NCBI GenBank assembly: GCA_944325115.1
Contig: CALUYX010000003.1
Coordinates: forward strand, 1-38,565
Length of the DNA: 38,565 bases
Direction: 5' to 3'
Source: Candidatus Gastranaerophilales bacterium
GTDB lineage: Bacteria; Cyanobacteriota; Vampirovibrionia; Gastranaerophilales; Gastranaerophilaceae
The notes below the pieces were generated by a model, which had not been told where the DNA came from, did no database searches, and saw only the letters and a program-made list of their open reading frames with translations. Below, one piece after another: positions 1 through 38,565 of the stretch (the stretch's first letter is position 1; each line of letters opens with the position of its first letter). The translations under genes were made by a program, and so were the position numbers.

Positions 1-807
1 TAAAATCCCTGTGCGAGTGGGGTTTAGTCCTACATTTTTTATAATAATTTCGCTATCAGGCACAATTGCCGCCATTACCATAAAAAATGCGGCTGATGAA
101 ATATCGCCCGCGATGTCTATGTCTTTTGGCACAAGTTGAGATTTCTCAATTGTGGTGAAAAATCCGTTTTCGTCTTTTCCTGTTTGTATTTGAGCCTCAA
201 GGTATTTAAACATTCTCTCCGAATGGTCGCGAGAAAGAGTGTCTTCCCGGACTGTTGTTTTGCCTTGTGTATTCACTCCCGCAAGCAAAATACAAGACTT
301 AACCTGAGCTGATGCTATAGGGCTTTTGTAGTCTATAGGTTTTAGTTTTGTGCCCTCAATTTTAAGGGGGGCTCTAAAGTTGCTTGATTCAATCTTTGCA
401 CCCATAAGACTTAGAGGTGCAATTACCCTTTTCATTGGGCGCTTAGACAGGCTGGCATCTCCTGTTAGAGTACTTGTAAAATCTTGAGAAGATAGCATGC
501 CTGATAAAAGCCTCATTGAAGTACCCGAGTTACCGCAGTCAAGAGCGTTTTTTGGTGCAGAGAATTTTTTTGGAGCATTTAATATAAGTGTGCGCTCGTC
601 AATAAAATCAACCTCGCAGCCGAGATTTTTTATAATTTCAAGAGTTGCTCTGCAGTCTGCACCAAATGAAAAATTGGAAACTTTAACCCTGCCTCCTGTT
701 TGCGCACCAAAAATAAGACTTCTGTGCGAGATAGATTTATCGGAAGGAATGGTTACAGCTCCTCTTAGCCCTCTATTTGGTTTTTGACTTATGCGGTAAT
801 TACTCAA
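1..807 (-). CDS. aroA: 3-phosphoshikimate 1-carboxyvinyltransferase (EPSP synthase), 3' end cut by window edge
   Basis: Transfers the enolpyruvyl group of PEP to shikimate-3-phosphate, the sixth step of the shikimate pathway (cytosol). The visible 269 codons show family motifs in order: SDKSISHRS near residues 22-30, the LDCGNSGTSMRLLSG segment, GDASLSKRPM, SAQVKSCILLAG, and NPTRTG close to the window edge. A full enzyme is about 430 aa, so roughly 160 residues lie outside. No ATG fits: an in-frame TAG lies 9 nt before a TTG at 805-807, and no other usual start follows before the conserved core. The TTG start overlaps the speE stop by 8 nt and is directly preceded by GGAG, so translation is probably coupled to speE. 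The family call is very secure; the start is inferred. Confidence 0.95.
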   Translation of the reverse strand, partial: MSNYRISQKPNRGLRGAVTIPSDKSISHRSLIFGAQTGGRVKVSNFSFGADCRATLEIIKNLGCEVDFIDERTLILNAPKKFSAPKNALDCGNSGTSMRLLSGMLSSQDFTSTLTGDASLSKRPMKRVIAPLSLMGAKIESSNFRAPLKIEGTKLKPIDYKSPIASAQVKSCILLAGVNTQGKTTVREDTLSRDHSERMFKYLEAQIQTGKDENGFFTTIEKSQLVPKDIDIAGDISSAAFFMVMAAIVPDSEIIIKNVGLNPTRTGIL

Positions 808-1642
808 CTCCTGCTATTTCCTTTACAAAATTGGGTACGTCAAAAACTGCTGTTTGCATTCTTGCATTATAAATTTTGCAAAGTTTAGAAATCTCATCTG
901 CTCTTTGTTTGTCTACTTTTTTGTGGCAGTGAGGAACTTCAACTACATCCGAGCAAAAAGCCCAAGACCAGTAGCCGCCGGGGTATGTGGGGATTGGTCC
1001 GCAGTAAGGTGCTACATTTTTGAAGACTTTTCTTAAAAGCTTGTACATTTTGCCCATTTCAACAACATTTGCAAAAGGTGACTCAGACTGAGGAACAACA
1101 ATCCCGCCTTCGCGCAGTGAATTTTTAACATTTGTATAAAATTCTTCCGTAAACAGCCCCTCCCCAGGACCCATCGGGTCTGTTGAGTCAATAAGAACAA
1201 CATCATAGCAGTTTTTCTTATTTTTTATGTATTCTATTGCATCTTCAACAAAAATCTTAACTTTTGGGTCATTAAGTCCGCAAGAAATTGTAGGGAGGAA
1301 TTTTTTGCTTGCTTCAATTACCATGCCGTCAATTTCACACATTTCAATACTTTTAACGGATTTGTGTTTTAGCACTTCTCTTACCGTGCCGCCGTCACCG
1401 CCGCCTATTACAAGGATGTTTTCAGGGTTTTTGTGTGCAATAAGAGGGATGTGTGCAATCATTTCATGGTAGAAAAATTCATCTTTCTCGGTTGTCATCA
1501 TAAGCCCGTCAAGTGTTAGGACGTTACCTAGCCCCTTGCTTTTAAAAATTTCAACTTCTTGAAATTCGGATTTATCTTTAAACAATGTTTCTTCTTTTTC
1601 TATTGCAACTCCATAGTGCAGTTGGTTTATTTCATGGTACAT
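800..1642 (-). CDS. speE: Spermidine synthase (polyamine aminopropyltransferase)
   Basis: Transfers aminopropyl from decarboxylated S-adenosylmethionine to putrescine, making spermidine in the cytosol. The 280-aa length is typical. An N-terminal beta domain is followed by a Rossmann methyltransferase-like fold with the GGGDGGTVREVL nucleotide loop, a CEID segment, and DSTDPMGPGEGLF carrying the catalytic Asp region. The ATG at 1642 has an AAAGGA ribosome site about 7 nt upstream and a TATAAT at 1674-1679. It is first in a two-gene unit with aroA. No speD is visible nearby, although metK, which makes the SAM precursor, lies at 24885. Confidence 0.96.
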   Translation of the reverse strand: MYHEINQLHYGVAIEKEETLFKDKSEFQEVEIFKSKGLGNVLTLDGLMMTTEKDEFFYHEMIAHIPLIAHKNPENILVIGGGDGGTVREVLKHKSVKSIEMCEIDGMVIEASKKFLPTISCGLNDPKVKIFVEDAIEYIKNKKNCYDVVLIDSTDPMGPGEGLFTEEFYTNVKNSLREGGIVVPQSESPFANVVEMGKMYKLLRKVFKNVAPYCGPIPTYPGGYWSWAFCSDVVEVPHCHKKVDKQRADEISKLCKIYNARMQTAVFDVPNFVKEIAGVE

Positions 1643-1673
1643 GTCAATTTCCTTTATTAAACTCTCTTAATTT

Positions 1674-1679
1674 ATTATA
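1674..1679 (-). promoter_or_regulatory. Putative -10 box of the speE-aroA promoter
   Basis: TATAAT on the minus strand, about 31 nt upstream of the speE ATG. No clear -35 is seen. It lies about 20 bp from the -10 of the divergent plus-strand promoter, so the two promoters share a very short control region. Confidence 0.55.
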
Positions 1680-1696
1680 CAAAAAAGGAAATTATT

Positions 1697-1705
1697 TGCT
1701 ATAAT
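1697..1705 (+). promoter_or_regulatory. Extended -10 promoter for the 98-aa gene and engB
   Basis: TGCTATAAT is a perfect extended -10 element. Transcription would begin near 1712, which is downstream of the first ATG (1706) and 6 nt before the in-frame ATG at 1718. The -35 region is poor, as is common with extended -10 promoters. Confidence 0.6.
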
Positions 1706-1717
1706 ATGTTCAAAGCT

Positions 1718-2002
1718 ATGAGAAATGTCATCCTTAAATCTTTTGAAGACTTTATAACGCAGCCTTTGGGTATTTTGCGCAAAAAAATTATCCAAATAGC
1801 AAATTTAAAGTCTGATTTTGTGAGTACAAAGTCTGTAAATGTTGAGCTTTTGGATGATACGATTCAGGTTAATGTTGTTAATAACGACAAAGTTTATAAT
1901 CTGCTATCGGCTGTAGTGTATAAAAAAAGATTGAATGAATTGAGAACAGCGAATTATGAAAATAAAACAAGCGAGTTTTTTATTAAGCTCACCAAATCTT
2001 GA
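1718..2002 (+). CDS. Small protein of unknown function upstream of engB
   Basis: I do not recognise a family. From the ATG at 1718 the product is 94 aa. An ATG at 1706 in the same frame sits directly on the -10 box and so is unlikely to be transcribed. The N-terminal part is basic (KKII) and mixed hydrophobic, followed by a beta-rich stretch around VNVELLDDTIQVNVVNND; no signal peptide or membrane segment is seen. Its last 47 nt overlap the start of engB in another frame, so the two are probably co-transcribed and perhaps coupled. It could be a real small gene, or the true coding end may be shorter through frameshift; only comparison with relatives can tell. Confidence 0.5.
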   Translation: MRNVILKSFEDFITQPLGILRKKIIQIANLKSDFVSTKSVNVELLDDTIQVNVVNNDKVYNLLSAVVYKKRLNELRTANYENKTSEFFIKLTKS

Positions 2003-2534
2003 GCTTTGCCCTATGACCGATGTTTGCGAGTTTGCGCTTTTGGGACGCTCAAATGTCGGAAAATCGAGTTTTATAAACACGCTTGTTAATAATCAAAGAC
2101 TTGCAAAAACATCAAATACTCCGGGCAAAACAAGACTTATAAATCTCTTTGAAATTCAAACAACTTCTAAGCCCTTTATAATTGCGGATTTACCAGGGTA
2201 TGGTTATGCTAAAGTTTCAAAAGTTGAACAGGAAAAGTGGCAAAAAAATCTTGAAGAATATTTGCTTAAAAGAAAAAATCTTGTATCTTGCATACAATTT
2301 ATTGATGCGCGTCATGATATTCAAAAAAATGATTTTCAAATGCACGAGTGGCTAAAAGTTAACTCTGTTCCTTGTTTTAGCGTTCTTGCAAAATGTGATT
2401 ATATTTCAAGAAACGAGGCTTTTAAGAAGTCTGCACAAATAAAAAAATATTTTGGCGGCGATGTATTGCTATTTTCTTCAAAAAACCGCATTTATGTTGA
2501 TGATTTTTTAAATTATCTTGAAAAATTAATGTAA
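1956..2534 (+). CDS. engB: Ribosome-assembly GTPase EngB/YsxC/YihA
   Basis: TRAFAC-class GTPase needed for assembly of the 50S ribosomal subunit. At 192 aa it has the usual length. G1 is GRSNVGKSS (about residues 30-38), switch I contains TPGKTRLINLF, G3 is DLPGYGYAKV, G4 appears as AKCD where TKxD is usual, and G5 is FSSK. The ATG at 1956 gives the expected N terminus (a short basic beta strand, then the G1 loop). There is only a weak GAGAA in front, which fits coupling to the overlapping upstream gene. The T to A change in G4 is tolerated in Ras-like GTPases and is only a mild oddity. Confidence 0.95.
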   Translation: MKIKQASFLLSSPNLELCPMTDVCEFALLGRSNVGKSSFINTLVNNQRLAKTSNTPGKTRLINLFEIQTTSKPFIIADLPGYGYAKVSKVEQEKWQKNLEEYLLKRKNLVSCIQFIDARHDIQKNDFQMHEWLKVNSVPCFSVLAKCDYISRNEAFKKSAQIKKYFGGDVLLFSSKNRIYVDDFLNYLEKLM

Positions 2535-2571
2535 CAAAAACTTAAACTTCATGATTCTTTTAGGAATGAAA

Positions 2572-2580
2572 TGCTATAAT
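2572..2580 (+). promoter_or_regulatory. Extended -10 promoter giving a leaderless mRNA
   Basis: TGCTATAAT ends 6 nt before the ATG at 2587, so the expected transcription start is at the A of that ATG. It would drive the unit 72-aa gene, DUF2344 gene, RNase E/G and 173-aa gene. No usable -35 is apparent. Confidence 0.6.
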
Positions 2581-2586
2581 CTTGCC

Positions 2587-2805
2587 ATGGAGAGTCCTAT
2601 TACGAGAAGTTATATAGATGACTTTACGTTTAATCAAATGATTAAAGAAGCTCGTGTGCTCCAACTTAAAAATACAGTAGAGAGAATCGGAGAATTTAAT
2701 CGCACTCACAGGGACGATATTTTGGATAAGGTTCTTGAAAACACTTCAAAATTCAGAGTGCAGGATAAGTTTAAAGCATTAAAAAATGCAAGAAAAAGTT
2801 TATAA
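2587..2805 (+). CDS. 72-aa helical protein of unknown function, probably translated from a leaderless mRNA
   Basis: I do not recognise the family. The product is strongly charged and predicted helical by eye (segments around FNQMIKEARVLQLKNTVERI and DKFKALKNARKSL), without Cys, membrane segment or signal peptide. An upstream in-frame ATG at 2551 lies before the -10 box and cannot be on this transcript; the ATG at 2587 coincides with the predicted transcription start. The 3' end overlaps the DUF2344 gene by 20 nt. Position at the head of an operon with RNase E/G hints at RNA metabolism or ribosome assembly, but that is only context. Confidence 0.6.
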   Translation: MESPITRSYIDDFTFNQMIKEARVLQLKNTVERIGEFNRTHRDDILDKVLENTSKFRVQDKFKALKNARKSL

Positions 2806-3472
2806 ATACAGACTCAAGCTTACAAAATACGGTGAGTTAAAATATATTTCTCATCTTGATTGGCAAAATCTCATTATAAAAACACTGAGGCGTTGCCAAC
2901 TCGAGCTTGTGCTTACGGAAGGATTTAATAAAATACCAAAAACCTCCTTTTCTCCGGCTTTACCTCTTTTTATTGAGAGTGACTGTGAAATAGTTTATTT
3001 TCAAACGCATAAACCCTTGAGTGATAATTTTAAAGAAGTTTTTGAAAAAAATACAAATCCTAACGTAAAACTTGTTGAGTGTCTTGATTTTTCTCATGTT
3101 CAAAGCAAACTGCCTGCTCCTGATATTCTGCTACAGTGGGCAAAATATACAGCTGTACCCGTACTCTACAAAAATGAGAGTATTTCAAATTTCAAAGAGT
3201 TAGAGTATAATACGGAAAAGTGTTTATCTTGCGATGATATTTCAATCGAGAGAAAAACAAAAAAAGGTTTAAATAAAGTTATTAATTATCGAAACTCCCT
3301 GAATTTTCTTGAATTCAAGGATGGCGTTTTGACATTTGTTTTAAAAACTGGTCAAGACGAGCACATACCATCGCTTAGAGCGGATGAGTTTCTAAAGGCG
3401 GTGTATGGTGAAGAATGGTTATTTGACATTAAAAGAGTGTGCTTTTTCGATAAAGACTTAAAGGTTTTATAA
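2786..3472 (+). CDS. DUF2344 (TIGR03936) radical-SAM-linked protein
   Basis: The 228-aa protein carries the family's N-terminal signature (RLKLTKYGELKYISHLD, then KIPKTSFSPALPL). In many bacteria this family is encoded next to, or fused to, a B12-binding radical SAM protein (TIGR03960) and just upstream of rng/rne. The second half of that context holds here, since the RNase E/G gene follows after 19 nt, but no radical SAM gene is in the window. The biochemical role is unresolved; a link to tRNA or ribosome modification is often assumed. The ATG is inside the end of the preceding gene, implying coupled translation. Confidence 0.85.
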   Translation: MQEKVYKYRLKLTKYGELKYISHLDWQNLIIKTLRRCQLELVLTEGFNKIPKTSFSPALPLFIESDCEIVYFQTHKPLSDNFKEVFEKNTNPNVKLVECLDFSHVQSKLPAPDILLQWAKYTAVPVLYKNESISNFKELEYNTEKCLSCDDISIERKTKKGLNKVINYRNSLNFLEFKDGVLTFVLKTGQDEHIPSLRADEFLKAVYGEEWLFDIKRVCFFDKDLKVL

Positions 3473-3491
3473 GATTTTAAAGGATAAGTTT

Positions 3492-5228
3492 ATGTCAAAA
3501 AAAATTGTAATTTCTGAAAAAGACAACATTGCCGCTCTTATTGAAAATAATAAGGTGAATGAGTTTTTTGTATCAAAGGGTGATGTTTTAATGGGCGATG
3601 TTTATCTTGCTCGTGTTGATAATGTCTTGCCCAGTATTGAAGCTGCCTTTTTAGATGTAGGTATGCCCGATAAGATGGCTTTTATCCACGCAAATGATAT
3701 TTCAGGCAAGGGAACTCTTAAAGAGAAAGTTAAGCCTAATCAAAAGCTTATTGTACAGGTTGTAAAAGAGCCTACAGGACACAAAGGTCCAAGGGTTACT
3801 ACTGCTCTTAGTTTACCGGGGCGTTTTCTTGTACTTTTGCCCGATGAAACAGGTGTCAATGTTTCAAGAAAAATTGTTTCAAACAAAGAGCGTGCTCGTC
3901 TAAAGTCAATTGTTAGTCTTTTAAAGCCTGTAGGTGTGGGCGTTATCGTAAGAACTGAGGCTGAAGGTCAATCTGAGGCTGAAATTCAAGAAGATATAGA
4001 AATTTTGCTTGAAAAGTGGAATTCTATAGTAACTGCAGCGGACACTGCTAATCCTCCCTGTCTTTTGTATCGTGACCAAGACTTGTTATACAGAGTAATT
4101 CGCGAAGCATGTACTGAAGATGTTGAAGAGATAATCGTAGATACGCCTTTTGCATTGCATAGAACAACTCAGCTTTTGCAACATTGGAATATGAATGTAA
4201 AAGTAAATATGCACAAAGGTAATGACCCATTACTTGTTGCAACGGGAGTAAACAAGGAAATACATGCTGCACTTCAAACAAAAGTAAACCTTCCTCTTGG
4301 CGGATATTTATTTATTCAGCAGACAGAAGCGCTTACTGTGGTTGATGTTAACAGCGGTAAGTTTACAAGTTCATCTTCTCAAGCGGAAACTATTTTAAAA
4401 ACAAACCTTCAAGCAGCCGATGAAATTGCAAGACAGTTAAAACTCAGAAACATTGGCGGCATGGTAATAGTAGACTTTATTGATATGGTTTCTCGTATGG
4501 ATAAGCTTGCTGTTCTTGAACACTTTGAATTGGCGCTTGAGCAGGATAAAGCAAAACCCCAAATCGGTCAACTTTCTGATTTAGGACTTGTTGAGCTTAC
4601 TCGTCACAGACAAGGTCAGTCATTGGCTGAAATATTTACTAAAAAATGTGATAAATGTAACGGACAGGGCTTTGTTATTGAGGATTTAAAATTCCAAACT
4701 TCAAACGCTCAGGGTGAAAACAGAGCTAAGATGAATAAAATCAAAGGTCCTTTTGCTGCAAACTTCACAACAGAAGGTAAACCAAATAATTCAAACGGTC
4801 AAAATCAGCAAAAATTCAATAAAAAAGACAAAAGAAACAGATTTAATAAAGATTTTAATAAACCTCAAGAAACCGAAGAGAATATAGTTTCTCAAGAGGC
4901 AGAGGTTCAACCTCAAATTGTTGAGGAAGTTGTTGTGCCTGAGATGAATATTGCTGAGGCACCTGTTGAGCCAAAGGTTGAGGAAACAGTTGTTCAAGAA
5001 GCACCTCAAACTGAAGAAAAACCTAAAAAAGTTTCAAGAAAAACTAAAAAATCCCAGAAAAAAGAAGCTCAAAAAGCAGCTAATGAAGCACAAAATGCTC
5101 CTGTAGAACAAGTTAAGGAGGCTTCTGTCGTAACAAAAGTTGAAAAAGAAAAAGCGGCTACGGAAGAACCTGTCGCAGAAAAACCTAAACGTACCGTGCG
5201 CAGAGGAAGAAAGGCAAAAAATGCGTAG
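3492..5228 (+). CDS. rne: Ribonuclease E/G family endoribonuclease with charged C-terminal tail
   Basis: Single-strand-specific endoribonuclease for mRNA decay and rRNA/tRNA processing. The N-terminal S1 RNA-binding domain (GDVYLARVDNVLPSIEAAFL, about residues 35-120) precedes the 5'-sensor region and the DNase I-like catalytic core with VDVNSG (about 282-287) and VDFIDM (about 326-331), the Mg-binding Asp positions. CDKCNGQG (about 386) is the CxxC zinc-link. From about residue 420 a low-complexity tail follows, Asn/Lys-rich, then Glu/Val-rich, then Lys-rich, ending RTVRRGRKAKNA. RNase G lacks such a tail, so RNase E is the better name. AAAGGA 6 nt before the ATG supports the start. It overlaps the next gene by 8 nt. 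Confidence 0.93.
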   Translation: MSKKIVISEKDNIAALIENNKVNEFFVSKGDVLMGDVYLARVDNVLPSIEAAFLDVGMPDKMAFIHANDISGKGTLKEKVKPNQKLIVQVVKEPTGHKGPRVTTALSLPGRFLVLLPDETGVNVSRKIVSNKERARLKSIVSLLKPVGVGVIVRTEAEGQSEAEIQEDIEILLEKWNSIVTAADTANPPCLLYRDQDLLYRVIREACTEDVEEIIVDTPFALHRTTQLLQHWNMNVKVNMHKGNDPLLVATGVNKEIHAALQTKVNLPLGGYLFIQQTEALTVVDVNSGKFTSSSSQAETILKTNLQAADEIARQLKLRNIGGMVIVDFIDMVSRMDKLAVLEHFELALEQDKAKPQIGQLSDLGLVELTRHRQGQSLAEIFTKKCDKCNGQGFVIEDLKFQTSNAQGENRAKMNKIKGPFAANFTTEGKPNNSNGQNQQKFNKKDKRNRFNKDFNKPQETEENIVSQEAEVQPQIVEEVVVPEMNIAEAPVEPKVEETVVQEAPQTEEKPKKVSRKTKKSQKKEAQKAANEAQNAPVEQVKEASVVTKVEKEKAATEEPVAEKPKRTVRRGRKAKNA

Positions 5229-5742
5229 AAAAATATTTTCTGTATTATATGTCATATTTTTGTTTGTTTTTATGCTCAAGGGAATACCTGCGCTTTGCGA
5301 AGTAACTGATATTCAGAATTCGCAAGGTGCGCAGGAGGTTGTAGAAGTTGTGCAAAACGATGTTAATACTCAGGAAGTTCATGACGAACGGGTTGATGTC
5401 GATAAGTTGAATGAAGAGATGGGTCTTGGCGAACAAAGGCAGATTGTTATTGATGATGTTGAAAGTTCGCCCAATGATAACATTGCTTTAACAAAAAAAG
5501 TTGTTCCGGATACGCATTCAGAGCTTGTTAAAATGGCAAAAATGTTTTTAAAAGTCATGGTTGCTGTGGCGATAAGCTCGGTTATTATCTTTGTTTTGCT
5601 GCTTTTTGTCAGAAGATTTTATACTCCTGTTATTACTATTGATGATTTAAACAGGGATGATAGCAGGAAAATTTCACTGGATACTCCGCAAAACAAAAAT
5701 GAAGCGCTTAAAACTTTTTTGGATAAAACAAGAGACATGTAA
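5221..5742 (+). CDS. 173-aa signal-peptide and single-pass membrane protein, unknown function
   Basis: Not a recognised family. The ATG at 5221 sits in an 8-nt overlap (ATGCGTAG) with the RNase E stop and gives a classic signal peptide (MRRK, then a hydrophobic run to about residue 20, with ALC near 24-26). An acidic extracytoplasmic linker (about 27-105) leads to a membrane segment at about 109-131 followed by RR and a 40-residue cytoplasmic tail. The layout of signal peptide, linker, TM and short tail is similar to FliO-type proteins, but I see no sequence signature. Coupling to RNase E suggests it might anchor or accompany RNA-decay machinery at the membrane; that is speculation. Confidence 0.7.
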   Translation: MRRKIFSVLYVIFLFVFMLKGIPALCEVTDIQNSQGAQEVVEVVQNDVNTQEVHDERVDVDKLNEEMGLGEQRQIVIDDVESSPNDNIALTKKVVPDTHSELVKMAKMFLKVMVAVAISSVIIFVLLLFVRRFYTPVITIDDLNRDDSRKISLDTPQNKNEALKTFLDKTRDM

Positions 5743-5961
5743 CTAAAGAGGTTTTTCTTGCGGTTTTCCGTGCAATTGCAGCAACAGATGAACTATTTTT
5801 GGCATCTGGCAAACAAATGAATATTTGTTTATTTCAATCGAACATTTTTTGCAATTGCAATTAATTGAATAGCATTCATATGCTTGCTGTGTCCAGTTTT
5901 GCGTAAGTGAATCGGATACCTCACCATTGGTTTGAGGGATAAAAACTTCGGAATTATTCAT
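5743..5961 (-). CDS. 72-aa Cys-rich protein, likely metal binding
   Basis: Unrecognised small protein with a compact cysteine motif: C30-x4-C35-x-C37-x2-C40-x10-C51, followed by a hydrophobic helix (KIVHLLLQL). That spacing suggests zinc or an iron-sulfur cluster rather than random Cys. AGAGGTG stands about 6 nt before the ATG at 5961, good support for translation. The gene is convergent with the 173-aa gene with no base between the two stop codons, and divergent from the glycosyltransferase-mur operon. No membrane or export signal. Confidence 0.65.
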   Translation of the reverse strand: MNNSEVFIPQTNGEVSDSLTQNWTQQAYECYSINCNCKKCSIEINKYSFVCQMPKIVHLLLQLHGKPQEKPL

Positions 5962-6063
5962 AACAACACCTCTGAAAATTTACCCTACACTTATATTTTA
6001 TCTTTATTTTTTCTTGTTTTTATCCTGTATTTGGACTATGATTGTAAATATTAATTTTATTTT

Positions 6064-6092
6064 TTGTGCTTAGGTAATTTTTTTGATAAAAT
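6064..6092 (+). promoter_or_regulatory. Sigma70-type promoter of the glycosyltransferase-murC-murB-ddl-ftsQ operon
   Basis: TTGTGC (6064-6069), 17-bp spacer, TAAAAT (6087-6092) preceded by TG at 6084-6085 (extended -10). Transcription would start near 6099, leaving a 25-nt leader. The 162-bp gap 5962-6123 also has to hold the promoter of the minus-strand Cys-rich gene, for which only a weak TAAAAT/TATAAG cluster at 5990-6000 is visible. Confidence 0.65.
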
Positions 6093-6123
6093 CAGGCTGT
6101 GAGGAGATTTATTTGTTGGAATT

Positions 6124-7431
6124 ATGAAAGATAGAATTACATTATTGCTTATAATATCCTGCTTATTAGCTTTTTTGTTTATTTTTCAAAATTACTTTAA
6201 AACTTCGTATGCGGTAATTTTCTTGATATGCTTTATGGCTCTTTATATGCTGTATATGTATCTTTCAATTAAACACCAAAGAAGAAAATTAAGGAAAAAT
6301 CCGCCCAGCTCGGAGTGTAACTACAGACCTTTTATATCAATTATGATTCCTTGCCACAATGAGCATGAAGTAATTTCTGACACTGTTGAAAATATATTAA
6401 ACGTAGATTATGAAAATTATGAAATAATTGTAATTGACGACAGGTCTACTGATTGCACCCCTGAAATCGTAAGGGAACTTGCTTCTAAATACAATAAGGT
6501 GTCAGCTTTGATTAGAGAAAAAGATGCGTTCCCGGGAAAATCCGCAGTATTGAACGATGCTCTTAAAATAGCTAAAGGTGATGTTGTTTTAGTTTTTGAC
6601 GCCGATGCAAGAATTGCTCCCGATTTTATAAAAATAATGCTTCCAAAGCTTGAGCCAAAAAGTGTTGGAGCAGTTCAGGCAAGAAAAAATATAATTAATG
6701 CGAAACAAAATTTTCTGACCGCATGCCAGTATAATGAATATGTTTTTGATTCATATTTGCAGATTGGCAGAGATGCGGTAAAAGGCGCAGTTGAGCTTCG
6801 CGGCAACGGTGAGATGATTAAAAGAGAAGCACTTGTTGATATTGACGGTTGGAATAATGAAACAATAACAGACGACCTTGATATGTCGACAAGGCTGCAT
6901 ATTAAAGGTTGGGATATTCGTTTTTGCCCTGACGCAATTGTAAATGAAGAAGGCGTAATATGCTTTAGTGCTCTTATTCAACAACGCAGACGTTGGGTTG
7001 AGGGTAGTATAAGAAGATATTTGGAATTTGCAAAAGACGTATTTTGCTCAAAAGACATGTCCTTGCGTGTAGGTTTTGACCTTATTGCCTATATTTCAGA
7101 GTTTCTTTTGCCATTTTGGCTAATTGCCGAATTATTTATACAGGCTTTTCGTTTTGTAAGGGGATACGAGGATAGCATTTTGTCTTCGATTATTCTTCTT
7201 GTGTGCACGGGAGTGTTTTTTGCCTGCGGGCTTGTGTATTCGCTAATCAAATATTCGCATTATGATTTCCTTAAGGCTCTTTGGCATGCAATCATAACGG
7301 CCGTTTACTTTGTGGTTATTTGGTTCCCTATTGCAATGTTTATTATATTTAAAATCATATTTACCAAGAAAACCATGGATTGGGGCAAGACTCAGCACGG
7401 TGTGGTAAAAGACTGTTGCGGAGGGGTGTAG
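6124..7431 (+). CDS. Membrane-bound family 2 glycosyltransferase (cellulose/PNAG synthase-like)
   Basis: Two N-terminal hydrophobic segments (about 5-23 and 28-47) precede a GT2 domain: IMIPCHNE (74-80), IIVIDDRSTD, FDADA (158-162), ITDDLDMS (TDD 248-250, catalytic base region) and QQRRRW (Q286-x-x-R289-W290), the QxxRW motif of processive enzymes. Further membrane segments lie around 320-410. Members polymerise UDP-sugars and pass the chain through the membrane; the acceptor here cannot be read from sequence. The first position in an operon with peptidoglycan precursor genes suggests a cell-wall or surface glycan. The ATG at 6124 has only TTGGA in front; GAGGAG lies too far upstream (6101). 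Confidence 0.88.
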   Translation: MKDRITLLLIISCLLAFLFIFQNYFKTSYAVIFLICFMALYMLYMYLSIKHQRRKLRKNPPSSECNYRPFISIMIPCHNEHEVISDTVENILNVDYENYEIIVIDDRSTDCTPEIVRELASKYNKVSALIREKDAFPGKSAVLNDALKIAKGDVVLVFDADARIAPDFIKIMLPKLEPKSVGAVQARKNIINAKQNFLTACQYNEYVFDSYLQIGRDAVKGAVELRGNGEMIKREALVDIDGWNNETITDDLDMSTRLHIKGWDIRFCPDAIVNEEGVICFSALIQQRRRWVEGSIRRYLEFAKDVFCSKDMSLRVGFDLIAYISEFLLPFWLIAELFIQAFRFVRGYEDSILSSIILLVCTGVFFACGLVYSLIKYSHYDFLKALWHAIITAVYFVVIWFPIAMFIIFKIIFTKKTMDWGKTQHGVVKDCCGGV

Positions 7432-8823
7432 ATGGAGTTTCCCGAGTATCATTTTATAGCAATTGGCGGTATCGGACAAAGTGCTCTGGCAGAGATTTTG
7501 CTTAAAGAAGGTAAGAAAGTAAGCGGTTCTGATATTTCAAAAAGTAAATATGTAAAAAAACTTGAAAATCTGGGTGCAAAAATATACATAGGACACGGCG
7601 CAGACAATATACAAGGTGCGCCAAAGATTGTTATTTCAAGTGCTATAAAAGAAGATAACCCCGAGTTAAAATATGCCCGAGAAAATGGTCTTGAAGTGCT
7701 TCACCGTTCAGACCTGCTAAAAGTAATTTCTCAAAGATACTCTGAGTTTTTTGGTTTCTGTGGAACCCATGGAAAAACTACGACCAGCGGACTTTGTGCC
7801 TATCTTTTATCAAAAGGCGGCTTTAAGCCGGCGTACGCCATTGGCGGTATTATTCCCGAATTAAATACAAATGGCGATTGTGAGGATAAAAATACTCCGT
7901 ATTTTGTCGCTGAGCTTGATGAAAGCGATGGAACGGTCGTAAAATATGCTCCAAAGTATGTTTTAATTAACAATCTTGAAGCTGACCACTTAGATTTTTA
8001 TAAAAACGGTCTTGATGATATTCTAAAAACTTTCCGTAAATTTATCTTGAACCTTAGAACTGATTCCAGAGTTGTTGTTAATATTGACAATGCAGGAAAT
8101 CAAAAGCTTTTGGAAGAAAACTCCGATTATGGTAATTTTGTTACTTGTTCAATTTTAAACAAGAATGCGGATTATAGTGCACAAAACATTGTGCTTGATG
8201 TTTTAAGTTCGAGCTTTGATTTTTATAAAGGCGATAAATGTCTGGGTAAAATAGAGCTTTCTATCCCCGGTAAGCATAATGTTTCAAATGCTCTTGGAGT
8301 TGCTGCTTGTCTTATCGAAGCGGGTTTTGGCTTTAATGTTTTTGCGCAGTATTTTAAAACATTCAGCGGTATGGGAAGAAGATTTCAAAAAAGTGCTGAG
8401 TTTGACACTATAAGAGTAATTGATGATTATGCGCATCACCCAAGCGAAATAAAAGCGACTCTTGATGCTGTAAAAAACTATGATAATGGCAGGGTTGTTG
8501 CAATATTCCAACCGCACAGATTTTCAAGATTTTCAGGTTTTTATAACGAATTTCTTGATGCACTTATGCTTGCGGATTATATTTGTGTTCTTGATGTATA
8601 TGCTGCAGGGGAAACATATTCAGGGGGTTTAAAGCCGAGTGATTTTGCTTTTGAGCTTCAAAGGGCGGGTAAAAATGCCAAATACTTTTGCGGTTCCATT
8701 GAAGAAGCTGCTGAGCAAATTATCGGAACAATTGAGCCTTATGATTTGATTTTTACGCTTGGTGCGGGTGATATTACAAAGATGGGCGGTGTTTTAAATG
8801 AATTGTACATGCTCAAAAAGTAA
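7432..8823 (+). CDS. murC: UDP-N-acetylmuramate--L-alanine ligase
   Basis: ATP-dependent addition of L-Ala to UDP-MurNAc, the first Mur ligase step, cytosolic. The 463-aa sequence shows the N-terminal Rossmann motif AIGGIGQSALAE (10-21), the ATP loop GTHGKTTTSG (111-120), LDESDGT (162-168) and DDYAHHPSEI in the C-terminal half. The ATG follows the glycosyltransferase stop directly, with GGAGGGG 6 nt upstream inside the previous gene. It overlaps murB by 26 nt. An adjacent murC-murB pair is usual in cyanobacteria and several other phyla. Confidence 0.97.
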   Translation: MEFPEYHFIAIGGIGQSALAEILLKEGKKVSGSDISKSKYVKKLENLGAKIYIGHGADNIQGAPKIVISSAIKEDNPELKYARENGLEVLHRSDLLKVISQRYSEFFGFCGTHGKTTTSGLCAYLLSKGGFKPAYAIGGIIPELNTNGDCEDKNTPYFVAELDESDGTVVKYAPKYVLINNLEADHLDFYKNGLDDILKTFRKFILNLRTDSRVVVNIDNAGNQKLLEENSDYGNFVTCSILNKNADYSAQNIVLDVLSSSFDFYKGDKCLGKIELSIPGKHNVSNALGVAACLIEAGFGFNVFAQYFKTFSGMGRRFQKSAEFDTIRVIDDYAHHPSEIKATLDAVKNYDNGRVVAIFQPHRFSRFSGFYNEFLDALMLADYICVLDVYAAGETYSGGLKPSDFAFELQRAGKNAKYFCGSIEEAAEQIIGTIEPYDLIFTLGAGDITKMGGVLNELYMLKK

Positions 8824-9742
8824 CATAGAGTCTTACGAAAAATTTGAATTAAAAAACTTTAACGCCTTGAAAATTTCCTCAACTGCCGATGTTGCATATT
8901 TTGTAAAAGATGAAGCACAATTTTGTTCCTTATTTGAGCGTTACAAAAATATTAATGTAATAGGCTGCGGTTCAAATGTTCTGCTCTCAAGTTTGGGGGT
9001 CAGAGAGCCTGTTGTTCTGACACGTAAAATGTCCGAAATTTCTTTTAGAAAAAATGTTGTTGAAGTTGAAGCGGGTGCTGCTGTTCAGAAACTTTCTGTT
9101 GAGGCTTTTAAAAATTCCCTTAGCGGTTTTGAGTTTTTAATCGGACTACCTGCTACGCTTGGTGGTGCCGTTGCAATGAATGCGGGTGCACATAATCAGT
9201 GTATATCTGATTTTTTTGTAAGTGCAAGAGTTTTTGATACATTAGAGAATAAAATTTTGTGTTTAGATAAAGAGCAGATGCAATTTTCTTACAGAAATTC
9301 TCTCATAAAGAAAAACCCCAACAGATATGTTGTTTTGAGTGCAAAATTTGAACTAATTAAAGCTGAACATTCTGCTATTGAAAATAAAATGAAGGAAAAT
9401 TCCGAGTTTAGAAAAAGAGTTCAGCCATCGCTTGCGTTACCGAATTTAGGGAGCGTGTTTAAAAATCCCACACTGCAGGATGGTCAAGTACAAAGTGCAG
9501 GCATGTTGATTGACAAATGCGGCTTGAAGGGTTATAAAATCGGTGGAGCAGGTGTGTGGGAGAACCATGGTAATTTTGTTATAAATTATAACAATTGTAC
9601 ATCATCAGACTATACAAATGTGGTCTATAAAATGTATGATAGTGTAAAAGAGAGATTTGGAATACAGCTTGAATGCGAGATTGTTCGCATGGGCGAGTTT
9701 AGCGAGTCAGAGGAAGAAAAATGGAAAATAATGTCAAATTAA
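8798..9742 (+). CDS. murB: UDP-N-acetylenolpyruvoylglucosamine reductase
   Basis: FAD/NADPH enzyme producing UDP-MurNAc, the substrate of MurC. The 314-aa protein is the shorter type II form: FAD-binding IGCGSNVLLSS (55-65) and GLPATLGGAVAMNAGAH (116-132), SYRNS (164-168), and GSVFKNP (218-224) with the proton-donor Ser219; the C-terminal LECEIVRMGE holds the catalytic Glu region. It has a Cys-containing N terminus (MNCTCSK) encoded inside the murC end; a start further in would cut the first beta strand, so 8798 is preferred although the ribosome site is weak. The next gene, ddl, overlaps it by 22 nt. Confidence 0.96.
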   Translation: MNCTCSKSNIESYEKFELKNFNALKISSTADVAYFVKDEAQFCSLFERYKNINVIGCGSNVLLSSLGVREPVVLTRKMSEISFRKNVVEVEAGAAVQKLSVEAFKNSLSGFEFLIGLPATLGGAVAMNAGAHNQCISDFFVSARVFDTLENKILCLDKEQMQFSYRNSLIKKNPNRYVVLSAKFELIKAEHSAIENKMKENSEFRKRVQPSLALPNLGSVFKNPTLQDGQVQSAGMLIDKCGLKGYKIGGAGVWENHGNFVINYNNCTSSDYTNVVYKMYDSVKERFGIQLECEIVRMGEFSESEEEKWKIMSN

Positions 9743-10671
9743 ATAAAAAATCTAAAATTGCCGTGCTTTGTGGCGGTATGTCAGCCGAAAGAGAAGTTTC
9801 GCTAAGAAGCGGTAAAAATGTTCGCAATGCACTTGTTGCTCTTGGATATGAAAACGCACTTCTTGTTGATGTTGACAGAAACATTGCAAAGACATTAAGT
9901 GATGGAAATTTTGAATTTGCCTTTAATGTGCTGCATGGCAGATATGGTGAAGATGGCTGCATACAAGGCTTGCTTGAAATAATGGGTATTAAGTATACAG
10001 GTTGCAATGTAAAATCAAGTGCGATTTGTATGGATAAAGAAACTACAAAAAATGTTCTTGCATCCTGTGGTATACCGCTTATTTCTTCGGTGTGTATAAC
10101 TGAGGAAAATGAACTTGAAAAAAGTGTGTCGGGTTTAGATTTTCCGCTTATGGTTAAGCCTGTAAATGAAGGTTCAAGTATTGGTATGAGCAAGGTTAAT
10201 AACTTAGAAGAGCTAAAAGAAGCTTTTAAACTTGCAAAAAAGTCTGATAACAAAATCTTAATAGAAGAATATTATCAGGGTAAAAGTGCAACAGTTGGTG
10301 TATTACAAAGATATAACGGCGACAAGTTGGAAACTTTTGCAACTCCCATACTTGGTTTTGAAACAAAAACCGATTGGTATGATTATGAGGCAAAATATAC
10401 AAAAGGGCTTACAAAGTTTATTTTACCTGCGGATTTTAGTGACGAGATGACAAAACAAATACAAGAAATTGCGGTAAAATCTTTTCATGCTTGTGAGTGC
10501 AGAGGGGTTGCAAGGGTTGATTTTCTTGTATACAACGATACACCATACGTTCTTGAAATAAATACAAACCCCGGCATGACTGACCTAAGCGATTTGCCTG
10601 CTCAAGCAAATCACATGGGCATAGACTACAATTCGTTGGTCGAAATGATACTTAAAACTTCGGAGTTTTAA
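9721..10671 (+). CDS. ddl: D-alanine--D-alanine ligase
   Basis: ATP-grasp ligase forming the D-Ala-D-Ala dipeptide for peptidoglycan. At 316 aa it has the usual length for the DdlB type. Visible motifs are AVLCGGMSAEREVSLRSG at the N terminus, NVLHGRYGEDGCIQGLLE, VKPVNEGSSIGMSKV in the ATP-binding part, and EINTNPGMTDLS near the end, with the Mg-binding Glu/Asn. The start lies inside murB with GAGGAAGAAA just ahead. I see nothing that marks it as a D-Ala-D-Lac or D-Ala-D-Ser enzyme, but that cannot be excluded by eye. Confidence 0.96.
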   Translation: MENNVKLNKKSKIAVLCGGMSAEREVSLRSGKNVRNALVALGYENALLVDVDRNIAKTLSDGNFEFAFNVLHGRYGEDGCIQGLLEIMGIKYTGCNVKSSAICMDKETTKNVLASCGIPLISSVCITEENELEKSVSGLDFPLMVKPVNEGSSIGMSKVNNLEELKEAFKLAKKSDNKILIEEYYQGKSATVGVLQRYNGDKLETFATPILGFETKTDWYDYEAKYTKGLTKFILPADFSDEMTKQIQEIAVKSFHACECRGVARVDFLVYNDTPYVLEINTNPGMTDLSDLPAQANHMGIDYNSLVEMILKTSEF

Positions 10672-11552
10672 TGGGACAGGAATATTACAGAAGACGTCTT
10701 AGAGCAAATAAAATGCGAAGAAAAATTGCTTCTACAAGAAGCATGATAAGAAGGCTTCGCATGTTTTTGCGTCTTGTGCTAATTATTCTTATAGTCGTTT
10801 TTGGACTTAAGGTTTTAAAAATGCATGGTTGGTATCTCAATCAAGAACTTTTGTCGGCTACGGATGAAAGTGTTATAAAAATCGAGGGAAATATTATTAC
10901 TCCAAAGTATAAGATTGTCGATTTGATAAGACAGGTGCAACTTCCTAATACCCAAATTTTCAGGCTTGATACAACTGAAATGGAGGAAAATATCAAGCAG
11001 TTGCAGCCCATAAGAAAGGTTTACGTGCGCAGATTTTGGCATCCTGCAAGGATTGATGTATTGGTTGAGGAAAGAGTCCCTGTGTTTTTAATTACTCCTA
11101 AAATAGACGCTACGCCAATTGCAGCTATTACAACCGATGGTGTTTTAATTGACAGGGAGTATATGCCGATAAGCCCCAAGTTTAAAACGTATAAAATTAT
11201 TACCTACGGTGTGCGCGGCGATGATTATGAAAAGTGGAATAAAGAAAGAGTTGATGAAATATTGCGTCTGACCACAGCTCTTGAAGCGTATAGCGGTCAA
11301 ATAGTTGAGTATATTGATTTGAGAAATCCGACAGATGTGTATATTAAACTTGAAAAAGTTTTAATAAGATTCGGAGAAATCAATGACACAGCACTTGTGA
11401 GGGCAAAGTGGATAGCTACAATTTTGCCTGAAACAAGAAACTTTAAACAGAAAATAAAATATATTGACTTAAGGTGGGAAGATGCCCACTATATTAAGTT
11501 GGAAGAAAATTCTCAACAAAGTAAAGAAGAACCCAAGGAGCAAGAAAATTAA
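10671..11552 (+). CDS. ftsQ: Cell division protein FtsQ/DivIB-like (POTRA domain)
   Basis: Single-pass divisome protein linking early and late division proteins. A very basic cytoplasmic N terminus (about 1-30, many Arg/Lys) leads to a membrane segment at about 31-47, then a POTRA domain (VIKIEGNIITPKYKIVDLI, through PIRKVYVRRFWHPARIDVLV, EERVP) and a beta-rich C-terminal domain. It overlaps ddl by one base (TAATG). The ddl-ftsQ order is typical, but ftsA/ftsZ do not follow: the next gene is on the other strand and overlaps the ftsQ end by 4 nt. Confidence 0.9.
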   Translation: MGQEYYRRRLRANKMRRKIASTRSMIRRLRMFLRLVLIILIVVFGLKVLKMHGWYLNQELLSATDESVIKIEGNIITPKYKIVDLIRQVQLPNTQIFRLDTTEMEENIKQLQPIRKVYVRRFWHPARIDVLVEERVPVFLITPKIDATPIAAITTDGVLIDREYMPISPKFKTYKIITYGVRGDDYEKWNKERVDEILRLTTALEAYSGQIVEYIDLRNPTDVYIKLEKVLIRFGEINDTALVRAKWIATILPETRNFKQKIKYIDLRWEDAHYIKLEENSQQSKEEPKEQEN

Positions 11553-12739
11553 AAATAGCTCTTTAGCAGTTCTTGAATGTTTGAATCTTCTATTTTGCTA
11601 AGTCCTGCCTCAAGTTCGAGTTTAAAACCAAGAACCATTGCCGCTCTTGCACATTCGCACATTACAGTCGGGTTTTGTGTTGTGTGATACAATTGTGCAA
11701 TTTTGTCTGATTCATTCTTTGCATCTAAGTTTATAATTGCATTTATTGCCCTTATAGCTCTTTTTGAATTTTTAAAAAGCTCTTGTGAAATTACTTCTGC
11801 ATTAGGATTGTATCTTTTTAGTAAATTATCCAGATTTTTTAATTCACATATGGCGTCTTTGCTTAAATCAAATGTATAAATATTCTCATGACTAACAAGT
11901 TGCACAAGTGTTTTAACATCAGTGAGTATTCTTGAATCAAAAGACGATTTTTTATCCAGTCTTTTTTCGCAGAATGAAAAAATGTTAAAGCCATATATTG
12001 TTTCAAGAGAAATATCCTCAGGGTATGCGCTTATAATTTCATCGTATAGTGTATTTACTTCTTCAGAAGAAAGTAAGTTATCAAGTTCATCGGGATGGTA
12101 TTTGTACAAAAGTTCCTGAGCAATATTTGCGCTTAGTACGGAGTCTGATAATTTACCTATAATTAGAGGAAGGTCTTCTTTTGCGCCATAGTTGATTAAA
12201 AATTTTATTGCGCTAAATTGTGTGAAATCATCATCGCTTTTAAGCATTTCATAGGCTTCACTTCTTGATGTGTTGTCACCAAACGCAGCAAGAGCTGCAG
12301 CGCAAGAGGAGCTTAATATTTCATCTTCATCAAAGGCATGTTTATTTAAATATTCCAATGCTAGTGGGTCATTTATTTTTTCAAAATATTTTGCCGCATG
12401 GATTTTTTGCTCAATGTTTCCGTTTTCAAATATATCAAGGATGTCGTCTGTTAAGTCCTCATTTGCATATTTTAGCCATGATTTTACAATATAGTGACTT
12501 AGTTGAGAGTCGTATATTTTGGCAAATTCCAAGGTGCTTGCAATATTGTTTTTATTTGTTGCCTGCGATAAATTTCTGATGATTTTCTCCATTATAAAAT
12601 CAAATATATGCTCGGAATTTTCACAAAGCGTTTTAAATGTTTCAAAATCGCAAGAATCAACAACGTCTTGCGCGGTTTTTTTTGAAAGCTCATTGTCTTT
12701 TGATACAAGGTTTTTGGCGTTTTGTGTCGTAAAGTTCAT
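11549..12739 (-). CDS. HEAT/ARM-like helical repeat protein, unknown function
   Basis: The 396-aa product is helical throughout with repeated two-helix units typical of HEAT repeats, for example around IEQKIHAAKYFEKINDPLAL, EILSSSCAAALAAFGD and DDFTQFSAIKFLINYGAKED. Such repeats are scaffolds for protein binding; no catalytic motif, signal peptide or membrane segment is visible. It is preceded by a -10 box 7 nt before the ATG, so the mRNA is probably leaderless. It stands alone between the ftsQ and pyrH operons, convergent with ftsQ (4-nt overlap) and divergent from pyrH. Another long helical unknown lies at 27037; no clear similarity was seen by eye. Confidence 0.75.
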   Translation of the reverse strand: MNFTTQNAKNLVSKDNELSKKTAQDVVDSCDFETFKTLCENSEHIFDFIMEKIIRNLSQATNKNNIASTLEFAKIYDSQLSHYIVKSWLKYANEDLTDDILDIFENGNIEQKIHAAKYFEKINDPLALEYLNKHAFDEDEILSSSCAAALAAFGDNTSRSEAYEMLKSDDDFTQFSAIKFLINYGAKEDLPLIIGKLSDSVLSANIAQELLYKYHPDELDNLLSSEEVNTLYDEIISAYPEDISLETIYGFNIFSFCEKRLDKKSSFDSRILTDVKTLVQLVSHENIYTFDLSKDAICELKNLDNLLKRYNPNAEVISQELFKNSKRAIRAINAIINLDAKNESDKIAQLYHTTQNPTVMCECARAAMVLGFKLELEAGLSKIEDSNIQELLKSYF

Positions 12740-12746
12740 ATTTACA

Positions 12747-12752
12747 ATTATA
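12747..12752 (-). promoter_or_regulatory. -10 box of the HEAT-repeat gene (leaderless)
   Basis: TATAAT on the minus strand with 7 nt to the ATG at 12739, so transcription should start at or next to the A of the ATG. No ribosome binding site is present or possible on such a transcript. The divergent pyrH -10 box lies 20 bp away. Confidence 0.6.
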
Positions 12753-12771
12753 CAACAGTTTAAATTTCTTG

Positions 12772-12777
12772 TATAAT
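12772..12777 (+). promoter_or_regulatory. -10 box of the pyrH-frr-cdsA-rnc-rpe operon
   Basis: TTGTATAAT, expected start near 12784, leaving a 22-nt leader that contains AAGG about 8 nt before the pyrH ATG. The same octamer-like context (TTGTATAAT) occurs in the divergent promoter on the other strand. The -35 is not clear. Confidence 0.55.
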
Positions 12778-12805
12778 TATTTTGTTAGTTTTATAAGGCT
12801 AAATT

Positions 12806-13528
12806 ATGTCAGAATTAAAATTTAAAAAGATACTTCTAAAAATAAGCGGTGAGGCACTTTTGGGCGAGCAGGAATTTGGTATTGACCCAAAACCTGTCGA
12901 GATGATATGTAATGAAATAAAAAAAGTTCATGACCAAGGCGTCCAGCTTGCCATTGTTGTTGGCGGCGGTAACATATTCCGTGGTATGAAGAACTCTCAG
13001 AAGCTTGGTATGGACCAAGCATCAGGTGATTATGTCGGCATGTTGGCAACTGTTATGAATGCTATTGCACTTCAAAGCGAATTAAGAAAAATAGGTGTGC
13101 CATGCAGGGTTCAGTCTGCCTTGGATATTCATAAAATCGCAGAACCTTATATAAGATTCAAGGCTATACGACACCTTGAAAAGGACAGAGTTGTTATTTT
13201 TGCCGCAGGCACAGGCAATCCATTCTTTACAACAGACACTGCTGCTGCTCTAAGAGCTGCCGAGCTTGGTGCTGAGGCTATGTTAATGGCAAAAAACGGT
13301 GTCGACGGCGTATATTCAGATGACCCCAGAGTAAATCCGGATGCTAAAAAGTATGACAAAATCACTTATGATGATATAATAATGAACAACCTGAAAGTGA
13401 TGGATTTAACTTCTTGTTCTCTTTGTAAACAAAATAATATACCAATCTATGTATTTGATTTTGCGCAAAAAGACAGTATTATTAAAATCTTAAAAAATGA
13501 AAATATAGGAACATATGTAGGAGAATAG
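12806..13528 (+). CDS. pyrH: Uridylate kinase
   Basis: Phosphorylates UMP to UDP (hexameric amino-acid-kinase fold, cytosol). The 240-aa length and the motifs KISGEALLGEQEFGID, VVGGGNIFRGM, DYVGMLATVMNA and GTGNPFFTTDTAAALRA are diagnostic. The start is supported by a plausible ribosome site and promoter immediately upstream. It heads an operon with frr only 3 nt downstream, the widely conserved pyrH-frr pair. Confidence 0.97.
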   Translation: MSELKFKKILLKISGEALLGEQEFGIDPKPVEMICNEIKKVHDQGVQLAIVVGGGNIFRGMKNSQKLGMDQASGDYVGMLATVMNAIALQSELRKIGVPCRVQSALDIHKIAEPYIRFKAIRHLEKDRVVIFAAGTGNPFFTTDTAAALRAAELGAEAMLMAKNGVDGVYSDDPRVNPDAKKYDKITYDDIIMNNLKVMDLTSCSLCKQNNIPIYVFDFAQKDSIIKILKNENIGTYVGE

Positions 13529-13531
13529 AAA

Positions 13532-14092
13532 ATGTCAGTTGACGAAATTAAAAATTCGGGCAAAGAAAAAATGGAAAAATGCGTAGCTCAGCTTAAAAAA
13601 GAGCTTGCAACAGTTAGAACGGGAAGAGCTAATCCTCTTATCCTTGATAAAGTAATGGTTGATTACTATGGTGCACCAACTCCCCTTCGTCAAATGGCAC
13701 AAGTAAGTGTTTCAGAGGGTACAACACTTGTAATTACACCTTTTGATAAAACTATAGTTAAAGAGATAGAAAAAGCTATTACAAAAGCAGAATTAGGCAT
13801 TACTCCTAACTCTGACGGTATTGTTGTAAGACTGGCTTTCCCGCCATTGACAGAAGACAGAAGAAAACAGCTTTCAAAAGATGTAAAAGCGATGGGTGAA
13901 AATGCTAAAGTTGCAATACGTAACGTGCGTCGTGATATGACAGATGATGTTAAAAAACTTGAAAAAGCTGAAAATATGCCTGAAGATGCCGTAAAAGATG
14001 CTCAGGCTGAAGTTCAAAAACTTACGGATAAATATATTGCGATTGTGGATGAAATAGTTGTTGAAAAAGAAAAAGAGGTTTTAACAGTATAG
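13532..14092 (+). CDS. frr: Ribosome recycling factor
   Basis: Splits post-termination ribosomes together with EF-G. The 186-aa sequence shows ATVRTGRANPLILDKVMVDYYG, LRQMAQVSV and the central NSDGIVVRLAFPPLTEDRRK, all conserved in RRF, with the long-helix composition in both ends. GGAGAA stands 6 nt before the ATG. The stop codon overlaps the GTG start of cdsA by one base. Confidence 0.97.
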   Translation: MSVDEIKNSGKEKMEKCVAQLKKELATVRTGRANPLILDKVMVDYYGAPTPLRQMAQVSVSEGTTLVITPFDKTIVKEIEKAITKAELGITPNSDGIVVRLAFPPLTEDRRKQLSKDVKAMGENAKVAIRNVRRDMTDDVKKLEKAENMPEDAVKDAQAEVQKLTDKYIAIVDEIVVEKEKEVLTV

Positions 14093-14994
14093 TGGATGAA
14101 ACTCAAAAACAAAATAAAACAATGAGAGTAATAACAGGAGTTATTATTTCTCTAATTGCTCTTGTTTGTCTGTTTATGGGTGGTTTGCCCATATTGGGCT
14201 TCTTGTTGGTGGTTATTTTCCTTGGTTCGGTTGAATATGTAAAAATCCTAAAGACCAAGGGTTTCCACCCGAGCTTGTCGTTAATTTTGTTGACTGACGT
14301 TGTTTTTGCATTGTTAATATTTTTCAGGCGTTTTGACCTTTTGCCTTCGGTAATTTCTCTTGCCGTAATGGCTTCATTCCTTATGGTTTTGTTTATGGGT
14401 CGACAACCTTATATTGTTAATGTTGCAACAACTGTTTTAGGGTTTTTGTATTGCGGCTGGTTGCCTTGCCACCTTTTGCTGATAAGACAAATAAGCTCTG
14501 ATAGAATAAATGCCTTTCAAATTGGAATTAATGAGGGGCTATGGCTTGTTATTTTTGTATTCTTGATAGTCGTGGCAACAGATATAGGCGGATATTACTT
14601 TGGTTCAAAATTTGGAAAACACAAGTTATCTCCTGTGATAAGTCCTAAAAAAACTATAGAAGGTGCATTGGGGGCTACTTTTGTGGCGCTTATTGTGGCA
14701 GCACTTGGAGTATTTTATACAAAATTAACTATTATTCAGGCACTGACTGCAGGGTTGTTAATTACCGTTTCGGCTCAATTGGGCGATTTATCGGAATCTT
14801 TAGTTAAACGTGATGCCGGCGTTAAGGATTCAAGCAATATTCTGCCGGGGCATGGCGGTATACTTGACAGAACTGACGGGTATCTTTTTGCTCTGCCTGT
14901 AGCATTTTATTTCTTTGTAAATTTTGCATATGGAAATAATTTAATACATGAGTTTTTTAAATATGTTCAAGGTGCAATAAATGTCTACTTCTGA
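14092..14994 (+). CDS. cdsA: Phosphatidate cytidylyltransferase (CDP-diglyceride synthase)
   Basis: Integral membrane enzyme forming CDP-diacylglycerol from phosphatidate and CTP, the branch point to all phospholipids. Multiple hydrophobic segments span the protein, and the C-terminal signature LVKRDAGVKDSSNILPGHGG-ILDRTD is present at about residues 238-262. The start is GTG at 14092 (TAGTG, overlapping the frr stop); the ATG at 14096 is out of frame. AGAGG lies about 11 nt upstream. The uppS gene that often sits between frr and cdsA is missing here. Confidence 0.95.
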   Translation: MDETQKQNKTMRVITGVIISLIALVCLFMGGLPILGFLLVVIFLGSVEYVKILKTKGFHPSLSLILLTDVVFALLIFFRRFDLLPSVISLAVMASFLMVLFMGRQPYIVNVATTVLGFLYCGWLPCHLLLIRQISSDRINAFQIGINEGLWLVIFVFLIVVATDIGGYYFGSKFGKHKLSPVISPKKTIEGALGATFVALIVAALGVFYTKLTIIQALTAGLLITVSAQLGDLSESLVKRDAGVKDSSNILPGHGGILDRTDGYLFALPVAFYFFVNFAYGNNLIHEFFKYVQGAINVYF

Positions 14995-15718
14995 TAGAGA
15001 GTTAGCCTATTGCAAATTCTTGGATTCGCTTGGCTTTGGCTCAAGCGAGGATTTTTCTCTTTTTGAGAAAGCCATGAGGCATACTTCTTATGTTCATGAG
15101 GCTGACATTCCTATTGAATGCTCATATGAAAGACTTGAGTTTCTGGGAGATGCGGTATTAAAGCTTGTTGTGAGCAAGTATCTGTATTTAAAATATCCCC
15201 AGTATAAAGAAGGTATTCTCTCAAAAGTACGAGGAGAAATTGTTGCTGATAAAACTTTGGCTGAATTTGCAACCAAAATCGGGCTGAATAATTTTATTTT
15301 AATGTCTAAAAACGAAAGAAAAACAGGCGGTGAGAAAAAACAGTCTATTTTGGCGTGCGCTTTTGAGGCTTTTTTGGGTGCAATTTATTTAACCTGCAAG
15401 CAAGATGGCTATAGTAAAGTTGAAGATTTTCTGGTTTCAAATTTCTCTTGCGATATGTGTAAAATTGAAGAAAATATAGAAAAAATTAACCCTAAGCAGC
15501 AATTGCAGGAATACACGCAAGAGAAAAATCATACACTACCTGAGTATGTGCTGATTTCAAAGACCGGTTCCGAACATAATTCCGATTTTGAAGTTGGTGT
15601 TTATTTTGAAGGAAAACTGCTTGCAAAAGGTATGGGCAAATCTAAAAAGCTTGCTCAGCAAGACGCAGCAAAAAATGCGCTTGAGTATTTAAAAAGTGAG
15701 GGCTTATGGGAATCGTAG
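14981..15718 (+). CDS. rnc: Ribonuclease III
   Basis: Double-strand-specific endoribonuclease for rRNA processing and antisense control. The catalytic domain has YERLEFLGDAVLKL (49-62, signature motif) and ACAFEAFLGAIYL (125-137, second acidic cluster with Glu129); the C-terminal dsRNA-binding domain runs from about NPKQQLQEYTQEK to the end (KLAQQDAAKNALEYL). The 245-aa length is normal. AAGGTG 6 nt before the ATG supports the start, which overlaps cdsA by 14 nt. The rpe gene begins inside its last codons. Confidence 0.97.
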   Translation: MSTSDRELAYCKFLDSLGFGSSEDFSLFEKAMRHTSYVHEADIPIECSYERLEFLGDAVLKLVVSKYLYLKYPQYKEGILSKVRGEIVADKTLAEFATKIGLNNFILMSKNERKTGGEKKQSILACAFEAFLGAIYLTCKQDGYSKVEDFLVSNFSCDMCKIEENIEKINPKQQLQEYTQEKNHTLPEYVLISKTGSEHNSDFEVGVYFEGKLLAKGMGKSKKLAQQDAAKNALEYLKSEGLWES

Positions 15719-16356
15719 TTTCTCCTTCAATTTTATCTGCGGATTTTGCAAATTTAGAACGGGATGTCTTAGCCATTAAAGAAGCGGGCGCCCAGTGGGT
15801 GCATATTGATGTTATGGACGGCCATTTTGTGCCCAATATTACAATTGGTGCGCCTGTTGTAAAAGCCTTAAGAAAAATTCAAGATATTAAGCTTGATGTG
15901 CATTTAATGATTAGCGAACCTAAAAAATATGTTAAAGATTTCATATCGGCAGGAGCTGACATTATAACTTTTCATTATGAAGCACAGAAAGAATTTAATA
16001 TGGAGATAATTGAAGAAATAAAATCTTCAAATGTTATGGCGGGACTTTCAATTAAGCCAAAAACTCCTGTTTGTGAGATTGAAAGGTTTATACCTTATCT
16101 TGATTTAGTTCTTATTATGACGGTTGAACCCGGTTTTGGCGGGCAGAAATTTATGCATGAGTGTGTGAATAAAATTGCTGATGTAAGAGAGTATGCAAGG
16201 CTTGCTAAAAAAGATAATTTATTTATACAAGTTGACGGCGGTATTAACGATAAAACTGCAAAAATCTGTAAAGATTTAGGTGCCAACTCTCTTGTGGCGG
16301 GCAGCTACATATTTAATTCAAGTAATATAAGTGCCGCTATTAATTCTCTTTTTTAA
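15706..16356 (+). CDS. rpe: Ribulose-phosphate 3-epimerase
   Basis: Interconverts ribulose-5-P and xylulose-5-P in the pentose phosphate pathway. A 216-aa TIM barrel with VSPSILSADFANLE, WVHIDVMDGHFVPNIT (catalytic Asp and metal ligands), LDVHLMI, MTVEPGFGGQKF and QVDGGIN. It overlaps rnc by 13 nt, with GAGGG just upstream. The 3' end overlaps the convergent queH by 17 nt. In a heterotroph this serves the non-oxidative pentose pathway; it is no evidence for a Calvin cycle. Confidence 0.97.
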   Translation: MGIVVSPSILSADFANLERDVLAIKEAGAQWVHIDVMDGHFVPNITIGAPVVKALRKIQDIKLDVHLMISEPKKYVKDFISAGADIITFHYEAQKEFNMEIIEEIKSSNVMAGLSIKPKTPVCEIERFIPYLDLVLIMTVEPGFGGQKFMHECVNKIADVREYARLAKKDNLFIQVDGGINDKTAKICKDLGANSLVAGSYIFNSSNISAAINSLF

Positions 16357-16882
16357 TTGAGTACATACAACCGCAGTATGTTTGCTTGTACATATTATTT
16401 TCTCTTGCAATTTGCTGTGTGATTTTAAAGCCGTTTTGCTTTTTGAAATTATAAGGGATAAACTCTAAACCAAAGTTTTTTGATGAAATTTCTCCTGCTT
16501 TAAAAATTTGCGACGATACTTTATGAGGACTTATAGTTAAAGTTGTTGTATATTTTGTAATTCCAAGCTCTTTTGCCTTGCTTGCGGTTTTATTTAAGCG
16601 CAAAAGAAAACATTTCTCGCACCTTTTTCCTTTTTCAGGTTCATTTTCATACCCACTGGCAATTGTCTTGAAGTCTTCGGGGCAGTATTTTTCATAAATA
16701 AGCTCAAAGTTTTCTTTTTTTGAATAGTTAATTAGTTCATTGAGCCTTCTATGGTATTCTTCTTGCGGGTAAATGTTTGGATTGTAGAAATATACAATAG
16801 GCTCAAAGTTGTCATCTCTTAGTTTTTTTATTGAATAAGCGGCGCACACCGCGCAACAAGCGTGAAGAACAATTTTATTCAA
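16340..16882 (-). CDS. queH: Epoxyqueuosine reductase QueH (DUF208)
   Basis: Final step of queuosine biosynthesis in tRNA: reduction of epoxyqueuosine by the cobalamin-independent iron-sulfur enzyme that replaces QueG. The 180-aa product shows HACCAVC (C9, C10, C13), KGKRCEKCFLLR in the middle and YCGC near the C terminus, plus the NPNIYPQEEYHRR segment, all family hallmarks. The start must be the TTG at 16880-16882, because HACC has to lie near residue 8. It overlaps the preceding stop by 8 nt (TTGAATAA) and follows AAGG directly, pointing to translational coupling with the VKOR-DsbA gene. Confidence 0.94.
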   Translation of the reverse strand: MNKIVLHACCAVCAAYSIKKLRDDNFEPIVYFYNPNIYPQEEYHRRLNELINYSKKENFELIYEKYCPEDFKTIASGYENEPEKGKRCEKCFLLRLNKTASKAKELGITKYTTTLTISPHKVSSQIFKAGEISSKNFGLEFIPYNFKKQNGFKITQQIARENNMYKQTYCGCMYSIKKEN

Positions 16883-18071
16883 CCTTGGTGCCTCTTTTAT
16901 GTCTTGCTTGAGCTTGTTTGTATAGTGTTTTTATTTTGTAATACGGCATAGCACTAATGTATGGTATGTCATCTATTACAATTGTTGGAGTACCGTAAAT
17001 TCCTTCTTTGTGAGCGGAGTCAATTTGTTCAAGCAGCTCTTGTTCAACTTCCTTAGATGCGACGTCATTTATAAGGCGTGGGATGTCTATGTTTATTTTT
17101 TCACTTAAATAAATAATATCCGCCTCACTGTTTGGGTGTTCATCATATATCAGATTTGCCATATCCCAATATTTTCCTTGTTTTTTGGCAGCAAGAGCAT
17201 ATCTGGCCAAAATACAAGCGCCGGGATGCATTGTGTTTTCAATATATTTGTTGCAGGAAGTATCAAGCGGGAAGTTTTTGTGAATAATTTGTATATTTTT
17301 TTCTTCTTGTGCAAATTTGCTAACCATTATATTTGTAATTCGACAGAAAGGGCACAAAAAGTCGCTGTAGAGATATATTTTATCCCCATTGGGGTTACCC
17401 AAGACATTTCCGCCTGTTGCGTATTTGTTTTTTTCCATTTTCAAAAATTCATCAAATGATTTTTGGATTTTTTGTTGAGGTGAAAATACCATGGAAGTAT
17501 TTGTATATGTTACAAATGATGCAAAAGTTATAATTGCTATTATTGTAAGGATGGTATATTTTTTAGCACCGTCTATAAAATCTACCACCGTGTTTTTAAT
17601 ATCAACAAGAAAGAAACTGCCTTTGCTTTTTGCACCAATTGCAATGAATAAATCTATGAAGTAGGTAATAAAGCAAAGTACACAAATTTTATTTATTTTG
17701 AATATGGAAATTGAGGCAAGACACATTGAAATTACAAAAGACAAAAGCCCGAGTGTCGCTATGTAGCTCTTTGGATTTTTAAAGACATCAAATATTGTGT
17801 TTTTGAACTTGTCTTGAATAATGTGTACAAAATTTAAAAACAGAGTCAAAAGATAGTAAAACATTCCCCAAAGGGCAAGCGGAATTCCCAAAAACATAGA
17901 ATAGTTTGTTTTTGCCACGCCGTCACAGTCTATTAGGCTATTTACCGAACAAAAACTTGCATTGTATTGCTCATTAAAATTTACTTTAAAAAATATTACG
18001 GCAAGCTCAATGGTCAGAATTAATCCTATTAAGGCGAAAACCGTTATAAATATTGTCTTTTTCTTATCCAT
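16875..18071 (-). CDS. VKOR-DsbA fusion: vitamin K epoxide reductase domain with DsbA-like thioredoxin domain
   Basis: Disulfide-bond-forming system in one polypeptide. The N-terminal integral membrane VKOR part (residues 1-190) has the loop cysteines C41 and C49 and the quinone-side C130-VL-C133. After a further membrane segment (about 172-188), the DsbA-like domain carries C240-PF-C243 and the cis-Pro motif GTPTIVIDD. The quinone re-oxidises VKOR, which re-oxidises the fused DsbA domain, which oxidises exported proteins. Fusions of VKOR to thioredoxin domains are known from cyanobacteria and some other phyla. GAGGGA 5 nt before the ATG supports the start. It is followed by queH with 8-nt overlap. 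Confidence 0.93.
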   Translation of the reverse strand: MDKKKTIFITVFALIGLILTIELAVIFFKVNFNEQYNASFCSVNSLIDCDGVAKTNYSMFLGIPLALWGMFYYLLTLFLNFVHIIQDKFKNTIFDVFKNPKSYIATLGLLSFVISMCLASISIFKINKICVLCFITYFIDLFIAIGAKSKGSFFLVDIKNTVVDFIDGAKKYTILTIIAIITFASFVTYTNTSMVFSPQQKIQKSFDEFLKMEKNKYATGGNVLGNPNGDKIYLYSDFLCPFCRITNIMVSKFAQEEKNIQIIHKNFPLDTSCNKYIENTMHPGACILARYALAAKKQGKYWDMANLIYDEHPNSEADIIYLSEKINIDIPRLINDVASKEVEQELLEQIDSAHKEGIYGTPTIVIDDIPYISAMPYYKIKTLYKQAQARHKRGTKVE

Positions 18072-18229
18072 AATTCCCTCTTTAATAATTCTACCTCAAG
18101 GCAGCTTTTTTTGCATTAACGTTAAGTATATTAAATTTTGTAACAATCTTTAAAATTTAATTATACTTTTTCTAAAGTTTTAAACAAAATTGCCGAAATC
18201 TTGAATGACAAGGTTACAATACGGGAATC

Positions 18230-18274
18230 ATGAAAAAGAAAGGATTTTTCAGGAGCTTATGTAAAGAATTGTAA
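18230..18274 (+). CDS. Possible 14-codon leader ORF upstream of the 313-aa gene
   Basis: An ATG preceded by GGGA and by a candidate -10 (TACAAT, 18215-18220) encodes a basic 14-residue peptide beginning MKKKGFF and ending CKEL, followed by TAA. The predicted transcription start falls about 3 nt before the ATG. Such short frames arise by chance, and nothing beyond position supports it. Confidence 0.2.
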   Translation: MKKKGFFRSLCKEL

Positions 18275-18277
18275 AGA

Positions 18278-18310
18278 TATATACTTTTTATGAATATAGT
18301 ATATACTTTT
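18278..18310 (+). repeat. 11-bp direct repeat in the upstream region of the 313-aa gene
   Basis: TATATACTTTT occurs at 18278-18288 and 18300-18310, an offset of 22 bp (two helical turns), and a 9-bp version at 18162-18170. Each copy contains TATACT, so they could be alternative -10 boxes or binding sites for a regulator. They lie in the 277-bp gap 18072-18348, which also has to contain the promoter of the VKOR-DsbA gene. Confidence 0.5.
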
Positions 18311-18348
18311 GGTTTTTATATAAGTAAGAAATGTAAAGGTGGTATAAT

Positions 18349-19290
18349 ATGGGACTAGCAGCAAGCCAAGGTAGATTGTTACTACTAACGGCAAGAAAAA
18401 GTGATTTAGAGTTTCGCGCTCAAGAAATTTCTCAAAGAAGATTGATTCTGGCAACAGAATTGGAATCAGTTGCATCCGAGTATGCTCGTGCATCAGCAAA
18501 CAGACAGATGAAGTTAACTACATTTGTAAAAATGGGTCAAGCAAACCAAACTGCAGCAGTAAACTTGACTTATTACAACCTTTATAATCATGGTTGTACA
18601 TCAGTTCAGGCTAAAAACGAAGATGGCACTCCAAAAACTGATAGCAATGGAAATCCTGTTTATGAATACAGTGCGTACTCTTCATATCGAGTTAAAAATG
18701 CAAACGGACAAGTTGTTATACCTAGTTCTGACTATGCTCCAACACCAGAGTCTCTCGGATATAGCGGTCTTACGGCAGTCAAAAACGAAGCTGGTGTAAT
18801 TACTTACGCGGACAATGATAACCTAAATAACGCAAAGGTGGTTATAACAATTGATAATAGAAATTATGGGCAATATTCAGTAAGTGGTCATATAGACGAT
18901 CAAGAACTCAAAACAGAGTATGTCATAGATCCAAGATTGGATGATAAATCTGAAACCGAAAACTGTTTCCAAGAAGGATTAAGAAACGGCAAATATATTA
19001 TCGAACAGTTTGTTAATGTTGATGGAAATGGTAATGCTATTCAGGGTGAGTGGCAGCCCGTAGGTTGGTCAGGAATGACAGAAATTCAGGATAATTACTA
19101 TACTGAAGATGACGCTTATGCGCAAGCAAAATACCAATCCGCCTCTGCAAGAGTTCAAGCTCAAGATAAAAAACTTGAAACAGACCAAAAACAAATTGAA
19201 ACACAACATAAAGCAGTTGAAACCGAATTTGAATCAGTTCAAAAAGTTATTACAAACAACATTGAAAGTTCATTTAAAATGTTCAGCTAA
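18349..19290 (+). CDS. 313-aa coiled-coil-flanked protein, filament-like architecture, unknown function
   Basis: The N terminus (MGLAASQGRLLLLTARKSDL, then EFRAQEISQRR) forms a long amphipathic helix, without signal peptide. A central beta-rich, Asn/Gly/Tyr-rich domain (about 75-255) contains the only two Cys. The C terminus from about 258 is a heptad-like helix rich in Gln/Lys/Glu ending NNIESSFKMFS. Paired terminal helices around a variable middle recall flagellins, hook-associated and type III needle/translocon proteins, which also lack signal peptides. Similar GLAASQ-type N termini are, as I recall, recurrent in gut Melainabacteria genomes. AAAGGTGG 6 nt before the ATG is the strongest ribosome site in the window, and a terminator follows at once, so it is probably monocistronic and well expressed. 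Confidence 0.75.
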   Translation: MGLAASQGRLLLLTARKSDLEFRAQEISQRRLILATELESVASEYARASANRQMKLTTFVKMGQANQTAAVNLTYYNLYNHGCTSVQAKNEDGTPKTDSNGNPVYEYSAYSSYRVKNANGQVVIPSSDYAPTPESLGYSGLTAVKNEAGVITYADNDNLNNAKVVITIDNRNYGQYSVSGHIDDQELKTEYVIDPRLDDKSETENCFQEGLRNGKYIIEQFVNVDGNGNAIQGEWQPVGWSGMTEIQDNYYTEDDAYAQAKYQSASARVQAQDKKLETDQKQIETQHKAVETEFESVQKVITNNIESSFKMFS

Positions 19291-19325
19291 TTGAACTAAA
19301 GCCCCATTTACCTTTACTTACTACC

Positions 19326-19354
19326 AAAAACCGACCTTTTATGGTCGGTTTTTT
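19326..19354. terminator. Bidirectional intrinsic terminator between the 313-aa gene and hisF
   Basis: Perfect inverted repeat AAAAACCGACC / GGTCGGTTTTT (19326-19336 and 19343-19353) with a 6-nt loop and a T run on either strand. On the minus strand the hisF stop codon (19339-19341) lies in the loop and the last hisF codons form one arm. Confidence 0.9.
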
Positions 19355-20112
19355 AATTTTCTTGTTGTTATACCAAAATCTTCCAATTCTTTTTTTAGTT
19401 TTGTTATGGGAAGAGTGTTGAAATGAAAAATTGATGCTGCAAGTGCCGCATCTACATTTGTTTGAGTGAACACATCTTTAAAATGTGTGCTGTCTGCACC
19501 TGCTCCGCCTGAGGCTATAACAGGTATATTTACGCAGTTACTTACAAGTTTATTCATTTCAATGTCAAAGCCTTTTTGGGTCCCGTCATAATCCATTGAA
19601 GTAAGCAGAATTTCACCCGCACCTCTTTGTTGCACTTCTTTTGCCCAGTCTAAAAGTTTTATTCCGGTATTTTTTTTGCCTGCATTAATATGAACAAAAT
19701 ATTCATTATCTATTTTTTTTGCATCGATTGCAACAACTATGCACTGTGAGCCAAAATAATTAACACATTGGTTGATAAGCTCCGGAGTTTTTACTGCTGC
19801 AGAATTTATAGAAATTTTGTCAGCTCCTGCAATTAAAATAGCTCTTATATCATCAATTGAATTTATTCCGCCTCCCACGGTAAAGGGTATAAATACATTT
19901 TTTGCAACAGCTTCAACAAGTTCGACTATTGTCTTTCTTTTTTCGTTTGTTGCGGTTATATCCAAAAATACAAGCTCATCCGCTCCCTCTTGAGAGTATT
20001 TTTTAGCTAGCTCAACAGGGTCACCTGCGTATTTTAGATTTTCAAAATTTATACCTTTTACCGTTTGCCCATCTTTTACATCAAGACAGGGTATTATTCT
20101 TTTTGTAAGCAT
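19339..20112 (-). CDS. hisF: Imidazole glycerol phosphate synthase, cyclase subunit
   Basis: Converts PRFAR plus ammonia (delivered by HisH) to IGP and AICAR in histidine synthesis. The 257-aa TIM barrel has [14 protein letters not shown] with catalytic Asp11, [24 protein letters not shown] with the second catalytic Asp, [15 protein letters not shown] and VIASGGAG. Neither hisH nor other his genes are in the window. Its ATG overlaps the stop region of the GGDEF gene by one base, so it appears to be the last gene of a three-gene unit. The C-terminal codons double as a terminator arm. Confidence 0.96.
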
Positions 20113-20990
20113 TAGTAGTCCAGATTCATTTTTGAAAATTCTACAATTTGATTTTTACCGTGTTTTTTTGCAGCATATAGTGCGTGTTCTGCGTATCTTA
20201 TTATTGTATTTGAATTTTCTTCAACGTTTTCTAGGAATGGATATGAAGAAATACCGCCTGAAATTGTGATAGGATGTCTTTCATCTTCATTTGCGGGGAT
20301 AAATTCCATTTTTTCAATATCACGTCTGAATCTTTCAGCAAAAATAAATGCATTGTCCTCAGACGTGTTTGGTAGTATCAAAATAAACTCTTCATCACCG
20401 TATCTTGTTAAAATGTCTTCTTTTCTTATGAGTGCTTGCAGCATTTGTGCAATTTTTTTCAAAAGAACATCACCCCAGTCATAACCGTACATATCGTTAA
20501 CGGTTTTAAAGAAATCGATGTCAAGCAACAAGCAAGAAAGGGGTGTGCCATACCTTTTTGCTCTGGACATTTCGGCTTCGAGTCTGTGATGCAGGTATTT
20601 TCTGTTGTACAGACCTGTAAGTTCATCTGTTACCGATTGTTTTTTGAGGTTAATTCTGTATTTTGAAGTTTTAGCAAGTGCTTCTATTCTTGTATTAAGC
20701 TCTTTTTCATTAACAGGTTTAACTATAAAATCATATGAGTCTGCTCTTACAACAAGGTTGTCAGGAATTTCATCAACTACAATTAGCAGAGATGTTTCAA
20801 ATTTTGTAACGGCACAGATGTCTGCTATTTTATTTATCGGACCTTCTGCTATCATTACTGCAGGATTTACCTCTTTGTAATTTCTCATTTCATCTAAAGT
20901 AAACTGCCTTAAAACAAACTCATCATTTGCATCGTTTAGCATTTGGGCATAGTTGCTATTGCCATTTTCGCTGTAAAAAATAATATTCAT
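20112..20990 (-). CDS. Pseudo-receiver plus GGDEF-domain protein with altered active-site motif
   Basis: Residues 1-110 resemble a response-regulator receiver (ending [12 protein letters not shown], with the conserved Lys-Pro) but lack the acidic pair at the N terminus and have AEG where the phospho-acceptor Asp is expected. Residues 118-285 form a GGDEF domain: [26 protein letters not shown], then GDEEF (198-202) in place of GG(D/E)EF. The inhibitory c-di-GMP site R189-x-x-D192 is intact, five residues before. The protein may therefore bind c-di-GMP rather than make it, although some activity cannot be excluded. AAAGGA 7 nt before the ATG; the gene lies 4 nt after a secreted-protein gene and is followed by hisF. 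Confidence 0.88.
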
Positions 20991-20994
20991 TTTA

Positions 20995-21375
20995 CTATCC
21001 TTTATATGGTACCTTCATAATTATATCTTTAATTTTATATCGCTGTATTTCAAATTTTCCGTTTTGTGTGTATATTGTCGCTCCGTATCTGTCAAGGCTT
21101 TCAATTCTGCCTGCAATTTGTTTTGTTTTGCGAGAGAAAAAGTATTTTTTGTAAGTTATTGAATCTTCAAAGTAATCATTATTTACTTCGCGGCTATATG
21201 TTCTATCCGAACCGTTTTCTTTAATTACAATCAACCCTGCACTTACTGTCTTTATCCTTCCTTGTGACTCTCCAAAGGGGCTAATAACAGTATCCGCCAC
21301 TGAGCACAAATTTGCACTCATTAATAAAATCAAAACAGCTGATAATATAAACCTTTTCCCAAGTTTTATTTTCAT
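20995..21375 (-). CDS. 126-aa secreted protein of unknown function
   Basis: Signal peptide at the N terminus: basic MKIKLGKR, a hydrophobic run to about residue 20, and a likely cut after SVA (27). The mature part is small, basic and beta-rich (GRIKTVSAGLIVIKENG, IAGRIESLDRYGATIYTQNG), with two similar strands-turn units that could be a short internal repeat. No Cys remains after the signal peptide and no lipobox is seen, so a soluble periplasmic protein is likely. The -10 box lies 7 nt before the ATG, so the mRNA would be leaderless. It heads the unit with the GGDEF protein and hisF. Confidence 0.75.
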   Translation of the reverse strand: MKIKLGKRFILSAVLILLMSANLCSVADTVISPFGESQGRIKTVSAGLIVIKENGSDRTYSREVNNDYFEDSITYKKYFFSRKTKQIAGRIESLDRYGATIYTQNGKFEIQRYKIKDIIMKVPYKG

Positions 21376-21382
21376 AGCTCAA

Positions 21383-21391
21383 AGTATATCA
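21383..21391 (-). promoter_or_regulatory. Extended -10 promoter of the secreted protein-GGDEF-hisF unit (leaderless)
   Basis: TGATATACT on the minus strand, with 7 nt between the -10 box and the ATG at 21375. This matches the layout of the 2587 and 12739 genes. No ribosome site lies in those 7 nt. Confidence 0.6.
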
Positions 21392-21485
21392 TAGTTTTTA
21401 AGTTTTTAGTTAATTTTTCATACATATACATTATGTTTTTTCCTTAAAAGTTTTCTAAACTGTATATAGATAGCGGAGAGAGAAT

Positions 21486-22667
21486 TTGCCGGCGCAACTT
21501 AGAAAACAATATACATATAGTGACAATTATTCTACTGTTAGGGCTTACCCAAACAAAAGAGCTGAGCATGTTCAAATGCCTGTCAGAAAAAAAAGAAAAA
21601 AGCAAAATCCTATCTTGCTTTTAATTCGTTTTGTACTTTTATCAAGTTTTCTGACCTTTTTTGCATATTTTGTTTCTCCTTATGTCTATGAAAAGTACTT
21701 TGAACCTTTGTTTCTTAATCACTTTTTAAACAGAAACATTAAAATCGACACTTCTTCTTATGTTTCGCCGACTTTAAATTACTTAAGCAATTCAGAACTT
21801 TTTGGAAGAAAATTGTTAGTTCCTTTTGCGACGACATCAAAGAATATAACAAAAATACAATCCCAAGGAGAGCTTTCTCAGATTAAAGCAGACTTAAACG
21901 CTCTTTTTCAAAAGTATCCGAATCTAAAGCCGTCGGTTTACATTTGGGAATATACAAGTGCAAAAGAAGTTGATATTAACGCTGACAGTTTGTACAGCTC
22001 GGCAAGTATAATTAAGCTTCCTGTGTTATTTGAATTATTTAGAAAAATTGACAGAAGCGAAAAAGACGGAAGTAATGATACGGTTTTATCAAAAAAACTT
22101 TACTATAGCGATATTTATAAAACTTGGGGCTCGGGAAAACTTCAATACGGACCTGTAAACAGGTATTTGAGTGTTGATTATTTGGCAAAAATTATGATAA
22201 CCCAGTCTGACAATTCTGCAACAAACATGCTAATTGAAGAAGTAGGCGGTTTAGGTGCTCTTAATTCCTCTATGCGCTCATTGGGGCTGGATAAAATTCA
22301 GTTGAATAATTGGTTGCCTGATGTTGAGGGAAAAAATAAAATAAGCGCAAGACAAATTGCCACTCTTCTGTATAACCTTGATAATCCTCGCTTCTTATCA
22401 CAAAAAAGCAAGATTACCATAAAAGAATATATGGCAAATGTTGAAAACAGAAGTCTATTGCAGGCAGGGCTTCCTCCTGAGGCAATTTTAATACACAAAA
22501 CAGGCGACATTGGTAAAATGCTTGGTGATGCAGGTGTTGTCTATGCACAAAACGGCAAAAAATATATAATAGTAGTGTTGGTAAATCGTCCCCATAATGA
22601 TTACAGTGCAAGAAATCTGATTCAGGAGGCTTCTGAATTGGTTTATAAAAGAATGCTTCAAATGTAG
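21486..22667 (+). CDS. Membrane-anchored class A beta-lactamase-like serine hydrolase lacking Glu166
   Basis: A basic cytoplasmic segment (1-41) and one membrane helix (about 42-64) are followed by an extracytoplasmic Beta-lactamase2 domain. Motifs are S174-II-K177, SDN (241-243) and KTG (338-340), with the Ser-to-KTG distance of 164 as in TEM-type enzymes. The omega-loop LNNWLP aligns with ELNxxxP, which puts Lys270 where the deacylating Glu166 should be. The enzyme should thus form acyl-enzymes but hydrolyse them poorly, so a peptidoglycan DD-peptidase or a sensor is more likely than resistance. The start is TTG at 21486, with GGAGAGAG about 5 nt upstream; no better start is in frame before the membrane helix. 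Confidence 0.88.
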   Translation: MPAQLRKQYTYSDNYSTVRAYPNKRAEHVQMPVRKKRKKQNPILLLIRFVLLSSFLTFFAYFVSPYVYEKYFEPLFLNHFLNRNIKIDTSSYVSPTLNYLSNSELFGRKLLVPFATTSKNITKIQSQGELSQIKADLNALFQKYPNLKPSVYIWEYTSAKEVDINADSLYSSASIIKLPVLFELFRKIDRSEKDGSNDTVLSKKLYYSDIYKTWGSGKLQYGPVNRYLSVDYLAKIMITQSDNSATNMLIEEVGGLGALNSSMRSLGLDKIQLNNWLPDVEGKNKISARQIATLLYNLDNPRFLSQKSKITIKEYMANVENRSLLQAGLPPEAILIHKTGDIGKMLGDAGVVYAQNGKKYIIVVLVNRPHNDYSARNLIQEASELVYKRMLQM

Positions 22668-22979
22668 CTAGTTGCTTTGTGTTTGCTCGCGCGAATTGCT
22701 TATTTTTTCACTTGCTATTTCACGCCCGATATCTTGCATGATATCAACGGCGTCATCTTCCTTGCCTATTGGCGTAACAATATTTTTTATCTTACCCATT
22801 AGATTTGTGCCGATATTTTTTGCTTTGCTATATATTCCGCTAAAAGTAATTTCGCAAGCCTTGTGCTGATTATTAACACAAGGCTTGTTTGCATATATGT
22901 ATCTGTCGTGTTTTTTGTTTTCTGCGGCTTTTGAGTAACATAAGTTACATTTTAGACCGTATGCGTTTTGTATTTTCAT
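22668..22979 (-). CDS. 103-aa small protein with N-terminal Cys motif, downstream of aspS
   Basis: Unrecognised. The N-terminal half has C11-x2-C14, H24, C34, H39 and C42, a plausible zinc site; the C-terminal half is polar and probably helical, with an IKNIVTPIGKEDDAVDIMQD segment. The ATG is 6 nt after the aspS stop with no ribosome site visible, so it would depend on re-initiation after aspS. It contains an 11-bp inverted repeat. The stop directly abuts the stop of the convergent serine hydrolase. It could be a real small gene or a fortuitous frame; the tight position after aspS favours real. Confidence 0.5.
   Translation of the reverse strand: MKIQNAYGLKCNLCYSKAAENKKHDRYIYANKPCVNNQHKACEITFSGIYSKAKNIGTNLMGKIKNIVTPIGKEDDAVDIMQDIGREIASEKISNSREQTQSN
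22855..22887. repeat. 11-bp perfect inverted repeat inside the 103-aa gene
   Basis: CAAGCCTTGTG (22855-22865) and its exact complement CACAAGGCTTG (22877-22887), with an 11-nt loop. There is no T run on either side, so a factor-independent terminator is unlikely. It would form a stable hairpin in the aspS downstream mRNA. Confidence 0.6.
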
Positions 22980-22985
22980 ATGAAT

Positions 22986-24764
22986 TTAGTGTATTTTTGG
23001 TAAATTTCTAAGTTTTATGTGAAGTTCTCTTAGCTGTTCTTCTGAAACTTCTGACGGCGCTTGAGTCATAACGCATTTAGCCTGAGCGTTCTTAGGAAAT
23101 GCTATTACATCTCTGATTGAGTTTGCTCTTACAAGAAGTGCAACAAGCCTGTCCAGACCAAGAGCAATACCACCGTGCGGAGGTGTGCCGTATTTAAATG
23201 CATTAATCATAAATTCAAATTTATTGTGAATTTCTTCTTCGCTTAAGCCAAGAGCCTTGAATGCTTTTTCTTGAATTTCGGGGTCATGTATTCTTATTGA
23301 ACCGCCGCCAAGCTCGTTGCCGTTGTATACAACGTCATATGCTATTGATTTTACGTTAGCTTTGTCTGTTTCAAGCTTGTCTAAGTCTTCGTAAGCAGGC
23401 ATTGTGAATGGGTGGTGAACGCTTACATAGCGGTCTTCTTCTGCCGAGTATTCAAAGAGAGGAAAATCAACTACCCAAAGCAGGTCATGTTGAGATTTAT
23501 CTATCATACCGAGTCTTTCGCCAAAGTATAATCTAAATCTTCCAAGTACATCAAATACTACTTTGTGAGCATCGGCTACAAAGAATACGATGTCGCCCTT
23601 TTGAGCATCGGCTCTTTTTTGAATTTCATCGATTTGTTCTTGAGTTAAGAACTTAAATACAGGAGATTTTACGGTGCCATCTTCCATATATGTAACCCAA
23701 GCAAGACCTTTTGCACCAAATGAAATAGCCAGATTTCTGACATCATCCATTTCTTTTCTTGAATAACCTGCAATTCCAGGGATTTTTATGGCTCTTACCG
23801 TGCCGCCTTTTTCAACTACAGACTTAAATGCCTCAAAAGTAGAAGCTGCCATAATGTCTGATACATCAAAAAGCTCAAGTCCAAAACGAGTATCCGGCTT
23901 ATCTGAGCCGTATTTTTCCATTGCTTCTTTCCAAGTTAATCTTTTAAAGGGAGCGCTAACTTCAACCCCTGCAGCTTTAAAGGCATCAACAATAAGTCCT
24001 TCAGCCATTTTTATAACGTCGTCTTGTTTTACAAAGCTCATCTCAATATCAACTTGAGTAAATTCGGGTTGTCTGTCGGCTCTTAAGTCTTCATCCCTAA
24101 AGCAGCGCGCTATTTGGTAGTATTTTTCAATGCCGCCAACCATAAGAAGTTGTTTAAAAATCTGAGGTGATTGAGGAAGTGCGTAGAACTTGCCGTCATG
24201 AACCCTGCTTGGTACAAGGTAGTCACGAGCACCTTCGGGGGTTGCCTTTGTAAGGTTAGGTGTTTCAACCTCAAGAAAGTCTTCCTTGTTTAGGTAGTTT
24301 CTTATTGCAGCTACGATTTTATGTCTTAGAGTCAGATTTGAAAGCATTTTTTCACGTCTGATATCAAGGTAGCGATATTTAAGACGGACTTCTTCGGATA
24401 CATCTTCATCATCAAGCACAAAAGGCAGTGCGATTGCTTTTGAAAGTATTTCTATGTTGTCAGGATACATTTCAATTGTACCTGTTTTAAGTCTTTCATT
24501 GATTGTGTCATCAGGTCTTTTTGAAACTTTACCCGTTACTTGTATAACAAATTCGCTTCTTAATTGTTGGAATTTTTCATACACTTGAGGATTAACTTTC
24601 GGGTCTGCTACAACTTGAAAAAGTCCGCTTCTGTCACGTACTTCAACAAATATAATGCCGCCCAAGTCGCGAACTGTAGAAACCCAACCGGCAAGTGTAC
24701 ATTCTTTTCCGATGTATTCTTCGTTTATTTGTGTGCAATTTTGTTTTTTGTAAGACAATTCCAT
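22986..24764 (-). CDS. aspS: Aspartyl-tRNA synthetase
   Basis: Class II synthetase charging tRNA-Asp (possibly also tRNA-Asn in organisms with GatCAB). The 592-aa bacterial form contains the N-terminal OB-fold (GWVSTVRDLGGIIFVEVRDR), motif 2 region (YYQIARCFRDEDLRADRQPE, then FTQVDIEMSF), the GAD insertion domain, and motif 3 (GGIALGLDRLVALL). AGAGGA about 10 nt before the ATG and TATAAT at 24800-24805 support the start. No asnS is in view, so discriminating or non-discriminating type cannot be settled here. It is followed 6 nt later by the 103-aa gene. Confidence 0.97.
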   Translation of the reverse strand: MELSYKKQNCTQINEEYIGKECTLAGWVSTVRDLGGIIFVEVRDRSGLFQVVADPKVNPQVYEKFQQLRSEFVIQVTGKVSKRPDDTINERLKTGTIEMYPDNIEILSKAIALPFVLDDEDVSEEVRLKYRYLDIRREKMLSNLTLRHKIVAAIRNYLNKEDFLEVETPNLTKATPEGARDYLVPSRVHDGKFYALPQSPQIFKQLLMVGGIEKYYQIARCFRDEDLRADRQPEFTQVDIEMSFVKQDDVIKMAEGLIVDAFKAAGVEVSAPFKRLTWKEAMEKYGSDKPDTRFGLELFDVSDIMAASTFEAFKSVVEKGGTVRAIKIPGIAGYSRKEMDDVRNLAISFGAKGLAWVTYMEDGTVKSPVFKFLTQEQIDEIQKRADAQKGDIVFFVADAHKVVFDVLGRFRLYFGERLGMIDKSQHDLLWVVDFPLFEYSAEEDRYVSVHHPFTMPAYEDLDKLETDKANVKSIAYDVVYNGNELGGGSIRIHDPEIQEKAFKALGLSEEEIHNKFEFMINAFKYGTPPHGGIALGLDRLVALLVRANSIRDVIAFPKNAQAKCVMTQAPSEVSEEQLRELHIKLRNLPKIH

Positions 24765-24799
24765 GCTTTTTAATCCTCTTAAATTCTCTTTATAAAGTA

Positions 24800-24805
24800 A
24801 TTATA
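24800..24805 (-). promoter_or_regulatory. -10 box of the aspS promoter
   Basis: TATAAT on the minus strand, about 35 nt before the aspS ATG. It is divergent from the metK promoter, whose -35 begins 16 bp away. Confidence 0.5.
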
Positions 24806-24820
24806 GAATAAAAATATTAT

Positions 24821-24848
24821 TTGACCACGATTTTTTTTAAGTTACACT
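24821..24848 (+). promoter_or_regulatory. Sigma70-type promoter of metK
   Basis: TTGACC (24821-24826), 16-bp spacer, TACACT (24843-24848). The predicted start near 24855 leaves only a 30-nt leader with GGAGTGAG before the ATG, too short for a SAM riboswitch. Confidence 0.7.
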
Positions 24849-24884
24849 GGTATTGTTATTAATTTAAATTGGAGTGAGTATTAA

Positions 24885-26150
24885 ATGGCATTGAAAAATT
24901 TCTTATTTACGTCCGAATCTGTAACAGAAGGTCACCCCGACAAAGTATGTGACCAGATTTCAGATGCTATTTTGGATGAATTTTTGACAAAAGACCCTAA
25001 ATCAAGAGTTGCGGCTGAAACTACAGTTACAACCGGTATGGCTCTTGTTTGCGGTGAAATTACTTCTAACTGCTATGTTGATATCCCATCAGTCGTTAGA
25101 AACACTATCAAATCAATCGGCTACAACGGTGAAGAAGGCGGCGGTTTTGATTATAAAACTTGTGCCGTTCTTACAAGTATTGACGAACAATCAAGTGACA
25201 TCGCAGGTGGTGTAAACAAAGCTCTTGAAACAAGAAGCGACAACGCTGATACTTCAAAAGACGAAACACTTGATATCGGCGCAGGTGACCAAGGTATTAT
25301 GTTTGGCTATGCATGCGATGAAACACCAGAATTAATGCCATTGCCAATCTCTTTGGCTCACAGACTTGCTTTTCAGCTTTCTAAAGTAAGAAAAGACCGC
25401 ACTGTTAACTATTTAAGACCTGACGGTAAATCTCAAGTTACTGTTGAGTATGTTGACGGAAAGCCTGCAAGAATTGATACTATCGTTATTTCAACCCAAC
25501 ATGACCCTGAAATTAACGGCGTTAGCGATAACCAAAAAATTCAGCAAATTATCCGCGAAGATATGATTAAATACGTTATTGAGCCTGTTTTTGCAAATGA
25601 CGCAATTAAACCTGACTCAACAACTAAATATTTAATCAACCCTTCAGGCAGATTTGTTATAGGTGGACCTCAAGGCGACGCCGGTCTTACAGGAAGAAAA
25701 ATAATCGTTGATACATATGGCGGATATGCTCGTCACGGCGGCGGCGCATTCTCTGGTAAAGACCCGACAAAAGTTGACCGTTCCGCTGCATACGCTGCAC
25801 GCTGGGTTGCAAAAAACATAGTTGCAGCAGGTCTTGCTCAAAAATGTGAAGTTGAACTTGCTTATGCTATCGGTGTAAGTCGTCCTGTATCTGTTCTTGT
25901 TGATACATTTGACACGGGTAAACTTGATGATGAGTGCTTAGCAAAGCTTGTTGAAAAGAACTTTGACTTGCGTCCTGCAGCAATCATTAAACAGTTTGAC
26001 TTAAGAAATTTACCTGCTAAAAATGGCGGTAAGTTCTATCAAAGACTTGCAGCATACGGACACATCGGAAGAGTTGATTTTGAAGTACCATGGGAAGATA
26101 CTTCAATGGCTGCTAAACTTAAAGAACAAGCACTTACTTGTGCAAAGTAA
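24885..26150 (+). CDS. metK: S-adenosylmethionine synthetase
   Basis: Makes SAM from methionine and ATP. Motifs: [20 protein letters not shown] at the N terminus (catalytic His, Mg Asp), [12 protein letters not shown] (methionine-binding hexapeptide region), [20 protein letters not shown] and [17 protein letters not shown] (the P-loop-like GGGAFSGKD). At 421 aa it is longer than the 384-aa E. coli enzyme and close to cyanobacterial lengths. Codon use looks more optimised than in its neighbours (many AAC, GGC/GGT and GAC codons), fitting high expression. GGAGTGAG stands about 6 nt before the ATG. A strong terminator follows. Confidence 0.98.
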
Positions 26151-26165
26151 AATACTAAAATTTTG

Positions 26166-26193
26166 CGGCGGCTAGTTTTAGCCGCCGTTTTTT
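26166..26193 (+). terminator. Intrinsic terminator after metK
   Basis: CGGCGGCTA (26166-26174), loop GTTT, TAGCCGCCG (26179-26187), then six T. The 9-bp GC-rich stem makes it the strongest terminator in the window, yet the next gene begins only 6 nt after the T run. Confidence 0.95.
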
Positions 26194-26199
26194 AATATT

Positions 26200-26709
26200 A
26201 TGAATGAAGATTTCTTTTTAATTTCTGATATTTTAAATGATAGTTTATTTGGTTCCAATAAAAGGAATGCAATAAGATATTCTACCATTTTTTCTTTTTG
26301 GGCTCAGATAGTGGGCAAAAAATTTGCAAATTCAACAAAACCTTCCAAAATTAAAGGCTCTAAGCTTTATGTGAGTTGCGAGAATCCTTTTGTGGTTCAG
26401 GAAATGATTATGTATAAAAAAATTTTGTTGAATAAAATAAGACCGTACAGTTCTCCTCTTGGGGTTGATATTGACGATATGGTTTTTGATTATAAAAGCT
26501 GGAGTGATGAGCAAGAAATTTCAACTGTCGATGATTTTCCCAAGTTTTATGATGATAAGGAGCTTGACTTGCAGGATGTTGACTGCTCTGAATTTGAAAA
26601 AGTCTTTTTAAATATTGATAATAGCCCATATTTGAATGATGAGCAAAAAGATAAATTTAAAAATAGAATTATAAAGCTCCAAAAAGCAAAAAAGCTCAGA
26701 AATTCTTAA
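26200..26709 (+). CDS. dciA: DUF721/DciA-like protein (putative DnaB helicase loader)
   Basis: The N-terminal 95 residues match the DUF721 pattern: a helix with FSFWAQIVGKKFANSTKPSKI, then KGSKLYVSCENPFVVQEMIM and a further strand. DciA is the ancestral loader/operator of the replicative helicase DnaB in bacteria without DnaC/DnaI. The remaining 70 residues are acidic and specific to this protein. There is no ribosome site before the ATG at 26200, and the metK terminator ends just upstream, so its transcription and translation start are unexplained. A start further in would remove the first helix. Family assignment is moderately secure, the gene symbol less so. Confidence 0.72.
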   Translation: MNEDFFLISDILNDSLFGSNKRNAIRYSTIFSFWAQIVGKKFANSTKPSKIKGSKLYVSCENPFVVQEMIMYKKILLNKIRPYSSPLGVDIDDMVFDYKSWSDEQEISTVDDFPKFYDDKELDLQDVDCSEFEKVFLNIDNSPYLNDEQKDKFKNRIIKLQKAKKLRNS

Positions 26710-26742
26710 TGCTCTTGTAAAGATTCTAAAAAAAATATAGAA

Positions 26743-26748
26743 TATAAT
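26743..26748 (+). promoter_or_regulatory. -10 box upstream of the ClpX-type zinc-finger gene
   Basis: TATAAT with a predicted start near 26755, followed by GAAGG and the ATG at 26771. An ATG at 26747 in the same frame overlaps the -10 box and is therefore rejected as the start. The -35 is not evident at normal spacing. Confidence 0.55.
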
Positions 26749-26770
26749 GGTAGTTTATTTGAAGGTTGTT

Positions 26771-27040
26771 ATGAGTGATAGCGAAAAAAAGGTTGTTTCA
26801 ATAGGTTCAAAGGCTAAAAAAAATAGCGAAAAGAAAGAAACAGAAGTTCACAGAGAGCTTGAATATTGCAGTTTCTGTGGCAGACCAAATACCATGGTCC
26901 CCAAACTTGTTAAAGGACCGGGGGTAAATATATGTTCTGAATGCACACTAATTGCTGTTCAATATCTCATTTTGCAAGATGGCGCTCTTTCAGCCGAAGC
27001 TCAGAGAATCATAGATATGCTCTGGGGCACTAAAAAATGA
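26771..27040 (+). CDS. Stand-alone ClpX-type C4 zinc-finger protein
   Basis: The 89-aa product has a Lys/Ser-rich N terminus (1-25) and then a ClpX zinc-binding domain: C33-SF-C36-GRP, LVKGPGVNIC55-SE-C58, with the same spacing as in ClpX (CSFCGKS ... GP..YIC.EC). The AAA+ domain of ClpX is absent; the frame ends 31 residues after the last Cys. In ClpX this domain dimerises and binds adaptors and substrates, so a free copy could compete for or recruit ClpX substrates. GAAGG about 6 nt before the ATG at 26771 supports the start. It overlaps the 544-aa gene by 4 nt (ATGA). Confidence 0.85.
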   Translation: MSDSEKKVVSIGSKAKKNSEKKETEVHRELEYCSFCGRPNTMVPKLVKGPGVNICSECTLIAVQYLILQDGALSAEAQRIIDMLWGTKK

Positions 27041-28671
27041 GCGAGGTGTCTAAGTTTTCAAAAATGCAAATAAGGGCGCAGGTTTTGCAGCTTGTTTTGC
27101 CTTTTAAAAATTCTGATGCTATACCAAATGATGTTGTTATTGAAAATTGTATAAATGAACTAATAGCACTTGAGAACACCGATTTTGTTACCTCGCTTTT
27201 ACTAAAGGAGCTTTCGGGCTCCTCGAGCACTTATGATAATGTTTTGACATTAATTTTGTATAATGTTTCAAATCCTGAGATTTTGACAAAAAATATACTT
27301 GAAATGTTGGCTGATAAATCTGTTTTAGATGTCAAAAAGCTTTTTTTGATTGGAATGTTGAGGGATTGCGGCAACAATATCGATTATAATTTTATTGAGT
27401 CCTGTGTGAATAACCCTGATGAGGCAATTGATGCTGAAACAAAGAAATTTTTGCAAGAGGCTGTAATCAGCCCTGAAACTCAGATTGATTTTTTTGATTT
27501 TTATTTTACGGTAAACGCAAGTGACCGTCAAATGCTTGTAGAGTCTATAATAGCAGACTATTCGGGTGATGATGTTGCAAACATTTTATCTCCTTTTGCT
27601 TATTTCTATCCTGAAATTTGCATTGATGAAAAAATTATAAATGCGCTTGCTCAGTCAAAATCTTACTTTGCGTATCCTGCGCTAAAATGGTGCAGTGAAA
27701 AATGTCCGGATAATTCACTTGCTTTGCTTGCAAAAAAACAGCTCAATAAGCTTGATTTTTCAGGTACGGACATTAAAAAAACAAAAAGCGAAATTTACTC
27801 AAAAATGCTGAGTGGCTCTGTTCCTTATGGTTTTTGGTATTCTATAGCTGATGGAAATTCAAATATATCTTGTGTCTTTGCGCGCAAAAGGAATGATGGC
27901 AGTATTCAAACATTTTTTACAGTATTTAATCTTGAATATGGTCCTGTCTGCACTTTTGGTTTTAATGAAATTTTAAAACAAGATTTTGATATGGTATTGT
28001 TGAGATTTTTCAAATCTTCCTTGCATGCAAAAGTTCCTGTTTTTGAGGGCAAAGTAATTTTTGATTATTTGACATCAAGGGGTTGGCAAAACTCGCGCAA
28101 AATACCTTATGAGTTTGTTTGCTGGATGCCATTAACTTATGATATCGATACTTCTAGTAATTTTAACGATTTAATAAGTTTGGATTACGATAAAAAGATT
28201 CCCAATAAAAACATTGTTTATCAGATTTTAAATTCGGAAATCTTTTCAAGCTGGTTTTTTGAATATGGTGATTTAGAACTTTTTGACAACATTGTTGATG
28301 TAATTGAAAAAGAAAATATTTTAGACATAGCAAAAATTGACTCTTTAATTTTGGATAGCACTAAAAGTCTATTGAGCAATTGTGGTTTTAAGGAAAAATT
28401 TATTGAAAAAATAAAATTTCAGTCCTACATACTAAAAAATTCAAACATGGAATCTACATCTCGTTCTTTGTATTCATGCGTAGCAAGTGATGAATATTTG
28501 CAAATGCTTCTTGTGCACATTTTAAAAAGAAGTTTGTATGAAAATTACCTTAAAAAAGTGCATTTGTCTGATGCATCGGAGAAAAGAACGATTTTTACAA
28601 AAAATAATGCAAAATATAATCTTGACATTGCAAATGCAATGATAAAGCTGATTGAGGAACAATGGACATAA
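27037..28671 (+). CDS. 544-aa helical protein of unknown function
   Basis: Not recognised. The first 260 residues read like HEAT-type helical repeats (units around VIENCINELIALENTDFVTS, ILTKNILEMLADKSVLDVKK, DEKIINALAQSKSYFAYPAL). The middle (about 260-370) appears to be a mixed alpha/beta domain with GFWYSIADGNSNISCVF and FFTVFNLEYGPVCTFGFNEI, and the C-terminal third is helical again. No signal peptide, membrane segment, nucleotide loop or metal motif. It starts within the stop of the zinc-finger gene (ATGA) and overlaps ruvX by 10 nt, so the three are almost surely co-translated. Confidence 0.75.
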   Translation: MSEVSKFSKMQIRAQVLQLVLPFKNSDAIPNDVVIENCINELIALENTDFVTSLLLKELSGSSSTYDNVLTLILYNVSNPEILTKNILEMLADKSVLDVKKLFLIGMLRDCGNNIDYNFIESCVNNPDEAIDAETKKFLQEAVISPETQIDFFDFYFTVNASDRQMLVESIIADYSGDDVANILSPFAYFYPEICIDEKIINALAQSKSYFAYPALKWCSEKCPDNSLALLAKKQLNKLDFSGTDIKKTKSEIYSKMLSGSVPYGFWYSIADGNSNISCVFARKRNDGSIQTFFTVFNLEYGPVCTFGFNEILKQDFDMVLLRFFKSSLHAKVPVFEGKVIFDYLTSRGWQNSRKIPYEFVCWMPLTYDIDTSSNFNDLISLDYDKKIPNKNIVYQILNSEIFSSWFFEYGDLELFDNIVDVIEKENILDIAKIDSLILDSTKSLLSNCGFKEKFIEKIKFQSYILKNSNMESTSRSLYSCVASDEYLQMLLVHILKRSLYENYLKKVHLSDASEKRTIFTKNNAKYNLDIANAMIKLIEEQWT

Positions 28672-29090
28672 AAGAGAGAATATTAGGGCTAGATATTGGA
28701 ACAAAGCGCATAGGGGTGGCAGTTTGCGACCCGATGCGGATAATAAGCTCGGAAGTTGGCTTAATTGAAAGAAAACCTACATCAGATGGTGACCGACTGG
28801 CTCTTTTAGAGATTGAAAAATTGTGTGAAAAATATAATACAAAAACAATCCTGATTGGAGTTCCGTATAATATGGACGGCTCGCTTGGGTTTCAGGCGCA
28901 AAATTGCATAGATTTTATCAAACCGCTTGATGGAAAATACAAAATCTTATATCATGATGAAAGACTTTCTTCTTTTGAGGCTGAAGAAATTTTAAAAAAA
29001 GAAGGAAAAAAATACACAAAAAACAAGGGGCTTGTTGATATAAAAAGCGCATGCCTGATTTTGCAAGACTATATTAACGAAATGAGATGA
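28662..29090 (+). CDS. ruvX: YqgF/RuvX family putative Holliday junction resolvase or 16S pre-rRNA nuclease
   Basis: RNase H-fold nuclease; E. coli YqgF matures the 16S rRNA 5' end and has been proposed as a resolvase. The 142-aa length is right. Motifs: ILGLDIGTKRIGVAV with the first catalytic Asp, ILIGVPYNMDGS, YHDERLSSFEAEEIL with the Glu, and LVDIKSACLILQDYI with the last Asp. The ATG overlaps the previous gene by 10 nt. DUF1292 follows with a 4-nt overlap, as in Firmicutes, where yrzL/yrrK/yrzB (ireB-ruvX-DUF1292) are clustered. Confidence 0.93.
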   Translation: MDIKERILGLDIGTKRIGVAVCDPMRIISSEVGLIERKPTSDGDRLALLEIEKLCEKYNTKTILIGVPYNMDGSLGFQAQNCIDFIKPLDGKYKILYHDERLSSFEAEEILKKEGKKYTKNKGLVDIKSACLILQDYINEMR

Positions 29091-29362
29091 ATATGGAAAA
29101 AAATGAATTCGAAATAATTAAAACTATTGGTGAAGAGGGTGAAGAAATTGAACTTAAGCTGATTGACATTGTAACTGTTAACGATGTCGATTATGCACTT
29201 TTGCTTCCTGCTGATGCCGATATGGATAATGATGAAGAATGTGAAATCGTCCTTATGCGTCTAAAACAGGACGATTCCGAGTATGTTTTTGAAACAATTG
29301 AAGATGATGACGAGTTTGAGCTTGTATCTCAAGCTATAATTGAAGATGATTCGGATGAATAA
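29087..29362 (+). CDS. DUF1292 family acidic protein
   Basis: The 91-aa acidic protein shows the DUF1292 pattern: an N-terminal strand with EIELKLIDIVTVNDVDYALLLP, a short acidic loop, EEIVLMRLKQ-like strands and the VFETIEDDDEFELV segment. The function is unknown; the gene commonly follows ruvX. The ATG at 29087 overlaps the ruvX stop; an alternative in-frame ATG lies two codons downstream at 29093. It is the last gene of this plus-strand operon, 1 nt from the convergent DUF2229 gene, and no terminator is visible. Confidence 0.85.
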   Translation: MNMEKNEFEIIKTIGEEGEEIELKLIDIVTVNDVDYALLLPADADMDNDEECEIVLMRLKQDDSEYVFETIEDDDEFELVSQAIIEDDSDE

Positions 29363-29363
29363 T

Positions 29364-30443
29364 CTACATCTTCAATGTTAAAATATCATTGAGCTTTTCA
29401 AAAGTTCTTGAGTCACTGTCATCTTTTTGCTCGAGTTGACGAGATATTTTTACTCTTTTGTTTCTAAACAACATATCGCAAAATGCTTCAAGTCTTGTAA
29501 CAAAGCCTGCTTCACCTGTGTGTTCATCTATAGACAAATGCAGAAGCGGTTTTTGGAAGTTTTTGGCTTTTCTTTTTATGTCTTCAATCATGAGCGAATC
29601 CGGTCCGCAGCCAAAGGCAGTTATTGTTATTATGCCGTCTATGTTGTTGTTTTTAAGGTAATGACCGGCACAGCCCGTAACTTCAAGTTGATTTGCCCAG
29701 TATAGGCTTGTATCAAGCGTGCTTATTCCGCTTAAAAGCTCTTCATCTGTCAATTGGTAAGCATTATGAACAACGACACCCATATTTTTAAGTTTTTTGA
29801 AAATATCCATGCTCGCTTTTTTGTCATAGATGTTGTAGCCATGCGCAACAAGAGCAACGTGTATCACCCCTTGTGAATCTTGAGTTTTCGGTGATATAAC
29901 AACTTTGCCTTCTTTTGCGTTTTTAAGAGCTTCTTCAAAACTCAAGCCTTGCTGCATCATTACTCTAAAGTTATTTTGTACCACAAAACCCGCCTTGGAG
30001 GCTTCTTTTATAAGTTTTTCATCTGTTATATTAAAAGGTTTAACGGCTTGCTTTAAAAATTCATAAAGCCCGAGATTTTTTTCTGACTTATCAAGAGTTG
30101 CTTCAATTATTTCAAAATCTCCTTTTACAACGTTTCTTATAAGGTCAGGCAAACCTCTTATTTTAGAGCAATTGTATACTTTTGGTGCAATAGATTGAAT
30201 AGACGGAACAAAAATTTTCTCTACGCCTTTGTTGACAAGTTCTACAACATGTCCCACATAAACTTTTATTGGCAGACAAGTTTCGGTTACAACAAGGGCT
30301 GAACCCTCTGAGAGAGTTTTTTTAGTTGTTGGAGAGCTAAGAATGATTTCTATGCCTAAGTGATTAAAAAAGCCCCAATAAAATGGGAAGTAATTGTAGT
30401 AAGAAAGTGCACGAGGCATACCGATTTTTTTATTTTGTGTCAT
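29364..30443 (-). CDS. DUF2229 (CoA-substrate-specific enzyme activase-like) protein
   Basis: The N terminus KIGMPRALSYYNYFPFYWGF, then LGIEIILSSPTTKK and TETCLPIKVYVGHV match the DUF2229 domain found in the activase-related proteins linked to 2-hydroxyacyl-CoA dehydratases. The conserved Cys (about 53 from this start) and others (CAGHY, FGCGPDS) could ligate an iron-sulfur cluster. The BadF-type ATPase domain usually fused to or encoded beside it is absent, as is any dehydratase. The ATG at 30443 has GGAG 7 nt upstream and a -10 box at 30465-30470; an upstream in-frame ATG at 30485 lies before the promoter. The product is 359 aa. Confidence 0.82.
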   Translation of the reverse strand: MTQNKKIGMPRALSYYNYFPFYWGFFNHLGIEIILSSPTTKKTLSEGSALVVTETCLPIKVYVGHVVELVNKGVEKIFVPSIQSIAPKVYNCSKIRGLPDLIRNVVKGDFEIIEATLDKSEKNLGLYEFLKQAVKPFNITDEKLIKEASKAGFVVQNNFRVMMQQGLSFEEALKNAKEGKVVISPKTQDSQGVIHVALVAHGYNIYDKKASMDIFKKLKNMGVVVHNAYQLTDEELLSGISTLDTSLYWANQLEVTGCAGHYLKNNNIDGIITITAFGCGPDSLMIEDIKRKAKNFQKPLLHLSIDEHTGEAGFVTRLEAFCDMLFRNKRVKISRQLEQKDDSDSRTFEKLNDILTLKM

Positions 30444-30464
30444 ATTATGCTCCAACTTTTTTCT

Positions 30465-30470
30465 ATTATA
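30465..30470 (-). promoter_or_regulatory. -10 box of the DUF2229 gene
   Basis: TATAAT on the minus strand; the predicted start near 30458 leaves a 15-nt leader containing GGAG before the ATG at 30443. Confidence 0.55.
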
Positions 30471-30538
30471 TAATACTTGAAACAATTTTTTTTTGCACGA
30501 TGATTTGTAACATTAAATTAAATTTTATATTTATTTTC

Positions 30539-30566
30539 TTGTAAGATAGCAATTAATTTGTATTAT
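30539..30566 (+). promoter_or_regulatory. Sigma70-type promoter of the M16 peptidase gene
   Basis: TTGTAA (30539-30544), 16-bp spacer, TATTAT (30561-30566). The start near 30573 leaves a 22-nt leader with AGGA about 7 nt before the ATG. Confidence 0.6.
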
Positions 30567-30594
30567 TGTTTTTTAAAACAACATAGGAATTCTT

Positions 30595-33474
30595 ATGCAG
30601 CCAAATATTAACAATAATTATAATACTTTTATCAGAAATACTTACGGAAGTTCTATTGTGCAAAACGGCGCATCGCAATCTGTCAGCGTAAACTATCCGC
30701 AATATCAAAATGTGCCTTTGTATCAGTCAAATCCTATTAACCCGACGCTTGTAAATCCTAAAATATCGGGTGGGTATACATATTTAGGCGCAATAAAATC
30801 TCCTTTTGGCGAAGATATTCATACTTATATGCTAAAAAGCGGGCAAAGAGTTGCTATAATGCCTCGTGAGGGCACTACAATTTTAAAAACTTTCGTCGAC
30901 TCAGGCTCAATGAACGAAAGTGACAGAATAAGAGGTATAAGCCATTTTATTGAGCACAATCTGTTTAACGGCAGTGAGAAATTACAGCCGGGGCAGTTTT
31001 TTAAAGATGTAACCAAAATGGGCGCAAGCACAAATGCTTCAACAGATTACGCTCAGACAGATTATTATATTTCATCGGGTATAATGGAACTTGATGACTT
31101 TAAAAAAGCTGCAACAATGCATGCTGATATGATTTTGCGTCCAAAGTTTTATCAGGAAATGCTTGAAAAGGAAAAGGGTCCCGTTACTTCTGAAATTAGT
31201 ATGATTAATGACGATGTCACTACAAAAGCTGCAAATGAAGTTGTCAGAAATCTTTTTCAAATTGATTCAAAGTCAGATAATCTTGTAGCGGGTTCAATTG
31301 AAACGGTAAACAGCCTTTCAAGAAATGATGTTGTGGACTATTGGTCTAAACATTATACGCCTGATAGCCTTTATACCGTTGTTGTTGGAGATGTTAACCC
31401 GAGAGAAGCAATAGAAATCCTTGCTGCCGAATTTAACCAGCCTGCAAGAGTACGCAGTGACTCTGTTACTAAGGAAAAATTAACCCCTATTGAAAAATCC
31501 GTAAGGTTGGACTTTAAATCCCCCATTTCAAACTCTACAAATGTAATTATGGGATTTGCTGCACCTCCTGCAAATAACTTAAAAGATTCAATAGCGCTGG
31601 ATGCACTTGATATTTTACTTGAAGGCAATTCAAACTCGCGACTTTCAAAAGCACTTTCAAATATAAGTTCGTACAGCTATTTAAGTATGCAAAAAGTCGG
31701 ACTAAAAAAAGATGACCCGCAAGCGCTTTTTGTTCAACTAAATACGCCTGTAAACTGTGAGCAGAAAGCAATTGATGCATTTTATGAAGAAATTTCAAAA
31801 TTATCTCAAAATCCTCCAAATGATTATGAGATGATGACGATAAAAAATAACCTAAATAAAATGCTCTCAATGAGTTTTGAAGATGCTGAATCTGTTTGTG
31901 AAACAATAGGTTCAGGCTATCTTGACGGAAATGTTGAGCAAATTTCTCAGATGAAAAACATTATAGACAACCTTGCTCCTCAAGATATAGTAAATGCTGC
32001 ACAAAAATATGTTGATTTAAACAAGGTTTCTATGGCGGTTGTTCATCCTTCAAGCGTAACAAATGAAGATATTATGAACAACTATTCAAAGAGCAAATTT
32101 GTTGCAAAAACAAATCCTCAGAGCGCTGCAGCTTCGATATCTTTTGGCTCAAGAAAAATAGATACAAGTGACATTGAAGAATATAAGCTTGCAAACAATA
32201 CGCATATTGCATTAAATAACTCAAATAAGTCAGATATATGCTATCTTAACTGGCGATTGAGTGCTATGAATGCTATGCCAAAGAACTTGGCTGTTCCATA
32301 TGTTTTGACTGAACTTTTAAACGCAGGTTCGGCACTTAGAAGCAAAGAACAAACAATGCTAGATACAAACGCAAAGGGTATTGAGTATAATTTTGATTCA
32401 AACGGGTTTCAGATACTTGTTAATGCTGATTGCATGTCAAAAGATTTAGATGAAACAATAGCGCTGCTTTCTGAGATTATGTATAATCCAAACTTTTCAC
32501 AGGATGAGTTTGAAAAGGCAAAAGTAAAAATAAGAAATTATTTTCAATCAATCGATAAAGACGGTGCTGATAATATGCTGGTTGAATTATACCCCGGGTA
32601 TTTTGGCTCCCCAAAAGAAATTCTTCAAGGTATAGAATCTGTAACATTAGATGATGTTATAAAGCATTATAATGACACTATAGCAAAAGCTTCTTCTAAT
32701 TATGTTGTAACTGCGCCATTTGATAAGAACCCAAATATGAAGCAAGGCGTAATTAATGCTATAAGTTCAAGCCCTGTAGTGTACAAGGATTTTACTCCGA
32801 CATTTTCAAAAGTATTTAAGCCAAATGATAAAACAAAAGTTATAGTTGATACTGCACAATTGAATCAGGCTCAGATATACAAGACTTATTCTTTTAAAAT
32901 GTCAGGAAATATAAAAGACGAAGTTAAATTTGAGCTACTTAATGAAATTCTTGGCGGCTCGCCCGCTTCAAGGCTTTTTCAAGAGTTAAGAGAAAAGCAA
33001 AAGCTTGCCTATAGAGTATCTTCGCAGGTTCAATCTTTTGAGGATACCGGAATTTTGACTATGTTTATCATGACTACAACCGATGACAAGGCTCAAAATG
33101 ACATTAAGTATGATAATTTGCAAAAATCTCTTGATGGATTTGATGCGCAAATTCAAAAAATTGTAAATGAACCTGTTTCGCAAGAAGAGCTTGATTCTGC
33201 TAAAATGCAGCTTAAACAAAGAATTGCAAAGCAAACAGAGCTTCCTTCTTCTGAAACGGATTTACTTTCAACAAATATGACTTTACCTTATGGTATAAAA
33301 AGAATTGATGAGTATGTAAAAGCAATTGACTCAATAACAGTTGATGACATTCAAAAGGCTGCAAAACATGTCTTTAAAAATAAGCCGACTATGTCGATTC
33401 TTGCAAGTCCTGATACCGTTGAAAATCAAAAAGATTATATATCAACATTGGGTGAAGTAGTACAAGCTCCTTAA
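30595..33474 (+). CDS. M16 family zinc metallopeptidase, two-domain form
   Basis: Pitrilysin/PqqL/processing-peptidase family. The inverted zinc motif H117-FI-E120-H121 and a downstream Glu in GPVTSEISM (about 200) make the N-terminal half catalytic; the C-terminal half (from about 510) repeats the fold with ILGGSPASRLFQELREKQKL, YRVSSQVQS, but lacks HxxEH. At 959 aa it matches the two-halves-in-one-chain architecture that forms a closed chamber around peptides. The first 60 residues are Asn/Gln/Tyr/Pro-rich and no signal peptide is seen, so it is either cytosolic or exported in a non-standard way. It is the only gene in its transcription unit. It ends 4 nt inside the convergent AsmA-like gene. 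Confidence 0.93.
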   Translation: MQPNINNNYNTFIRNTYGSSIVQNGASQSVSVNYPQYQNVPLYQSNPINPTLVNPKISGGYTYLGAIKSPFGEDIHTYMLKSGQRVAIMPREGTTILKTFVDSGSMNESDRIRGISHFIEHNLFNGSEKLQPGQFFKDVTKMGASTNASTDYAQTDYYISSGIMELDDFKKAATMHADMILRPKFYQEMLEKEKGPVTSEISMINDDVTTKAANEVVRNLFQIDSKSDNLVAGSIETVNSLSRNDVVDYWSKHYTPDSLYTVVVGDVNPREAIEILAAEFNQPARVRSDSVTKEKLTPIEKSVRLDFKSPISNSTNVIMGFAAPPANNLKDSIALDALDILLEGNSNSRLSKALSNISSYSYLSMQKVGLKKDDPQALFVQLNTPVNCEQKAIDAFYEEISKLSQNPPNDYEMMTIKNNLNKMLSMSFEDAESVCETIGSGYLDGNVEQISQMKNIIDNLAPQDIVNAAQKYVDLNKVSMAVVHPSSVTNEDIMNNYSKSKFVAKTNPQSAAASISFGSRKIDTSDIEEYKLANNTHIALNNSNKSDICYLNWRLSAMNAMPKNLAVPYVLTELLNAGSALRSKEQTMLDTNAKGIEYNFDSNGFQILVNADCMSKDLDETIALLSEIMYNPNFSQDEFEKAKVKIRNYFQSIDKDGADNMLVELYPGYFGSPKEILQGIESVTLDDVIKHYNDTIAKASSNYVVTAPFDKNPNMKQGVINAISSSPVVYKDFTPTFSKVFKPNDKTKVIVDTAQLNQAQIYKTYSFKMSGNIKDEVKFELLNEILGGSPASRLFQELREKQKLAYRVSSQVQSFEDTGILTMFIMTTTDDKAQNDIKYDNLQKSLDGFDAQIQKIVNEPVSQEELDSAKMQLKQRIAKQTELPSSETDLLSTNMTLPYGIKRIDEYVKAIDSITVDDIQKAAKHVFKNKPTMSILASPDTVENQKDYISTLGEVVQAP

Positions 33475-36400
33475 TTTCCTGTGGTTGTACTTTCTTTGTT
33501 TGCCCATTTGAACGACTTTATTGATGTCGTTTTAGATATCGGTCCGTTTATTAGTACCTGAAAATCTTTTGATTCCGCATTGCTTGTAACGGTACTGAGG
33601 GATGGTATTTTTGCAAGGTCACTGCTGTTAATTTCCGCATAAAGAGGATTTTGAGGGGCTATGGACATAATGGTGTTTAAAATCGCCGCACCCGTTTGCG
33701 GAAGTTTGTTTACAACTTTATCGAGTGAAAATGACCCAAGAGGACCCAGTACACTTACAATATTTGAAGATATTCTGCCAAGAATTTTAAGATTACTGTT
33801 TCCGGTTAAAATGTTGTATTTACCTGTTATAAATAAGCTCATATTCGGTCCTGATGATTCAAGCGAGGTTATATTTGCCCAGCCGTTTGCCAGAGAAATT
33901 TTGCCGTTTATTTTCTTGAATTCACCTGTATTTCTGCCTGTTACGGCTGATATTGTCTGGTTTAGGTTAAGATTCAAAAGGCTTTGGGTTAGGAGGTTGC
34001 CGGCATGTAAGAATCTTTCAAACCTTGCAGCCTCACCGTATTGACCGTTTGATACATCGAAAATAACTTGTCCGTTGAGGCTTCTCATCTGCTGTTCGTA
34101 CGTGTTTCCTCTTGTACTTAATTTTACAATTCCATTTACCGTGCCGCTTGTAAGTATCGAGCTTGCGCCTGCAATCATTGAAACTGCTTTTCTGGCATTT
34201 ATTCCTTTGCCTGTTCCATCAACATTTACTTTTGTATTTGCAATATTGTAGTCGCAAGTGCCTGTTATTTTACCGTCTGCAAATGTTGCTTGAAGATTTG
34301 TAAGTTTAACAAGGTTGTTGTACATATTAAAATCAAATGAAATATTTTCGGCAATCATGGTTCCTGATTTTAGTTTTGCAATTTTTCCCATGCCTTTTTT
34401 AATACTCATAGGTACGCTTGGACCTGCTGTTGTTTGAGTGTTGGGCATTGATGATACAATTTTTAAAAGCGCATCAGAGTCGATGTATGCCGAGTTAAAA
34501 TTTAGTGAATTTATTGTTATATTTTTGCTGATATCGGCTAAAAGTTCGGCATTTCCCGAAAAATCCGAGCCGGCAATCTTTATTCCGTCTGCTCGTGCGT
34601 TTATTATTGACTTTTTGAATTCTAGATATGCGTTTGCAACCGTAGTTTTAAGCTCTTGATAATTGATGTTTGAAAGGTCGGCACTGCCAGCAATCTGTGG
34701 ATTATAAAGAGATGAAGTCAGGGCAAGATTTGCATTTGCATCCAGACTTAATTTGCCTAATGCTGCAACATTGAGTGATAACTTTTCTCCGGTTACAATG
34801 TTTACGGGCGCAAGTGTTGGATTTTTTCCGTAAATATTATTGATTTTTCCGTTTACTGAAACTATATTTTTGTTTTTTGAATTTATGGCACATGTGTTTA
34901 TAAACAATGTGTCGTTTTTTATGTTTAAATCTGCATTTAGTGTGTTTTGAAGTCCTTTTATGTTTTTAATTTCTACAATGCTTATATAGTTTTGCGGATT
35001 TGATGTAATGTTGGCGGATAATTTTAAATTATCAATATTTCCTTTTATGGAGGCGTTAATAGGCATTTGACCCGCTCTGCTTATGTATTTTCTGTTTGCC
35101 TGTGGTACAAACGTAAGGATTGTATCAGGGTTTATTTTGCCGTTTGCTGTTATTGCTATATCAGGCTCACTCATGTAGTCTTTTACCGTGCCTGCGACAG
35201 AAATCTTGCTGCCATGCAAAATAAGGTCAAAGGGGCTTATTTCAAGCGCTTTTGAATCTGCATTTATTGTGCATTTTGGTGCATTTATGTTAAAAGTAGG
35301 GTTTTTAAGATTTGCCTTGAAATTTTGCGCCACAATTTGTGCCAGAAAGTTATTCTTGTCTTTTTTATCAGGCTGTGCGGTGATTTTTATGTTATCAAGC
35401 GTTATGGGCATTGATAAGCTTTTTATAAAAAGCGAGAGTTTTTTTAGTTCTATATTTGCAAGCGGAATGATGTTTTTGAAGTTTCCCGTTGCATCAAGAG
35501 AAATGAGTACTTCTCCTGCGTTAAACTTATAGTCTTGAATATCTTTTTCTTTAATAACGCTAAGACCTGTAGCAAGTTTAATGATATCTGTTATTTTAAG
35601 TGGGTCTGATTTAACTTTTATGTCAAGGTTTGTATTTGTGTCTATTGTGCCTAAAACAGAGAATTTTGAGCCGTTTAGATATGCACCCGTATCTTTTATT
35701 GATATTTTGTTTTCACTGAAGTCTAAATTTGAACTGATTTTATCCAGAGTAATGTTTGCGCTCGGGTATTTGATTGTGCCGTCATTAAGCTCTAACATGC
35801 CTGACGATTTTACCGTTTTAAAATTGCTGTCAAGTTTAAAGTCGCATTTTATAACGCCTGAAGCACTAATTAAATTCAGGCTGTTTTTAATGTTTAACAT
35901 ATCTAAAATTGACTCTGTCAGGCTTTTGATATTTGAAAGATTCAGCTTTTCGGTTTTAATATTTAGCAGTATATTGGACTTTTTGCCTGTTGTCATTGAG
36001 TTGTTTGCACTCAAGAATTCGTCTTTTGAAATATATATTTTTGAGTTTGTGGTGACCTTATTTTTATCAAAATTTGTTTTTATGTAACCTTCAGGGAGCT
36101 GTACACCTTTAACTTTTAATGATATTTTATCTAAATTCACATATCCTTTTGCGCTGAAATTTTCACTCGGGTCTGTGATTTTCAGGTCGACATCAAGTTT
36201 TGACCTGAGTGAGAACAAATCAAGGCTATCAAGCGGATTAAAGTTGATTTTAAAATCTTCTAAATTATTACTTTTTTTATCATCTTGTGATGCAATCTGA
36301 GGAATTTTAGTTTGAAAATTTATGTTAAAATCAACGAAATTCTCATCAAGCCCTTCTCTTTTAAGATAGCCTGTTGTTTTTATTTTGAGCGGACCCTTGA

Positions 36401-37004
36401 GTGTTGCAAGTGATATATTTGTGTCGTTTGCTTTTAAGAGATATTTTTTTGAAGTGTTTTTATCATCAAGCGTGAAGAGAGTATTTTGCACTTCAATATT
36501 TATGTTTCTGAGCTCAAGCGGCAATGAAGCATTTTGCTGTTTTTCTTCGGTTTTTGTGTTTTTAATGGAATTTAAAATGTATTCTTCAAGCGTGTATTTC
36601 TTGCCTTTTGTAAAAACAAGAGCAAGGCTTGCTTCTTTAGCGTATATTTTATCTAAATTTAAGTGTTTTAAAATTAAAGTTGGAAGATTTAGTTCTACAG
36701 ATGGTTCTTTTAGGCTTGCAAAATCGCTTCCATCACTGTATTTTAGCGATATTTTTTGAGCAGAAACCTTTATGCCCAATTTCCAAGTTGTTTTTAATTT
36801 TGGATTGATAAGTTCCAGTTTAAAACCGGTGATATCTTCTATCTGCTTACTTATTTGGGGCGTAAAGTTATTTATGTTTATGACATTTGGAATGATAAAC
36901 AAAAATGAAGCGTATAAAAAACCAATAACCAAGCCTAGCGCAATGAGTGCTTTTTTTGCATAACTGTATAATGCGGGGTTGCTCTTGATTTTTTTGAAAA
37001 TCAT
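33471..37004 (-). CDS. AsmA-like envelope protein, 1177 aa
   Basis: N-terminal membrane anchor (about 19-38, preceded by several Lys), then the typical AsmA opening (NNFTPQISKQIEDITGFKLE) and a very long beta-rich repeat region with few Cys and no catalytic motif. The C-terminal part (ADGKITGTCDYNI, DGTGKGINARKAVSM, LNGQVIFDVSNG, FERFLHAGNLL) resembles the AsmA-like C-terminal domain. Members such as TamB, YhdP and AsmA form hydrophobic grooves bridging inner and outer membrane and are implicated in phospholipid transport. It is last in an operon after exbB-exbD-exbD (17 nt after the second exbD). Which AsmA subfamily it belongs to cannot be decided by eye. Confidence 0.85.
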   Translation of the reverse strand: MIFKKIKSNPALYSYAKKALIALGLVIGFLYASFLFIIPNVININNFTPQISKQIEDITGFKLELINPKLKTTWKLGIKVSAQKISLKYSDGSDFASLKEPSVELNLPTLILKHLNLDKIYAKEASLALVFTKGKKYTLEEYILNSIKNTKTEEKQQNASLPLELRNINIEVQNTLFTLDDKNTSKKYLLKANDTNISLATLKGPLKIKTTGYLKREGLDENFVDFNINFQTKIPQIASQDDKKSNNLEDFKINFNPLDSLDLFSLRSKLDVDLKITDPSENFSAKGYVNLDKISLKVKGVQLPEGYIKTNFDKNKVTTNSKIYISKDEFLSANNSMTTGKKSNILLNIKTEKLNLSNIKSLTESILDMLNIKNSLNLISASGVIKCDFKLDSNFKTVKSSGMLELNDGTIKYPSANITLDKISSNLDFSENKISIKDTGAYLNGSKFSVLGTIDTNTNLDIKVKSDPLKITDIIKLATGLSVIKEKDIQDYKFNAGEVLISLDATGNFKNIIPLANIELKKLSLFIKSLSMPITLDNIKITAQPDKKDKNNFLAQIVAQNFKANLKNPTFNINAPKCTINADSKALEISPFDLILHGSKISVAGTVKDYMSEPDIAITANGKINPDTILTFVPQANRKYISRAGQMPINASIKGNIDNLKLSANITSNPQNYISIVEIKNIKGLQNTLNADLNIKNDTLFINTCAINSKNKNIVSVNGKINNIYGKNPTLAPVNIVTGEKLSLNVAALGKLSLDANANLALTSSLYNPQIAGSADLSNINYQELKTTVANAYLEFKKSIINARADGIKIAGSDFSGNAELLADISKNITINSLNFNSAYIDSDALLKIVSSMPNTQTTAGPSVPMSIKKGMGKIAKLKSGTMIAENISFDFNMYNNLVKLTNLQATFADGKITGTCDYNIANTKVNVDGTGKGINARKAVSMIAGASSILTSGTVNGIVKLSTRGNTYEQQMRSLNGQVIFDVSNGQYGEAARFERFLHAGNLLTQSLLNLNLNQTISAVTGRNTGEFKKINGKISLANGWANITSLESSGPNMSLFITGKYNILTGNSNLKILGRISSNIVSVLGPLGSFSLDKVVNKLPQTGAAILNTIMSIAPQNPLYAEINSSDLAKIPSLSTVTSNAESKDFQVLINGPISKTTSIKSFKWANKESTTTGN

Positions 37005-37021
37005 TTTTCAATCCTCCAAGA

Positions 37022-37408
37022 TTAAATTTCGCTTATAGAAATACTTTTTACTCCTGCGTTTCTGGCTGTATCCATAAGTTTAACCACGCAACCGTGCTGG
37101 CTGTCACCTTCTGCTTCTATCATCAGCCCGTCAGTAAGTGTGGCGGATTTTTCTTTTACAGTGTTAAAAAGGTTTGCTTCACTTATTTCTTCGCCGTCAA
37201 TATAGTATTTGTTATCGGCACTAACCGTAACTGTCAAAATTTTAGTTTCTTTTGGTGTGTCTTGTGTTTTTTCAACGTAATCAGGTATTGCAAGGTTTAG
37301 ACCCTGTTGGTCAAGCATTGGCGCTATAACCATCATGATAATAAGCAGTACAAGGAAAATATCCGTCAGCGGTGTTATGTTTATTTCGTTAAATGTTTGT
37401 CTTCTCAT
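37022..37408 (-). CDS. exbD: ExbD/TolR family protein (second copy)
   Basis: Proton-driven motor component, 128 aa. A short basic N terminus (MRRQTFNEINITP) leads to the single membrane helix (about 17-30) with the essential Asp in PLTD (D16), then a periplasmic domain (LTVTVSADNKYYIDGEEIS). It overlaps the first exbD copy by one base (TAATG). Its first 77 bp from the FNEIN codons on are identical in DNA to the other copy, whereas the periplasmic domains differ clearly. Whether it belongs to a TonB, Tol or dedicated system cannot be told without the partner. Confidence 0.92.
   Translation of the reverse strand: MRRQTFNEINITPLTDIFLVLLIIMMVIAPMLDQQGLNLAIPDYVEKTQDTPKETKILTVTVSADNKYYIDGEEISEANLFNTVKEKSATLTDGLMIEAEGDSQHGCVVKLMDTARNAGVKSISISEI
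37318..37394 (-). repeat. 77-bp exact direct repeat, copy in the second exbD
   Basis: Identical base for base to 37746-37822 (offset 428 bp). It covers the codons from FNEINITPLTDIFLVLL to MMVIAP, including all third positions; identity stops abruptly on both sides. Confidence 0.95.
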
Positions 37409-37860
37409 TATTCTTCACCGTTTTCCTTTAGTTCTTTTTGCTCCTTTTTGCTTAGCGGTTCGCCTGCTACAACAAGCTTTTCAAAGCCTGCATTCTGTGC
37501 GCTGCGCATTATTTTCATAATGTCGGAGCTTTTTGCTTTTTCATCGGCCTTTACTACAACCTCTTTTTTCTCAAGGTTGGCAATTATCTTGGAAAGTTCT
37601 CCCTCAAGTGCATCTTCGGTTGTCTTCTCGCCGTTAATAAACAATTCGCCTTCTTTTGTAAGAGAAACTGTGGCATTTTTCTCCTCAATGCTCACGCCCG
37701 AATTAATCTCGGGAATTGTAATGTTTTTATCAAGCGATTGAAAGCTTGGCGCTATAACCATCATGATAATAAGCAGTACAAGGAAAATATCCGTCAGCGG
37801 TGTTATGTTTATTTCGTTAAATACCGGTTTTTTGCCGTCAGCACTAAGTTTTATTGCCAT
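37408..37860 (-). CDS. exbD: ExbD/TolR family protein (first copy)
   Basis: 150-aa motor component: N-terminal cytoplasmic stretch to about 20, membrane helix about 25-38 with the proton-carrying Asp in PLTD (D24), then a periplasmic domain (TVSLTKEGELFINGEKTT, EVVVKADEKAKSSDIMKIMR) and a Lys/Glu-rich C-terminal end. It lies 12 nt after exbB. Two ExbD-like subunits next to one ExbB suggest a heterodimeric peptidoglycan-binding rotor, as ExbD acts as a dimer within the ExbB pentamer; that is inference. Confidence 0.92.
   Translation of the reverse strand: MAIKLSADGKKPVFNEINITPLTDIFLVLLIIMMVIAPSFQSLDKNITIPEINSGVSIEEKNATVSLTKEGELFINGEKTTEDALEGELSKIIANLEKKEVVVKADEKAKSSDIMKIMRSAQNAGFEKLVVAGEPLSKKEQKELKENGEE
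37746..37822 (-). repeat. 77-bp exact direct repeat, copy in the first exbD
   Basis: Partner of 37318-37394. The flanking bases (c versus a, a versus g) and everything beyond differ between the two genes. Confidence 0.95.
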
Positions 37861-37872
37861 ATTTACCTCAAA

Positions 37873-38520
37873 TTACAGAGCAATACTGCCTGATTCGTCT
37901 ACTTTTACTTCCTCATCAGAGTCAATAAAGCTTAAAAATACAAGTTTAATTAATTTGAAATCGCTTTCAAATCTTGAAACAACAGTTTGAAAGTAGTTAT
38001 ACAAAACAACTGCAACAATCGCAACACCAAGACCAAATGCGGTAGCGATAAGCGCCGAAGCTATACCTGTTGCAACTGCTGAAGATTGGTTGCCTTGAAC
38101 TGCTAAGTCTTGGAATGTGTAGAGAATACGAACAACCGTACCAAACAAACCTAAGAAAGGAGCGACACCGCCAATTGTACCAAGGATAGTAAGACCCTTT
38201 TCAAGTTTTCTTGTTGCAAGGCTGGATGAAATATCATAAGCTCTTGAGAAGCCTGTACGTTGTTCCGTGTATATTCTAAGACCTTCATCAACCATTTCGC
38301 TTATAATGCCGCCAAGCTGAACAGAAGCTCTTTGTGCTGCGCCAATATTGTTTTTAACAAGCGCTTTTTGAAGTGTTTGAATAAATTCGCCAATGTTACG
38401 GTCGTTTTTCTTGTAGTAGCAAAATCTGTTGATTGCAACTGCGATTGTAAGAATTGAGCAAATGAATATGGGGGTAAGTACCGGCCAATCCATTTTAATT
38501 GATTCTAAAAAAAGTTCCAT
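37873..38520 (-). CDS. exbB: ExbB/TolQ/MotA family proton channel
   Basis: Stator subunit that converts proton flow into movement of ExbD. The 215-aa product has three membrane helices (about 12-31, 115-135 and 146-168), a cytoplasmic loop and the family motif GTIGGVAPFLGLFGTVVRIL, with ASALIATAFGLGVAIVAVVL in the third helix. A GAGGA ribosome site lies about 8 nt before the ATG. It is first in the operon exbB-exbD-exbD-AsmA-like; the promoter is probably outside the window or in the last 45 bp. No tonB or tolA is in view. Confidence 0.94.
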   Translation of the reverse strand: MELFLESIKMDWPVLTPIFICSILTIAVAINRFCYYKKNDRNIGEFIQTLQKALVKNNIGAAQRASVQLGGIISEMVDEGLRIYTEQRTGFSRAYDISSSLATRKLEKGLTILGTIGGVAPFLGLFGTVVRILYTFQDLAVQGNQSSAVATGIASALIATAFGLGVAIVAVVLYNYFQTVVSRFESDFKLIKLVFLSFIDSDEEVKVDESGSIAL

Positions 38521-38565
38521 AGTTATATCCTCATTTTTCTGTTTTTATCTGTAACTTGCGCCAAG

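Follow-up and report, generated by a model that had tools for sequence, protein, structure and literature searches.

The window analyzed here, i.e., the whole 38.6-kb stretch of DNA, comes from a fragmented, metagenome-type genome (1.54 Mb, 114 contigs, 83.9% complete) whose nearest named relatives are Candidatus Gastranaerophilales, and carries two tandem genes, exbD1 and exbD2, next to a partner gene of exbB/tolQ type (Table 1). Both products belong to the ExbD/TolR family (PF02472), as they score over the curated cut-off and carry the helix motif, with its motor aspartate, at the N-terminus. Moreover, exbD2 aligns over its length with Escherichia coli ExbD (PDB 6tyi) and with TolR, and its start overlaps the stop of exbD1 by one base. 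The membrane helix with the motor aspartate, FNEINITPLTDIFLVLLIIMMVIAP, is common to both ExbDs. Scores of exbD1 and exbD2 against the NCBIfam equivalogs tolR (82-84 bits; cut-off 127.3) and ExbD_1 (52-59 bits; cut-off 152.95) fell below the respective cut-offs, and therefore neither a Ton nor a Tol-Pal system was assigned.

Table 1. Genes and sequence features at the exbD locus of the window.
Feature	Position	Strand	Description
exbB/tolQ-type partner	37873..38520	-	215 aa; PF01618, 103.8 bits; upstream, same transcriptional direction
exbD1	37408..37860	-	150 aa; ExbD/TolR family, PF02472, Pfam 87.1 bits (cut-off 25.4)
Tract copy 1	37746..37822	-	Within exbD1; codes for FNEINITPLTDIFLVLLIIMMVIAP with one extra base at either end; from exact repeat and in-frame translation
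Motor aspartate codon D24 of exbD1	37789..37791	-	In the tract; assigned by the INITPLTD motif common to both proteins and by the alignment of exbD2
exbD2	37022..37408	-	128 aa; ExbD/TolR family, PF02472, Pfam 93.5 bits (cut-off 25.4)
Tract copy 2	37318..37394	-	Inside exbD2; peptide and codons as in copy 1; from exact repeat and in-frame translation
Motor aspartate codon D16 of exbD2	37361..37363	-	In the tract; counterpart of E. coli ExbD residue 25 in the alignment
AsmA/YhdP-like gene	33471..37004	-	1177 aa; PF13116, 45.9 bits, just below the cut-off of 46; neighbor, outside the repeat

A homologue of the AsmA/YhdP-like gene was located downstream of the motor genes and on the same strand in 39 of 79 relatives, mainly within one large clade of the order, and one further match (L106) was located downstream on the opposite strand. 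This adjacency suggests that the motor and a protein of the envelope lipid-transport type are functionally linked. Furthermore, in one part of the order exbD1 has ~20-35 more residues C-terminal to the helix than it has in the genus of the window, the carriers of the longer form including L066, L069, L074, L088, L094, L098, L099, and L103.

The two tract copies are identical at 77/77 bp and are spaced by exactly 428 bp. No other direct repeat in the window reaches 30 bp, and a search of the 1.5-Mb assembly with the 77-mer returned two places, both within the exbD1/exbD2 pair. Both copies lie on the minus strand, in register and over the same codons of the two genes; all 25 whole codons are the same between copies (23/23 when Met codons are left aside), whereas the exbD1 and exbD2 flanks outside the tract present ~33% identity per codon position. 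In this regard, a preliminary description of this DNA, which had reported a 77-bp match including all wobble positions between genes with strongly diverged flanks, was accurate on both counts. The peptide is common to both genes and codon usage alone matches ~40-45% of codons, which could lead to ascribing the identity to chance combined with shared codon usage. Nevertheless, the codon usage of the window predicts 11.5 matches in 25 codons against the 25 observed (P ~5e-10), and a per-genome codon-usage null revealed a significant run in 28/80 genomes at a 5% false discovery rate; chance is thereby refuted and retains practically no probability.

Among 15 genomes of the genus, the FNEINITPLTDIFLVLLIIMMVIAP peptide is the same in all genomes and in both copies, yet codon identity over the tract between orthologues is 0.52 for copy 1 and 0.46 for copy 2, and paralogues from different genomes share 0.46 of their codons, with a maximum of 0.68, against 1.00 for the window's own two copies. 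The same peptide is hence written with ~50% codon identity among relatives, in agreement with the earlier argument that protein conservation of the helix cannot explain identical third positions. A constraint acting on the DNA or RNA itself, such as a hidden reading frame, an RNA element, or a selected codon choice for the helix, would fix the bases in both copies, and could be considered given that the helix encoded here is nearly invariant and that short plus-strand frames overlap both copies. However, same-genus orthologues keep only about half of the codons for the same peptide, a difference that therefore excludes constraint at the DNA level, and cross-genome paralogues stand near the codon-usage expectation, which refutes such a constraint at the level of the order; we regard it as extremely improbable. 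Indeed, protein constraint, codon preference, and a concealed signal in the DNA or RNA all fall short as explanations, because their effects would extend to comparisons between genomes. Numerous synonymous differences in this stretch among relatives had been anticipated as evidence against conversion; such differences do exist, but they do not refute conversion, which predicts them.

The main sample comprised 166 Gastranaerophilales genomes, i.e., 80 plus 86 further distinct loci, some of them from six other families. In this sample, codon identity between copy 1 and copy 2 was 0.605 within genomes and 0.430 between different genomes. When comparisons were made with the five nearest genomes, a rough matching of shared codon usage, cross-genome paralogues reached 0.482 and orthologues 0.527, against the within-genome value of 0.605. 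Paralogues within a genome are thus more alike than orthologues between genomes (0.605 vs. 0.527), which is a signature of concerted evolution. The Wilcoxon test of within-genome against cross-genome paralogues gave 1.5e-18, a p-value that overstates the evidence for 166 phylogenetically non-independent genomes, and a count of changes on a tree is a more careful measure than p-values over related genomes. For the 80 genomes, mean within-genome codon identity was 0.63, compared with 0.44 for re-paired copies, and 0.63 was never reached in 20,000 shuffles. Additionally, exact runs of at least 40 bp were found in 14/166 within-genome pairs vs. 7/27,390 cross-genome pairs, and runs of at least 60 bp in seven within-genome pairs vs. 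none across genomes. The within-genome excess spans the conserved peptide and peaks in its middle. Alignment of both genes from related genomes, for which the preliminary description had predicted identity within genomes and synonymous differences between them, therefore gave the predicted outcome in 166 genomes.

A recent tandem duplication followed by fast divergence of the flanks is another way in which a single event would yield identical stretches. However, ExbD matches are present in 373/383 Gastranaerophilales genomes, nearly all of them with two, and the exbD1-exbD2 pair also occurs in other families of the order. Moreover, exbD1 displays 84-91% identity to its orthologues in the genus vs. 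35-39% to exbD2, and no relative was found whose only exbD stands equally far from the two copies, all of which renders a recent duplication scarcely credible. Regarding the ten genomes without an ExbD match, four (G140, G161, G263, and G355) are fairly complete (91-97%) and belong to the same family, and three other genomes (G104, G323, and G045) carry three or four ExbD matches rather than two. Among the matches listed for other Cyanobacteriota, no exbD genes lie side by side, and a plasmid search for exbD returned two distant single matches.

The preliminary description had also proposed that the 428-bp repeat could recombine to give a fused single exbD, but no such fusion was seen among the 373 genomes with an ExbD match. 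Two candidates were rejected: in G341, the only genome seen with a single match, the contig ends just before exbD2, and in G379 the contig ends inside exbD1. The absence of fusions is in keeping with a harmful effect of losing one ExbD, or with conversion without crossing over.

The long exact runs vary in length (80, 77, 74, 70, 67, 64, 60, 59, 53, and 50 bp, and so on). Runs of 80, 77, 70, and 67 bp share their right end, which coincides with the end of the conserved peptide, the run of 74 bp stopping two bases short of it. A half-tract mosaic was identified in L042, in which identity extends from the aspartate codon onward, i.e., over the right half only, with diverged codons to the left. 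Along with the identities given above for tract and flanks and for exbD1 and its orthologues, this mosaic delineates a sharp-ended, homogenized tract set between orthologue-like flanks. On the other hand, the sisters L066 and L069 have one common tract with few new differences, as expected for mutational wear of a shared tract. Most genomes are currently without a long run, and shorter spacing goes with a slightly higher frequency of long runs, a weak correlation (Spearman -0.20, p 0.009).

Since 77 is a k-mer size in some assemblers, a joining error at a k-mer junction of that length could have copied one tract into both places, and the fragmented assembly of the host genome would favor such an artefact. 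As far as titles tell, the genomes with long runs are metagenome assemblies. However, run lengths vary and the longest runs have their right ends where the peptides diverge; contig names of the long-run genomes point to several assemblers or projects (MEGAHIT, IDBA, NODE-type, and other); both exbD genes are intact with their own C-terminal domains; and many genomes present a graded, partly worn identity that a joining error would not give. An assembly artefact is, therefore, very unlikely.

A tree of 80 genomes was built from exbB together with the C-terminal portions of ExbD1 and ExbD2, excluding the tract. On this tree, the 11 carriers of a run of at least 44 bp imply a minimum of 10 changes of state; therefore, most events were independent, denoting recurrence on separate lineages. 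Synonymous sites are near saturation even between the nearest genomes, which mostly obscures the direction of copying. For the window, the codon identity of the tract to the two orthologues of relatives is about equal (0.53 vs. 0.57), and weak hints of exbD1 as donor were found in a few lineages, L070 and L107 included.

Taken together, we consider, with a probability of roughly 0.94, that the 77-bp identity was left by a recent gene conversion between tandem, long-diverged exbD genes, and that such conversion has recurred independently across the order. Direct observations comprise the exact identity, a within-genome identity exceeding that of orthologues and of cross-genome pairs, partial tracts of mosaic type, and the scatter over the tree; the enzymology of conversion and any direction of copying in the window are inferred. 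The preliminary description had named ongoing conversion that homogenizes the motor helix as one of two likely explanations; conversion is supported by 166 genomes, but in place of "ongoing" the process is better called recurrent and episodic, given the majority of genomes without a long run. The other explanation, a recent segmental copy, would be the same event as conversion if confined to the tract.

Under gene conversion, protein selection would hold the helix peptide near-invariant in both copies, leaving a helix segment of ~75 bp as probably the only part of both genes similar enough to pair. Now and then, the tract of one copy would overwrite that of the other, non-reciprocally, across direct repeats ~430 bp apart, putatively by RecA-type homologous recombination or by two template switches at the fork. 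Each overwriting would reset all wobble positions to identity, which point mutations would then erode. The tract stops where protein similarity stops, the flanks presumably being too diverged to pair, and the periplasmic domains would in this way stay distinct. Pre-conversion copies would have had common exact runs of only ~10-20 bp, a length that is short for classical RecA pairing.

ExbB5-ExbD2 and TolQ5-TolR2 are ion-driven motors in which two ExbD helices lie together inside an ExbB pentamer (PMC12215075). As in these complexes, the tract encodes the dimer helix in the ExbB pentamer, with the INITPLTD aspartate corresponding to residue 25 of E. coli ExbD; E. coli has one exbD, whereas here two different ExbDs are encoded beside one exbB. 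Judging from this gene arrangement, ExbD1 and ExbD2 may form a mixed dimer. It is conceivable, although rather doubtful, that conversion is itself selected for, in which case a mixed dimer would need matching helices in one ExbB pore, and conversion would keep the match and purge helix mutations as the periplasmic domains specialize.

Gene conversion is a known process, and the present instance is new and well replicated, standing out by how short the tract is and how far the flanks have diverged. In the literature searched, no paper ties exbD to gene conversion in substance, with one incidental co-mention, and none ties Gastranaerophilales to ExbD. The locus offers a clear, replicated natural case of conversion over ~75 bp between bacterial paralogues otherwise diverged beyond recognition at the DNA level, denoting that a conserved protein motif can sustain a recombination substrate. 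Consequently, the helix codons do not date the exbD duplication, and trees derived from the tract would mislead. Moreover, the hundreds of genomes with the pair make it possible to measure how often short-homology conversion occurs and how long its tracts are.

Concerted evolution of duplicated prokaryotic genes has been described for 26 genes and ascribed to recurrent gene conversion (Wang and Chen, 2018; PMC6053082). Like those genes, the exbD paralogues of one genome are closer to each other, also at synonymous sites, than orthologues are between genomes, with recurrence over the long term, and most of the 26 genes encode subunits of complexes, as exbD does. However, the similarity of paralogues in that study was described for whole genes, whereas in the exbD pair it is restricted to ~75 bp and the remainder is about one third identical; exbD and tolR are absent from the text of that report. 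On the other hand, VlsE of Borrelia undergoes programmed segmental gene conversion (PMC9159922), and in both systems short segments are copied between related sequences. Unlike VlsE, the exbD pair lacks silent cassettes and any sign of diversification, and copying between the exbD genes makes a constant helix uniform in its DNA, with the protein unchanged in the genus of the window.
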